From Cladochytrium replicatum (Eukaryota > Chytridiomycota > Chytridiomycetes > Cladochytriales > Cladochytriaceae), in the NCBI GenBank assembly GCA_025526935.1, contig JAHLKD010000081.1, positions 62,001 through 126,000 on the forward strand: 64,000 nucleotides of DNA, read 5' to 3'. Position numbers and translations under genes: made by a program. Shown here piece by piece: positions 1-64,000 of this stretch. The notes under the pieces were generated by a model. The model searched no databases and was not told the origin of the DNA. It saw only the letters and a program-made list of their open reading frames with translations. The first letter of the stretch is position 1, and each line of letters opens with the position of its first letter.

Positions 1-1231
<1,231 letters not shown>

Positions 1232-1338
1232 TAGTGACAAGCCGGGTTTGCCCGGCTTTCTTGGGCCTTGGCACAAAAGATACTATACTGTGCATTCTTT
1301 TGTATGATCTGCCTATTTCTTGTAGTGATACATTTGGA

Positions 1339-1620
1339 GAATGTTGAAGGGGCTTACAAGAAGTTCTGGACATTTTCTCTGTTCCTTTTTTTTTGGCTAT
1401 TTAGTGTGGGACGTGTATGTTTATCTTAAGGATTTTGGGAGAGAAATGTGCAAGGGTCATGCAGTGGTTGTTTTCAGAACGTTGAAAGGGCTTACAAGAG
1501 GTTCTGGACATTTTCTCTGTACTTCTTTTTTTTGGCTATTTAGTGTGGGACGTGTATGTTTATCTTGAGGATTTTGGGAGAGAAATGTGCAAGGGTCATG
1601 CAGTGGTTGTTGTTTCAGCA
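1339..1620. repeat. Two-copy tandem duplication, about 139 bp period
   Basis: Two near-identical units begin at about 1339 and 1477. Shared landmarks are the TTCTGGACATTTTCTCTG block, a T-run followed by GGCTATTTAGTGTGGGACG, and GAGAAATGTGCAAGGGTCATG. They lie in the 3' flank of the Rab gene, contain no stable reading frame shared by both copies, and are probably a simple local duplication. Confidence 0.8.
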
Positions 1621-2742
1621 TGTTGGGTCATGCACACTACACTTTTGTACACATCTGCTACATGCAAACCTTGCAAAAATGAAATCAATAATTTTTGAAC
1701 AAATTGGCCAAGCCTGCTTCTTTAATCGGCGCTGTGTTTAGATTTTAGCTGAGTGTTCTGGGTCCGACAGCTTCAAATGTTATAATGCTCCACGATTGCC
1801 TAAAAATCAACATCTCCCACAAACATTAATAAATATCTGTTCAGTACATTGGAGGGTCGTTGTTTGACTAAAAAGCTTCTATTTCAACAAAGACTACTAT
1901 GTAGCATCATAGGTGGACCAATAACATTATTCCCAAGGTGATTGAAAATCCTGAGATCCGCCAAAGACACATTAAGCATTTCCATTTTCCGTGGAGAGTT
2001 AGATCATATTTGTGTATTAGCTCAGTGTGGTTCCGCATGTGGGGGAGGTGTTTAATTTGCTGAGAGTTTGCATAATGCCAACCACAAGATGGAAATAAAA
2101 CACAGGAAAGAGCTGTGGTGATCATCCATCCTCGGGATACTGTTCTAAACACATTTAGGTGAGCTGTGGTTATCACTACTTTTCAATGTGAAATGTTGAT
2201 ATGTTTAAAGCTGTCGATATCAATAAACTCTGGGTTGTTGTCTGCCCCATCTTCAACTTCCACGGCAATTGGTCTGTGATATCACATGGTATCGTATGCT
2301 TGGATCATCTCTGTCAAGATCAAAAAAATTATGCTGTTTGACCTTTGTTGGGATTCTGTTAACAGTCCAACAACATGTAATGAGCTGGTGGTTTCCAATC
2401 TTGATAGTGACAATCGGGCATTGACTTTGTTGATGATATCATACTTTCCCTGATGTTGTGCTCAATTTGGTTCTTGGTGGCTGAAGTATAGCGACAGTTG
2501 ATTCTTATACTTAGATATGATGTGCAATTTTCTTGAAATTATACCCTCCTGATCCAGGCCAGTGTTGATTACACCATGAACGGTACTGAGGACAGCTTCT
2601 GGCTTGAATTTTGTAATTCTTCCTGATTATCAGCCAGATTTTATGTTCCTCCTTCACATGCAGATGGTCACAGGGATCTTTTCTAACAGTTGCTACCCTT
2701 GAGAGAGCCCTTTGGTGCAATAGAACAAGTGCAGACCATTTT
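1621..2742. other. Intergenic, nothing recognised
   Basis: AT-rich sequence without a convincing gene on either strand. A short direct repeat, GAGCTGTGGTKATCA, occurs near 2111 and 2161. The stretch ends at the target site of the Copia element. Confidence 0.4.
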
Positions 2743-2747
2743 CTAAT
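2743..2747 (+). repeat. Target-site copy CTAAT at the Copia 5' LTR
   Basis: Five bases, CTAAT, sit directly before the 5' LTR. The same word, read on the minus strand, sits directly outside the 3' LTR at 9550-9554. A 5-bp target duplication is usual for Ty1/Copia integrases. Confidence 0.8.
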
Positions 2748-2966
2748 TGTCGTAAATCGGACAAGTTCATTTACACCTGAACCGTTCATCTGCCACTGAA
2801 TCATTCACTTTCTTGATTGTTTACCTGATTTGGAAAGTTAAAAGTTTCTTTTCCTTTTCTCTTTTCCTACTTTCTAGATGTTTCCTTTGCCGCTTCTGCT
2901 CTATAAAAGGAGAACAATCTTTCTCAATAAATCTAGTGAAGTTAGAAAAACCATGTATTTATGACA
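2748..2966 (+). repeat. Copia 5' LTR, 219 bp
   Basis: Starts TGTC and ends GACA with a 9-base inverted end (TGTCRTAAA / TTTATGACA). It matches the minus-strand LTR at 9555-9773 along its whole length with about four differences. A TATAAAAG box at about 2902 and an AATAAA-like CAATAAAT at about 2926 fit promoter and polyadenylation signals. The sequence immediately downstream, GGTTATGAGC, resembles the initiator-Met tRNA primer site used by many Copia elements. Confidence 0.9.
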
Positions 2967-5900
2967 GGTTATGAGCCCATCGCTCTGTACCTTTACCTGA
3001 TCTCATCGTATGTCAAATCGCCGAAACAACCGAGAACTCTACTCGCTTGATCTTAGCTTAACGGAATCAGAAGCTTGAAGACGACACCTCGAAGCTTACC
3101 AGCAGCAACAGCAACTTCACTCGCCGAGCAGCACTGACACTGACACGTCTGACTTGGCTGACACTCCAACACAAGAAGCACCATCGACCTCTTTGTTTTC
3201 CATTGGACGGTCATTAGCAACCTCACTCGCAACAACCGGGTATCAAGCTCTAGCACCAGCTCAGCAACCAACAGCCCCGGCTACACAAGAACCGCCACAA
3301 ACACAAGTCACCCAATCTCCAATCAACGTTATCGCGATGGCCAGCTCCAGGAGCAACCCCACCAACACTGTGTCCGCTACTACATCAACAAACAACGAAA
3401 TCTCCACCTCCGGATGGTCTCGCCCGCCTAAGCTCCAAGGCCTCAAGTTCCATACCTGGCAGTTCCGAATGCAGTGGTGGCTAACTAGCCGAAACCTCTG
3501 GTATGGAATCCTGGATACCGACCTTGTCGAAGCAGACATGTCAGTCACACAGAAGCAGAAAACGGACAAGCCTTCGCCGCAATCCTGGAATGCCTCTCGG
3601 ACAAGGACCTTGTTCGCATCGAAGGAGAAACTCTCGCCAAGCGTATCTGGACAATCCTGGAAAATGCATACAAGTTAAGTGCTCCTGTCACCTTGCAGCG
3701 GCTCAATGAAAAGATGGCATCGCTTACCAAAACAACCTCCATGCCTTTCGAAGAGTTTGCCATGCAAATTCGTTCGCTCGCTCGGCGCATTAACGCAGTC
3801 GCCAAGACTATTGCGAAGGGTTCGGCCACGGCAGCTGACACTTGGTCTGAAGCTCGCATCATCACTCAGATCCTTAGTGGTTTGGGTGCCGAGCACATCG
3901 GTTTTGTCTCTGCCTGGTACACCCAAGCGGAGAGCGAGCAGAAACTCGACAACCTGACGCGTCAATTGGCACAACTCGACATTCACATGGATTGCCATCG
4001 CCGCCAGCAGGGACAGACGCAAGCAAGCATATTAAAAGCGCAGACCGGACTCTCCGCGCAGCAGCAGCAGCAAAATCAAGGTCGAAACAATCACCGCAAG
4101 AAGGATCCTCGTCATTGTCACTACTGTGGCATCCAAGGTCACATACAAGCAGACTGCCGCTGTCGCGCTCGCGACGCTGCCACCGGACAAGACACTCGAC
4201 CAGCCAACATGCGCAACCTATCGGGAAGCAATGGCAACAACAACGGCAACAACCGCGGTCGTCGAAACCAAGCCAACATCGCAAACACCAATAACAGCAA
4301 CAACGGTCTCACCCACTCTGTCGGCTCGTCTCCAAACAATATCGAGACGCCAGCTGCCGCCCTAGCCGCGGATACGTCCGGCGCGCGAACATTCACGCCA
4401 TTCTTCGCGTGCGTCGGATCGAGCAACGACGACCGGGTGACTCAATCACACAGGGAACTTCACAAGGTCCCTACTCTTCCGTCGATCCCTTGTGCTGTCG
4501 ATCGAATTGAGCACACCGTTTTGTCGGCTCGTTCCAGTGACGAGATCTCTTGGTATCTCGACTCAGGAGCGACGACACACATCTGCAAGGATCGTGCAGC
4601 GTTTGCCAATCTCCGGAGCGTTCCTCCAGAGACTATCCTAGTCGGGAACAACGAGACGGTCACTGTCACTGAACGAGGTTCGGTCAAACTGATGTTTGAT
4701 TTGAATGGCAGAACTAACAATCTTGACCTTACCAATGTATTTTACGCCCCGACTTTCTCCCACAACTTGGTATCTGTTGGTCGCCTCGTGGATGCGAGCC
4801 TGGAGGTCAAGTTTGCCAAGGACGTTTGCGACGTCTGTTATCCGAAGGGGGCGCTTTTCTTTACTGCTCGCCGGGACATAGGCTGCCTTTGGCGCCTACA
4901 ATCTGCTCAACTCTTCGGAAAACCATCCGCCTTTCTCGTCAAGACCACGCAAGCTCAACTCGCTCAGCTCTGGCATGCCTGCACCAGTCACCCTGGTGTC
5001 AACGCCTTGCATCAGCTTCCGCATCTTGTGGACGGTCTCAGTGTTCAAGCTTTCAACGATGCTGACGTCCACAGTTGTGCGTCCTGTCAAGCTGCCAAAG
5101 CGCGCAAACAGCCTTTTCGCCGCGCAACACCACCCCTCGAACGTGTTCATCTCCACCTCGCTGGCCCAATCTCGCCTCCCTCACTCACCGGAAATCAGTA
5201 CGTCGCAGGTTTGATCGACAACTGCACCTCTGGTTGTTGGGTGCTCTTCTCCTCAGACAAGCAGGCTCGTACAGGTCAACACGAGCTTTGACACCTGGCG
5301 ATGACACGCTGAGAGACAGTCCGGACAGCTGGTCAAGTCCATTCGAATGGACGGTGGACGCGAGTTCCTTGGGGAATTCAAATCGTTCCTGAGCCAGCTC
5401 GGTGTCTCAATCGACGTTAGAAGTCGCCACTCCGCAACACAACAGTGTCGCTGAGCGGTTTTTCTTGACCGTCTTCACCGTCGCTCGCGCATTGCTTCAC
5501 CACAGCCAGCCTACCTGCCGAATTCTGGGAAGAGGCCGTACGCACTGCTGTCTACCTGTTGAAATTGTTTGCCGACACGCTCTCTGGATCACAAGACTCC
5601 TTTCGAAGCCTGGTTCGGTTATCGGCTGGATATTTCTCATCTTCGCACTTTCGCGTGCGACGCCTGGATTCTCTTGGTTCCTCGTGTTGGCGGTCTCCCT
5701 CCTGTTGGAGGCAAGTTCGACTCTCGTGCTGTTTGGACCATCATTGTCGGCTACAACCCCAGCACACATGCTCATCGGTTCTACGTCCCATCCACCGGCA
5801 AAATTGTCAAGTCCCACCATGCCACCTTTTTAGAAGATAAGTCACCCGTGACAGAGTGTATTTCGGTGACCATGTTTTCGATTCTCTCGATCGGGCCCTA

Positions 5901-6690
5901 TATCTCCAGTCAGCTCTTCCCCTGCTTTTTGCCTCAACCGCGTATCCTCTTCCTCGCCACTCTGCCATGCTTCTCGAGTTGGATCCCACTGATCCTGACA
6001 CCCTCCCGCCCCACCATTTCGACTTCGACCCCGACAACCGCCGCGGCTCCTCCGCTCTTGCTCCTTTCTCCTCTGAGCTCTTTGCTTTGCAGGTTGCGTC
6101 GTTCTCCTCCACTGCGCAAAGTACTCACCAACGGGCGCACGATCGATTCAAGGCCCGCATTATTGCTCGAGGTTTCACGCAACAATTTGGTGTTGATTTT
6201 GACGAGGTATTTGCGCCTGTTGTCTCGTTTGTCACGTTCCGTCTCCTCGTGGCACTTGCTACCGCGATGGGATGGGTGATGCGAAAGGGAGATGTGAAGC
6301 AAGCATATCTCAACGCCATCTTGATGCACACCATCTACCTCAGGATCCTTCCCGGTTTACCGTTCTCGGAAAATCGCAAGAAAGCCTGGCATCTCCACAA
6401 GTCACTCTATGGACTCCGCCAGTGTGGCCGAAATTGCAACAAGGAGTTCGACTCTAAGCTTACCTCAAACGGATTCATACGGTTACGGTCAGATTCTTGC
6501 GTTTACCTTCTACCTGGTAATGGATTTGCGGAAACAGTCATCATCGCAATATTCGTGGACGACGCGTTGGTCATTGGAACAGCGGAACAGACAAAATATG
6601 CTATGGGGATTCTCAAGCAAGTATTCGACATCACTGAAGATGAGGAGGCAACGTCATATCTTGGAATAAGAATTGAGCGAACGACGGATA
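2967..6690 (+). mobile_element. Ty1/Copia internal region, 5' part (gag to RT), broken
   Basis: Order gag, protease, integrase, reverse transcriptase, which defines Ty1/Copia. Gag with a CCHC zinc knuckle (CHYCGIQGHIQADC) lies near 4.12 kb. The aspartic protease motif DSGATTHIC is near 4.56 kb. The integrase zinc region and CASCQAAKARKQPF lie near 5.0-5.1 kb. RT blocks ARIIARGFTQQ, GDVKQAYLNA and FVDDALVIG lie from 6.15 to 6.57 kb. The coding region is broken in several places. It stops at about 6690, where minus-strand LINE sequence begins; the remaining 3' part of the element lies inverted at 9555-10690. LTR similarity (about 98 percent) suggests a recent insertion. Confidence 0.9.
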
Positions 6691-7423
6691 GGTCCACGTG
6701 GGGCAGGTCGACTAGACGGGGGGCGAGGGCCAGGAGCACCAGAGTTCCCAAGATCGTCCTGAATTGAAGGATTACCATGCAGTTGTCTAGGGGGAAGGCA
6801 CACAGGCGCAGCCACATCATCATGGCAGGAGAGGGGCAACCGGAGGTGAAGGCGAAGGCAGCGGCCTCCCAAAGCGACCCACCAGATCCTCGGCCATATC
6901 ACGACAAACACTAAAAAATTCAGCAGGAGTGTCCCTAGGCAAATGTGCAAGCATAGGATCCAGCATCGCCAACGGATCAAAGGTTGCACAAACAGATCGC
7001 ATCTGAGTGAGAACGACACGGAGATCGGCCAGAGATGCAACACTCGAGGGAGCAGCCACAGCAGCAAGAACCCGGACACCCGGCAGATGTGATCGGGAAC
7101 GAGAACGGGAGCGACCACGGGGCAATTCATGTTCAGCAGGTCTTTTGGCGTGTCGGTCACGTGATCGGAAGTCACGTGATTCGGCATTTTCATCCTCCCC
7201 CATATTCACATCATCAGCCCAGTGAATTGGAGAGGCAGGAGCGGAGAATGGAAGCTGTGGAGCGGAATTTTCAACAGAGGAGGCACAGGGGCGCGAACGG
7301 GCCTCAAAAATCACGGTGCCACCAGAAAGTCCATCAGGGGGCACAGCGGGGGGTGTGGCGGGCCGCGGCATGCAGCGCATCAGGCGGCTGCGCATGCAGA
7401 GCGCTGGGAGGCGGCATTGATTT

Positions 7424-7471
<48 letters not shown>
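6690..7471 (-). mobile_element. LINE copy A, 5' segment only
   Basis: On the minus strand this is the 5' leader and first part of ORF1 of a LINE. It begins in a (CT)n tract (GA on the plus strand, 7430-7471), then ORF1 starts near 7415 with a Pro/Ala-rich stretch, an acidic WADDVNMGEDENAE block and an RGRSRSRSRSH basic patch. It is the same family as copy B at 11152-12906. Copy A keeps a 244-bp segment (about 6817-7060) that copy B lacks; the segment is bounded by the 9-base repeat GCAGCCACA. At the position where copy B has a stop, copy A has an Arg codon (CGA). Copy A ends abruptly at about 6690 against the Copia element with no poly(A), so it is cut by rearrangement, not by normal 5' truncation. 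Confidence 0.75.
7430..7471. repeat. (GA)n microsatellite at LINE A 5' end
   Basis: About 40 bp of near-pure GA repeat. The equivalent tract in LINE copy B is at 12847-12906, so it is part of the LINE 5' leader ((CT)n on its sense strand). Confidence 0.9.
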
Positions 7472-7477
<6 letters not shown>

Positions 7478-7478
7478 T

Positions 7479-7746
7479 TTTTTTTTTTTTTAACAATATT
7501 ATTATTTATTTTGCACATACAAGGCATAACAAAAAACAACACCCATGGACCAGCACATAGGGAAGCGCGCGCAGCATAAGGAAAAGCAACAAAGCAAAAC
7601 AGAGAATGTAAACTCAAACCTGTGGCTACCCGTCAGATACTGCTAAGGTGCCAAAAAAACAGGTGAGTAATAAATAATGAGAAAAGAAAACGTTAAAGAT
7701 CCACAAATGCAGGGCCAAAGACGGAGTCTGGAGAAGAAACAGAGAG
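7479..7746 (-). mobile_element. LINE copy D, short 3' tail with poly(A)
   Basis: The plus-strand poly(T) run at 7479-7491 is the poly(A) end of a minus-strand LINE. The sense strand reads SPDSVFGPAFVDL then stop, matching the C terminus of copy C (PDCILSAFVDLDMP). Only about 270 bp is kept, a typical 5'-truncated insertion. It sits directly beside the (GA)n end of copy A. Confidence 0.7.
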
Positions 7747-9223
7747 TTTTTTTTTTTTTTGAACTTCATAATATGTATTTATTGTCCAACCAATACATAT
7801 CACCCGCTGGTGCAAAATCCAAATACAAGTGTAAAAATACACGTAAATTGGCAGCACATGGGGAGCTGTGCGAGCCGTAGGAAAAGTAAAATGTTTCAAA
7901 ACACTAAGGCATATCCAAATCAACAAAAGCAGACAAGATACAATCAGGAGCTGGAGACAAAACTAGGTCATAACCAAGACAGTTTGACCAAATGCGGTTA
8001 AGTGCACGAAGAACAAGAACCCACTGGGAAAAAGCAGGGGAAGGATAAAAAGGCCGTGGTGAAAGCATATCAATTGCAATGTCAAGAGGTAGGCGGGGAT
8101 CGTCAGGCGGGCCTAAATCAAAAGTAGCAGACAAACTAGCACACAAATGTAGACACACAGAGACATGGGCACGCGACACTTCAGGGGCATCATGACAGTT
8201 CCTACAATAAGGTCGGGGGTTTAGAAACAGGCGGCCAAGCCGATATAGCAGGAACAAACGAAGACATACTGTTGGGAGATGTTGGTGTGGGGGTAGCAAC
8301 AAAGGGTGGCGAAGTTTCAAATTGCGGACAGGGGCAAACGAAACTGCAATTGGTCCATTATGCGCAACAGCTAAAGACTGAAAATGCAATATCAACGGAT
8401 GAAGTGGGAGCACAACAGGCATAGGAACAATGAGATCATTGTGACAAGCGGAAAAATAAGGAGATGAACCATAACCGACTGGAGATGACCGATAGAATTG
8501 CAACACAGCAGCTGGTAACAAAGGGCTGGAATCACTAGACCAGCGAGCAAACATACGTGCCTGAAGGTACTTCAGCCTGAACTCAAAAGTAGGAATTTGA
8601 GCTAACAGCAACAAACCAACACGCGAAGTGGTATGGGCTAGCGAAAACAGACGACACAGTGCATGATAACAAAAACGCTCGAGTACCTGAAGCTGAGCAG
8701 TGGATGGCCGAATAAGTGCTAAACCAAACTCAAGTGAAGGTCTAATAAAAGACAAAAACAACAACCTGGCAACACGAGGAGCAGACCCACCAAAGTACGA
8801 GACATAAGGTGCAAAAAGATACAATGAGGCACGAGCTTTCTCTAAGCGATGATCAATAGTTGCAGCAAGATCAAACCCTTCAATAGTAAAATAGTGACCA
8901 AGGTATCTAAATGAAACCTCTACAGGGAGGGCAGAGCCATGAAGCTTCAAGGGGGTGGGTAACCATTGAGAAGATAACACAGCACACTTTGAAGGTGAAA
9001 ACACAAAATGAGAAGCTAAAGCAAAATCTTCAAAAATTTTCAATGCATGTTGGGCTTGCTCAGGGGTGGCAGAAAACAAAGCTATGTCATCAGCAAAAAA
9101 CAACGAATTGAAAACAGGAGTGTTATAAGAAAACCTAGCAAGATGAGAGGATTCACGACGAAGGAGCTGTGCTAAAGGATTGATAAAAAGTGAGTAGAAA
9201 AACAGAGACAAAACAGAGAAACA
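7747..9223 (-). mobile_element. LINE copy C, 3' half with reverse transcriptase
   Basis: Minus-strand poly(A) (plus poly(T), 7747-7760) marks the 3' end. The reading frame ends at 7904 and runs upstream without interruption to about 9223. It holds the RT catalytic box as FFADDIALFS, a PSKCAVL and ISFRYLGH-like thumb region, and a C-terminal CCHC-like cluster around CRNCHDAPEVSRAHVSVC. Upstream RT blocks, endonuclease and ORF1 are absent, so the copy is 5'-truncated in RT. Its 5' edge abuts a tRNA-Thr-like sequence at 9224. The open frame over more than 1.3 kb indicates a fairly recent insertion. The RT order and lack of LTRs are direct evidence for a non-LTR element; the clade was not determined. 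Confidence 0.85.
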
Positions 9224-9296
9224 GCTTCCTTGGCTTAGTTGGCAAAGCGTGTGCCTAGTAAGCACAAGATCAAGAGTTCTATTCTCTTAAGAAGCA
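9224..9296 (+). tRNA. tRNA-Thr(AGT)-like sequence, probably a pseudogene or SINE head
   Basis: Folds as a full cloverleaf. The acceptor GCTTCCT pairs with AAGAAGC (one C-A mismatch), the D stem GCTT pairs with AAGC, and the anticodon stem TGTGC pairs with GCACA around loop CTAGTAA (anticodon AGT). The T stem AAGAG pairs with CTCTT, and the discriminator base is A. The T loop is TTCTATT instead of TTCRANY, so the B box is off consensus and Pol III transcription is doubtful. It abuts the truncated 5' end of LINE copy C. Confidence 0.6.
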
Positions 9297-9549
9297 ACTG
9301 GGCCTAATTGGTAAATTTTGATTAATTGTTTGCACCTTGAACTGCTGACTTGATGACACAATTCTGATCTACTGGTGCAGCCTGGGCGTTGCTAACGTTT
9401 GTTGCACTTCCTACCCTTCCTTACTAGTGCGCGTAAGCGGTCTATTGATAGCAATGGGCAGAATCACGGTGAAACCCTTTTCTGCAGCCAATCAACATAA
9501 GCAAAATCGTTTAGATAATAGTTCGCAGGAATACACATGCCAATTATTG
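9297..9549. other. Spacer between tRNA-like sequence and Copia target site
   Basis: No gene seen. Could be the body of a tRNA-derived SINE whose head is the preceding tRNA-like sequence; no tail repeat was identified. Confidence 0.3.
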
Positions 9550-9554
9550 ATTAG
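9550..9554 (-). repeat. Target-site copy (ATTAG = CTAAT on minus) at the Copia 3' LTR
   Basis: Reads CTAAT on the minus strand, identical to the five bases before the 5' LTR at 2743-2747. The match supports both LTRs deriving from one insertion. Confidence 0.8.
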
Positions 9555-9773
9555 TGTCGTAAATAGATGGTTTTTCTAACTTCACTAGATTTATTGAGAA
9601 AGATTGTTCTCCTTTTATAGAGCAGAAGCGGCAAAGGAAACATCTAGAAAGTAGGAAAAGAGAAAAGGAAAAGAAACTTTTAACTTTCCAAATCAGGTAA
9701 ACAATCAAGAAAGTGAATGATTCAGTGGCAGATGAACGGTTCAGGTGTAAATAAACTTGTCCGATTTATGACA
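9555..9773 (-). repeat. Copia 3' LTR, 219 bp, inverted
   Basis: Same length as the 5' LTR at 2748-2966 and about 98 percent identical, but on the minus strand. A polypurine tract (AGGGGGAG on the minus strand, about 9774-9781) lies directly before it in the element's sense, as expected for plus-strand priming. Confidence 0.9.
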
Positions 9774-10690
9774 CTCCCCCTACAACTGAACTGTGAAGAA
9801 ACAAACAAGTAAGAGGTCAAATGGAATCACAAAAGGTTTAAATTGAACTGAATTTCATTTTCAATTGAAGACAGAGAGAAACAAGAGAAAGAAACAAAAA
9901 CAGGTACGAGACTAAAAGAAAGAAGAAAACATCACAGTGATCCATTTATCGTTAGTTGAAATTCCAATGAGTGAGCGTAGGTGAGCGAATGTCGGTGCCA
10001 ATAGAGCTTTGGTAAAAATGTCGGCGGCATTGTCCTTAGTTTCCATGTAGATAGGCCTAATTGTCTCTTGCAGGATTGCGTCGCGGATAAAGTGAAAGCG
10101 AATGTCGATGTGCTTAGTTCGTCCGTGTTCTGTCGGGTCTTTGAGGTGAGCAATACACGCTTGATTGTCTTCGAAAATGCTGGAGCCATGTTGCTTCTTG
10201 TGCTGTAGTTGCGAAGGCATAGAACTCGGCTTCCATTGTTGAGAGAGCCACCGAGCGTTGAATTCGAGATCGCCATGAGATGGGTCCACCGTTTGCCATT
10301 AAAACATATCCACCTGTGGACTTTTGTGTTTCCTCGTCTCCTCCCCAATCTGCGTCGGAGTATCCGACGATTTCAAATTGTGCACTCTTGCGGTATTGTA
10401 TGCCGAAGTTTTTGGTACCGTTGATGTATCTGAAGATTCGCTTCGCAGCGGCGATGTCGGCAGCAGTTGGTGAAGACATGTTTCGACTGACTCTGTGCAC
10501 GGCGTGCGCGATATCTTGTCGAGTTCCGAGCATCAAGAACATAAGACTTCCGACAGCTTTGCGGTAAGGATAGTCTTCACTTGTGATTTCTGTGTTTTTG
10601 GCGTTGCTTACATCTTCTTTCGACTCTCCCATTCCGAATTGTTGAAGGATCTTGTCTACGTAGCCCTGTTGATCGATCCGGTATCCATCG
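9774..10690 (-). mobile_element. Ty1/Copia internal region, 3' part (end of RT and RNase H), inverted and broken
   Basis: Minus-strand coding remains of the RT C-terminal region (GSLMFLMLGTRQDIAHAVHRVSR) followed by Copia RNase H, with YSDADWGGDEETQKSTGGYV, ALSTMEAEFYA, DNQACIAH and HIDIRFHFIRD in the usual order, then the end of pol and the 3' LTR. It carries the domains missing from the plus-strand part at 2967-6690 and none that are present there. It is interrupted at least once internally. Confidence 0.85.
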
Positions 10691-11151
10691 TGGTCTCTTG
10701 GCCCAGTACCTGTTCTCCCAGGTGTGTATATGCCTAATACTCCGACAGGCTGTACACTACACCCAAGCTGGTCAGGCAACCAGGGAATGCTGTGGTCAAA
10801 GACATTGGTCACATCAACTCCTATATTCAAGTGAACAGTGCGTGTGGGCATACCTGTGGTCAAAGACATTGGTCACATCAACTCAAAGGACCAAGCCACA
10901 CCACATTCCCCACTAAATGCCAAGATCACTCCACACAGGACCTGCCAAACATGGATATAAATACATGAAATACAAGTCCATAAATAAGAATGAAGAGGGA
11001 TTGACAAAAAAACTCTCAGCTCAAAGAGAAAAATGACAACCCAAAGGATAACCCATATAGCAAACAGTCTGATATGCTAGTTTTTAACAATATGTTATCT
11101 TGTGTGCTGCTTTTCCTCTTGATCCACCCCAAATGAGTGCATCAAGCCCAT
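10691..11151. other. Spacer with a 31-bp direct repeat
   Basis: No gene recognised. The 31-base block starting CTGTGGTCAAAGACATTGG and ending CATCAACTC occurs at about 10792 and again at about 10854. The left edge is the rearrangement boundary of the Copia 3' part; the right edge is the 3' truncation of LINE copy B. Confidence 0.5.
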
Positions 11152-11691
11152 TCACAGACGCCGTGGAATCAGTCTGGTTGTCCCTGTAGATGCCTGGGTT
11201 TTCATCTGCATACCCCTACGATTTGAAGAATGATCACCAGTAGCTAAAAAACGGGCATTGAAATCGCCCAACAAAAGAACAGGGCACGGAGACGACGGGA
11301 CATGTTGAGGAAGTGAAGCAATAAACTCTTCAAGGAAGGGGTCCTGAGCAATACCACATGGAGGCAAATAATACCCTCCAACCAAAAGCCCACGAAATGT
11401 AAACCATAGAGAGGTGCCACCATAACTAGAAACGAGACGGAAATCAGAAGCTCTACAAAGACTGCGATTGATCAAGACTCCCACACCAGCCCGTCGTGTA
11501 CCCGATGACCCAGGAGAAAAACGAGTGTCAAAAATCAAATCTGGAGAAGGCAGCGGGTCTAAAGGAAAAAGGTGTGTTTCAGTCAGGAGCAGAAAAACAA
11601 TGTGATTTGCGCGCATAAAACGAAACAGTGAATCAAGAACTCCAAAGCTCAAATTGCGACAATTGAAGGTACTAACTTGAACACTAATCAT
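11152..11691 (-). CDS. LINE copy B ORF2, endonuclease part only
   Basis: N terminus of a LINE ORF2: an apurinic/apyrimidinic-type endonuclease that nicks target DNA for target-primed reverse transcription. Visible motifs are FNCRNLSFG (strand 1 Asn), LLLTETHLFP (catalytic Glu), GVGVLINR, GGYYLPP and LLLGDFNARF (catalytic Asp/Asn). The frame stops after about 180 residues, beyond which the LINE sequence is lost, so RT is absent. The start codon overlaps the ORF1 stop as ATGA (11688-11691), implying translation by termination-reinitiation, a mechanism known for some LINEs such as SART1. Confidence 0.8.
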   Translation of the reverse strand: MISVQVSTFNCRNLSFGVLDSLFRFMRANHIVFLLLTETHLFPLDPLPSPDLIFDTRFSPGSSGTRRAGVGVLINRSLCRASDFRLVSSYGGTSLWFTFRGLLVGGYYLPPCGIAQDPFLEEFIASLPQHVPSSPCPVLLLGDFNARFLATGDHSSNRRGMQMKTQASTGTTRLIPRRL

Positions 11692-12839
11692 TGACGAAGA
11701 TGGGTTGAGCGAGGCTGACGCGCAATCCCACGGGCACTGTCCAGCACAGTTTCCTGAGCATCCATGGGGAGCTGACCACAGACATACAGGAAAATAGCAG
11801 GATCAGTAACTGAACTGAGGATATGTGCATATCTCTTGTGGACAACTTCCCTGACTGCAGCCTCCTGCTGCTCCAAAGGCAGAGTAGAGGCTCGGCGAAG
11901 AAAGTCAGGGTTTGATTTGTCAGTGGAAGCTTCCTGGGTGGAGAAGTGCGCACGGAGAGCAATTGCGGTTGAGCGAATACAGATAAAGGAAGCAATGTTG
12001 CGACCAACAAAACTGATGTGGCGGATACCACGCACCACCTCATCGCCCAAGAGAGCCCTCAGCATGGTCTGCACAAAGCCGAGCCGCTGTCTCATGATGT
12101 CCTTGATGTACACAGTGGTCAAATCATCCACACGGGCCTGAAGATCAGCAGGTGGGGAGACCAGCAGCGGAGAGGTCGGAGGATAGAATACGACAGGCCG
12201 AGGGCCACAAAGGCTGACATTCAAAGTGGGGTCACGACCAGCAAGGGCAGTCCTGACAGCTTCTGTACGAGATTCAGCACTCAGTGTGGGGAGACTCTCA
12301 AGCACACGGGCACGGGCATTGGCAGCAGCAGCGGCATAAGTGCGTGGACCACGAGGTCCACGTGGGGCAGGTCAACTAGACGGGGGGCGAGGGCCAGGAG
12401 CACCAGAGTTCCCAAGATCGTCCTGAATTGGAGGATTACCATGCAGTTGTCTAGGGGGAAGGCACACAGGCGCAGCCACAGCAGCAAGAACCCGGACACC
12501 GGGCAGATGTGATCGAGAACGAGAACGGGAGCGACCACGGGGCAATTCATGTTCAGCAGGTCTTTTGGCGCGTCGGTCATGTGATCTGACGTCACGTGAT
12601 TCGGCATTTTCATCCTCCCCTATATTCACATCATCAGCCCAGTGAATTGGAGAGGCAGGAGCGGAGAATGGATGGTGTGGAGCGGAATTTTCAACAGAGG
12701 AGGCACGGGGGCGCGAACGGGCCTCAAAAATCATGGTGCCACCAGAAAGTCCATCAGGGGGCACAGCGGGGGGTGCGGCGGGCGGCGCGGCATGCGGCGC
12801 ATCAGGCGGCTGGGCATGCGGAGCGCTGGGAGGCGGCAT
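11688..12839 (-). pseudogene. LINE copy B ORF1 (nucleic-acid-binding protein), one in-frame stop
   Basis: A 384-codon frame on the minus strand from 12839 to 11688 with a single interruption, TGA at about 12372-12374. Copy A has CGA at the matching place, so this is a C-to-T change at a CpG. The N-terminal part is Pro/Ala rich, then WADDVNIGEDENAE, then an RS-rich basic patch; the C-terminal part begins RGPRTYAAAANARARVLESLP and shows no zinc knuckle. LINE ORF1 proteins coat the RNA. Relative to copy A, 244 bp are absent between GCAGCCACA repeats. Confidence 0.65.
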
Positions 12840-12846
12840 TGATTTT

Positions 12847-12855
12847 TGAGAGAGA

Positions 12856-12906
<51 letters not shown>
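12847..12906. repeat. (GA)n microsatellite at LINE B 5' end
   Basis: About 55 bp of GA repeat with one TGA interruption near the left end. It corresponds to the tract at 7430-7471. Confidence 0.9.
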
Positions 12907-12908
<2 letters not shown>

Positions 12909-12915
12909 ACAAATA

Positions 12916-12988
12916 GCTCTAGTAGTTCAGTTGGTTACAGCGACAGCCTTCACTCAAGAGATTTCAGGTTCGAAACCTGCGTGGAGCA
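12916..12988 (+). ncRNA. tRNA-derived SINE head with intact Pol III boxes
   Basis: A tRNA-sized block. The A box TAGTTCAGTTGG fits TRGYNNANNNGG and the B box GGTTCGAAACC fits GGTTCGAANCC exactly. The acceptor GCTCTAG pairs with GTGGAGC except at the innermost position, but the anticodon arm does not fold, so this is not a working tRNA. It lies 10 bp outside the (GA)n edge of LINE copy B. Inference: head of a SINE. Confidence 0.5.
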
Positions 12989-13021
12989 TTAAGTTACAAA
13001 TGTATCAGGTGCCAGCCGGAG

Positions 13022-13285
13022 GTGTGGGTTGGGTAGGAGATCAACTCACAACTTCGGGAGGTACGGCCTCAAAAAGTCAGTCACGTGACCGCCATGGTTG
13101 GATCAAGTACGCATCCGCACCAGCTCGCCAGACTCGATATTCCAATAGCGGTGTATGTCTTACATTAGCCTTGAATGGGATGTCAGTCCCGCGGGTGTGG
13201 TTGAGCAGGAAACCAACTCATAAGTTTGCGAGGTATGGACCTCAAAAAGTCAGTCACGTGACTGCCACAGTAGGATGAAGTACGC
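13022..13285. repeat. Imperfect direct repeat with GTCACGTGAC palindromes
   Basis: Two roughly 95-bp units start near 13022 and 13191, each ending in CCTCAAAAAGTCAGTCACGTG... and AAGTACGCATCC. Each holds the perfect 10-bp palindrome GTCACGTGAC (13080-13089 and 13253-13262) around a CACGTG core. Related TCACGTGA words occur in LINE copy A near 7157 and 7173. Confidence 0.7.
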
Positions 13286-13289
13286 ATCC

Positions 13290-13525
13290 TTGGCAAATAG
13301 TTATCATTTGGCAAATATTTGACAAATCGAATAGGCAAATATCTATTTGTCAAATATATTTGGGCAAATCAAATATTTGTAAGGCATTTGACGAGTGGTC
13401 CAACAGAATGGTATATCAAATATTTGGCGAGTCAAATGGGGCGTCTGGCATTTGACTGGCGAGTCAAATCAAAGGAAGCCACAAATGGTCACGAGTCAAA
13501 TATTGCAAAATATTTGACTCGATTT
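13290..13525. repeat. Degenerate ATTTG/CAAAT cluster
   Basis: More than 15 copies of CAAAT or ATTTG words in both orientations, often paired as CAAATATTTG, over about 230 bp. It borders the left side of the Harbinger transposase remnant and may be its subterminal region. Confidence 0.6.
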
Positions 13526-13545
13526 GACTCGTGGCCGACCCTGAT

Positions 13546-14240
13546 TCTCTGCCAGCACAGATTTCCAAATTGTTTGGGATTCATTGATGGTACATATATC
13601 GACCTAGTGGCCGGTTCGACAAGGAGAGGAGTATCACTCTCACAAGAGCCGAGTGTGTGCGATCATGAGGGCCACATACGCTTCGTCTCCATGCGCCAAC
13701 CAGGATCTTTGCATGGGTCTCGAGTTTTAAGTGGCAGTGATATTGGTCGCAATTTGGCAGACTACTTTGATCATGAGAATACGCGCTTGCTGACGGTGGA
13801 TACGGTCTGCAGGTGTACGTCATTCCTCTCTATCAAAAGCCACAGAAAAAACTTCTTTCGAACGACAAGAGGAGGTTCAATATGGTGGTCTTGGCTGCAA
13901 GAGTTGTGGTGGAGCACACATTTGGCCGTCTCAAAGGGCGCTTTCAGCCTCTGAAACCACCCTTCAGAGGCTGAAAGGTATCCTGATCATTATAAAAGAT
14001 GATGGATCACATCAACTTGCTTGCATGTGGGCAAGAGCATGTGCTATTCTCCACAACATGGTCCACGGCGATGTGTACCTTGATTAATGGGATGAGGATG
14101 ATGAAGAGGAGGAAGACAGCGATATCAAAGGCAATAGTGTACGGAAGAATCCCTTTCCTCTGGAGGCAACCCGTGATGCCGAAGCAAAACGAACATGCAT
14201 ACATGTTCAATGGGAACTTAACTGTCACAATTAAAAATAT
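13546..14240 (+). pseudogene. PIF/Harbinger-type DDE transposase, decayed
   Basis: DDE_Tnp_4 nuclease fragments on the plus strand. FPNCLGFIDGTYIDLV carries the first catalytic Asp, then a middle block ends DYFDHENTRLLTVD. In another frame from about 13808 comes VYVIPLYQKP and VVVEHTFGRLKGRFQPL, the catalytic Glu helix. Then ARACAILHNMVHGD near 14030 (the ACC..LHN motif) and an acidic tail. At least two frameshifts (near 13800 and after 13950) and an in-frame TAA near 14086 break it. Harbinger elements move by cut and paste and need a second Myb/SANT-type protein; no terminal inverted repeats were identified. Confidence 0.75.
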
Positions 14241-14261
14241 CAAGTTTGATTAATCCTTTAT

Positions 14262-14345
14262 TTCTGTAATTTTTTGATAAGTCAGAAGACAACGTACATA
14301 AACTCCTGTAATTTTTTGATAAGTCAGAAGACAAAGTTCATAGAC
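14262..14345. repeat. Short tandem duplication in the Harbinger 3' flank
   Basis: The roughly 33-bp unit containing CTGTAATTTTTTGATAAGTC and AGAAGACAA is present twice in a row (about 14265-14299 and 14306-14338). Confidence 0.8.
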
Positions 14346-14349
14346 TCCA

Positions 14350-15586
14350 AACTTTAAAATGTATTGTTCTGGAGGAAGCATCCCATAAAGGCGCAATCAC
14401 AGCATATCCTGTTTCTCAGCTATTTCCTCTCTGTGGACACGCATTGCCCCCATCATGAGATCCAACTTCTTCAACTCTATATCTGTCTGCCTTCCTGTGC
14501 TCAGGGTCTGCTGCCATCTGCTTTGTCCTGAACTCACCTTCTTGTTTGATCCTAGCTAACTCAAACTCCCTGTTTACTCTGCCACTCTCAGTTTACTCTG
14601 CCACTCTCAGTTCCCAATGCCCAGCCGCTTTCTTGCCAGTACCTCTGGGTATTGAAGCAGGGACCTTGCTTTTTCGATCCTTTTGAATTACCCCAAGATC
14701 AGTGTCATCATCACCATCGGAACTGTAGAGAATAGCTGAAAGAGAGCGCTGAGAGGATTTGATTTTGTAGGAGTCTTTCCAAGTGTCTTTGTCTGTGCTT
14801 TGAGTTGTGCTGTTGGAACATCATATTCAACATCCTAGGGATCATCAGGAATATAGGCAGAGTACTTCAACTTCTTTGGCACCAATTGTGGCACTGTGTG
14901 TAGCGGCGTTTTCCTGAGGATTCACTTCAAGGGGAGTATGCTCATCATAAATGCTTTCTTTGTGAATGCCACCAGCAAGTCTCTGTGCTATAATAGCGAC
15001 AGCAGTCTCTTCGGTTGGCTCAGGAGTGCATTGCTCCCAATTCGTTGACCCATCAATGCATCAAGCCAATCAAAATCCAGATAATGTTTTCGAAATTTTT
15101 TTCTTCCCAGCTGAGAATCCCAGTGGAGATGTCTGCATGGTGACGCCTTGGCCGGTACTTTCAAGTTCATCCCTCAATGCCCTCCGATAGTTTCAATTCT
15201 TGTTTTGACCTGATTGAATGCCTTCGGAATTTTCGTATCTGCAACTTTCTTGACAAGGCTTTCGATGTATCCCTTATTCTTCCCATCAGTTTTTGTATCC
15301 ATAGGAAGGATTTTATCCAGAGTTTCTGTACTGATCATACCAGGTGGATCCATCTTCACTGACGACCTCCTCAAGGGTGGAGTAAAGTATTACGTTTGCG
15401 TCGCGAGACAATTGCTCTTTCTTGCGAGACTTTGCCACCCCAGGTTGCAATATTCTGTTGGCGCTCGGCAAAATCAGGAAATTGCACTGGTGCTTGATCC
15501 GTTGTTTGTTTCTGCTCTTTGACCCGTGGTGCAATTGGCATTGGCGCTTTCCGGCTGGGGGTTCCTTTACTCACTGAAGATGACAT
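14350..15586 (-). pseudogene. Decayed gene, possibly the Harbinger companion protein
   Basis: Coding remains on the minus strand in shifting frames. They begin MSSSVSKGTPSRKAPMPIAP at 15586, then LEEVVSEDGSTWYDQ, then KVADTKIPKAFNQVKTRIETI (15184-15300). These are followed by KKFRKHYLDFDWLDALMGQR near 15120, and by a heptad-like end (IELKKLDLMMGAMRVHREEIAEKQDML) near 14420-14490. A W-rich middle followed by LDALMGQR and a coiled C terminus resembles the DNA-binding partner of fungal Harbinger elements, but I could not confirm a Myb/SANT domain. Several stops and frameshifts. The position next to the transposase is the main support. Confidence 0.4.
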
Positions 15587-15599
15587 CTAGGAAGTGGTC

Positions 15600-16315
15600 T
15601 AAGATAAATCGTGGTGTTTGACTTGGTCCCGAGATCCATCTAATGCTCACCTTGGTTGTCTGGAAATCGCGAAAATATGTGAAGTTCCAGCGTGGCGTGT
15701 GTTTCAGCGCGCTGTGAAGTCCATACAGTGTTACTCAGGACGCTGTTCTCTGACACGCTGGATCTCCCACGCTGAAAGGTTTTGATTGGTTGGATGTTTC
15801 AGCGGCGCTCAATGCACAGCCACTCAGTACTGAATTTGACAACGCGATGACTTTGAATCCCTATTGTCTTGGAAATTGTTTTACCAACCCCGGAAGCAGT
15901 GTTGTCGTTTTTGCGCTGCAAAACTTTCTGGCTCCCACGTTTCGGAAGTTTTGCCGCTTGATCTTTTGTTGCCGCCTTTACCTTTTCCCCGTGCTATAAC
16001 TTCCGCTTGATGTTGCAATTGATTGATAAGCTTCACCTTCTTAGCAATGCATAGGAAGAACAACGTTGACTCTGCATCTTGGCAGTAAGCAAGCAAAAGA
16101 TGCGAAGTCAGCGCTATGCGTACGCCCAGAATTTTCCACATACTCTAATGTGCTCCTTTGTATCAATGCACATATCCATGTAAAAAGTATGAACACTGCG
16201 ATATTTTATGCGCGCAATTATATGTTAAAATGACAGTGCATCTAAATGCTTAAAGTCGAGTTGAAAGTATCCATGATCACTGCGTAACCCGTCGATCAAA
16301 GTGCTTCCATTCCTG
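15600..16315. other. Intergenic, nothing firm
   Basis: Only a short minus-strand frame (15881-16141) with a KGKGGNKRSSGK basic patch is open; it has no recognisable domain and lacks supporting exons. Confidence 0.35.
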
Positions 16316-16870
16316 TTAGAAATCAGCAGTCCAGCTCCTATCATCCCTCGCGACCTTGAAGTCACCCAACTTCTTCCTCTCTGGCACACCGAGCTCCTCG
16401 AGGAGCGGCCTAAGCTCCGCAATGTACTGCTGGAACACCTTCTCGCTCTGGCACTTCTCCTCCAAAGCCTCAACGACACGGACTGCAGTAGCGAAATCGT
16501 TCAGACGGCGGGAAGCCTTGACGGCCTCCTCGATCACAGCGGTGGCGGGAACCCAGTCTGCGGAGAAGATGTGGTTGAGGCCACGCTCGAGCTCAAAGTC
16601 GTCCTCCACGGTGCGGAAGTGGGAGACCCATTTGTCGACGTATTTGGCGTAGTCCTTTGAGTCTGCGGGGTCGAGCTCGTGGGAAGCGTACGTACGGCGA
16701 GCGGAGAGCTGAAAAGCAGAGACGGCGGGACGAGCGAGCCGCAAAAGAGACGGGGACACTAAGAAAAAAATGAAATGTGAGATTTGGGTCAAAGAGCAAT
16801 CGGTTTCGAGGTGCTTACCAGCGGAAGGCAGCGAGCGGGAGGCAGCACGAAGAGCCGTTCGGAAGATCAT
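16316..16870 (-). CDS. COX6: Cytochrome c oxidase subunit (yeast Cox6 / animal COX5A family)
   Basis: Nuclear-encoded subunit of mitochondrial complex IV. Exon 1 16870-16819, intron 16818-16759 (60 nt, GT-AG), exon 2 16758-16316; 164 residues. The N-terminal 45 residues (MIFRTALRAASRSLP..., then a LARPAVSAFQLSARRTY block) are Arg/Ser/Ala rich and acid poor, a clear mitochondrial presequence ending near SARRTYASHE. The mature part shows the family helices: YVDKWVSHFRTVEDDFELERGLN, FATAVRVVEALEEKC and YIAELRPLLEELGV, ending DDRSWTADF. Start chosen as the only Met giving a presequence with a clean splice. Monocistronic and flanked by noncoding sequence. Confidence 0.93.
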   Translation of the reverse strand: MIFRTALRAASRSLPSAGKHLETDCSLTQISHFIFFLVSPSLLRLARPAVSAFQLSARRTYASHELDPADSKDYAKYVDKWVSHFRTVEDDFELERGLNHIFSADWVPATAVIEEAVKASRRLNDFATAVRVVEALEEKCQSEKVFQQYIAELRPLLEELGVPERKKLGDFKVARDDRSWTADF

Positions 16871-16950
16871 TTTAAAAGGAGAGCTGATGGGGGGCAGTGC
16901 AGGGTGATGGATTAGTGAATGGGTCATTGTTGCGGGAGGGAGTGAGTAAG

Positions 16951-17310
16951 TCAGTGCTGGACTGCATACGCAAAAATTTGATGATGGGCCTCAATTGAGA
17001 AATTGGTTCCTGATTTGGGAATAGATCTGTTTCTCTTCAAAAAATTGTTCAAAGCCTGTTCAAATTGAGCACACGTCCAGGAAGTTTCGAATATTCCGTT
17101 TTGCATAGCTTTCAACAAATTCTGGAGGATCGGGACAAGAACATTGTCAGTGAAGGTTTGCATGCCTTTTCTTTTTTGGTTATTCTCATCTCTGTGATAT
17201 GGGTTTATCCTGAATTTGCCATGGAAGCCCATCGGAAAACGGAAAGCTTGAAGTGTTTCATTGGTTTTTGGATCGATTGATTCCGGGAGATAGCCGTGGG
17301 ACGAGAGATG
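16951..17310 (-). CDS. Unrecognised reading frame, possible terminal exon
   Basis: Minus-strand frame of about 115 codons, open from near 17300 (SSHGYLPESIDPKTNETLQA...) to a stop at 16951. It contains DNVLVPILQNLLKAMQNGIF and a CAQFEQALNNFLKRNRSI helix. No domain recognised; upstream exons are unclear, though a second frame at 17258-17602 may be another exon. Could be a gene fragment. Confidence 0.3.
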   Translation of the reverse strand, partial: HLSSHGYLPESIDPKTNETLQAFRFPMGFHGKFRINPYHRDENNQKRKGMQTFTDNVLVPILQNLLKAMQNGIFETSWTCAQFEQALNNFLKRNRSIPKSGTNFSIEAHHQIFAYAVQH

Positions 17311-17899
17311 TTTGGTGCTTCGATGGTGGAAGGGCCGAATGGTGCGTTTGATCTACTCTGAACACAACACATTGCAAGCGAGACGTGAAGATTAAATGAG
17401 ATTGATCAAGTGGATCAGAATGGAAAGTCTCGTCCAATAACTTGGCAAGCCGGAAGGGACGGGTCGAAGCACTGGATGGAAATCGAGCGAGCGGAATCGA
17501 AAGAGAATTCATGATGCCGTCATCACTGCAAGTGAGGACGGACATGTTCGAGTCCAGGTCGAACATCACAACGAACATTAAAATAATGAAACAGATCTGC
17601 AAGTTTCTTCATCCGAAAGTGCTGCCGGGACTTTGCATAGTATTTCACATGTAGAATACTGTAGCGGGATCGATCGAAGTACTGCTCGTGATAGTTCTCT
17701 ATCTGCGTATTGAATATATTAGTTGCCAGGTCTGAGCTCCCCGGTGCATCGTATTCGCCAGTTTCAACCTTGTGTCATGGAACGCCCATGGAACGGAAAA
17801 GGCATATCGCATAGATATAATCTGAATTGAGTGCTTGAGCAAGCGGGGTTTTTGGAGCGACACGTTCGTCTTATCCAACGATAACTTTCCAACGGTCGT

Positions 17900-18462
17900 C
17901 TATCGAATCCATAAAGAGAATCCGCGAAACAAATATTCAGCAAATGCGGTATATGCGTCCACAACGCTACAAATGAACTCAAACAATATCGCCAGCTTGA
18001 CGTAGGATTCCGAAGCGATGGAAAATTCTGGGCCGTACACCGTCTTGTATAAATATCTTATGTCATGCCCCAAAGCACATTGGGAAGGCTCAAGCTTGGT
18101 CTGACGCACCAACTTATCGGGATATAGGTGATAAAGAAACTGAAAACACACAACTTTGAAACACTGAATGTACGGATTTTAAAAAGAAATGATCCGACAA
18201 AATGGTGCAGACTTAGAAAAATGCCCTATGTTAGGTTGTTGCTGGTGCGTCATGTATCAGAATCTTACTGTAAGCACATGCGAAGATGAACGGGAGCGTC
18301 GCAGTTCTGCACAAGGATCAACGGTCCTGGCGTCACGTGCCGGCTGACAAGGATATGGGAACCGTCACAAATGCTCAGACTGGATGGATTTACGAGTTTA
18401 TTTGATGAATTGTGAACTTTTCTATTCGCTACAAAACTGTTCAGAACAGATAACTGAAACAA
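17900..18462 (-). other. Possible spliced gene fragment, unrecognised
   Basis: Two minus-strand frames separated by a GT...TTTTCAG gap: one reads ICDGSHILVSRHVTPGPLILVQNC (18265-18380), the next YHLYPDKLVRQTKLEPSQCALG and FEFICSVVDAYTAFAEYLF (17900-18140). The splice phases I tried do not agree, so this may be debris. No family recognised. Confidence 0.25.
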
Positions 18463-18503
18463 TAAAGTATTATATGTGCCACTATTTCATCCAAAACGAG
18501 CTT

Positions 18504-19304
18504 CTACTGAAAAACCAGGGGAAGTGGGCCCAGAGGGTCCGCAGCATTGATCGAAATCTCCCTGTAGATGTACTGAGTCGTGATGTTTGTTGCATCAGCG
18601 ATATCACCCCCAGTGGTCGAAGGTTTCCATCCGAGGTTGAACGGCAATCGCTCTTCTAGGAACCACTGCTTCAACCAGTCGACGCGCATCTTTCCAGTGG
18701 GCTCATTCCATCCAATGACAAGCTGAATCAAGCCGTTTTCTCGCCAGCACGCGTCGGTCTGGAGCTTGCCCAGTGTCTTGCTCGGGTTGTTTGTGAACGA
18801 GTCGCGGATGAACCAGTGACGGGCCTGCGCGAGCTCCAGAGGCGTGAGGTACTTATTGTCCGAGCTGAACGAAAGGAGCTTCTTGACACGGGTTGCGTTG
18901 ATCTTGGGCTCAGGTGTGAAAAATACGTCGTTGCGCGTGAAGCTCGCATCGTGCTCGATTCGGTTGTGTGACTGTGAGAGAACATCGAAGCTTGCAAGGC
19001 CTGTGTGGCCATTGGGAAGGGTGGTAATTGCACCGAGCTGGGTGGCACCTGCGATCTGGGCGGTTCCCACGTCAGCACGAATGCCGAGGAACTTGTCCAT
19101 GGCAGAGATGATATCTTCAGATGTGATGTTTCTTCCATCGCGAGGGAGGTAGCCGTGATTTGCCAGGGAGTTGAGACCAGGGCAAGGGCTGCGACTGTCG
19201 GTCGGTTTTGGGGGACAGTAGACTCCGACAGGTGGCTCGGAGGTCACTGGGGCCGCCGAAACATATGCAAACGCAACCAAAGCAAAGACAACAAATGATC
19301 TCAT
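18504..19304 (-). CDS. Secreted heme-thiolate peroxidase (chloroperoxidase / unspecific peroxygenase family)
   Basis: Extracellular heme-thiolate enzyme that uses hydrogen peroxide to halogenate or oxygenate organic substrates. Single exon, 266 residues. A signal peptide is obvious (MRSFVVFALVAFAYVSA, cleavage after SAA). The PCPGLNSLANHGYLPRDGR motif supplies the Cys thiolate ligand of heme; EHDASFTRND supplies the acid-base Glu and the metal-site residues (the EHD form marks the short chloroperoxidase-like group; long peroxygenases have EGD). Several N-glycosylation sites follow (NAT, NIT). Length matches the short group (about 240-270). Start chosen because the signal peptide begins there. 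A TATA-like TTATAAAG on the minus strand lies about 45 bp upstream (about 19343-19350). Substrate unknown. Confidence 0.9.
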   Translation of the reverse strand: MRSFVVFALVAFAYVSAAPVTSEPPVGVYCPPKPTDSRSPCPGLNSLANHGYLPRDGRNITSEDIISAMDKFLGIRADVGTAQIAGATQLGAITTLPNGHTGLASFDVLSQSHNRIEHDASFTRNDVFFTPEPKINATRVKKLLSFSSDNKYLTPLELAQARHWFIRDSFTNNPSKTLGKLQTDACWRENGLIQLVIGWNEPTGKMRVDWLKQWFLEERLPFNLGWKPSTTGGDIADATNITTQYIYREISINAADPLGPLPLVFQ

Positions 19305-19339
19305 GGCTGATCTGTTTTTCGGGGAAGCGAGCCGCTTTG

Positions 19340-19352
19340 CCGCTTTATAACT
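19340..19352 (-). promoter_or_regulatory. TATA-like box of the peroxidase gene
   Basis: Minus strand reads AAGTTATAAAGCG about 40-50 bp before the start codon; the placement fits a core promoter with a short leader. Confidence 0.45.
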
Positions 19353-19805
19353 TGGACTGTGACAAATTTGCGCAATTTGTGAAAACAAAATTTGAAATTA
19401 GATCGTAAATTGGGCACCACATAACTGAAAGAAACTGTTTAGCAAGCTTTCGAGCCAGTTACTTCTGGAAGTTTCTCCTTGGGTTGGAATCACTGTATGA
19501 AAAAGGCATTTTAGCTCAATAAATCTGTAGTGAACTACATTCATTTTACGATATTAGATGTTCCTTATCACAAAATTTACAGTTGCACTGCCTGGCGCAG
19601 GTCGCCCCTCTGCCCCTTTGTCTCGCAAAGTATTTTCATTTTCACTCCATGCGACTGCCCATGGAGCCGAGGCAAATTTTTGTACTAATTTGAAGGATGC
19701 ATTAATTAATAATGCTTTTATGTAATATGTCATCTCCCGGTCACACTAATGAAAAATATCCGAACCGATATAAATCGCGGGATGATCACGCTCACGGCGC
19801 CAAGT
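19353..19805. other. Intergenic between peroxidase and endonuclease V remnant
   Basis: AT-rich, no reading frame of note. Confidence 0.4.
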
Positions 19806-20671
19806 TCAGCCGAATGTATTGCCGGGAAAGGTGGTCTGCATGGTGGACAGATGGTTGCTAAAACTCACGGCTGTCTCGACGCTCACATGATGACCTAAAT
19901 TTAAAGAAAAGGGGTTTTGACCTTATTATTGACTTTGAAACTCACCTGGGGAAACAAAGACTGGATATAATGCACCCTCTGTAGCTCTGACTGCCTGAAT
20001 AGTTGCGATTCAAGAAATGCCCTGGCGCTAAGCAGTTTTCGATAGCACTCACTGCTCCAAACACAAAACCCGTCTTCGGATCAGCTCGAAGTAACCGCAC
20101 GCTTTGCCCAACTCTGTTCTTGTTCGTGCTATCATGTCCTTCATCAAAAGTCCGTCATGCCTGATTTCCAATCCCGATGGTTGGTATATCCGCAAGCACA
20201 CCAATGTGACAAGCCGAACCAAAACGGCGTGGGTGGAGTGTCCCGTTCCTTCTACAAATAGCAGCTGAGGCCATGTTGTTTTATTCTTCAGCTTTTCGGA
20301 CAGGAGCCGCCTCGCGAAAAATCCCGGTATGTGCGGCAGCGTCAAAGCAGTAGAGCATTGTCAAACGTTTGAATCATCCATTCCGATCATTAGACCACTT
20401 TCTTCTAGAACGATCGACAAGCTCCAAAGTTCTTGCATCGAGTACCGCGAAGCATACAACGGCCGCATTCGAAGCATCGCCGTTAGATGGATCCACAGTG
20501 CCTCCGCCCACAAATGATATGTCGACACCTGGGATGCCCTTTAGCGATGCAGGGATATCATCGTGGCCCATACATCTCCGTTAATGTCTGGCTTGTCGGT
20601 TGCAACCATCCTTCCTTCCAGGTCTCCGCCATGATCGCACGAGCTTTCTGCGCGAAGTTACCACGTCGAAG
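19806..20671 (-). pseudogene. Endonuclease V, frameshifted
   Basis: EndoV cleaves next to inosine in nucleic acid. On the minus strand the family blocks occur in order but in different frames. They are AQKARAIMAETW (near 20640), GIPGVDISFVGGG with the first catalytic Asp (near 20470-20545), LPHIPGFFARRLL (near 20270) and LLFV then [26 protein letters not shown] (20115-20205). These are followed by [12 protein letters not shown]...ELGKACGYFELI, DPKTGFVFGAV, VRATEGALYPVFVS and GHHVSVETAV. The last two joins are genuine introns (GT-AG, near 20000 and 19910). At least four other joins have no usable splice sites: near 20540, 20350, 20190 and 20040-20110. The first block also lacks an upstream Met. 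Identity is strong; inactivity is inferred and sequencing error is the alternative. Confidence 0.7.
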
Positions 20672-20757
20672 ATACTAATTCAGTGCAAAATTGGGGATTT
20701 TGAGGTGCTGAAATAAGGATGCAGTGGAACTAAGACTATCCGGGAGTATTCAATTCC

Positions 20758-20782
20758 CACACACACACACACACACACACAT
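20758..20782. repeat. (CA)n microsatellite
   Basis: About 12 CA units in the roughly 200-bp spacer shared by the endonuclease V remnant (minus) and the FKBP gene (plus). Confidence 0.95.
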
Positions 20783-20830
20783 AAACACGCAAAACACACT
20801 ACACCACAGCCACTGGCCAATTACCCTAAC

Positions 20831-21730
20831 ATGTGGCTGGTCAAACCCCTCGCCCTCCGCTGTGCTACCGCAAACTGCTCTCAATCGTCGTCGTCTCGCC
20901 TGCTCAAAGTCGCATCTCGCTCGCTATCGTACTCTAAACCAAATATGGTGCGTTATACCCCATTAATACTACACTTACGAGAAATGCACCACCTTTTGGT
21001 TCATCCAACTGATCTTGGCTTGCCCATTGGATGGTGTTGTAGGGCGTTACCAAGGAAGTCATTGCTGCCGGCGATGGTGTCAACTTCCCCAAGAAGGTAT
21101 TTTGCAAGTTAAACACGTTATTTCGCAAGTATTCTCATCCAACCTCGCTTAGGGCGACACTGTGACCATGCACTGTAAGAAAAACAATTGCCCGCCTCTT
21201 CATCCATCTGAAATCCACAACTTCCTCACTTGACGCGATATAGACACTGGAACTGTGAGTGAACCTTGAGACTGTCCGACTACTGTTCCTAATATACCCA
21301 TGCCTTTTAGTTTGAAAGCAACGGCGCAAAGTTCGATTCTTCGCGTGACCGCGGAAAGCCTTTCGTCACCAAAATCGGTAATTGCACTCCCAGCATCTTT
21401 CAACAATTTTTGTTGATAGCCTTTGTTTCAAAAGGTGTTGGACAGGTCATCAAGGGCTGGGACGAAGGTGTTCCCACCATGAGCTTGGGCGAGCGTGCCA
21501 AGCTCCACATCACGTATGCATTTTTTGCTTCGTTTGGCTTGTGCATTTTCTAATGTTTTCGCTTATTTCACAGCTACGACTACGCTTATGTATGGCCGCA
21601 ACTGTGTGTCTTGTCATTATGAATTGTGCTGATATATTTTTGCATTCTTTAGGGCGAGAATGGCTACCCCCCGATTATCCCCCCTCGCTCCGGCCTCGTT
21701 TTCGACGTCGAGTTGATCAAGATCAACTAA
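20831..21730 (+). CDS. FKBP12-type peptidyl-prolyl isomerase with N-terminal leader, eight exons
   Basis: Prolyl cis-trans isomerase and FK506/rapamycin receptor. Exons 20831-20947, 21043-21096, 21153-21174, 21244-21254, 21311-21377, 21435-21513, 21574-21589 and 21653-21730 give 147 residues. The core shows [70 protein letters not shown] and [10 protein letters not shown], with the active-site Tyr, Phe, Asp and Trp positions present. The 38 residues before the FKBP core ([13 protein letters not shown]...[16 protein letters not shown]) hold no acidic residue and look like a mitochondrial presequence. A second in-frame ATG (20945-20947) is the last codon of exon 1 and gives the normal MGVT start of cytosolic FKBP12. 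Exon 4 is only 11 nt and exon 7 only 16 nt. Dual targeting by two starts is inferred. Confidence 0.92.
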
Positions 21731-22143
21731 GCGTGGAGCATAATACTTTACTTCTGATAGTCTCGCTATAGCGGGCATATTTGTTTGAAAATACAGCTCA
21801 CCAAACAAAGACACCTGGCAGTATGAGGGACGCTAGCACAGTGAATCAGCCCCAAACACAGTAATGAAATGATAGGCGTGTTAGATTCAGGTTCTCATCT
21901 CATTACTGATATTACTGCAAGTGATTCACCCGTAGAGAAAAAAAATCCCATTAAAGTTGAAGAGTCACCGTAAAGAACACGTGCGACAGTGACGCGGTGG
22001 TGACACGCCGTCCAGTTGATATTTGAGGCGATGGTCCCAGCAGGCAGACTCCGAGTCTATTGCAACTCATCCACGCGTACCAGAATCAAGCGATCTCTGC
22101 CTTAATCGTTCCCATCCTCATCTTATTTTCCACTTCAATCAAA
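21731..22143. other. Intergenic and PFK 5' leader
   Basis: No gene. Between the FKBP stop and the phosphofructokinase start; the last 100 bp are pyrimidine rich. Confidence 0.4.
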
Positions 22144-23792
22144 ATGGTCAACCAACAGGAAGAACGCAACGTCTCTTGGAAGATCCAGCAGTTCGGTCCC
22201 ACCACCATCCCTTCACCTCTCGATTCAGTCCTCTGGGTTGACGACGACGACGTTCTCCTTCTCAACCCTGTGTTGCACTTGGAGCGACGTGCTGGAGGTG
22301 CGGCGAATGTTGTTGACAGCGCGAACAAGCATGACGAAAAGTTGGTCAACTTCAGCGACGTGCCTACACCTGCCATCCAGCTGGTATTTCAAAGAAAGAA
22401 GTTGTTACTTGGAGAGAGTTCTGATTTTGGATCAGGCAGGACCCAGGAAAATGCTCTACTACGACCCGGCGACGACCATTGCAGCTGTCTTGACATGCGG
22501 AGGTATCTGCCCTGGTCTGAACGACGTTATCAGAGGTCTGGCCAACGTGCTGTGGTACCGCTACGGTGTGAAGCGCATTCTCGGCGTCAAGTGGGGTTTC
22601 GCAGGTCTCAACAAAGCAACCTCAGAAATCGTGGAACTAGTAAGTTCAACATTTCGAGCGCTTTGTGTTCTGTGTGCTTAAAAGACTTTACACAGACTCC
22701 AGACTATGTCCGCGACATCCACAAGTTCGGCGGCACCATCCTTGGCTCATCGAGAGGCCCACAATCCGTTCCGAAGATGGTCGACTACCTCGTCGAGCTG
22801 GGCGTCAACCTCCTCTTCACCATCGGCGGCGACGGAACACAGAAAGGCGCGCAGGCGATCTGTAACGAGGTGATCCGTCGCAACAACGAGTCCAAAGGGT
22901 TCAACCACCGACTCAGCGTCGTTGGAATCCCTAAGACGATCGACAATGGTAAGCTCAGCAGATGGTTACACATGCAAGCAGAGCATTCATAGGTCGTGTT
23001 TTAGACATTGCATTCATGGACCGCACATTTGGGTTTGAGACTGCAGTCGAGCTCGCACAGTCTGCAGTCAATGCCGCGCACGAGGAAGCACGGTCCGCAC
23101 TCAACGGCATTGGTGTCGTGAAGCTCATGGGTCGAGAGTCGGGGTACATTGCTCTTCACGCGTCCATAGCATCCGGAAACGTCGATGTCGTGCTGATCCC
23201 CGAGGTCAAATTCACAATGGAGGGACTCGTCGAGCACGGTAATTAGAAAATTCACTGGCTTGTCACATCTCACGCTCTGCTTTTCCCAGTCCTCCAAAAG
23301 TTCAAATCATCCCGACATTGCGTGATCGTCGTTGCCGAAGGTGCGGGCCAAGACGTCTGCACCCCACCAAACTCCTCCAAGCAATTCGACGTCTCGGGCA
23401 ACCCGGTCTTTGTCGACATCGGCCCCTGGCTCGCCAAAGATCTCGGCCGGCGTCTGAAAGACCTCCGCGTCCCGCACACGATCAAGCTGATCGACCCTTC
23501 GTATACGATCCGGTCCGCGCCTGCGTCGGCCTCGGACGCCGCGTTTGCGCTCGAGCTGTCGCATATGGCGGCCCACGCGGCCATGGCGGGCAAGACGAAC
23601 TGCGTCGTGGGGCAGGTGAACGGAACGTTTGTGCATCTGCCCGTGGACAGGGCGGTGCAGTATCGGAAACGGGTCGATGTAAAGAAGAGTTTGGTGTACC
23701 AGGCTTTCTTGGATCAGTCGGGGATGCCTTCGAATCTTGTGGAGGCTGTGGTTGTGCGTCCGCAAACACCTAAGACCCATAGCAAGCTGTGA
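22144..23792 (+). CDS. 6-phosphofructokinase of the plant/bacterial clade (ATP-type signature)
   Basis: Phosphorylates fructose 6-phosphate. Exons 22144-22383, 22436-22639, 22696-22948, 23005-23238 and 23290-23792; 477 residues. Motifs: [14 protein letters not shown] (phosphate donor site), [42 protein letters not shown] (catalytic Asp), [18 protein letters not shown] and [13 protein letters not shown] at the donor site points to ATP; PPi enzymes have GGDD. PKTIDND with Lys is shared by plant ATP-PFKs and PPi enzymes. Length (about 480) is half that of the duplicated canonical fungal PFK, so this is an additional, single-domain enzyme. Exon 1 to 2 is the least certain junction (a 52-nt intron is chosen; a 31-nt alternative is too short). 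Confidence 0.88.
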
Positions 23793-24125
23793 TGTTCGCC
23801 AGTGCGACAGTGCAACACATTGTTTCTTTCTCATTTGCTCTCATTCATTTGAATCCTTTGTACAATAGCTAATTCATTCAGTGTGATCAACTTAAGGTTT
23901 CAAACTTCCGAGACTTGCATTCAAACATTCAAACGCTGGAGTCCGCGCTCTTCATGTCGGATACAGTCTCTGACCGAATTGTATTCCAGCAGAAGTAAAA
24001 AAAGGGAACAAGAAGCTGATCATTCACGGAGATTTGACTTAAGAAGCTCTATCCTCATCACCAAGCCCACTTTGTTTCCACCATTTTACCACATCAGGAT
24101 GTATTTCCGCCCTTTCCATCGCATT
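23793..24125. other. Intergenic after PFK
   Basis: No gene recognised; the right end runs into ankyrin-repeat debris. Confidence 0.35.
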
Positions 24126-25100
24126 TGAGCTCCATTTCAACCCGAGTCCACTCTCCTACCACCAATCCAGGACATCCACATTTCCCGCAGAGCTCGCCCC
24201 ATCCGTCGCATATTCGGTGTACTTTAACTGCAGTCCACTCGTCCTCCAGAAACCAAGTGCGTCAATGTGCCCGATCCAACTCGCCAGATCCATCGCTTCT
24301 TCGGTGTAATTCATTTCGCATCCACTCGCTTTCCACCATTTCAAAATATCGATGTGGCAGTTTTGGCGCGCTCTGTCAACTGCAGCACGAGTGTACCTCA
24401 TCTCGGATCCAGTTGCTTTCCACCACTTCAAAACCTCGGCATGACCGTTCACGCTCGATTTGTCAACCGCCTCGTTGGTGTACTCCAACTTCAGGTTATT
24501 GGACTTGAACCAGCGAAGCACTTTCACTATCCCATGCTCGGATGCAAGATCTAAGGCTCGAGCGGTCCATTCCAATTCCAGAATAGTCGACTTTCAACGG
24601 TCCAGCATATTGATGTAGCCTCGTCTACTACCCTCAAGTGTCCGTTCTTACTTGCCCAGTTGATCGGGTGAGCTGTGTACCAACACGTTAAGTAGCCCCC
24701 ATCCGCTTGCGCTGTCCACGGCATTGACGGTACTCTAGTCGAGGGTTGACCGAATTAAGCCATCGAGGATGTGACCGTTGCCGTTGCAGCTTGCGCAGTC
24801 GATTGCATTGGAGTTGTAAGTGAGAGGCAGGTCGAAGCGTTGGTGGAGGAGGAGTGGCTGGAGGTAGCCGAGTGCAACGGCGTCGATGGATATGGCCAGA
24901 GGGAGGAGGGGCTCTCTCATGACGTGAGAAGGCAAGCGGAACCAGATTGAGATCAAAGGCTTGCTTTGGAGCATTGTATGATTTTCCGAAGAGCAGAAAA
25001 ATGCGCACTACGATCTCGAAGGGCAGTGTTGGAATACCTTTCGCGGCATGTCAAAGAGAGAGCGGATCACATCTATTTTCATCCCGTAGGAGAGCATTTC
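24126..25100 (-). pseudogene. Ankyrin-type WW-repeat protein, broken
   Basis: The minus strand encodes about 33-residue ankyrin-like units of the form A.D.AS.NGH.DVL.WWK.SG..L.YTE. Four clear units are open in one frame at 24156-24575, for example LKLEYTNEAVDKSSVNGHAE and CEMNYTEEAMDLASWIGHID. An upstream part (24735-24974) reads LPLAISIDAVALGYLQPLLL and SNAIDCASCNGNGHILDGL, the N-terminal repeats. Stops and frameshifts near 24590 and 24740 separate the parts, and the start region near 25000-25100 is unclear. Same family as the debris at 29880-30290 and the pseudogene at 46920-48345. Ankyrin repeats bind proteins; no partner is evident. Confidence 0.6.
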
Positions 25101-25261
25101 TATTGTTTCTATTGGTGTCTTGTATACCACTTTCTTGTTTCACACATGCTGCCCAGATTTTTCCATAAACCACTAAACTGTACTGTTGAAATCTCTCTTC
25201 AAAATATCTTTGTGTGAACCAAAAATAAAAATTTGTCGAAAGATGCATGCTCTTTACCGCC

Positions 25262-28200
25262 TCAAGCTAAAAGACAATATAACTTTGATTCATTGATAAT
25301 GCAAACACCACCTGATTTGTCAACATGTTCCTTTCCTCTCATCTCTGCAGAAAGCCAAAAATACTTCCCACTAAGGCTGCCCCACCCGTCACGATCCACA
25401 CGCAGCAAACTATATCTATTCACATTCCTGGGAAAGTTTACATTTTTCTTACTAAGGACAAGCCCAGTTGAAGCCGACCAAAGTATCTCAGTGTCATGTG
25501 ATTTAGATAGTACTGTAATTCCATTCTCTGGCCAAGAAACTGAATTCACAGAATTGATATGACCCTCCAGCTTCAAGAGCTGATTGCCTGTTATAGCTGA
25601 CCATATTCTCACAGTGTCGTCATCAGACCCAGAAGCAATCTTTGTTTCATCGTTTGACCAAGCGACTGTATTCACAGCATATTCATGGCCTTCAAGTTTC
25701 ATCAGCTGCTCTCCAGTTAATGTAGACCACACTCTCACTGTTCTGTCAAATGAACCAGACACTATCCTTCTAGCATCTTTTGTCCATTCAACTGAAAGCA
25801 CGTGACCTTGATGAGAATCAAGTTTCTTTGTCTGATCTCCAATAGTGGTTGACCAAATTCTTACAGAATCATCTGAACCAGACACTACTTTTGATCCATC
25901 ATTTGACCAACATACAGACTTTACATAGCTACTATGACCCTCCAGTTTCAAAATCTCCTCACCCGTAGATGCAGACCAAATCCGTACAGTCTTGTCTGAT
26001 GAACCAGATGCAATTCTGGTCCCATCAGTTGACCATGCTACTGATTCAATACTGTCACTATGACCATTGAGCTTCATCAGCTCCATTCCTGTTGTTGCCG
26101 ATAATATTGTGATTGACGTGTCAGATGATCCATAAACAACTTTTGTCCCATCATTTGACCAAGCAACTGAGTTCACCAAACGATTGGAAGCCTTGTGCAC
26201 CATGAGCTGTTCTCCAGTTGCTGCAGACCAAACTTTCACTGTGTAGTCATAAGATCCAGAAACAATTTTAGTTCCATCAATTGACCATGCTGCTGATATT
26301 ACTCTGTGATCATGTCCTTTTATCTTCATTAGCTCTTTTCCTGTAGTAGCAGACCACACTCGCAGTGTTCTATCATCTGATCCAGAAAGTACCATTGTTC
26401 CATCTTTAGACCAAGCCACTGAATTCACACTCGAATAATGACCGTCATGTGTCATCTTCAAAAGCTGCTCTCCATTAATTGCTGACCAAATCCTTACTGT
26501 TTTGTCCCATGATCCAGATGCAACTTTTGTGCTATCACTTGACCAAGTCACAGATTTCACTCTTTCACTATGTCCCACAAGCTTTGCCAGAACAGAGTGT
26601 GACCTCACATCAAGGATGATTATGTCCCTGTCTGTTGATGCTGCAATCAAATTTCCATCTGGTGAGTACATAAGAGAAAGACATTTATTTGATTGGTGCA
26701 CCCAGAGTTGTGGGCTCCATGTCAGCTCTCTTCCAATGGTCAAATGAACTGCAGGAAACACTTCTTGGAGAAGAATTTTGTAGGTTCTCCAGAGCTCTGT
26801 TTCAGTAGGACAAAATGCCAATCCTGTATAATAGAGCTGAAGAGGACTCCTTGAGAATGGATACACATAGTATTCAAAAAGTCTGGCAAGATCACTTGTG
26901 ATACTTTGGATATACTTTGCAGCAGATTGTGGATTTAAGTTTGCGTTTGATGAATCAAATGTGAACATGTCGATGCGCTTTCTGGGAGGAGGAATTTCAA
27001 GAGTTGATAATTGTGCAGAGAGTTTCTCAAGTTGTTGTTTGGCTATTTGAATAGATTCAATTATTATCATGACCTCTGCCCAAGACATGAGATGCTTTTG
27101 ACAGAGTTCATTCATTCTACTCAGAATATCTTCACTTATTTCAGGAACACTGAGAACGTGTTCAATCCAATAGCGACAGCAATATTTAACATATTGAGGG
27201 ACCTTCTGCGATACAGCAGTTGGGATCTTGTCATACATATTTTTCTCGCTCAGATCTGCCATATTAGGATGAAGTTCTGCCCTCATAATATCTAAACATT
27301 GCTTGACAATCAATCTCTCATAGATTGAAACATCAATAAAAAATCTGATATCTGTGCACCGATTAGAGTTGGACAAGAAGTCACCTACACTCTTGTGCAT
27401 GAATTTGACTCCCCCGCTTGACATGATTTCAACCAAGAAACGGTAGCGGAGTAATTCTGCTGATATAAATGTATCTCCAATACTCAAAAGTTTTGCCAGA
27501 ACATTGAGAGGTACAGGCTCTCGAAGAACACAAACGATTCCAAATACATGTCTGAACATTTCATCTGACCCTCCAGCATTTACAAGTGCATTCTCTAAAA
27601 GCTGATGGTACATTGAGTCGACACCTTGTCCCTGCGCTGATATAATTAACATTGTTTCTGTTTCAGTCTTTGGTGATTTTGATCGAATCAAGTCACACGC
27701 AAGACGCATCCATACAAAAATCCCATCTGCAGCTGCACTAAGTTGATCAACTGCCTCATGGAGAAGTAGTTTGTTTGTTCCCAAGTAAGTTGAAAGCTGC
27801 TTGCGCGCATACATTTTCATGTCCATCAGGTTCTCTGCATCAGTTGGACGAAGTTCAGTGCAATGAATATCCTGTAGCGTGGCATAAATATCAGGCTCAG
27901 GTCGACCAGTAATCAGAAGCTTCAAATTCTTCGGTGCATTGTTGGCCGAATTAGCAAGAGCTGATAATAACCTCTGTCGATAACCACATTCATCAAGGGC
28001 GTCCAAGATGATCACAACTTTATTGCTTAGTCCATCTTTGCTGTCAATAAGAATGCGGAGAGGCTCAAGCAAAAGTTGGTTGAACTTATTCACGATGTCC
28101 GACTCCAATAACGACTGTTTGGATTTAAGATCACTTCCATGGAGCTTTGTTAAGTACTCTTTGACGAACTTGCTCGACAAGCTTAACTGATAGGCAATTG

Positions 28201-29613
28201 ATTCAACAATTCGGTGGGGATCGTTTTTCAGGCTGTCGTTAAATTTGCAGTAAAACTGCGCTCCAAGTGCAACATTTGTTGGCGGCTTTATTTCCAAAGA
28301 ATGCCGTGTGTGCTCTGGGAGCGTGTTGCTAAGGTGTGCTCCAACGAACCACGCCATCACTGATTTCCCAACACCAGCTCCTCCACGGAGCCACATAACT
28401 TGACTGGCTTGTGGATCTTCAATCCACGAACTTATTCGGTCCAATAGCCAATAGCGCGTTCCGCTCACGTACGACTCGGCGTAACCCTTCAGATCAGGCA
28501 CGAAATCCACAGGTTTCAGCCAGTCTTTAAGGAGGTCAGGTTCAGGGGTGTTCTCGGGATCATGCGGCACATTGGAGAAGGGTCCATCTGAAAGTCGCCT
28601 CGCAATCTGACGTTTCAGGGTTTCAATCTGCTGCTGCCATTTGGGGTCATTAGGTTCCACTTCTGCGAAATCGACAAACAATAACCCGGCGGTCATTAAG
28701 CCAACCGCGCCTATTTCAGCAAACGTCTGTGAAACAGGCGCATTCGGTGAAGGTTTCCAGAGCAGGTTCGGCACCATTAGCTTTTGAAGAGTTCTGGCAT
28801 ATTCAATCTCGGAAAGACAATTGTTTGACCTCTTTTCGAGCAGGCGGGAATCAGCACAGTCATGGAGAGAAATGATAGGAATGAACACCCTACCGAATAA
28901 TTCAGAGTCAAGCAAGGTGCAAAGATTTTGCTGTTTTTCACAGCTTCGGCCATTCGTTTGTATATATCTCCGTGCATTTGGTCCAAATCCATCCACACAC
29001 TATACCCGCTCGCGACAAGATCATCGTAGATACGTCTGACCTTTTCTTGACTGTCCCATCTATTGTTCAACTTTAGTCTCAACCTTCCTGAAAGTGGAAA
29101 AGTCACATTTCACGTACTGGTACGACAGCATCAGATCAAAGCTCGTTCCCGCAGGAAACTCAAACTCCGTCAAACGTTTGCGCTCGTTTATGGGGCTGCC
29201 GATAACCGGGGTGGTTGGATGAGTCCTCGGAGGAGTGATCAGCTTGGAGTCAGCGCCACCAGCCGACTTGAACTCAACTTCAATCGTCGGGATCGGCAAC
29301 GATATTCCAGGTATTCGACCATTGATCAGGTCCACAATGTCACGATCATTCAGACGCTTCGCGATACCGCTGATCCGCAGAATGAGGTGGAAATCGACAT
29401 CTCCAAGTTCGCAATCCTCTTTCACCTGGAAGAAAAGTTGAACGTTTGAGCGTCCGACAAGTTTGCGAAAAACGAAACCTGCTTCTTCAGGTAGTTCAGA
29501 TTATGAGTCTCTGCTTCGTAGAAAGTAACGATGACTGCATTTCCCGGGTATTCGGCACGAACATCGAAACGTTGGTTCTGGGGTTGCAGAGGTTCAGACT
29601 GAGCTTGACCCAT
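25262..29613 (-). CDS. TIR-NACHT-WD40 receptor (fungal NLR), N-myristoylation signal
   Basis: STAND-class NTPase of the NOD-like receptor kind. Exons 29613-29479, 29425-29118, 29059-28894 and 28831-25262 give 1392 residues; all three introns (53-62 nt) keep frame. Residues 1-7, MGQAQSE, form an N-myristoylation motif (Gly2, Ser6). Residues about 140-255 are a TIR domain: FDLMLSYQWDSQEKVRRIYDDL, GYSVWMDLDQMHG, SKIFAPCLT and NNCLSEIEYA, with a Glu where NADase TIRs have their catalytic Glu. NACHT follows: Walker A GGAGVGKS at about 350-358, Walker B VVIILDALDEC, then LKLLITGRPEPD. From about residue 910 there are ten WD40 units (VRIWSA/VKVWSA ends) of high mutual similarity. Fungal NACHT-WD40 proteins act in allorecognition and regulated cell death. 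TIR as effector is unusual in fungi; most carry HeLo, Goodbye or phosphorylase domains. Start taken at MGQAQS, the only Met in exon 1 with a clean splice. Ligand and enzyme activity unknown. Confidence 0.88.
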
Positions 29614-30765
29614 CGCTTGATGATCCTTGGTTTGTTGTGTGTGGTATGTGGTGGCACCTGTGTGGCATTGGGGTGAGGGTTGCCCGGTGGTTGGCCCGAC
29701 GTGGCACCAGCCGAGACATGGGCGTGGGTATCGGATTGAGGTGTAAAGATGGGAACATGGATTTTTGCCCTATTATTGGATTCTAGTGGATCTTGAGCTG
29801 ACGAAGTTATACAGCGTGTGTGTTTTTACATACGTGGAGAGAGATCTCAGTTTCGTGATAGTGATTGTTTGATCCTAAGATGCTTCAAGATCACATTGAA
29901 CCAGTCCGCTTTCTTTCCACCATTTCACCACATCTGTCCGTCCATACTCTCAGCCCATTCCATCGAATTTTTGCTCCGTTCCAACTTGACGCAGTCTATC
30001 CACTGTTCAAGCATAACGGGACATGTGGACGTCCTCAACTGATGGAAACGAAGTGGGCTCAAGCTGGATTATTCCGACCTCGGCATCTATGGTCCCAGTA
30101 TGAGTGGTCGCGTGAATGTTCCTGACTGGTGAAAAAGACAGCGGACACAAACTGGACTAGGGCCACATATGTTTGGACGGTGCGAGCAAGAAAGGACTTC
30201 GAGTGGGCTCAAACTGGTGTGGACATATCAGGCAATGGATGTAGCGAGCTGGTACAACACTTTGACATGCTCGAATGGTGGGAGTCCTGGTTCACATCGG
30301 AAGTGTGAGAAGAGTTCTTCCTCGGAGGATGATGATTACAATAATGGTTGGGAACAGGCAAGCTAGGCAATCCAGGCAAACCAACAACGAGAGTAGTGGA
30401 TATCCATCCAGCACCATTGTGATCTGCACTCTCAATATAAGTCTTGTTATTTTTTAACTGTATGATCCGTGGCTGATTCGAGTTTGTGTTCCAACACTCA
30501 ATTTGAGAGAGTGAGAGACCACCGGTTTGCGATCGCTGGCACACTACACAACACAGAAAAATCACCATATCCATTCTATCAAGAAGGTGCGTAGCGTATG
30601 TCTCGATCGGTAGAGAGGAAACATGGTGGTGCGCCTAGTTCCATCCTGTACACTCCTTTGCCCAGCGACCATCTTCCCTGATGCAGATGAGCTATGCACT
30701 CATGCACTGCCAACTCTCTTTTCTATTATTCAGATTCACAGCACGAATACCCCCATTTATTCCCG
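29614..30765. other. Divergent spacer between the receptor and SLA1, with ankyrin debris
   Basis: Minus-strand ankyrin-like remains (VVKWWKESG-type) at about 29890-30000. Plus-strand remains follow at about 30000-30290 (GHVDVLN, WKRSGLKLDYSDLGIYGPSM, GRVNVPDW, then ...DMLEWW), with stops in every frame. Promoters of both flanking genes must lie here. An upstream SLA1 exon before 30766 is possible, since a TTATTCAG acceptor-like site lies near 30735. Confidence 0.45.
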
Positions 30766-33700
30766 ATGAAAGTACGAAGAGTGTGTCGGGCGCTGTACGA
30801 CTATACCGCGCAAACCGATGAGGAAGTCTCGCTCAAAGAGGAAGATTTGGTCTTTGTGACCGACGACTCCGACCCCGACTGGTGGACGGTGAAAATCAAT
30901 GCCAAAGATGCATTTGACGATGGAGGACAGTTGCTTGTGGGGATTGTCCCCGCCTCGTACCTTGAAGAGGTAATTTTCCAAGTGTGCTGACGTATCGCTT
31001 CAAGCGATATTACTGGCTGTTTTATTGATTGGAGTGGCCTGAAATTTTCCGCTTGCCAAGGCGGACGGACTTGCGAATGTCGTTGCTTTGTATGCCTACG
31101 AGGCACGAACCGACGAGGAGCTGACCATCGACGAAGGTGTCCCCCTGATAGTTTACGACAATTCCAACGACCAATGGTGGCTCGTGTTAAATGGAGACGA
31201 GGTTGGGCTGGTTCCGGCCAGTTACGTCGGTGAAGGGGTGAGGATTTATGAACACAATTAGAATTTTTCTGATTCGATAGCACATTTACGCAGGGAGAAG
31301 AGGCTGCCAGCCCTGCGGTCGCCCCAGAAGCCTATTATGAAGCAGAACCCAAATCTCCCACGATTGATCCATCAGCACAGAAGAATGCCTTGCTCTCAGC
31401 TTTGGGCCCGTCTGATATTCCCAAGCGTCCATCAGCTCCAGCTGAGGAGACTGGACCTTCCGACATTCGATACTATGCTCTAACCGTGAGTACCCGCTCA
31501 CGGCAATTTGTTCTGGTTCTCTAATATGCTTGTTCTCAGAGGATCGACAAGAAGAAGAAAAAGAACAGCATCAAAGGATTAATTGGATTTGATGATGACT
31601 ATGTCATTTACTTTGTTCAAGCGAACAACAAGGTTAGGATTGCTCGTCTTGTGAGGGTCTCGATCGAGCTCAATGAATATTCTTTCAGAAAATCATTCAA
31701 AAGTGGCCGTACAACTCCCTGTCCCGGTACACCGAGAAAAAGGGCAAGAGGGTCACGCTCGAGTTTGGATCCCAAACATTTGACTTTGAAGGTGACAAGA
31801 GCGAGCTTGCTGCCTTTGCCCAAAAGCTAGAGGAGTCCAAAACTAGGGTACGTCGGCTTATCGAAGCAGAGTTGACGGGTGAAATAATTTCCGCTTCCGT
31901 AGAGCAAGATCTCTGCGCCGATCCATTCCGTTGCTATGCCTGAGTCGATGACAATCCAGATGCCACCCATGCCACCCAAAGCCGGGGCTCCGTCATCACC
32001 CATCTCTCCTGCAGCGCGTCCGATCTCACCCCCAACCGTATCTGCACCTCCGCCCCCGGTCGGCCCATCCCCTGCTGCAGCTGCTGCAGCGGCCCCGAAG
32101 ATTGCGATTGCACTGTACGACTACGATGCTCAAGAGGACGATCAGCTCAACATTCGTGAGAACGAGAACTTGATGGTGCTGGACGACTCGGACCCCGATT
32201 GGTGGTTAGTGAAGAAGGTGTCCAAGGCAGGAGGTGAAGGTGTGGTTCCTGCCACGTACGTTCAGGTTTGTCGTGTTTGTTACTTGCTTTTTCGTGAGAT
32301 TGACACGGAACGGTCGATCAGCTCAAGCAACGATTGCCTTCAGTTGACGATCCGGTCCCGTCACCCGCAACACCTCAGCGACCGTCTCTTCCGGATCGTC
32401 ATAATCAACACCAGGAGCAAGCATCTCCGATGATCCTTCCCCGTCCTACTCGGGTATGAGAGAATCGCCCGTCGTTTTGCCAGTACTTATGTTTGCTTAA
32501 TTTTAGGTGGAGGAGTACGACGAACCGGAAAGACCAGCTATACCCACACGCCCGGTTCCGACCGTTTTACCATCTCGCCCGACTTTGCCTGATCGACCGA
32601 CCCGTGACGATGGTGCCCCAGCGCGACCACCGCTACCCTCTCGGGACCACCGAGTAAGCATTTGGACTGATCTCCAAAACGACATGAGCTAAACGATATG
32701 AATGTAGGACACAAGCCCTGTTCGTCCGACATTGCCAGGTGAGATCGAGAAGCCACTCGATAGTTTTGAAACTGACCTTCCTTTCAATCGTGCACAGCCC
32801 GAGATGCGAGACCGGCGCTTCCATCCGGCCGACCAGCGACACCTCAGCAAGACAAAAAAGCAGGTGAATGTATGTATTGATGACGAATGCTCCATATTGT
32901 ATGCTGATCACCATTTGAAGTCCCTGATCCTGTCAATGTGCGCATGTGGACCGACACCACCGGCGCGTTTAAGGTCGAAGCAGAGTTCCTTGGCGTGGTT
33001 GATGGAAAGATCCAGCTCCACAAGGTCAACGGCGTCAAAATCGCCGTGCCGTGGGAGAAACTCGACCAGAAGGACCTCAACTTTGTCAAAGGCATCACCG
33101 GAAACCCTAACATCTTTGGTCCCGACAAAACCATTGCACCTGCACCGGGAAGCGGTGGCAAACCCTCGTACACCTACAACGGATTCGACTGGCGCGAGTG
33201 GCTCGAGAAGTCTGCGTCGATCAACCCCGAAGACGCTGAGCGCTATGCGCGCAAGTTTGTCACGGAGAAGATGGACCGGACGCATCTTCCTGATCTCGAC
33301 CGTGATCTGCTGAAGGGGTTGGGAGTCAGCGAAGGCGATATTGTGAGGATCCGGCGAGCTGTGCCTGGATCGATGGCGATTACGTTGACGCCGCAGCAGA
33401 AGCAGGCTGTGATGGAGAAGGAGATGCTGGCACAGGCAAAGAATTTGAGTCTTTTGGATTCTAAGCTTGGTCAGCGTGTTCAGGTATGCACTAATGAACA
33501 TGGCAAAATCTTGCTGGCTTTTTATGGGGTTTAATCTGCAGAGCGAAGCAGCTAAATCCGACCAGATTCAATCGGATGAGGATCTGGCGAGGCAGTTGCA
33601 GGAAAATGAATACCGTGCAGCTGGCGTCACACCACCAAAGATTGTGAAGAACACAAGCACGCCGCGTCGTCGTAAGAACTCAAAACGTACCTCTTGACTG

Positions 33701-35594
33701 TTTAAATGACAACATTTTGTTCAGCTTCCGGGAACCGTTCAGCTTCCACATCGTCAAACATCAACCCACAGACTCTGTCTCTAGCAAAGGAGATTCTTTC
33801 TGCTAGCAACACTATCCCGAAATCAAGCTCATCCTCAACCTCTGAGAACAAGAAGTTTGGAGCCGGCTCGCCTTCTTTGGGTGTAGCCGCTCTTGCCGCG
33901 AACAACAACACTGCAAAGAACGACCCCTGGACAGTTACTTCAAACGCGTCTCCGAAACCGAACCCCACTTCACTGCCCGCTGGGGTTCCGACAAGCGTTC
34001 CGCTATCGGTTCCTGGGTCAGTGGTGGGTCTGCCGACGCCTGTGCTGACGGGTGCGGCGAGTCAGACGATGCCATTCCCGGCTTCGGTGCCTTCATCCGT
34101 TCCGTCAACCGGATTTAACCCGACGCTGCCGATGACAACCCCTGGAATAGGTCTAGGTGGTTTTGGAGCAACACCAGCGTTGGGTCTTGGTGCGACCGGG
34201 TTCGGCTCGCCTGGGCTGGGAGCTGCGGGACTTGGCACTACAGGCTTGGGAACTCCCGGGCTTGCCGCTGCTAACTTGGGAACACCTGGTTTGGGAGCTG
34301 CCGGCTTGGGCACAGCTGGTTTCGGAACTGCTGGACTTGGTGCGAACTTTGGAGCGTTTGGCGGAGTAGGTGGCCTCGGAACGGCTGGATTGGGCACGGC
34401 AGGTTTCAATCCCGCCCTCGGTCTGACAGGTTTGGGCAGCGCACCTCCCCCGATGCCATCGTTGGCGACCAAGCCTATTGCGCCGCTCTCCGCTCCACTG
34501 ATCCCTACACCGCAAGTTGCGCCATCCAGCACATTTGTTCCGATTCCAACCAGCCGACAACCAGCTCTCGGGGGTATGGGAATAGGCGGTGGAATGAACC
34601 TCGGTGGGGGGATCGGAATGGGCAACACAGGCGGTGGAATGGGAATGGGCAATGTGGGTGGGGGGATGGGAATGGGAATGGGCGGTGGAATGGGCGGCGG
34701 GATGGGGATGGGTGGAATGGGAATGGGAGGAGGGCCAGTTACCACACTGAGCAACGTCGGACCGGGCGGAGTGGCCAAACCAGATTGGAACCAGGCTAGT
34801 AAGTGCTTTGTGGAAACCTTTAGACTGGTATGCTGACTTTCTTTTCAATCTAGCACCTCAGAACCCGTTCCCGAATGCACGACTCGCGCTTCCACCAGCT
34901 ACCAGCAACGTCAACACAAACAGTTCACCAGGTATATAATGTTGATTCGGCCAACATTTCGTCATTTGACATTCAAGTTTCTCCTTCTTAGACCCATACG
35001 CTGCTTTCAAGACCATCGATCCTAAGAATGCATCTGTTTTCACGAACCCCGGGCTTGCGAACCAAAACAACAACAGTTTCCCTGGAGCAATGCCATCGGG
35101 TTCGTCGTTTGGCAACATGGGCATGGGGAACAACGCGATTGGTGGAATGAACGGAATAAACTCCACCCCAGGATTCTCAAACATGTCAGGCATGTCGAAC
35201 TCGATGAGAATGGGAGGATCGCCCAACATGGGCATGGGCAACATGGGCATGGGCAACATGGGCATGGGCAACATGGGAATTTCGAATGGTATGGGTATGG
35301 GTGGGACTGGTGGGCTAGGGAATACCGGGATGGGGGCTGGCGGGCTAGGAAATACCGGGATGGGAACTGGAGGGTTTGGTGGAATGGGGGGTAATATGGG
35401 GATGGGTCAAGGTTCGGGTAATATGGGGATGGGTCAAGGTGGTGGTAATATGGGGATGGGCGGAATCGGTGGGACTGGCTTTGGAGCGGTTCCTGGATTT
35501 GGTGCCGCGGGATCGACAATAAGTGGTGCTGGCGGAATGAACATGATGCAGCAGCAACAGCTTCAACAACAACAACAGCAACAACAACAACAGC

Positions 35595-35625
<31 letters not shown>

Positions 35626-35662
35626 GCAACAGCAGTTTGGAATGGGAGGCTATTATCGCTGA
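30766..35662 (+). CDS. SLA1: SLA1 actin/endocytosis scaffold, about 15 exons
   Basis: Adaptor of clathrin-mediated endocytosis that links cargo and Las17/WASP to Arp2/3 actin assembly at cortical patches. Exons 30766-30969, 31061-31237, 31294-31485, 31540-31632, 31689-31847, 31903-32265, 32322-32453, 32507-32653, 32708-32738, 32798-32863, 32921-33483, 33542-33671, 33725-34798, 34854-34931 and 34992-35662; 1359 residues. SH3-1 begins CRALYDYTAQTDEE, SH3-2 VVALYAYEARTDEE, SH3-3 IAIALYDYDAQEDDQ (about 335-393). The SHD1 cargo-binding domain has VRMWTDTTGAFKVEAEFLG (about 524-590). SHD2, a SAM-like domain, has FDWREWLEKSASINPED (about 608-670). Pro-rich PxxP stretches lie between. The C-terminal third is Gly/Met/Leu repeats ending in polyglutamine. 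The start at MKVRRVCRALYDY is the nearest to SH3-1; an upstream exon is possible. Confidence 0.92.
34160..35640 (+). repeat. Coding low-complexity repeats in SLA1: GLG(A/T)xG, GMGMGG and polyQ
   Basis: From 34160 the frame encodes tandem LGTxGLGxxGL units, from 34560 GGGMGMGN-type units, from 35100 MGNMGMGN units, and at 35548-35637 a CAR-repeat polyglutamine tract of about 28 residues. These low-complexity tails are typical of Sla1/Pan1-type endocytic proteins and may drive condensation (inference). Confidence 0.85.
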
Positions 35663-36030
35663 TTCGAAACTGTTAGAATGTTGATGGACGATGGTTCTTC
35701 CCCTTCCCTTTCCCGATCCCTTTCCCATTCCTCATTTTCTCCTTTGTGTGAGTGCGGTCACCAAGTTGTTCTTACATTTAGTGTTTCATTTTTGACATTT
35801 TGCGGGGGTTTTCCTTTCCCCGGCTGGTTGGGTTATGTGTTTTCCTGGGTCCAATCTGTTTCCCGTTTCACACTTCGCGGATGAAAGCCAAAAATAATTG
35901 GTTAAAGAGTTTAATCACGTCTTGGGAGAAAATTTGGTGAAGTGTGCAGAAAACCTAATGAGATCTCATTTCAATCCATAGCGTACAGGTTCTGCTTCAA
36001 CCACAAAATAGCGCTATGTTGCTTCCAACT

Positions 36031-37183
36031 CTACTTGCTGGCAAGTTTCTCCGCCACCAACTTCTCAGAGAACTCCCACAGTTTGTCCCTCAGCGCCTTG
36101 TCTTCCGCGGCGGGCGACGGGGTGGTCAGCTTGTCGAGGGGGGTAAAGTATTGTCCACGGTATTCCTTCTGCTCGATCTCCGGAGAGGTTGCAGCATACA
36201 ACTGAGTGAGAGCTCCTTGTTGAGGCGTCAACGAAATGAAAGGCATGACCATCTTGCTGAGTGCGACGAATGGACGGGTGTACCAGCTGTTTGCTAGCGC
36301 GTAGGGACCGCGCATCAGCTCGGTGTTAACGAAGCCCTAACAATACAGTTTAGACCATGAGAGAAGTGAAAAACCTTTTACGGGCTCACTGGATGGATTG
36401 CGTTGACCCACACTTGCTTTCCAGCAAGTTTATCGGCCAAACTCTTCGAGAACAGTATGTTTGCAAGCTTCGATTGTCCATAGCGCTGAGTCGTTGACAA
36501 AGCGCTAGAATCGTTGATCTTATCAAATAGAACGCCTCCGTTCGGATGGAATTTGTGTCCCATTGAGCTAACATTGACGATACGAGCTGGGGCGGATCGC
36601 TCAATGACAGGGAGCAGAGTGGTGGTGAAGGCAAAATGACCTGAAGGCAGAATTTAGTTAACACCAGATAACGTCTCTTATTTTGACTTGCCCAAATGGT
36701 TAATCCCAATTTGAGTTTCGATTCCGTCCTTGGTCAGCTCAAACGGCGTGGCCATGATTCCTTCATTGTGCAGAAAAATGATAAATCAACGACACAGTCC
36801 CAGATACAATACAACTCACCAGCGTTGTTGATCAAGATGTGCAAAGGTTCGCCGCTCTTGACAAACTTCTCTGCGGCCTCCTTGGTCTGCTTCAAATCGG
36901 CCAAGTCAAGCTGCATGAACTCGACCTTCGCGTTTGGAATATCCTTGCGAATCGCATCGAGTGCAGCTTGCGCGCGCTCGGGGCTCCGTGCAGCAAGGTA
37001 CACCTTGGCGTTTTTCTCTGCGAGGGCCCTCACTGTGGTCAAACCAATGCCGGTGTTGCCACCGGTTACGATTGCGGTCTATGCGTAGTCAATGCAAATG
37101 ATAAGGAAACAGCTTGCGCAGGTCTCCGTCTTCGCACATGCCTTTCCCGTAAGATCCGGAATTTCGTCAGTTGAGAAGGGCAT
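36031..37183 (-). CDS. Short-chain dehydrogenase/reductase (retinol dehydrogenase-like)
   Basis: NAD(P)-dependent oxidoreductase of the SDR family. Exons 37183-37142, 37078-36820, 36760-36692, 36640-36390 and 36336-36031; 308 residues. TGGNTGIG is the cofactor loop, DLADLK the adenine pocket and LINNAG the central strand. VNVSSMGH holds the catalytic Ser and YGQSKLAN the catalytic Tyr and Lys, followed by the HPGFVNTEL hinge. An Ala-Arg after strand 2 (YLAARSPERA) favours NADP(H). Introns 1 and 3 begin GC, not GT (AAAG/GCATGT and TTGG/GCAAGT), with normal AG ends; the frame demands them. Convergent with SLA1 (368 bp between stops). Two decayed paralogues lie at 37370-38344 and 42740-43045. 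Confidence 0.9.
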
Positions 37184-37249
37184 CGTTACGTCTTAATACT
37201 TCGTGGTGCGCGCTAAAGTTCTTGAGTTTCTCCTGGCTTGCACGTAGAG

Positions 37250-38344
37250 GACGGTGGTCACGTGTATAGTGTTTTGAGGAAGAACGCCACATTTATGCGC
37301 AGCTGCCGTTTGACAAATTTGTTGTTGGTGAGTTGGAAAATAAGAGATTGTAGTGTGCTTATCGTATCGTATCGCAGGATTTGTTTCATTCGCGAAGCCA
37401 GCTTCTGAGCAACAAGAGCCTCAGAGAAATCCCATAATCCATCCCATGGGCTCGCGGTCAGTAAGCTTTCCAAATGGAAAAAAGTAGCGTCCCTGCGATC
37501 CATGACGAGTCCTTGTGGAGAGCTGCATTAGGGCATCGGGTCATCTCACTGCACCCTGAAGTGAGTAAGTTACATTAAAGTTTCTCACTGGTCTGGTTGT
37601 GTTTACTCCACGTACTGGATTGACAGCAGAAGTCGATCAGCTAGACTTTTGGTGAGCAGGACGTTTTCCAGCTTCGATTGCCCGTAGCGCTGCCAATTTC
37701 TGATAGATTCCAGATTGTTCGGCTCATCGAACAGAACGCCTCCTTAAGGATGAAAATTGTGTCCTCGGGAACTGACATCAACTATGTGAGTCGGAGCGGA
37801 GCGCTCGAGAAGAGGGAGGAGTGTAGATGTGAATAAGAAGTGGCCTAAGGCATAAACATCGTGAAATTGTGTGAAAAACATCTGTCATCTCGTTACCCAA
37901 GTGATTCACTGCGAATTGGCACTCTATCCCATCCTTGGTCAGTGCAAACGGATGGGGCAATATACCTTTAAGGATTAGAAGGAATCCAAATTCACAGGCC
38001 TTAAAAATAGCAACCTGTATTATTGATCAAATTATGAAGCGGCTCCCCACTGCCCAGGAACGTTTGTGCAGCCGCTTTCGTTTGTATCAGGTCGGATAGA
38101 TCAAGCCGAGAAATTCCACTTTTGCGGTTGGATTCTCTTTCCGGACTTCATCGATGGCTTGAAGTGCCTTAGCCGGATTTCTGGCAGCCAAATGCACCTT
38201 TTCACCTTTCTGCGAAAGGGACTTCACGGTCACCAAGCCTACCCAGTGTTTCCGCCGGTAGCAATGCAGGTCTGTAATGATTGAGCTATCTCGTGGATGC
38301 TTACCTTCAGTCAAATCGGGAAGGTCATCAATGGAGAGGCTCAT
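37250..38344 (-). pseudogene. SDR paralogue, decayed
   Basis: Lies directly upstream of the intact dehydrogenase on the same strand. Remains in order: MSLSIDDLPDLTEGK (38344), VTVKSLSQKGEKVHLAARNPAKALQAIDEVRKE, GILPHPFALTKDGIECQFAVNHLG (about 37895-37975), LERSAPTHIVDVSSRGHNFHP, RYGQSKLENVLLTKSLADRL and a C-terminal WDFSEALVAQKLASR (about 37380-37440). The TGxxxGIG loop, NNAG and the hinge are damaged, with several stops and shifts. A recent tandem duplicate that has decayed. Confidence 0.8.
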
Positions 38345-38504
38345 ACCTTGAAGGGGCGACAGTTTGAAAACTTGTTTACTATCGACTTATTTTCGCTATT
38401 ATAATTGCAACTGTGTGTGATCCATGCAAATTGGTCATCATATGTCCGCCTAAGGGTTCATCACAGCCAAAAATACAGCAGTAAGATTTCCGTGTTATGA
38501 TTTC

Positions 38505-39600
38505 AGTGCAATCCTGATGCCCTCCGTCTCGAGTGCGGCCACTGCCGTGTCAGTGCTGGCGACCTTCTTCGTATTGATCAGCTTTCTCGTGAGCTTCCTT
38601 TTAGCGACTAACGCAATATCATTCGTTTCGTCCTCCACAGAGCCACTATCTTTGTCGTATATTGCCGACTTTTTTCGCCGGAGTCCGTTTCATTGCGCTG
38701 CACTTATTTTCAAGAGACTTTCTCAGGTTCAGCCCACGACCGGAGTCCCAGGTAACAATAATTGTATTGAGATTGTGAAAGCTCATATCAATTTCCATCA
38801 GAGCCGTTGGAATCAATGGTCTGGATATATATCCTACAAGTTTTGCCTTTGCTACTTCTTTCCGATGATTTTGATGTGGTCTTCTAACGGGAGGTTCCAT
38901 GTGCCCAGCGGAATCCCCGGTCCCATCAATGACCTGAATCTTGTTTGGTGATGTTAAACTATCTATTTGCGTTCTCTTTGACTTACCTTGGATATTTTTA
39001 CCTGTCCAGTAATGTTGCAGATCAGTCTGGCCTCTGTACGTTTTCTGTTGGTCGAACCAGCCAACGTTGCATGTACTTGGATGGCTCTGAAAACATTGGG
39101 AACATGAGCTATCGAGCATCATGGGTTGGGGCTCCCGGGCCTACGACGGTAAGCACACCGAACAGCGACCTGTCGCTTTCGAGAGTACATAAGGAGCTTC
39201 GCTAGTGGGTACATTATAATGGAGCCTCCTCGGATCACTCACTTAGCGTCCGCCAGATTAGACACTCCGTCGGCGGAATATGCAAGGAATTTTGTAGGGA
39301 AAAGGAGGATTTCTCCGGTTAGACTCGTATCTCCAGTGAGAGCGCATTGAGAACCCGAACACAACGTTCCCTGACGAGACCAAGGTAATAATATTGTTCG
39401 TTGCTCCATACTGACACGTCGGATCGTGCAGCAGATCGAATTCAACCAGCAATATGTCTATTTTATTGGGCTGTGACTCTTTCTTCACGACAACTGTATA
39501 TTGGCTCGCTGGGGATACAGGTTCAGACCGTTGTACGCCAGTAACCTCGCAAAATACTCTCACGAGAATCTCATTGATTATGGATCGGACCAACGGTTTC
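38505..39600 (-). other. Possible spliced gene on minus, unrecognised
   Basis: Coding-like minus-strand pieces: CQYGATNNIITLVSSGNVVFG (39258-39593 frame), STCNVGWFDQQKTY and TDLQHYWTG (about 38990-39075), IQVIDGTGDSAGHMEPPV (about 38890-38940), and a C-terminal charged tail SAIYDKDSGSVEDETNDIAL...ALETEGIRIALKS ending near 38505. GTAAGT and AG sites between pieces are plausible, but phases were not resolved. No family recognised. Confidence 0.3.
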
Positions 39601-40355
39601 TAGGATATGTTCACAGGGAAGTTCAGCCATTATGTGCGTGATCGATGGAAAGACTTATCCCAGAAAATATTCCGAGGCGATCTTACAGGGAATGCGACGT
39701 TGCAACGGGAACGCGAACTGGGTTTCGCCGCTTACATGGGGCAGTGGTGTACAGATGATGCAGTCAATACGGTCGGTGGGATGGCGACCGCAAGTTTGAA
39801 CCGTTGAAGCTACAAGCTGCATGATCCCGCTTACGCTTTTCAGCTTTTTCGTCATTGGGCTGGAATGTTTTTCTGTTTGTTGTGAGATATTTCACGGCAA
39901 GCTCTGGGCGGGCGGCGTGAGTTCGCTCTGGAAACGTCAGATTAAATGCACGGCTGTGTTTGACCTGCAAGAGCTGTTGTAAACACTGCAGCGGATCTAG
40001 TGAACTCAGCCGACACGTCAGCCTGAAATCACGACTCTAGCAGGTATTGGGTCCTTGAATGTTTGGGCGAAAACAGATGGGCCATGGAAAACCTCGTCGC
40101 TATTCAGAGGCTAAACGGAAGAGGGTTATGAAGAGAATATTCGTGAAACAAAAGGGTTCTTGCAAACGATCTTTTTTTTTCTTTTCTTTCTTATCCTGTT
40201 TCTTTTCTTTTCTTGGTTAGAAAAAGGTGTTATTTCAATACAAAGAAAACCCGAGTGAGCATAACCAGATCGAGATAATACAACTGAAAATCACCTAACA
40301 TCAATTTGACAATAGAAAGACCAAAAAGTGACCCATGCCTTTGGCAACTTCAGAA
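39601..40355. other. Intergenic, nothing recognised
   Basis: Short frames only. A T/C-rich tract at 40167-40215 marks the 3' flank of the membrane-protein gene. Confidence 0.35.
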
Positions 40356-42237
40356 CTAGCTCTGTCTCCAGGGCCTTCTTTCGGAGGGACGAGAGGAGGG
40401 AATGGAAATCTTCGCTGGCATTCCAACTTTAGGAATCAGCACATCTCTGTTTTCAGCAGCACCGTCGATGCGTGATCCGTCGTAATGCATTTCCGTTCCG
40501 ATATGTAAGCTTCCATGCTCTCTGAGCCAGGACCTCAGCGGAGAGAATACACCGTGATATTCGCGATTGGCAGCGCCATACTCCGAGAGCAAGATGCGCA
40601 TCCACTCTTCCACGTCGGCGAATCTCCCAGCGTCAAACGACATATATGCACCGTTGCGTATGACGTTTTTGAGTAGAACGATCGACGCTAATGCAAGTGG
40701 CCACGCCATCAGTGAGAGAACTGCAATCAAGCGCGGTCCATCAATCCCAACAAATTGCCTCTGCTCTGTCTTTGAAGCCAAGATGATAGGCGGGCCAGTA
40801 GAGGACAGTAGAAGGGCCTGCGAATCGTTCGGAAAGAGCGTCTCACTAATCAAGGCATTGGCAGAAAATGACACATAATCTGTTAAAGTGCAGGGGTCTC
40901 CTGCAAAGACGTGCTGAGCACAGAAAGCGTACGCATTTTTCCATATCGAGTTATAAATTGGCTCTTCCCGGTCTCGCATAGACATGAGAGAAGTAATCTG
41001 GGAAGAATCCCGAAATGGCGCAACGATTCTCGAAGAACTTTGGAAAGACGGTTCAAGTAGCAGTTGGTTCTGACTGTACCGAACGTTGGTCTCAATAATG
41101 ACAGTTGAAAAGTCGCATTGGTGCCCAGAAAAGAAGAAGCCGTAAAACTCTTTGGATGAAGGATCTCGTGGTTGCGATATATTGATCCCGCCGTACGCCG
41201 CCGTTTCCGCCGCATTCAAGAACACGGCTCCATAATCAATAATTTGACCAGGAAACAATTGGATTTCTTTCGTTTGGTACAGGGTGCCGGTGTTTGGGTT
41301 TGTCCAGTTGAGCGGAAATATGATATCGCCACCGACGCGCACACCAGAGAAGCAAAACGGGTCCGTGGTTCCATTAAAGCAGAAGGAAGAACTTGGGTTT
41401 AAATTTGTGCACGCTGCTGTGGTTAGCAAGCATTCCTGCCTGCCGTCAAAAACCGCCCGCAGCGGATCGACGGCTGCTGGGATGAGGGACGCGGCAGCTG
41501 GGCAGCTTAATACGGTTCCTGGCTGGCCGAGCCTTGCGTGACGGAAAGTAATCTGCTGTGATCCGAATGCCGAAATGCCAAAAACAGCTCGCGCGAGAGA
41601 TGCATCCCTCGGGCGATGTAAAGCCTCGCCGACAAAAAAGTTATTCGAAGGGAAAAAGGAGAAAATATTGGCGGTAGTCTGCAAGGTGGAAAGCCAGGCA
41701 GTTGTGGTGGGAGCAGTGGCGGAGACGAAGGAAAGGTCGACTGGTATTGTTGCAACGACGGAGCGAACGGTCGAAGTGTTCAATAGTATGGCGACGCGAA
41801 GGCTTCCAATGGCAAAAGCCCACACTACAATCCACCATATCGAGCTTCTTCGCGCTGTCTGGCTGTTAATAAGTGCAGTCAAGACGTCCTGGAGGTGCTC
41901 GTTTCTCGTTCGACTCAGCGCAAAGAGCTCCGCAACGTCCAAAGGATATCTCGCCTCAAAAACACTTTGATTTTTGGTTCTAAATGGAATACTGCCACCG
42001 AAAGTATTTCAGAAAGTACTCAAAGATTTGTCGGCACTCCTACCTTGCTAATTGATATTCATTATGCCTGTTTGTTTTTGTAGTTCCAAACTTGTTCAAG
42101 ATAATATGAGACGATAGAGCGAATCGAATCAAAATTGTGAGCCCAAACCCAATCAAGCCGAAGGCGAGGTTGATTGCCAGGTTGACCAGACCGACACTCT
42201 CGATCGGGATGTAGGTGTTGATGACAAACGAATCCAT
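40356..42237 (-). CDS. Three-pass membrane protein with Cys-rich ectodomain, unknown function
   Basis: Exon 1 42237-42044, intron 42043-41950 (94 nt), exon 2 41949-40356; 595 residues. Hydrophobic segments: LVNLAINLAFGLIGFGLTIL (about 15-40), WWIVVWAFAIGSLRVAILL (about 98-116) and VLSLMAWPLALASIVLL (about residue 475). Between the second and third lie about 350 residues with roughly ten Cys (CLLTTAACTNLNPSSSFCFN, DPFCFSG, FCAQHVFAGDPCT) and several N-glycosylation sites, so it is probably extracellular. The cytoplasmic tail is basic and ends SRPSERRPWRQS. No domain recognised; the pattern resembles lineage-specific agaricomycete membrane proteins. Start chosen as the Met directly before the first hydrophobic segment. 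Confidence 0.7.
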
Positions 42238-42739
42238 TTTACAGAAAGATGGAGAAAGACGTTCCCCGCTCGAACGTGGGCGATCGTAGTTCAATCAGCT
42301 CTCTGGAGGGCCCTAAGCTCCCACCAGATCAGGGTCCTGGTGTGGCGAGACATGAATCACTGAATTTTATGTCTCGATCAGCGATGAAAAACGCGGTGAA
42401 AAACGTCCATGTTAGTCTGGAACTGCTACAATGCCAATAAATTCAGAATAAACAGTTGATCTTGAAATATTGTCCTCGAGTAGTTTTCTTGTGCATCTCC
42501 GCACACAAACTTCCAATCGCACACGACCACTCCGCTTTCGCATCGTCAACAAAACTTGTGAACCAGCATTCAAGAATGCCACCAGTCTTTCCCGCCGATC
42601 CGACATATCTCATCGAAATTGTGTGATTTTTGATTTCTATCAACGAGAAAGGATCTCTTTGTCGACTTTTTCCCGATCTTCGGCGAAACGCATTAACTTA
42701 CATAAACAGGATAGAATCAATCTCGTAAATCACGCCAGC
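42238..42739. other. Intergenic, nothing recognised
   Basis: Upstream of the membrane-protein gene; no coding signal apart from short antisense frames. Confidence 0.35.
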
Positions 42740-43045
42740 AGTTTCTCCTTCACAAGCTTCTCAGGTACGGCCACGATTTTCCCCTAAGCTCTTCATCCTC
42801 CGACGCTGCCCCAGCGTTCTTTACTAGTTTCCCAAACGGAACAAAGTACTGTCCCCAGTAATCCTTTCGTTCGATCTCAGGAGCTGCCGACAGATACTTA
42901 GAGGATAAGGATACAAAGGCATGCAGAGGCGAACAAGATGATGATGAGGCTTTCGAGTAGCGCAAACAATCTACCGACCAATCACCTTCTGTTGACTTCT
43001 TAATGGAAGAGCGGGGGGCAAGGATGACCCTCGACAAGAGCACCT
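42740..43045 (-). pseudogene. SDR paralogue, C-terminal fragment
   Basis: Minus strand reads SAAPEIERKDYWGQYFVPFG and GAASEDEELRGKSWPYL, matching the end of the intact dehydrogenase (SPEIEQKEYRGQYFTPL and PAAEDKALRDKLWEF). No cofactor or catalytic part remains. Confidence 0.75.
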
Positions 43046-44003
43046 TCGGGCGTTCTTTAAAACAATTATCAAGCTTGTATTCTGGTTTCTACAATCAAGG
43101 GAACACACGATATCCACCACATTTTGATAGAAAAATTTATCCTAGTCCAATGAGCGATGGGGTCAGCTGAGCTGTCATGACATGTCTGTGTAACAATCAC
43201 CATTCGCAGTACGATGTGATCGTTGAGGAAAATATCACAAGGCATTTGAGGAAGAGAGTTTAATGCTTTCTTACACTCCGAATATCACAAATCCTTCCCG
43301 AGTTGCCTGATCCAAGTTCGAAAATGGAAGGGAAAGTATCCATCCTGCTCGATTTGTAGCCTTGCTTTTCTTGATCTGCCGCGAAGGGGATATCGAACAG
43401 GATTTACCTGAAACACCCGTTCTCTGCAAAGGATCTCTTGCAGACGTCCGAGAGATGCTCAGACGACGAAATGGACAGCGGATTTTTGAGCCGTCAGATA
43501 GAAAAGTGCCGTGGATTTTTCGGGAGTTGATAGCACCTTTGCCTGCCAGGCACAACGATGTAGGCCGTTTGACTTTGGGAATTGCCGCTACACCGGATAT
43601 ATGCTGCTCATGGCACATATTTCCCAAGTGTTTGAATTTCATCATGTCACCCCATATCGCCCACAGACGATCCCTAAAGCGCGTATCGATCTGTGATATC
43701 AATTCAATTTTGTCGACAATGGGACTAACATTAGTGAAGTCCTCGGCCCATCGACTTCTACAACTCCGTGGTGACCAATGTCGATTTTGGTGGCTGATAG
43801 ATGAACCACCAGAAAATTTGGTTTTTAAGGAAATATCACAGGACTGCAGCGAATACATTCACAACCGGGATAGCTGATGGGATGGGTGGCTTGATGAGAG
43901 TCGATTTGAGTTTTCAGTGGCTTTGTGATCGCAATTATTAGTAATTTTCAATAGCAGAATTTCACGGTGCTTCAGGCTTCAGGCGGCACGTCCCAAAATC
44001 AAA
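43046..44003. other. Region with overlapping frames on both strands, unassigned
   Basis: Long frames overlap on plus (43362-43877) and minus (43271-43858); neither shows a known motif. The minus frame has FTNVSPIVDKIELISQIDT and the plus frame KGSLADVREMLRRRNGQR. One of them may be a relic gene; I cannot choose. Confidence 0.25.
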
Positions 44004-46445
44004 ATGGTCACCCTGCTGGACATGGCACGGAATGTCGTTACACGAATCATTCAGCTCATGTGAGGGAAATATTAGCTGTATCACTGATCCTTGCTTGATA
44101 TGTCTCCCAGCCGGAGTTTGTACTTCCTGTTCGGAGAGGTAGGTTGATGGTTTAACTTTGTCATCCTCCCCGCACTGATCGAACTTTGAGCAGACGTTAG
44201 CTTACTGGCGAGACGTAAATACATGCCTCACCTCCTTTAAAAAGTATATTGCTCATCATCACACCCAAAAGTACGCCCACGAGTACTTTTCGCGAAAGCG
44301 GAGGGAAGAAATGCTCATGGATTTGATCGTGACTGCACCATCATACAAAGAATGGAAGGAGGCCGCGGAAGAGCTCGATGAGTAAAGTTTCCTTCTTACA
44401 CGCTGATCTTTTTGAACTTGTCTCCTAGAATGCTGTCGAACAACGCGTGGAAGCAGATTCCTGAATCGGCAGACTATGATCATAGCCTCATTGATTTTCG
44501 ACTCCGAAAGCTGCGACAGCTTCGCGAGGCAAACAAGATTGATCAGGCGATGTATCTGCTGACATCAGGTACAATCATCATCGCTCTCATCTATGGGATT
44601 AATCAAAGAGGACAAAGGATTTCTACGAAACATCGGTGGTCTGGGTGATCCTCGACTGTATTCGAAGTGCTACATAGGGTATAAATTCATTACCGTTTGT
44701 TAAAATTGCCACTCATCTGCCCAAAAGAACCAAGGCACTTATCGAGGGGTACCTGGATGAAGTTTTGAAGCAATTGCTGATGATCCGAGACTCGCCAATC
44801 CCAAACACCGAAAAGTCTGGATTCTTAAACGACAAGCGTATAAGTTTCGGATCGACTGCTTTGATCTTGCACGGCGGGGCAACTTTTGGTAAACATATGA
44901 GCAATCTTAGCTGGGTGCAAGTGTTGATCCTTTTGACCACCTCCGAAGGTCTATTTCATTTGGGCGTTATCAAAGCACTTTGCGAAGCACGACTTCTTCC
45001 CAGGGTTATCAGTGGCAGCTCGGTCGGTGCATTGATAGCTGCTCTTGTTTGCATCAGCAAGGATGAAGATTTGACGGTAACTTGCAGTACTAAGATTGAT
45101 GAGGAACATCGTTAATGAATCCTGTTAGGATGTCTTGGTCCCTGAGCACATTAACCTGGAAGCATTTTCAAAGAAGCGAGTTACTAGCCGAAGAGCTTTC
45201 CGAAAGCTTGCACGATGGATGAAGCATGGTCACTTGATGGACGTCAAAGTCCTTGAAGACTGTGTCAGGACAAATGTCGGAGACTTGACATTTGAGGTAA
45301 ATGTTAAAGACGGAAACGGTCCATTTTATTGGTGAAAACATCTCAACAAATTAGGATGCCTACAAACTAACAAATCGAGTCCTAAACATCACCGTGTCCT
45401 CCTCCCGAAAGCATGAAGTTCCTCGCCTATTGAACTATCTGACTGCACCAAACGTGGTAAGATCGCTGAAGTTACAAACTGACGGAAATGACCCTGATCG
45501 AAATCAATCAAGTTGATATGGTCCGCCGCATGTGCTTCCGCTGCTGCGACAGGACTTTACCAAAGCGTTCATCTCCTGGCTCGCGATAAAGACGGAAACA
45601 TTGTTCGTTGGAGTCCTTCCAGTAAGCTCGACTTCCCACTCCTGTCGAACTCGAAAAACCAACATACTTCTTTTTTGCAGCCATTAAGTGGTCCGATTCC
45701 ACGTTTGCGATCGAAGGGTAAATCTATAGCCTAACGACCTGTGCTTTTGATTAACCCCGAAACCACAGGGAATCACCCGAAATTCGTCTAGCAGAGCTTT
45801 TCAACGTCAACCAGTTCATTTTATCTCAAGCCAGCCCTTTCATCGCCCCATTTGTCCCGCGCGATATTGCTGGAAGCCTTGGGGCGAGGCGGATCATCAG
45901 GCGATCAGCGAAGACAGGAATCCTTGCAAAGGTGGTGACTTTTGTATCGTCCGAGATTTCATTTCGCATGTCACAGGTAAAGAAAACTCCCTTGGCACAC
46001 TGGGTCAAAATCTAACCCCGACCGTCAAAAAGTTTGCACAGCTTGGGATTCTGCCGAAAATGTTCAGACGGATCTTTGACCAGACTTTTCAACCGCACAT
46101 CACAATCTCCCCAACGTTGAGCTCCTGGGTAAGGGTGTTATGTGACATGGTTTTCAAAGGTGGAATCTTATCAAACAATGGTTGTTGCCTTAGGATTACT
46201 ACACCATCTTCTCCAACCCGACCCACGCAACGCTCAAATACTGGCTTCTCAAGGGCGAGCAAGCAACGTGGCCCTTCTTGTCCCTGATCCGTTGCCGAAC
46301 CGAGATCGAGTATTGCCTTGACGATGTACTGCGTGATGTTCGTGATGGAATCGACAAGACTTCGCAGCAGCAGTCGTACTATTACTACCACTCACACCCT
46401 TTTGCGGGGATGCAAGAAAGTGAAGCGAATGGGGTTAATGGATAA
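44004..46445 (+). CDS. Patatin-domain triacylglycerol lipase (Tgl4/Tgl5/SDP1 family), 14 exons
   Basis: Lipid-droplet triacylglycerol lipase. Exons 44004-44059, 44111-44138, 44194-44381, 44429-44568, 44618-44678, 44728-44888, 44949-45076, 45129-45296, 45355-45456, 45513-45621, 45681-45717, 45769-45976, 46042-46128 and 46194-46445; 574 residues, all phases consistent. The N-terminal region ([12 protein letters not shown]...[34 protein letters not shown]) is the DUF3336-like part. The patatin core has [17 protein letters not shown] (oxyanion loop), [13 protein letters not shown] (GXSXG, catalytic Ser), [11 protein letters not shown] and [15 protein letters not shown]. The catalytic Asp motif, normally DGS(V/L)xxDLP before RLAELFN, reads [14 protein letters not shown], so the Asp is present but Gly is not and spacing differs by two. 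Activity is therefore uncertain. Confidence 0.85.
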
Positions 46446-46919
46446 AGTTGCAGAAGGACAAGGGGTTCGATGAATTCAAAGCCAACGAAATTGGGGATGG
46501 TTCTTTTCTGCACAGATGCTGTACAGTCTTAACATGATATTTATTGTGGACGCTTTGATTATAATTAGACCAGCTAACTTGCGGAAATCCTTCAATGCTT
46601 GAACCCACAGACCACCACAATAGGTCAACCTCCATCATGTCAATAACCAAATCATTTAACTTGCCATTGAAAATATCAATCTCCAGGCTTCATGCGGACT
46701 TATGACTTACTTTCAAAATAGAAAAGAGAAATCATTATGGACACCTGATTGAAATTCATAGATCTATTTTGTTGAAAGTCAGTGATCTAGGAAAAGAGAA
46801 GCTCTTGTAAAACCGATAACCCAAAGAAGTAATAGAGGCAGCAAAACCAACAGCAAGAGCATAGTCCATGCAATTACGCAAAATATAAGAATGTATACGT
46901 AGACGACTCGAGCGCATAT
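46446..46919. other. Intergenic, nothing recognised
   Basis: AT-rich 3' flank of the lipase gene, short frames only. Confidence 0.35.
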
Positions 46920-48345
46920 GGTCAATTAGATGTGCTTCGTTGGTGGAAAGCAAGAGGATCGGATGGTGGACCACCGCAAGCAAAAACTTCGCGAGTGAGT
47001 ACGACACATTGACGCGCTTGAGTGATGGAAAATCCTCTAAGCTTCAATTCAGTTATACAAGCCGGGCTATTGATGGAGCGAGCAACAAAAGACGTTGTGG
47101 CACGCTCGGTCCACTTGAGGGTTAACCCCCTCGACCTCCAACATCCAAGCACATCGACATGCCCACATAGGCTTGCTCCGTCAATAGCGGCTCAGTGTAC
47201 CGGAAGTACGTAACCTCTCCGCGTCCACCATCGAACCATATCATTAACACCGAGCGAGTTCAGATGATCAACAGATTGACAGAATTGGAATGATTGGGTC
47301 AATTTTAAGAACGAGGTGTTCGACGTCCACCAGTCCGGAACTCCAATTTTCTCTGTCCTCAATGCAGAGAAGATCGCGATTTCTGGGTATTTCAATTGCA
47401 GACCACTCGATTTCCAGCAATTGAGGACGTCGCAAAACCCATTAGCGCTCGCACCATCAATGGCCGCGGTTGTCCAAAGCATCTCAAGCCCACTCCCTTT
47501 CCACCAGTCGAGGACCTCGACGTGATCTTTAGCGCTCGCCCCGCTGTCCATGGCCAATTCGGTGTACTCCAATTTCAGATTGCTGCAGTTCCACCAGCGG
47601 TCCCATTGGCGCTCGCTGTCCCGGCCGACAAATTTCTTAGTCCACTGGACGGCCACCACTCAAGAACTTCAACATGCCCGTTTCACTGTGTATGGCCGAG
47701 TTGGCGCAACGAAGTTTCAAATTGCTGGACTTCCACCACTGAATCACTTCGACGTGTCCATAAGCGCTCACACGATCCACGGCTCCCAAATTCCATTCCA
47801 ATTGAAGTCCGCTGGATTTCCACCAGCCGGCACGCTGATGTGCCCCTGCAAACCCCGTTATCCATGGCAAAATTCGACCATTCCGGCTTTTCGAATGACT
47901 TCCAACATTGAAGCACCGCTATATGTCCGTTCATTCTTGCTCTGTCCACGGCTCTCTCAGTGAACCTTAATTGAGACCTCTAGACTTCCACCATTCTAAC
48001 TTGTCCACCCGCACGTTTTCACTCGCCCAATCCATGGCATTCGTGGTGCATTTTAGCTTTCCACAATCCGCCCAGCTCCACGCATTGACAAGGTCAAAGC
48101 TCCCACACCTCCTCGCAGCTTCGAGCGCTTCGCCGAGCCACCAAAGTTTGTTGAACCTCGACAGGCCCGTCATCATCAGAGTCAATGTCGTTGGACTTCC
48201 ACCATTCGAGAACATCAATGTGCCGGTCTTCTAAGGCTCGTTGTGACTTTGAAGGCAAGAACGGGATGTTTCCCCTATTCACCCAGCAACATGAGGATTT
48301 TGTCAATGATCTCAGGAGGGATATCAACTACAGATATGGTGCAAG
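46920..48345 (-). pseudogene. F-box-like plus ankyrin WW-repeat protein, broken
   Basis: The minus strand starts with VVDIPPEIIDKILMLLGE (about 48285-48340), an F-box-like helix pair, then repeat units of about 33 residues: HIDVLEWWKSND, NAMDWASENVRVDKLEWWKSRG, RAVDRARMNGHIAVLQCW, GAVDRVSAYGHVEVIQWWKS, LAMDSGASAKDHVEVLDWWKGSG and AIDGASANGFCDVLNCWKSSG. Unit boundaries are clear but frames change at least four times (near 48290, 47970, 47830 and 47640) and stops are present. Same repeat family as at 24126-25100. F-box plus ankyrin proteins serve as ubiquitin-ligase adaptors in other systems (inference only). Confidence 0.65.
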
Positions 48346-48683
48346 GCGATGAGTTGCGGATTCGGAATGTGGAGAGAGACAAAAATTGCGATGGAATGCT
48401 GGTTACAGTAGAGTTATTCAAAGTTTTACTGTGTTTAATTATGATGATTCTCAGCTTGCAACGAGCTGCTCACACGTAACCATTGAGCAGATCGACGACA
48501 ATCTATGATCGTAGTGTTTGCATACGAGGCAATAGTTTGTTGCAAGCAACCAGTCCACAATTTTGAGATTTCGTCGATGAGTTGTATTGTACAGGTTTGA
48601 AGTCTGTGTATTCATTAATGGTGTGTGCCTTTTCTTTTATATTCGCAATGGTTCGGGTTTTCTGCTGTTGCGGAAATATTTCA
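48346..48683. other. Intergenic and GST-like 5' leader
   Basis: No gene; holds the promoter of the GST-like gene. The frame is open upstream of 48684 to 48582, but without supporting features. Confidence 0.35.
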
Positions 48684-50168
48684 ATGCATCCAACCCGCAG
48701 GTTTTTCCGCAGAGCCTCTCAAAATCCTCTCATTACCGCTGCTCGTCAACGTCCAATGGCCACAATCACCAGATCTGCCCTGACGTGGGACGAGCTTGCA
48801 CAGAGAGGGTCGTCCTTTTCTGTCGATTATGTGAACGGGCCAACGAATCCGCAGGCCAGAATGCGTCTTTTCGGGATGAGCGAGAAAGACATCCGAGTGA
48901 CTTTGTACCGGGATAACCATGTAAGACCATCCAACTCAATTCGGTCACGGCATTTAATTGAGACAAACCGATCCCAGGCTTGGTGCCCTTACTGCATGAA
49001 AGTCTGGGCTTATCTTGAGGAGAAGCAAGTGCCCTACAGAGTAGAGAAGATCACCATGTTCTGTTATGGGAACAAAGAGCCTTGGTACAAGGCACTGGTA
49101 AGCCGTACTTGAATTGCGATTCCGCATGCTTATCAAGCTCACTCGCCCACAGGTCCCATCGGGAATGCTTCCAGCCCTCAAGCTTGACGACAAGTTTATC
49201 ACCGAGAGCGATGACATCCTCGTCGCGCTCGAACGCAGCTTCGGCGCACTCCACCAGTCCATTTCCGATCCGACCGTCGTCCAACTTCGACGTCTCGAAC
49301 GATTGCTGTTCCGAGCTTGGTGCAACTGGCTCTGCTACCCCAACATGTCTTCCCACCAAGACCGGATGGCTCGTCAAAAGTTTGTGGATACAATGCAGCA
49401 GGTCGAGAATGCGCTCGGTGCGACACCCGGCCCGTACTTTCTCGATAAGTTCGGGATCGTCGATATTATCTTCATGCCTTATGTGGAACGAATGGCTGCG
49501 AGCTTGTTCTATTATAAGGGATATCTCATGCGCGATCCAGAGGTTCACTCTCGGTTCTGTGCGTGGTACGACGCTATGGAGAAGAGGGAGTCGTACAGGG
49601 GTATGCAATCGGACTTCCACACGCATTGCCACGACTTGCCCCCTCAGATGGTTCGTTAGACGATATATGGACCCGTCGAAAAATAAAATTTCCTCGTTTT
49701 TAGGGAGGCTGTTATTTCAACGATGATGCCCAAGCGAAAGTTAACAGCACCAATGTTGACAATGGGCCGTGGGACACACTCCCAGATGTTCGCTACCCCG
49801 AACCACCGACCTCGACAATCGAAGCACTCCATCGCGTTGTCAAGCACCACAACAACATAATCAAAGTCAACCCTTCTTCCGACAAGGCGAAGGTCGACGA
49901 AGCGCTCCGTTGTGCGCTGACATTGATGGTCACCGGTGAACCTTGTCAGCCGCCCAAGGGGTCTGATTCCGTTCTGCGGTACATGCGCGATCGAGTCAAC
50001 GTGCCTCGTGACATGTCGATCTATGCGGGAAAGAGGTTCAGGAAAGCGCTGGAGGAGACTGCTTCGATGGTTGGAAATGGACAGGGGGAGCCGATCAAAG
50101 AGGAAAATCGGCGCGATCAGGACCCAGCCCTGTTTATTGGCGTGCGATCTGCACCAGTGTGGGGTTAA
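48684..50168 (+). CDS. Glutathione S-transferase-fold protein with CPYC site and probable presequence
   Basis: Exons 48684-48920, 48978-49097, 49153-49650 and 49704-50168; 439 residues. Thioredoxin-fold GST N-domain with [20 protein letters not shown]: a CPYC pair as in glutaredoxins, so thiol transfer is likely rather than classical conjugation. [22 protein letters not shown] is the cis-Pro and ES(D) glutathione-binding element. The all-helical GST C-domain follows ([34 protein letters not shown]), then a roughly 150-residue extension with no known domain. The first 24 residues ([24 protein letters not shown]) are strongly basic and acid free, like a mitochondrial presequence; a second Met (48756) would give a cytosolic form of 415 residues. 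Convergent with the pseudouridine enzyme, 115 bp between stops. Confidence 0.82.
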
Positions 50169-50283
50169 ACATCGTACTTTTGCGCAATCCGTACTTCGTA
50201 ACATTGAATATCAAAAAAAATTGTGTTTCTACATCATGATACAATCAAATAACCGGGGCAGCTGTTATAAAGGCGTGTTCATA

Positions 50284-52682
50284 TCAATCCTCCGAAAAGA
50301 TGGAGGCGTCCAATGCTGGGTTCACCGCATTCCCAACTTCAAGCGACAGTTCCGCAGCCTTCATACTCCTCCTCACGAACCTCTCCAACTCCGCAGCCGT
50401 CGGCGCAACCTTCTTTTCCTCATAATGTTTTCCAAGTGCCGTCACCAGCGCGCCAGCAAAGCTATCCCCAGCCCCCGTAACGCTCACAACGTCCTTGAAC
50501 ACCATGGACGGCGTGACGTCGATCATCTGCAACGAATCATCCGTCGTCCGAATTGCGATTGTGACGCCCAGATGTCCGCGCGTGATGATCAAGTATGGGA
50601 AGTATTTGGATACACGGGTGATGGCGTGAAGGAACATGGTGTTGGGGTTGGTGAGTTGCGGCGGGCAGAGCCGGCTCATTTCAAAGAGTTCGTTTGTGTC
50701 GGGGGTTGCGTAGAGCTGCGGTGCGTTGGCGTGGTTGGACATGGCGGCCAGGACGGGGTCGGGGATTTCAAAAATCTTTCCGCATTTCGCGGAAGAAGTC
50801 GGTTCGTAAAGGACTACAGAAGCATACGTGAGCCACGAGTGCAAAAAGGATGTGCAAGGTCACTTTACGTGGGACGTTGTGCTCGATTGCCCATGACACA
50901 ATCCGGCCCATGGTCGCGGAGGGAATGTTTGCATCGAAGGAGCAGACCGGGGCAGGTGCAATTTGTGTGAAATCGAGGTGCGAGTCGATCGCGTCGTGGA
51001 TCTGCATGTCAGCGACAGCACCCTTTAGTTTTCCGGACGGGGAGACGAAAGCGCTGTACACAGCAGTGCGCATCCCTGCGACCCTCTTAACATAGCTCGT
51101 ATCCTGCATATGTTATCAGAACCAGAAAATATGGTGAAGCAAATCATAGATCACCATTCCGATACGCTCCATTTCGGAAACTATCCCGTCTCCGAATGCA
51201 TCGTCGCCAACACAGCTGAGAAACAGTGGGTTGCCACCAGTTCTGACGCAGGCTTCTGCGAGGTTCCGAGATACTCCGCCGAGGGATTGAGTGACAGTGC
51301 CGGGAAGGCTCTGGTCTTCTGTTTGTTCTTGTGGGAAGTGAGACGTTATGTCGAGTACAGTTCCACCAATAATGAGAGGACGAGCACGATTTCTAGAGTC
51401 CTGAGAGCTGAGTGTAGAACCGTGACCCGACTCGGCAGAGCGATCATTGCCCTTTATTGACGTCTTCCAATCAAAATAAAATAACAACAATGCAGATCAG
51501 CAAACCCACGTCGAGACGCAGACCAGGCAAAGTTTAACCACAATTCTAATGCAAACACACCAAGCTAAGAGCTATTTCGGCAGCGACGGTAGCATTGTTT
51601 TTGACGAGGTTGATGTTGGATTCCAAAGAACTTCCTCCAGTTAGTTGTGCAACTCTGCTCAATACGAATGGCGTGACATGTTTTCCCCGGATACCTTTAG
51701 CTCTGTGGAAAAGTTCGTTAAAGTGATACATCTGAAAATATGTGCAACATGCAACATACTCTGCCTCAAGAACAGCATCTTTGATTGCATCTTCAACTTC
51801 GGATGGAGCTTCCCACTGGGAAGGAATAGGTACCGCAAACAAAAACCCGTTTTGCAAGCCCAGCTCTTGGCTTTTATGAATAAGACGAGCGCACTGTTCG
51901 GGTTTGTCCAGGCTCATAGGGCTGCAACGACATTGCTGCCTTAGCAATCATTCTACCAGCAGCAAGGTCAAATACCTCTTAAAGCCGCTCTTACGAGTGA
52001 AAAATGCAGGAAAATCATCTGTACCAACAGAAACAACAGGAACTCCCTGAGTCTCGAGAACTTCAAGTGTCTTCTCGATATCGAGTATGGATTTTACTCC
52101 CGCACAGACCACCGCAACGGGTGTTCTACCCAATTCCGTCAGATCAGCGCTGATGTCCATGGTCGTTTCCGCTCCTCTGTGAACGCCTCCGATCCCGCCC
52201 GTGGCAAACACCGAAATCCCAGCCAAATGCGCGGCAATCATGGTCGCAGAAACCGTAGTTGCACCAGTTCCACCACGACTCAAGAGATACGCCAGATCTC
52301 TTCTGGATGCTTTTGTAGCTTCGGGACCGAGCCGCGCAAGATGCTCGAGTTGGTCTGGCGATAATCCAACGGCGATCTCGCCGTCCAAGAGAGCCACTGT
52401 TGCGGGGACGCATGATTTGGAGCGGATGAGCGATTCGATGGATAGAGCAGTTTCCAGGTTGTGCGGCCATGGCATTCCATGTGCTACGATTGTGGATTCG
52501 AGGGCAACGACCGGAGTGTTGGATGCTAGGGCATTGCGAACCTCGTTGGAGAGGGTGATTTTGGACGGAGAACGCGCAGAGACTGAGAGAAAACGAGTGG
52601 AAGATACGAGTGAGGCGCTTCTTGGGACATTTCTGCAGGACTTGAAAGCAGATCTTCTCAACGGCAACGACGATGGCAGCAT
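50284..52682 (-). CDS. Fused pseudouridine-5'-phosphate glycosidase and PfkB-family kinase
   Basis: Bifunctional enzyme for pseudouridine salvage. The N-terminal PsuG-type glycosidase splits pseudouridine 5'-phosphate to uracil and ribose 5-phosphate; the C-terminal PfkB kinase (PsuK-type) phosphorylates the nucleoside. Exons 52682-51976, 51921-51760, 51702-51561, 51463-51155, 51103-50869 and 50813-50284; 694 residues. PsuG signatures: [66 protein letters not shown] and [11 protein letters not shown]. Kinase signatures: [25 protein letters not shown] and [13 protein letters not shown] (anion hole and catalytic Asp). The leader [20 protein letters not shown]...FLSVSARS is a likely mitochondrial presequence. 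In bacteria the two are separate genes of one operon; the fusion is known in other eukaryotes. Confidence 0.93.
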
Positions 52683-54000
52683 GATACTTTGGTGGCTTGA
52701 CGGAGGCTGCAATGAGTAAAACGTAGTGTTGCGATGGTCAGCAGAATCCGGTGCAATCGAATCGTAGCACTCAAGGTGCCGTTCTTTTCTTTATTGATGA
52801 TAGAAAATAGCATTTGCAAAGTCAACTAAAAAACACTAAAAAATAGCGCTTCTCTCCCTTGAAAATGACAAAATGAGGCTTAGTGTTCCGGATTTTCTAC
52901 CACCGCAAAGGTAAGGTGAGAGAGAATTCAAGGAATCTGCTTTAAATGGGGGAGGGCGTGGAATGAAGAAACCTTTAGACGGGCGGACAGAAGGGGCATG
53001 CTCTTCTAGCCTTACAACCTAGAATCTCGCCCCTCCATGTTGAATGTCTATCTCGGACCACTTACCTTCCACTCGTATTGCTCGAGCACATCGATTCGAA
53101 GTTTGTCTGATCTTTTCTTTTGTTGCCAGGTAAAGTGGATCTCACTTCAAACGCTATCCCGTGCAGTCGAGTCCACAGTTGTTCATTTTCATGTATACTC
53201 TGTATTCTTTTTGTCTGCAATATACAACTATGCTGGTGCTTCTGGAGATCAATCCCGCGTTCCTGAAGGATCTGGGTCAATCTACTTATGAGTGAATCGA
53301 GTGTATCGTATCTTTTCCGTCCACTCTACCCAAATATCATCCCTAGCCTCTGGAAACCCGTCAAACACACTACGGGAGTCCGAATACAGAATCTCCCATT
53401 CGAGATTGTAGCGTGCAAGGGTTGGGATGGGGACTGCCCTCCAGAGGAATTGTTGGTTCGGAACCAAACTCCGCCTGCCAAAGGATAACAGCCAAAAGTG
53501 CCCCATAACGTTCAGCAAGCTTTGTTCTCTAGCTTAGAAAGTCCAGGTTCTGTTCGTATCCGCAGCGACTTGCGGTGCGATTCGAAGCCGGAAACTATCG
53601 TGTACGCAAGCTTCACATCACTTCAAAGTTCCGACGAAACTGGAGTTCTTCATTGGCACTGTTCTGAAATGCGGATGCTACTATGACGATTGAACCCCTC
53701 GAAAGATGAGGTGGAGTTGCCCAAGAGCAAACTTGAGGCCGTGTCTGGACAAACAGGAAAGCGCATTGGGCAGCCCTAAGCCAGTCGCTCTATCATTTAT
53801 CACACTTAATGGTCATTCATTCAGCTTTGTCAATCTCGGGGACAATGCGAGCTCTGACTACCGTGCTAGAGAGCTAAAGACGACCCATCTTGATGCCGAA
53901 GGCAGTATTTTACAGATTCTCGTTCATTGATGCTACATGAACCCGCTGAACTTGTACAATCAAGTCGGTACTATCGGTCTCAACATATTGGGCGAAATAT
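52683..54000. other. Mostly noncoding, unassigned frames
   Basis: Holds the promoter of the pseudouridine enzyme (to about 52.9 kb). From 53.06 to 53.5 kb the minus strand has coding-like frames (LQKHQHSCILQTKRIQSIHE; PTLARYNLEWEILYSDSRSV), without a recognisable domain or consistent splicing. Confidence 0.3.
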
Positions 54001-54239
54001 TAGACTCAGATTACTTCATTTCATCGTACCGAGAGGAAATTGTTCTTGTTTGGGAGTACGGGCATTTCAACACAATGTTTAGTACGCTCTGATGACATTT
54101 CTTGTCAGGTGGACCCTCTCAAGCAGTCGCCTTCCGAAAAACCATCTCACCTCAGTGGACAATGGGCCGAGCCAACGATTGCACGGATCAACACAAATCT
54201 GGCCTACTGGGGACAATTGATGTCCTCAAGTACCGATCC

Positions 54240-54870
54240 GAAGATCGCTACAACGAAAAGATTTGGCGTTTGATATCTACGATGATGAGCAAGTTGCCAC
54301 ATTGATCAATGCTGTCCTTGAAGCCAAGAAGATCGGTGTTGGATTCAATTTGCAACCTGCACCTGGTTTGTATTAACTGTACATCTGCATGCTTAGAAGT
54401 GAAGTTTCCTCTCGCGAAAACCTTAACTGTTTTATTCGAACTGTGCGTTGAAACCTTTAGCAGTTGACAATCTATCTTTTCTGTGTCCTGAGTACTTCGT
54501 TGTTAGGCAGGGAAGGATTTTGCGCAGATGATTGTTGGTAAGCATCGATCCATTGAAGAAGAAAAGTACGACAATGTCGATCACATGAAGGTAAACTGTA
54601 AGTGATTCAAATAAAACCATTTTGTCGGCTGCTTAAGGGCTACTTGACGACATTGAGTGGCTACGGCGTCTCATTGGTTGCAAAGATGGAAGAGCTCGGC
54701 CTTCGGCTGACCAGAGATGGCTACGTAATACCCGCAAAATGGAGCATACCACTGCCGCCTACAACTTCTAGCGCCACCCATAAAAAGCAAGCGATCGATC
54801 AACCTAAACCCAGCAAACCGAATCATAACGTATCCGCCAGCACTAGGCTTTCTTGCGTGGAACGCTGAAA
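54240..54870 (+). CDS. Unrecognised spliced coding segment
   Basis: Three plus-strand pieces read as protein: FDIYDDEQVATLINAVLEAKKIGVGFNLQPAPG (about 54262-54365), GKDFAQMIVGKHRSIEEEKYDNVDHMK (about 54508-54590) and GYLTTLSGYGVSLVAKMEEL...LTRDGYVIP (about 54640-54735). The first joins the second through a GTTTGT...GGCAG intron in frame; the join to the third is unclear. Upstream frames (54100-54250) shift. The composition is that of a conserved protein, but I do not recognise the family. Could be a decaying gene. Confidence 0.35.
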
Positions 54871-55630
54871 ATCCTATGCAAAGTACTGGATGACCCACAC
54901 GAGAAGACTGCTTTGCTATCCATAGCACTGCGGGAACAATCGACCATTGCGCGTAGATTGTCCTTCTATTCTTGATTCTCCACGTGTTTGTACGAAACGC
55001 AAATTGGCCAAATTGTTTAGAGGGATTTGGATGATGGCGTCCTTCTTTTGTTGTTGCGATCCAGCGATATGAACTGGCAGGCCTCCCCAACGTTTTCTTC
55101 TTGCTCGGGATAAATGCACTGCGTTAACCATGACTACAGGCATTCATGGATCTTGCGATGACACTCGTCAATGCATTATACAAGCAACCCTACAAAAAAC
55201 TTCAACTTTCTACTCAAACCGATTACAAAATTCAACACCAGTAGCAATCACCGCAAAGTATCATGTGCAAAAAGCACTTTCCAATAAATCGGCATCGACG
55301 TCGGAAGCAAAGGCTGTTTCCGGAATTCCGCCAAGACTCATCCAAGCTCGGCTTCAGCTTCTCTGTCTGATGCTGAAATATTTCAAACTTGACGATGTCG
55401 ACAACGATGGGGGGAACGTAGAAGACAGGAGAAAGGCAGACGAGAACTCAGAGGAACCGACTGGTTTGACAATAGCGGTACGCGTGTGAACATGCTTTTA
55501 GAAAGGACACCATTTCTACTATTTTCAGTTTGTCATGCGTTTCACTGAAGAGTGCTCGTCACACAACACTCACGGAACAGACAGGGTGAGTTAGTGGTGA
55601 GATGTCGCTGCTGGTGACGAGACACTCGAT
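54871..55630. other. Unassigned; one plus-strand open frame
   Basis: A frame at 55130-55489 (SGIPPRLIQARLQLLCLMLK, then an acidic DDVDNDGG stretch) may be an exon of the preceding or following gene; no motif recognised. Confidence 0.25.
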
Positions 55631-55639
55631 CTAGGGACG

Positions 55640-56405
55640 GAAGACAGAATCGTATTGACATTGGGTCGCTGTTCGTAAAGTACGGGTTCTCGGGAGAGTC
55701 GAAACCGAGACATGTCACCTACCACAGCGAACCACAAGTGAGCGTGTCAACCCAAGAAGGCTCACGGAAGTGTTCTTCGGTAAGAACTCAACGAACTGGA
55801 ACTGCTGCTTTGTTTTGAACACTGACAGACCCTATACTTTGCAGCTGCACCAGCTTTACAAACTCGAAGTCAGAAATATTGGAGAGGTGGAGAGACTGCT
55901 CTCGGACACATTGCGAAACTTGTACCATATGTGCGTAGAGGAAGCAAGCTAATTGTGGATATTAGTAGTAACATTTTTCATGGACGACGCATGCAGTAAT
56001 TTGTTGACGGACCCGAAACAGCGAAAAGTCATCTTGTGCGAAAATGTGCTGCTTCCGATGATGGTGAAAGGGGCCATTGCCCGAGTGCTCTTCAATGTGC
56101 TTCAGGTACGGAATGGTCAGGTACTTATTTTGGGTGTGGCTAATAAAGAGCAATGACACTAGGTCCCCTCCATCATATTCCTTCCTTCCCATGTCCTTGC
56201 TCTATTAACTGTGGGAAAGACAACCGGTTTGGCCGTTGATGTTGGATACAACGAAACTATATTGCTGCCGGTCAGTCGTACCTATCATTCCCGAGTTTTT
56301 TTTTTGCTCATCTCAGATATACGATGGAAGACCTCTCCTCCCTAATAATAGACCAGTCTCTCTCCGATCATGGCTTGGGTGTCTCGCTCTGTCCGTTTGG
56401 CAATA
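55640..56405 (+). pseudogene. Arp10-like actin-related protein, partial or decayed
   Basis: Actin-fold fragments of the dynactin pointed-end subunit Arp10 (Arp11 in animals): IDIGSLFVKYGFSGESKPRH (phosphate-1 loop, about 55650), LHQLYKLEVRNIGEVERLL (about 55846), PKQRKVILCENVLLPMMVKG and RVLFNVLQ (about 56010-56105). After an intron come VPSIIFLPSHVLALLTVGK and GLAVDVGYNETILLP (phosphate-2 loop, about 56163-56270), then IYDGRPLL. Introns at 56106-56162 and 56271-56319 are good GT-AG. The frame closes at a TAG near 56405 in the next exon, the link 55925-55990 contains stops, and no C-terminal subdomain is clear. Either a pseudogene or a gene with further introns I could not resolve. Confidence 0.6.
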
Positions 56406-57133
56406 GTACCACGATCTTCATTTACCATCGCACGCAGAACCTGCAGCTCCACATCTCAAACATGCTCGGCAGTGAATCGCCAGATTCTCAAGATAAGAGC
56501 GCCTCTGCAGCTCCTCTTCCTCATGACCACCTCCTCGACCATGAGCATCCTCCTTCCTGCCCAACATACCAGCGGGTGAGTCGAAAAATGTGGAGATCGT
56601 CCGTGATTACGGAAATTAATTACTACCTCAGTGAAGCTGGAGAACAACAGCCGATGGGCAAAGAAGATGGAAACCGAGGGCCTGGGTTCTTTTTTCTAGC
56701 GTGAGAACTTAACCAGACAACAGCCCAGCGACACAGCGAGTGGGCGACATTAAACCCAGTACCGGAGCGCCGTTGGGGAAGGTTATCGTTTTGGATTGGA
56801 ATGCAGTCAAACCTTTCGATGGTCACATAAGCATACAGGCAGAACATGCCGAATCGATTTGTGCGAAGCTCAAACCCCCACTCTCGGCCAAAATGCCATT
56901 CATTCATCCCAGACCCAGAGTTGGACAAAGTCAGACCTTCGCATTTTTTTGTTTTTCAATAAACTGACAACCGACAGCACAGCCGCCGAATTACGTATGT
57001 TTATCGCGGTGACTTCGCAGAGCTGCTAAGAGCACCGGGCGGGCAAAACCTCGCTTCAAAAAGTTTTAAGGCTTATTCTTTAGATTCCAATGGACTTCTT
57101 CTCCTGGAAAATAAACTCATCACGAACGGTAAA
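56406..57133. other. Unassigned stretch after the Arp10-like sequence
   Basis: A plus-strand frame near 56740-56960 (LGKVIVLDWNAVKPFDGHIS) could be a lost C-terminal exon; not recognised. Confidence 0.25.
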
Positions 57134-60100
57134 TTAGCCCATCAAAACGAATTCATACCGTTCCGACTGTCTGAGCTCCGGCAGTTCCACTGACTTCGTT
57201 CCACCTCGCTTTGTGCGCGGTCGCTCCTTCACAAGTGGCGGCAGCTCATTCGTATTTCGAATTGGAATTTCGTTGGTCTTTGATCGCTGTGTAGAAATAT
57301 CTCTTGAGCGTGGGTTTCGTCGTTGCTGGATCGAGGGTAGTCTAGAAACCGATCTATTTCTACCCCTCGATCTGGGCGCTGGTGGTGGTGAAGATGGTCT
57401 TGGTGAGAATGAAGCTTCGTTTTCTTCGCGATGTGATGAGAGTCGCGGATGGCGCTTGGCTGTTTGTCTGCGACCCTTTGCTCGTTCTGGTGAAGGGTTG
57501 GAGTTTGGTTTTGTTCCTTGATTCGTTGTTCGTTCTTCGAAAGTATCAGATTTGTCTTCGATGGTCGTTGGTTTGTATCCCGTGGATGGCTTCTTGTTCC
57601 CCCGTCTCGATAGGCGAGTTGGTTCCTGTGCACTGTTACTGCGTGCAGAGCACATCATCACGATTGACCCGATTCGTTTTGTAAGTCGTTCGCTGAGTCC
57701 TTCTACGGAACCCATTTGCGAGCGATCGTTTTTTTCCTCTTGACCCCGTTGCCGTTGTCTGGAAGAGACTTCGTTGTAGAAGGAAACAAGTGCGGACGAG
57801 TTTGCTGAAACTTTGTCTAATCGCTCGCGTTGCAAGTTGCTGAGCTTCTCGAGCAGCTTGACTTGCTTTGTGAGCTCCTTCAGCACAGCTTCCTTCTCCC
57901 AAAGAGTTTGAGTGGCTTCTCTGAAGTTGTTTAAAAGATCCGTATCTGCAAAAGATTTATGAGAAGAGAGACGAGATGTTTTTCCAAGTCATTGACATAC
58001 TTTCAAGCTCGAGATAAAATGAACGAACCATCCAGTACATCTCCTTTCTGTCCTGCTTGCTCAGTCGCTGGCCAAAGGATGTTGCAGACCGTTGCACTGT
58101 TTCTCTTTATAAACGCTTACCTGAAATAGCTCTTGAAGTCGTTCGTCGAGCTCATCAAGCCTTCCCACCAGCTCTCCCCTCTTCCTCGAAGCGCCAATCT
58201 TCCTCTTCTCATGCCTCCCCACTTTCATCTTCGCACGCTCCAACCCCGTCGCCCCCCCTTCGCGCTGATCCTCATCGGATTTATCCAACCTCCTCGTCAA
58301 TCCCTCCACATCCCTCTTCGCTTTCCCAATCGCATCCAAGCACTCCCAAATCTCCGCGTCCGCTCCAATTATCTCGTTCCGAATGTGCACTTGCTCAGCA
58401 AAGATCTGCTGTACCTCCGATCTCATGTCGGTGATGTACGTGTCTGGTTTGTGCTTGGCATGTGCTGTGGACGGGGTGGAGTCCCAATGCGGCCGTGCTG
58501 AAGATTCCGCAGAGGGTGGAGGGTCGGTGTGAGTTCTTTTGCGAAGTCGAGAGGGCAGTTGTGGAGGGGAGCGAAGGTTCTCACGGATGTTGGTTAAGTC
58601 CGCGCGGATGGCGTTGAGCGCGACGCTGCAGGGGTCGGTTCTGTGGAATACGTGCTGAGACACTTTGGTTTTGATCGAGCGTGCTCGGTTGGCGTATTTC
58701 AACGTGTTGTGCGTTTCGTCGAAGTTGTGGTTTGCGGGGCTGATGTTTGAGATCATGACTGTCCTGCAGTTCCCGCCCAGTGAATCCTGGAGGTGTATTG
58801 AGCTTATCGTGATAAACATCGAGGATATTTCTCATTATATGTACTTTGAGCAATCTGGTTAGTTTGCTGTCACGAAAGTTGACGTATTTTCCCTTCTTGG
58901 AGTCGACTAGGGCGTTGATGCAGTTTGCGAGAGCCAAAAGAGATCTGTTGATGTTTGCACCTTCGATCATTCGGATACCACGATTCTGTAGATTATGTGT
59001 CTCAAATCAGATTCATTAGTTGGGTATGTCACCTCTACCTGAGTCTCGGCTGCCCGCTCTATGTCAGGTTAAGTTAGAAGAGCAGAAAATTTTGAAGCTC
59101 AGACTCATTCACCTGATCCAGCAAGGTCAATCATTGAGAGTTTGCCGTAACGCTGAACAGTGGCATTCTTCGCGTTTATGTGCTTGCATGACACTTGGAC
59201 CTGTGAAGATATAACTACTTGGAACTTTCATTGAGGATAATCCATATTCTCGCACCTGGAGTACCGCGTGGGACCGCGATGACACTTCGTTCGCTCCAGT
59301 TGCTTCCTGGATCCGATTCTTGTTCCCCTGTTCCAAATATCCCAGCACCTACTCTTTCATCAGCTTCTTGCTCCAAAATTTCTTGCGATAATCAATTACT
59401 TCCTCCGCAGACCGTGCAATCACGCTGCTGATCCCAGACACCACAACTCCACGATGCGCATCTTCACGGAGATCCAGTGGCTCAGAGCTACCGCTTAACA
59501 GGTCACGGATGTTCTCGTTGTAGATTTCCAGGTACGACATTGTCACATCGAATCGCGGGCGATGTGGCAATGCCTGATGGTGCTCGATATGTTCAAAAAG
59601 ATCCACGAGGGCAAGGACGATCACACCAGGGCTGTCTTCAGTACCTAGCATGGTATAAGTTTTCCCTGCCCCCGTCGCACCTTTTGAAGGTGTAAGTCAC
59701 ATGCAGAGGAATGTGAAAGTCAAAATACCGTAGGCAAACACAGTAGCGTTGTATCCTTCGATGACCCAGTCGATCAAAGACTTTGTCGTCTTTTGGTACA
59801 GCTCGACTTGGTCGGTGGACTCTGGAAATACATAGTCGTATTCGTACAGCCATTCTCGTGGCCGATCTTTGCGGAGGACGTCATCATCATCGATTGGATC
59901 TATCAGCTGCACTTGCTTCGAACGTTATCAGAAACAACAAACATAGCATTTTGTAATGAGACATACATGAGAGTCTGCTGCTCTTGCGACGACAGTGCAG
60001 TTATCACGGTCAAGTTCCCGCTGGGACAATGGACGTAGTCGAACCGCAACCTGTGTATTCAATCAGTGTTTCTATATTGTACAATGAGCGGTGCTAATAC

Positions 60101-60160
60101 CAAGAGCCGTGTTATTGATGTAGAGCCAGCGATGTGCTCCTCTTCGTCCCCATTTTCCAT
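57134..60160 (-). CDS. Kinesin-8 motor (Kip3/KIF18-like), 11 exons
   Basis: Plus-end-directed microtubule motor that also destabilises plus ends and sets spindle and cytoplasmic microtubule length. Exons 60160-60101, 60050-59967, 59915-59729, 59680-59400, 59348-59256, 59200-59113, 59058-59039, 58985-58845, 58786-58121, 58067-58001 and 57945-57134; 832 residues, phases consistent. Motor: [17 protein letters not shown], a kinesin-8 style insert [45 protein letters not shown] (P-loop), [12 protein letters not shown] (switch I), [15 protein letters not shown] (switch II), [15 protein letters not shown] and [12 protein letters not shown] at the motor end. A short coiled region ([29 protein letters not shown]) and a basic, Ser-rich tail follow. 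Start chosen because only this frame splices in phase to VAVRLRPL. Divergent from 60339, 178 bp apart. Exon 7 is 20 nt. Confidence 0.92.
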
Positions 60161-60338
60161 CGATGCTCATCTATCTATCACCCGATCTTGGGCTGTGATC
60201 CAGTCCTGATCCTCTACAGCCCCCTGATGTCCAAGCCATTAACAACTTCAAACAAATTTGAAATGTCAAAGCCTCTAATACCAAATATTTGTTTCCAAAA
60301 TTTCATTAGTTCTATTTTTTGTTGATCCATCTTATCGA
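60161..60338. promoter_or_regulatory. Shared divergent promoter, 178 bp
   Basis: The only spacer between the kinesin start (minus) and the basic protein start (plus). No TATA box with good placement on either side was seen; the two genes may be co-regulated. Confidence 0.4.
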
Positions 60339-61778
60339 ATGGCATCTCGTCTCGCTGACTGTCCGCGTGTCGAAGCCTTGCTCGATCGCTCCTCTCCCAG
60401 CTCAACGCTCGTGGGCACTCTCGCACAAAATATAGATGTTCCCCCACTACCTGATTCCGCTCCAAAGAAGCCAGCCTCCAAAGTAGCCTCCCGCACTTCA
60501 ACCGCTGTATCGTCTTTTGTTCGCCGGTGCTTCATCAAACTCAGTAAAAAAGCATTTTCCCCTGGATCCGATACAGACCAGCACGGTTCACGACTGGAGC
60601 GAGGTTTCAGAGACGGGAAGACGTTTTCCGGGCCGCGATGGGATCCGCACGGTTGGTGGAGGTTTACTTTGAACTCTTCTAAACGAGAGAAACGAGAGAA
60701 ACGAGAGAATATTACTACCAATGTTATCTCGGATTGGGGTAGCAGGACTGATGTTGAAAGTGAGAAGAGTCAAAGCTTGAGAGTATATTCGTTCTGGAGA
60801 ATGCCGTCGCCGTCAATGCGTGTGGATCGCAACAGCGAGCTCATTCAGAGGTCTCCATCCGCTACGCAATCAGCCTCAGAGGCTTCGTCAGGCAGGACCG
60901 CAGTCACGGTGCCGGATCAACAGCGGCCTCTATCTGTTCTATTATGTGATCTTGCCCGCCGTGCCAGCCGATCGTTATCCCAAGCGGCAGCAGAAGTTGA
61001 TGGGGTCCGTCGTCGCTCGACACTGTTTGGATCACGGTCCTCCAAGGAGAACGATGTCCCAAACGAAGCGGAAGAGACGGACGGGGTGGAAGTACGTCAA
61101 CACGGTCGGTTTACCGTGATCCGACAAGTTTCCGCGTGCAGTAAGCCTGTGACGGCAACCGACACTGAGGCAGTTGACGTGATCAAAGCGACGATGACAG
61201 CTGAGTTCCGACGTGCTTTCGTCGAACCAAGTGCTGCCGCGCTCGAGGCTGCGACTAAGCGTCTGTCGAAAGTGCAAAGGCGCAAAGTTTTGCGTCGCCA
61301 ACGTTACACAACAACCTCGGATACGGTAGATATCGATCAGGTGCCTTATTCACATCGTAACCACCGAATACCTCGCCGTAGGCGTAAAGTATTTATCCCT
61401 CGAGACAATCACTGTTCTCAGGAGCCAGAGATCCACAAGGCGACCGAAGAAATTACCCGTTCATTCTCGGACTCCATGTTCTCACGCGTTCCGACTGTTT
61501 CGAGCATAACTACAGCGACAGCGACGGTGGTCTCTCAATCTGGAAGGAAGTTTACGATCGAGTGGTCCACTTCGAGGAGGAGCGCGACGAGCAACGGAGG
61601 CGATGATGGAGGGACGATCGACTGCATTGGAGTACGGTCATCGGAGTCTTTTCACCGAAAATCAGTGTCGAGAGAATCAGCGGACGTGATTAGAAACGTG
61701 ATTATGCGGCAGGGAAGCGTGTTTGGTGAACCAGAGAACGAAGAGAACGAAGACGACGGGCTGTGGATGTCCCCATAA
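60339..61778 (+). CDS. Uncharacterised basic, Ser/Arg-rich protein
   Basis: Single exon, 479 residues, no known domain. Features: a basic block SSFVRRCFIKLSKKAF near residue 60; a tandem KREKREKRE near 115; RRRSTLFGSRSSKEND near 225; helix-like AEFRRAFVEPSAAALEAATKRLSKVQRRKVLRRQR near 285-325; HRIPRRRRKVFIPRD near 345, a possible nuclear localisation signal; and an acidic C terminus (PENEENEDDGLWMSP). Probably disordered and possibly nuclear (inference). The long open frame, its position opposite the kinesin start and normal codon use support a real gene. Start is the first Met of the frame. Confidence 0.7.
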   Translation: MASRLADCPRVEALLDRSSPSSTLVGTLAQNIDVPPLPDSAPKKPASKVASRTSTAVSSFVRRCFIKLSKKAFSPGSDTDQHGSRLERGFRDGKTFSGPRWDPHGWWRFTLNSSKREKREKRENITTNVISDWGSRTDVESEKSQSLRVYSFWRMPSPSMRVDRNSELIQRSPSATQSASEASSGRTAVTVPDQQRPLSVLLCDLARRASRSLSQAAAEVDGVRRRSTLFGSRSSKENDVPNEAEETDGVEVRQHGRFTVIRQVSACSKPVTATDTEAVDVIKATMTAEFRRAFVEPSAAALEAATKRLSKVQRRKVLRRQRYTTTSDTVDIDQVPYSHRNHRIPRRRRKVFIPRDNHCSQEPEIHKATEEITRSFSDSMFSRVPTVSSITTATATVVSQSGRKFTIEWSTSRRSATSNGGDDGGTIDCIGVRSSESFHRKSVSRESADVIRNVIMRQGSVFGEPENEENEDDGLWMSP

Positions 61779-62059
61779 TTCTTGATTCTCACCTCACTCA
61801 CTGCTCGGCATTGTCAAGATGTGAGTGGTGGTGTTTGTACAGCATTTCCAACTCTCTCCTCAGAAGTGATTAGATCTTTCTTATTTGTTAGATAGATAGT
61901 AAATTATTCATTGATTTCTTGTTTCTTATTTCTATTTGTGAGGCGGCGTGGCGTCCCTTTTCAGACTGAGAAATTTTCACGTCGTTTTGTTAAGGGGACG
62001 GATTTTGGACTTGCGACCTTTGGACGCTGGAAACACTGGAAAACCATCACTTACCGACG
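61779..62059. other. Intergenic and PP2C 5' leader
   Basis: No gene; T-rich sequence before the phosphatase start. Confidence 0.4.
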
Positions 62060-64000
62060 ATGCCTGCTGACTCGGACATGCCTGAACCACCTCCTTCCCT
62101 ACTCACAGAGAAGAAGGAGGATATGACTGTTCTCGACCAAATATTTCGTCGGTCTCCTGAAGAAGCGCCACCGCTGGTCGACTCCAGGCTCTTCCTGGAT
62201 CCACCCACGTCATGGAACGCCGGGCCCCGCGGCTCACACTCCTCCTTCCTCGACGCCGTCCTTGCAGCCGGGCACGCCACCTCGAACCATCCTGGCGAAG
62301 TGGTCGATCACGTCTTCCTGGGCGAAGAAGATGTTGTACTCGGTCTGGACCGTTCGGCAGTACCGCACCGGTTATACTGGGGCATTGGGACAGAGAAAGG
62401 GTACAAGTACATTGGCCCCCACAAGCAGAGTATTCATCCGGAGATGGAGGACTCGCATTGGCCAACTATTGATGATCGGTGTCAGCCCGCGCGCCAGCGG
62501 AAACGTCAGACAAAATCCGGTGAACAGAGGGACTTGAACGATGATGTGACGGTTGCGTCTACACCCGGCGAGAACGTGTTGCCGCGTATCGAAGACCATG
62601 CGGCTGCGGCTGAGCCTTATGAAACTTGCCAGGCAGAGAAGCGCAAACGCAAGCGAAGGCATCTTAGGAACGAAGCGCACTTGACGTGTGCGAACGGCGC
62701 CAGAGTGTTTGTGATTGCGGACGGACACGGTGGGGCTGAGGCTTCCCGGTTCTTTGTGGTGAGGTCGCAGCAGCAAGTTAGGGAACTTATGGACAGCCGA
62801 GAATGGGACTTTTCAAGAGAAGAGGACAGAGAAGATTTCCGCGCTGAGATTGGAAGGGTGTGCCAGATGATGGATGCAGAGTACTGTGCAAACAAGGTTG
62901 CGGAGTATGCGCGGTGGCTTGATGCCGGAAAGCCGGTGGGGTCGAGACCGGCCGATGATGGTGCGACCTTGGTAATTAATATCTTACATCGGGGATTCTT
63001 GGTAAACTGCAACGTGGGAGACTCGAGGACGCTGGTCGCCGCGAAACTCCCTACTCTCAGCGACGGACCACAAGCGTTCAAGCAGCGGAGACTCGTCGTG
63101 AAAGCTGCATTGGATGCTGCGGAACTACGAAGAAAGCAAGATGCGATGATGAGGATGGCGTTAGGCGAAGATCAGGTTGAAATGCGAACAAGTCCAACTA
63201 CTGCACCTATTGAACCTGGTACGTTACGAGGATCGCCAACGGAAGAACATGTACCTGATGCGGCACCTCCACCGCCTTCAGATACACCAACGACAGCACC
63301 AAACCCACTGCATCCTTTCTCTGGGCGAATGGGGGAATTCTATCCAACACCATCTTCTACTCCACCACCTTTGCCTGCAAACTTCCAGTTCCCCTTGAAT
63401 GCCTCTGATGCGATTGCGTCTTCTTCGGGTACGGGAAGCGTCAGCAGTGGAAGCAACACCTCCGCCTCAAGTACCGCCGCTTCGTCGACTTACCGGCCCG
63501 TATACCATTCTTTCACGGAATCTGGATCTCACTGGACGCCAATCTTCACTTCAAACGACCACAACATGACTCACCCCGAAAAGGTAAACTCCATCCATCG
63601 GGCTGGGGGCCAGTTTGTCAACCCGAATGGCACGATCAAGTATGTGCACGTTCAGCCAGACCGCGTGACGCCGTACCACGAGCTTGTCGGCGCAAGAATC
63701 TACCGACCAGCGAATAAGGCCATTCGCACGATTGGAGTGTCGAACAAGCGGACTCTGAATCTTACTGCAACGATGGGAGATCTGTTGTTCAAAGTCGAAC
63801 CCGCGGTCCTGTGCTCTCGTCCCGATGTCGAGTTTATCTACCTCGACCCAGCACACAACTACATGATCGTGGTCGCAACGGATGGAGTCTGGGACCACAT
63901 CTCCTACGCAGCCGTCGACACATTCCCACAGGAATGGATCGGTCGCCCCTCCCACGACTCATCGGTCAATCTCAGCTGGAACGACTTTCAAAACATCGTG
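62060..64000 (+). CDS. PP2C-type (PPM) Ser/Thr phosphatase, 3' end beyond window
   Basis: Metal-dependent protein phosphatase. Open frame from ATG at 62060 to the last base of the window (647 codons), so the C terminus is missing. PPM motifs: ARVFVIADGHGGAEAS (metal-binding Asp and DGHGG), DDGATLVINILHRGFLVNCNVGDSRT, then after a long insert MIVVATDGVWDHIS. Between the second and third motif lies an insert of about 250 residues, Pro/Ser/Thr rich (PAAPPPPSDTPTTAPNP-like, SSSGTGSVSSGSNTSAS), where ordinary PP2C enzymes have about 100. The roughly 210-residue N-terminal extension has a basic patch, EKRKRKRRHLR, a possible nuclear signal. Start chosen as the first Met; no intron is needed. Substrate unknown. 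Confidence 0.85.
   Translation, partial: MPADSDMPEPPPSLLTEKKEDMTVLDQIFRRSPEEAPPLVDSRLFLDPPTSWNAGPRGSHSSFLDAVLAAGHATSNHPGEVVDHVFLGEEDVVLGLDRSAVPHRLYWGIGTEKGYKYIGPHKQSIHPEMEDSHWPTIDDRCQPARQRKRQTKSGEQRDLNDDVTVASTPGENVLPRIEDHAAAAEPYETCQAEKRKRKRRHLRNEAHLTCANGARVFVIADGHGGAEASRFFVVRSQQQVRELMDSREWDFSREEDREDFRAEIGRVCQMMDAEYCANKVAEYARWLDAGKPVGSRPADDGATLVINILHRGFLVNCNVGDSRTLVAAKLPTLSDGPQAFKQRRLVVKAALDAAELRRKQDAMMRMALGEDQVEMRTSPTTAPIEPGTLRGSPTEEHVPDAAPPPPSDTPTTAPNPLHPFSGRMGEFYPTPSSTPPPLPANFQFPLNASDAIASSSGTGSVSSGSNTSASSTAASSTYRPVYHSFTESGSHWTPIFTSNDHNMTHPEKVNSIHRAGGQFVNPNGTIKYVHVQPDRVTPYHELVGARIYRPANKAIRTIGVSNKRTLNLTATMGDLLFKVEPAVLCSRPDVEFIYLDPAHNYMIVVATDGVWDHISYAAVDTFPQEWIGRPSHDSSVNLSWNDFQNIV

Follow-up and report, generated by a model that had tools for sequence, protein, structure and literature searches.

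A TIR domain at the head of a NACHT-WD40 receptor gene in the chytrid Cladochytrium replicatum

Do fungi use NAD cleavage by TIR domains, as plants, animals and bacteria do? This question is raised by a receptor gene found in the stretch of DNA analysed here (64,000 nucleotides; hereafter, the window). HET domains are the main basis of fungal immunity, and to our knowledge their TIR-like activity has never been demonstrated. A fungal receptor carrying a bona fide TIR domain with an intact catalytic Glu would be a clean test protein for TIR NAD cleavage in fungi.

The gene is complete. It lies on the minus strand, as do all receptor features given below, runs from 29613 to 25262, and consists of four exons and three introns encoding a protein of 1392 residues. 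The introns are 53, 58, and 62 nt long; each is of the GT-AG type and none has a length divisible by three, and the joined exons form one frame without an internal stop. The coordinates, motifs, domain order, and in-phase introns described in an earlier note on this DNA were all found in the sequence. Exon 1 (29479–29613, residues 1–45) starts with the ATG at 29613, which has a purine at -3 and G at +4, and is followed by intron 1 (29426–29478, GTTTCG...TTCCAG). Exon 2 (29118–29425) encodes the remainder of the N-terminal segment and strand 1 of the TIR domain (FDLMLSYQ). Intron 2 (29060–29117, GTACGT...CAATAG) lies within the TIR domain, whose middle part is encoded by exon 3 (28894–29059; WDSQEKV...VWMDLDQMHG...KIFAPCLTLNYS). 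Intron 3 (28832–28893, GTAGGG...GAAAAG) leads to exon 4 (25262–28831), a single open frame which encodes residues 204–1392 and the stop codon, comprising the end of the TIR domain, the NACHT domain, a helical region, and the WD40 repeats. This exon sits inside an intact open frame of 1245 codons. In codon statistics, the frame used was the best of the six in each of exons 1, 2, and 3.

The TIR domain can be read only once introns 2 and 3 are spliced out. All GT-AG introns of about 40–122 nt from the ATG to exon 4 were enumerated; the 289 candidates gave 656,716 in-frame combinations, 11,239 of which were open models, and these were scored with a profile built from five bacterial TIR sequences alone. 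The top-scoring models all use the introns 29117–29060 and 28893–28832 exactly. This score places no constraint on intron 1. The predicted intron 1 and start codon are less firmly supported than introns 2 and 3; what points to them is the frame, the splice sites, the codon score, and the fact that the exon 2 frame has no ATG upstream of the TIR domain. Joining exons 3 and 4 at the GTAG present within intron 3 (in TTCGGTAG, near 28890) would disrupt the reading frame, and this alternative was therefore discarded.

The TIR domain extends over residues 133–286, approximately (28583–29164), and is split by introns 2 and 3. The isolated domain was matched by Pfam TIR_2 (PF13676) with an E-value of 2.6e-16 and 60.6 bits (cutoff 28), over positions 2–109 of the 122 in the profile. 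The score with the classic TIR profile (PF01582) was 18.4 bits, slightly under the cutoff of 21.3. The extent first assigned, residues 130–260, was close at its start and too short at its end. The isolated domain was not hit by Pfam HET, even with E-values up to 1 allowed. Because HET was undetected, the head of the receptor is considered to be a bona fide TIR domain and not the TIR-like HET domain usual in fungi. In addition, a profile of this domain and five bacterial TIR domains retrieved the solved NADase TIRs Cat1 (2e-18), AbTIR, Roq1, SARM1, RPP1, RUN1, L6, and RPS4. The bacterial rows dominate this profile, and its E-values therefore show the family and not the receptor protein alone. 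Close relatives of the TIR domain were absent from the viral and prokaryotic collections scanned, as were those of the NACHT region from the viral collection. Searches by tblastn gave no relative in phages and only distant bacterial TIR domains (27–31% identity) in plasmids, and the TIR hits from NCBIfam and PADLOC were all weak and generic. No second copy of the TIR or NACHT domain was found elsewhere in the window.

In TIR NADases, the position of the catalytic Glu is on helix αC. In the alignments, this position is occupied by Glu211 (codon 28808–28810), the predicted catalytic residue in the CLSE motif, whose codon starts 21 nt past the 3' end of intron 3. With phmmer, NYSRSNNCLSEI was aligned with NYASSSWCLDEL of the plant TIR domain 7xoz, a match that is weak when taken alone (E=0.079), and Glu211 was aligned with the Glu of the plant CLDE motif. 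Furthermore, the profile alignment placed Glu211 on the conserved Glu column together with AbTIR and Cat1, as the earlier note had claimed in assigning a Glu to the NADase position. This column is invariant within the small TIR alignment. Cys208 (codon 28817–28819) keeps the C-x-x-E spacing of the plant domains (NCLSE and WCLDE, respectively), and the plant Trp preceding the Cys is replaced by Asn. A Cys at the position of Cys208 also occurs in some of the bacterial TIR domains of the alignment.

The NTPase core of the NACHT domain (Pfam NPHP3_N) comprises residues 327–513 (27902–28462) and was detected with an E-value of 5.9e-29 and 101.8 bits (cutoff 24.8). The Walker A motif, GGAGVGKS, is at residue 353 and the Walker B motif, ILDALDE, at residue 478. 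The WD40 repeats (residues 914–1333; 25442–26704) were matched by Pfam with 263 bits and an E-value of 8.8e-81. The earlier count of ten units holds; unit 1 is degenerate, and nine units are called by Pfam by itself. Their mean pairwise identity is approximately 45% at the protein level and 59% at the DNA level, and recent homogenisation of the repeats, as in the HNWD genes, is therefore not indicated. The protein accordingly has the parts that define a fungal NLR, namely, an N-terminal effector, a NACHT domain with both Walker motifs, and C-terminal repeats. The scores of TIR_2, NPHP3_N/NACHT, and WD40 are far above chance, which upholds the proposal that a TIR domain heads a fungal NACHT-WD40 protein. 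Structure prediction without an alignment, applied to uninterrupted pieces, was too poor to use (pLDDT of 50 for WD40 and 36 for NACHT).

Residues 1–136 (29118–29613, minus strand) look globular, with alternating strand-like and helix-like stretches. A family search of these 136 residues gave nothing credible: the matches were KH_PARP14_8 (E=0.07) and a PDB entry (E=0.3). This segment is possibly an undescribed N-terminal module. A ubiquitin-like fold might be guessed from the strand-helix pattern.

As for the neighbourhood, an SLA1-like endocytosis gene adjoins the receptor gene (30691–35662, plus strand), with SH3, SHD1, and SAM-like domains and a long GM-rich and polyglutamine tail; its SHD1 domain, a domain that is essentially fungal, is at 32.9 kb (E=2.6e-28). 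A heme-thiolate (family 2) peroxidase that looks secreted is at 18504–19397 on the minus strand (Pfam Peroxidase_2, E=4.7e-45). The SLA1-type SHD1 gene and the family 2 peroxidase fit a fungal context. Interrupted ankyrin-repeat open frames lie directly downstream of the receptor gene (24156–25050, minus strand), with ankyrin-repeat fragments at 24.2–24.6 kb, and similar-looking pieces are near 30.0–30.3 kb. Ankyrin proteins of this sort make a chytrid source likely. Remains of a Copia-type LTR retrotransposon, with gag, Pol_BBD, RVT_2, and frame breaks, occupy 3489–6767 on the plus strand, and pieces of a non-LTR element, with fragments of an RVT_1 reverse transcriptase and an Exo_endo_phos endonuclease, occupy 7904–11802 on the minus strand.

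By analogy with plant receptors, the gene probably encodes an intracellular fungal NOD-like receptor in which WD40 sensing and NACHT assembly would lead to NAD+ cleavage by the TIR domain via Glu211, and to death or defence. What the WD40 region senses might be a ligand or a host protein that has been modified. This would release the NACHT domain for nucleotide binding, exchange, and oligomerisation, and the assembly would gather the N-terminal TIR domains so as to form composite sites. These sites would cut NAD+ through Glu211, and the resulting depletion of NAD+ or an ADP-ribose-type signal might cause cell death or a defence response. In plant TIR-NLRs, cleavage of NAD requires oligomerisation and the Glu (PMC9153377). 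It is from these plant proteins that we infer oligomerisation of the receptor, its NAD cleavage, and the immune outcome; NAD cleavage and a role in immunity or death seem to be reasonable expectations. A more elaborate reading, which we consider quite unlikely, combines an undescribed N-terminal domain (residues 1–136, perhaps a ubiquitin-like β-grasp) with both NADase and nucleotide-synthetase outputs via the C-x-x-E motif. If it were true, the receptor would be a fungal counterpart of the plant TIR resistosomes with a regulatory module of its own.

Other explanations should be weighed against the NAD-cleaving receptor. MyD88 and Mal are TIR adaptors that recruit via a scaffold, and a TIR domain carrying the Glu is not always an active NADase. 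The TIR domain of the receptor might be a non-enzymatic adaptor, such that a NACHT-driven TIR scaffold recruits another TIR or HET protein. NADase activity is absent from some TIR domains and TIR-TIR assembly can signal by itself (PMC9153377), and the Asn in place of Trp beside the catalytic site is in line with such a role. However, the catalytic Glu and the adjacent Cys are retained, and the window is without any second TIR sequence; we regard the adaptor role as unlikely. The chance is slimmer that synthesis of 2',3'-cNMP from nucleic acid, an activity proposed for TIR filaments of plants, is the main output in place of NAD cleavage. In plants, the Cys of C-x-x-E, whose spacing Cys208 shares, is tied to 2',3'-cNMP synthetase activity (PMC9153377), but this activity also requires an extended αD region in plants, and the equivalent Cys in some bacterial TIR domains speaks against the idea as well.

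The two remaining alternatives concern the gene itself. The exons for the TIR domain might belong to a different transcript from the NACHT-WD40 exon, or intron retention might yield mainly a TIR-less NACHT-WD40 protein. The introns were deduced from the sequence alone, retention of any of the three would cause a frameshift, and the catalytic Glu meets the rest of the TIR domain only through splicing of intron 3. On the other hand, the TIR domain spans introns 2 and 3, with its αC helix and its end encoded by exon 4, and these two introns lead the 11,239 open models, which makes this alternative very unlikely. It is hardly conceivable that the receptor is of the HET-domain (TIR-like) HNWD type, the usual fungal form. 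The HET-NACHT-WD40 proteins of Podospora have an equal architecture (PMC12881547), but TIR_2 matched strongly where HET did not match at all, and the modest identity among the WD40 units is unlike the strongly conserved HNWD repeats.

The putative NAD-cleaving NACHT-WD40 receptor has counterparts in fungi, animals, and plants. TIR-headed fungal NLRs were reported in Chytridiomycota by Daskalov et al. 2020 (cited in PMC9815663), and such proteins are described as a "small group" in fungi (PMC10197012). On the basis of these sources, the rarity implied in the earlier note holds and the novelty does not. The literature searched, which covers the subject incompletely, contained no report of an assay of any fungal TIR-NLR. 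The chytrid TIR-NLRs, compared here by description only, likewise have an N-terminal TIR domain before a STAND NTPase. HET-E, HET-D, and HET-R of Podospora anserina share the effector-NACHT-WD40 layout, and their N-terminal domain is remotely related to TIR; the receptor differs in having a true TIR_2 domain, no match to HET, and WD40 units without high internal identity. Amphioxus has TIR-NACHT and TIR-NB-ARC-WD40 proteins (PMC2575513). The fusion of TIR with a STAND NTPase is common to these and the receptor, as is WD40 in one class; however, amphioxus is an animal, and its WD40 class has NB-ARC where the receptor has NACHT. The plant TIR-NB-ARC-LRR proteins RPP1, Roq1, RPS4, and L6 also show a CLxE TIR head, a STAND NTPase, and C-terminal sensor repeats, whereas the receptor has NACHT for NB-ARC, WD40 for LRR, and Asn for the Trp before the Cys. 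Given the earlier reports from fungi and amphioxus, the receptor is a well-supported addition to a known, rare kind, and it helps to gauge the age of the TIR-STAND combination.
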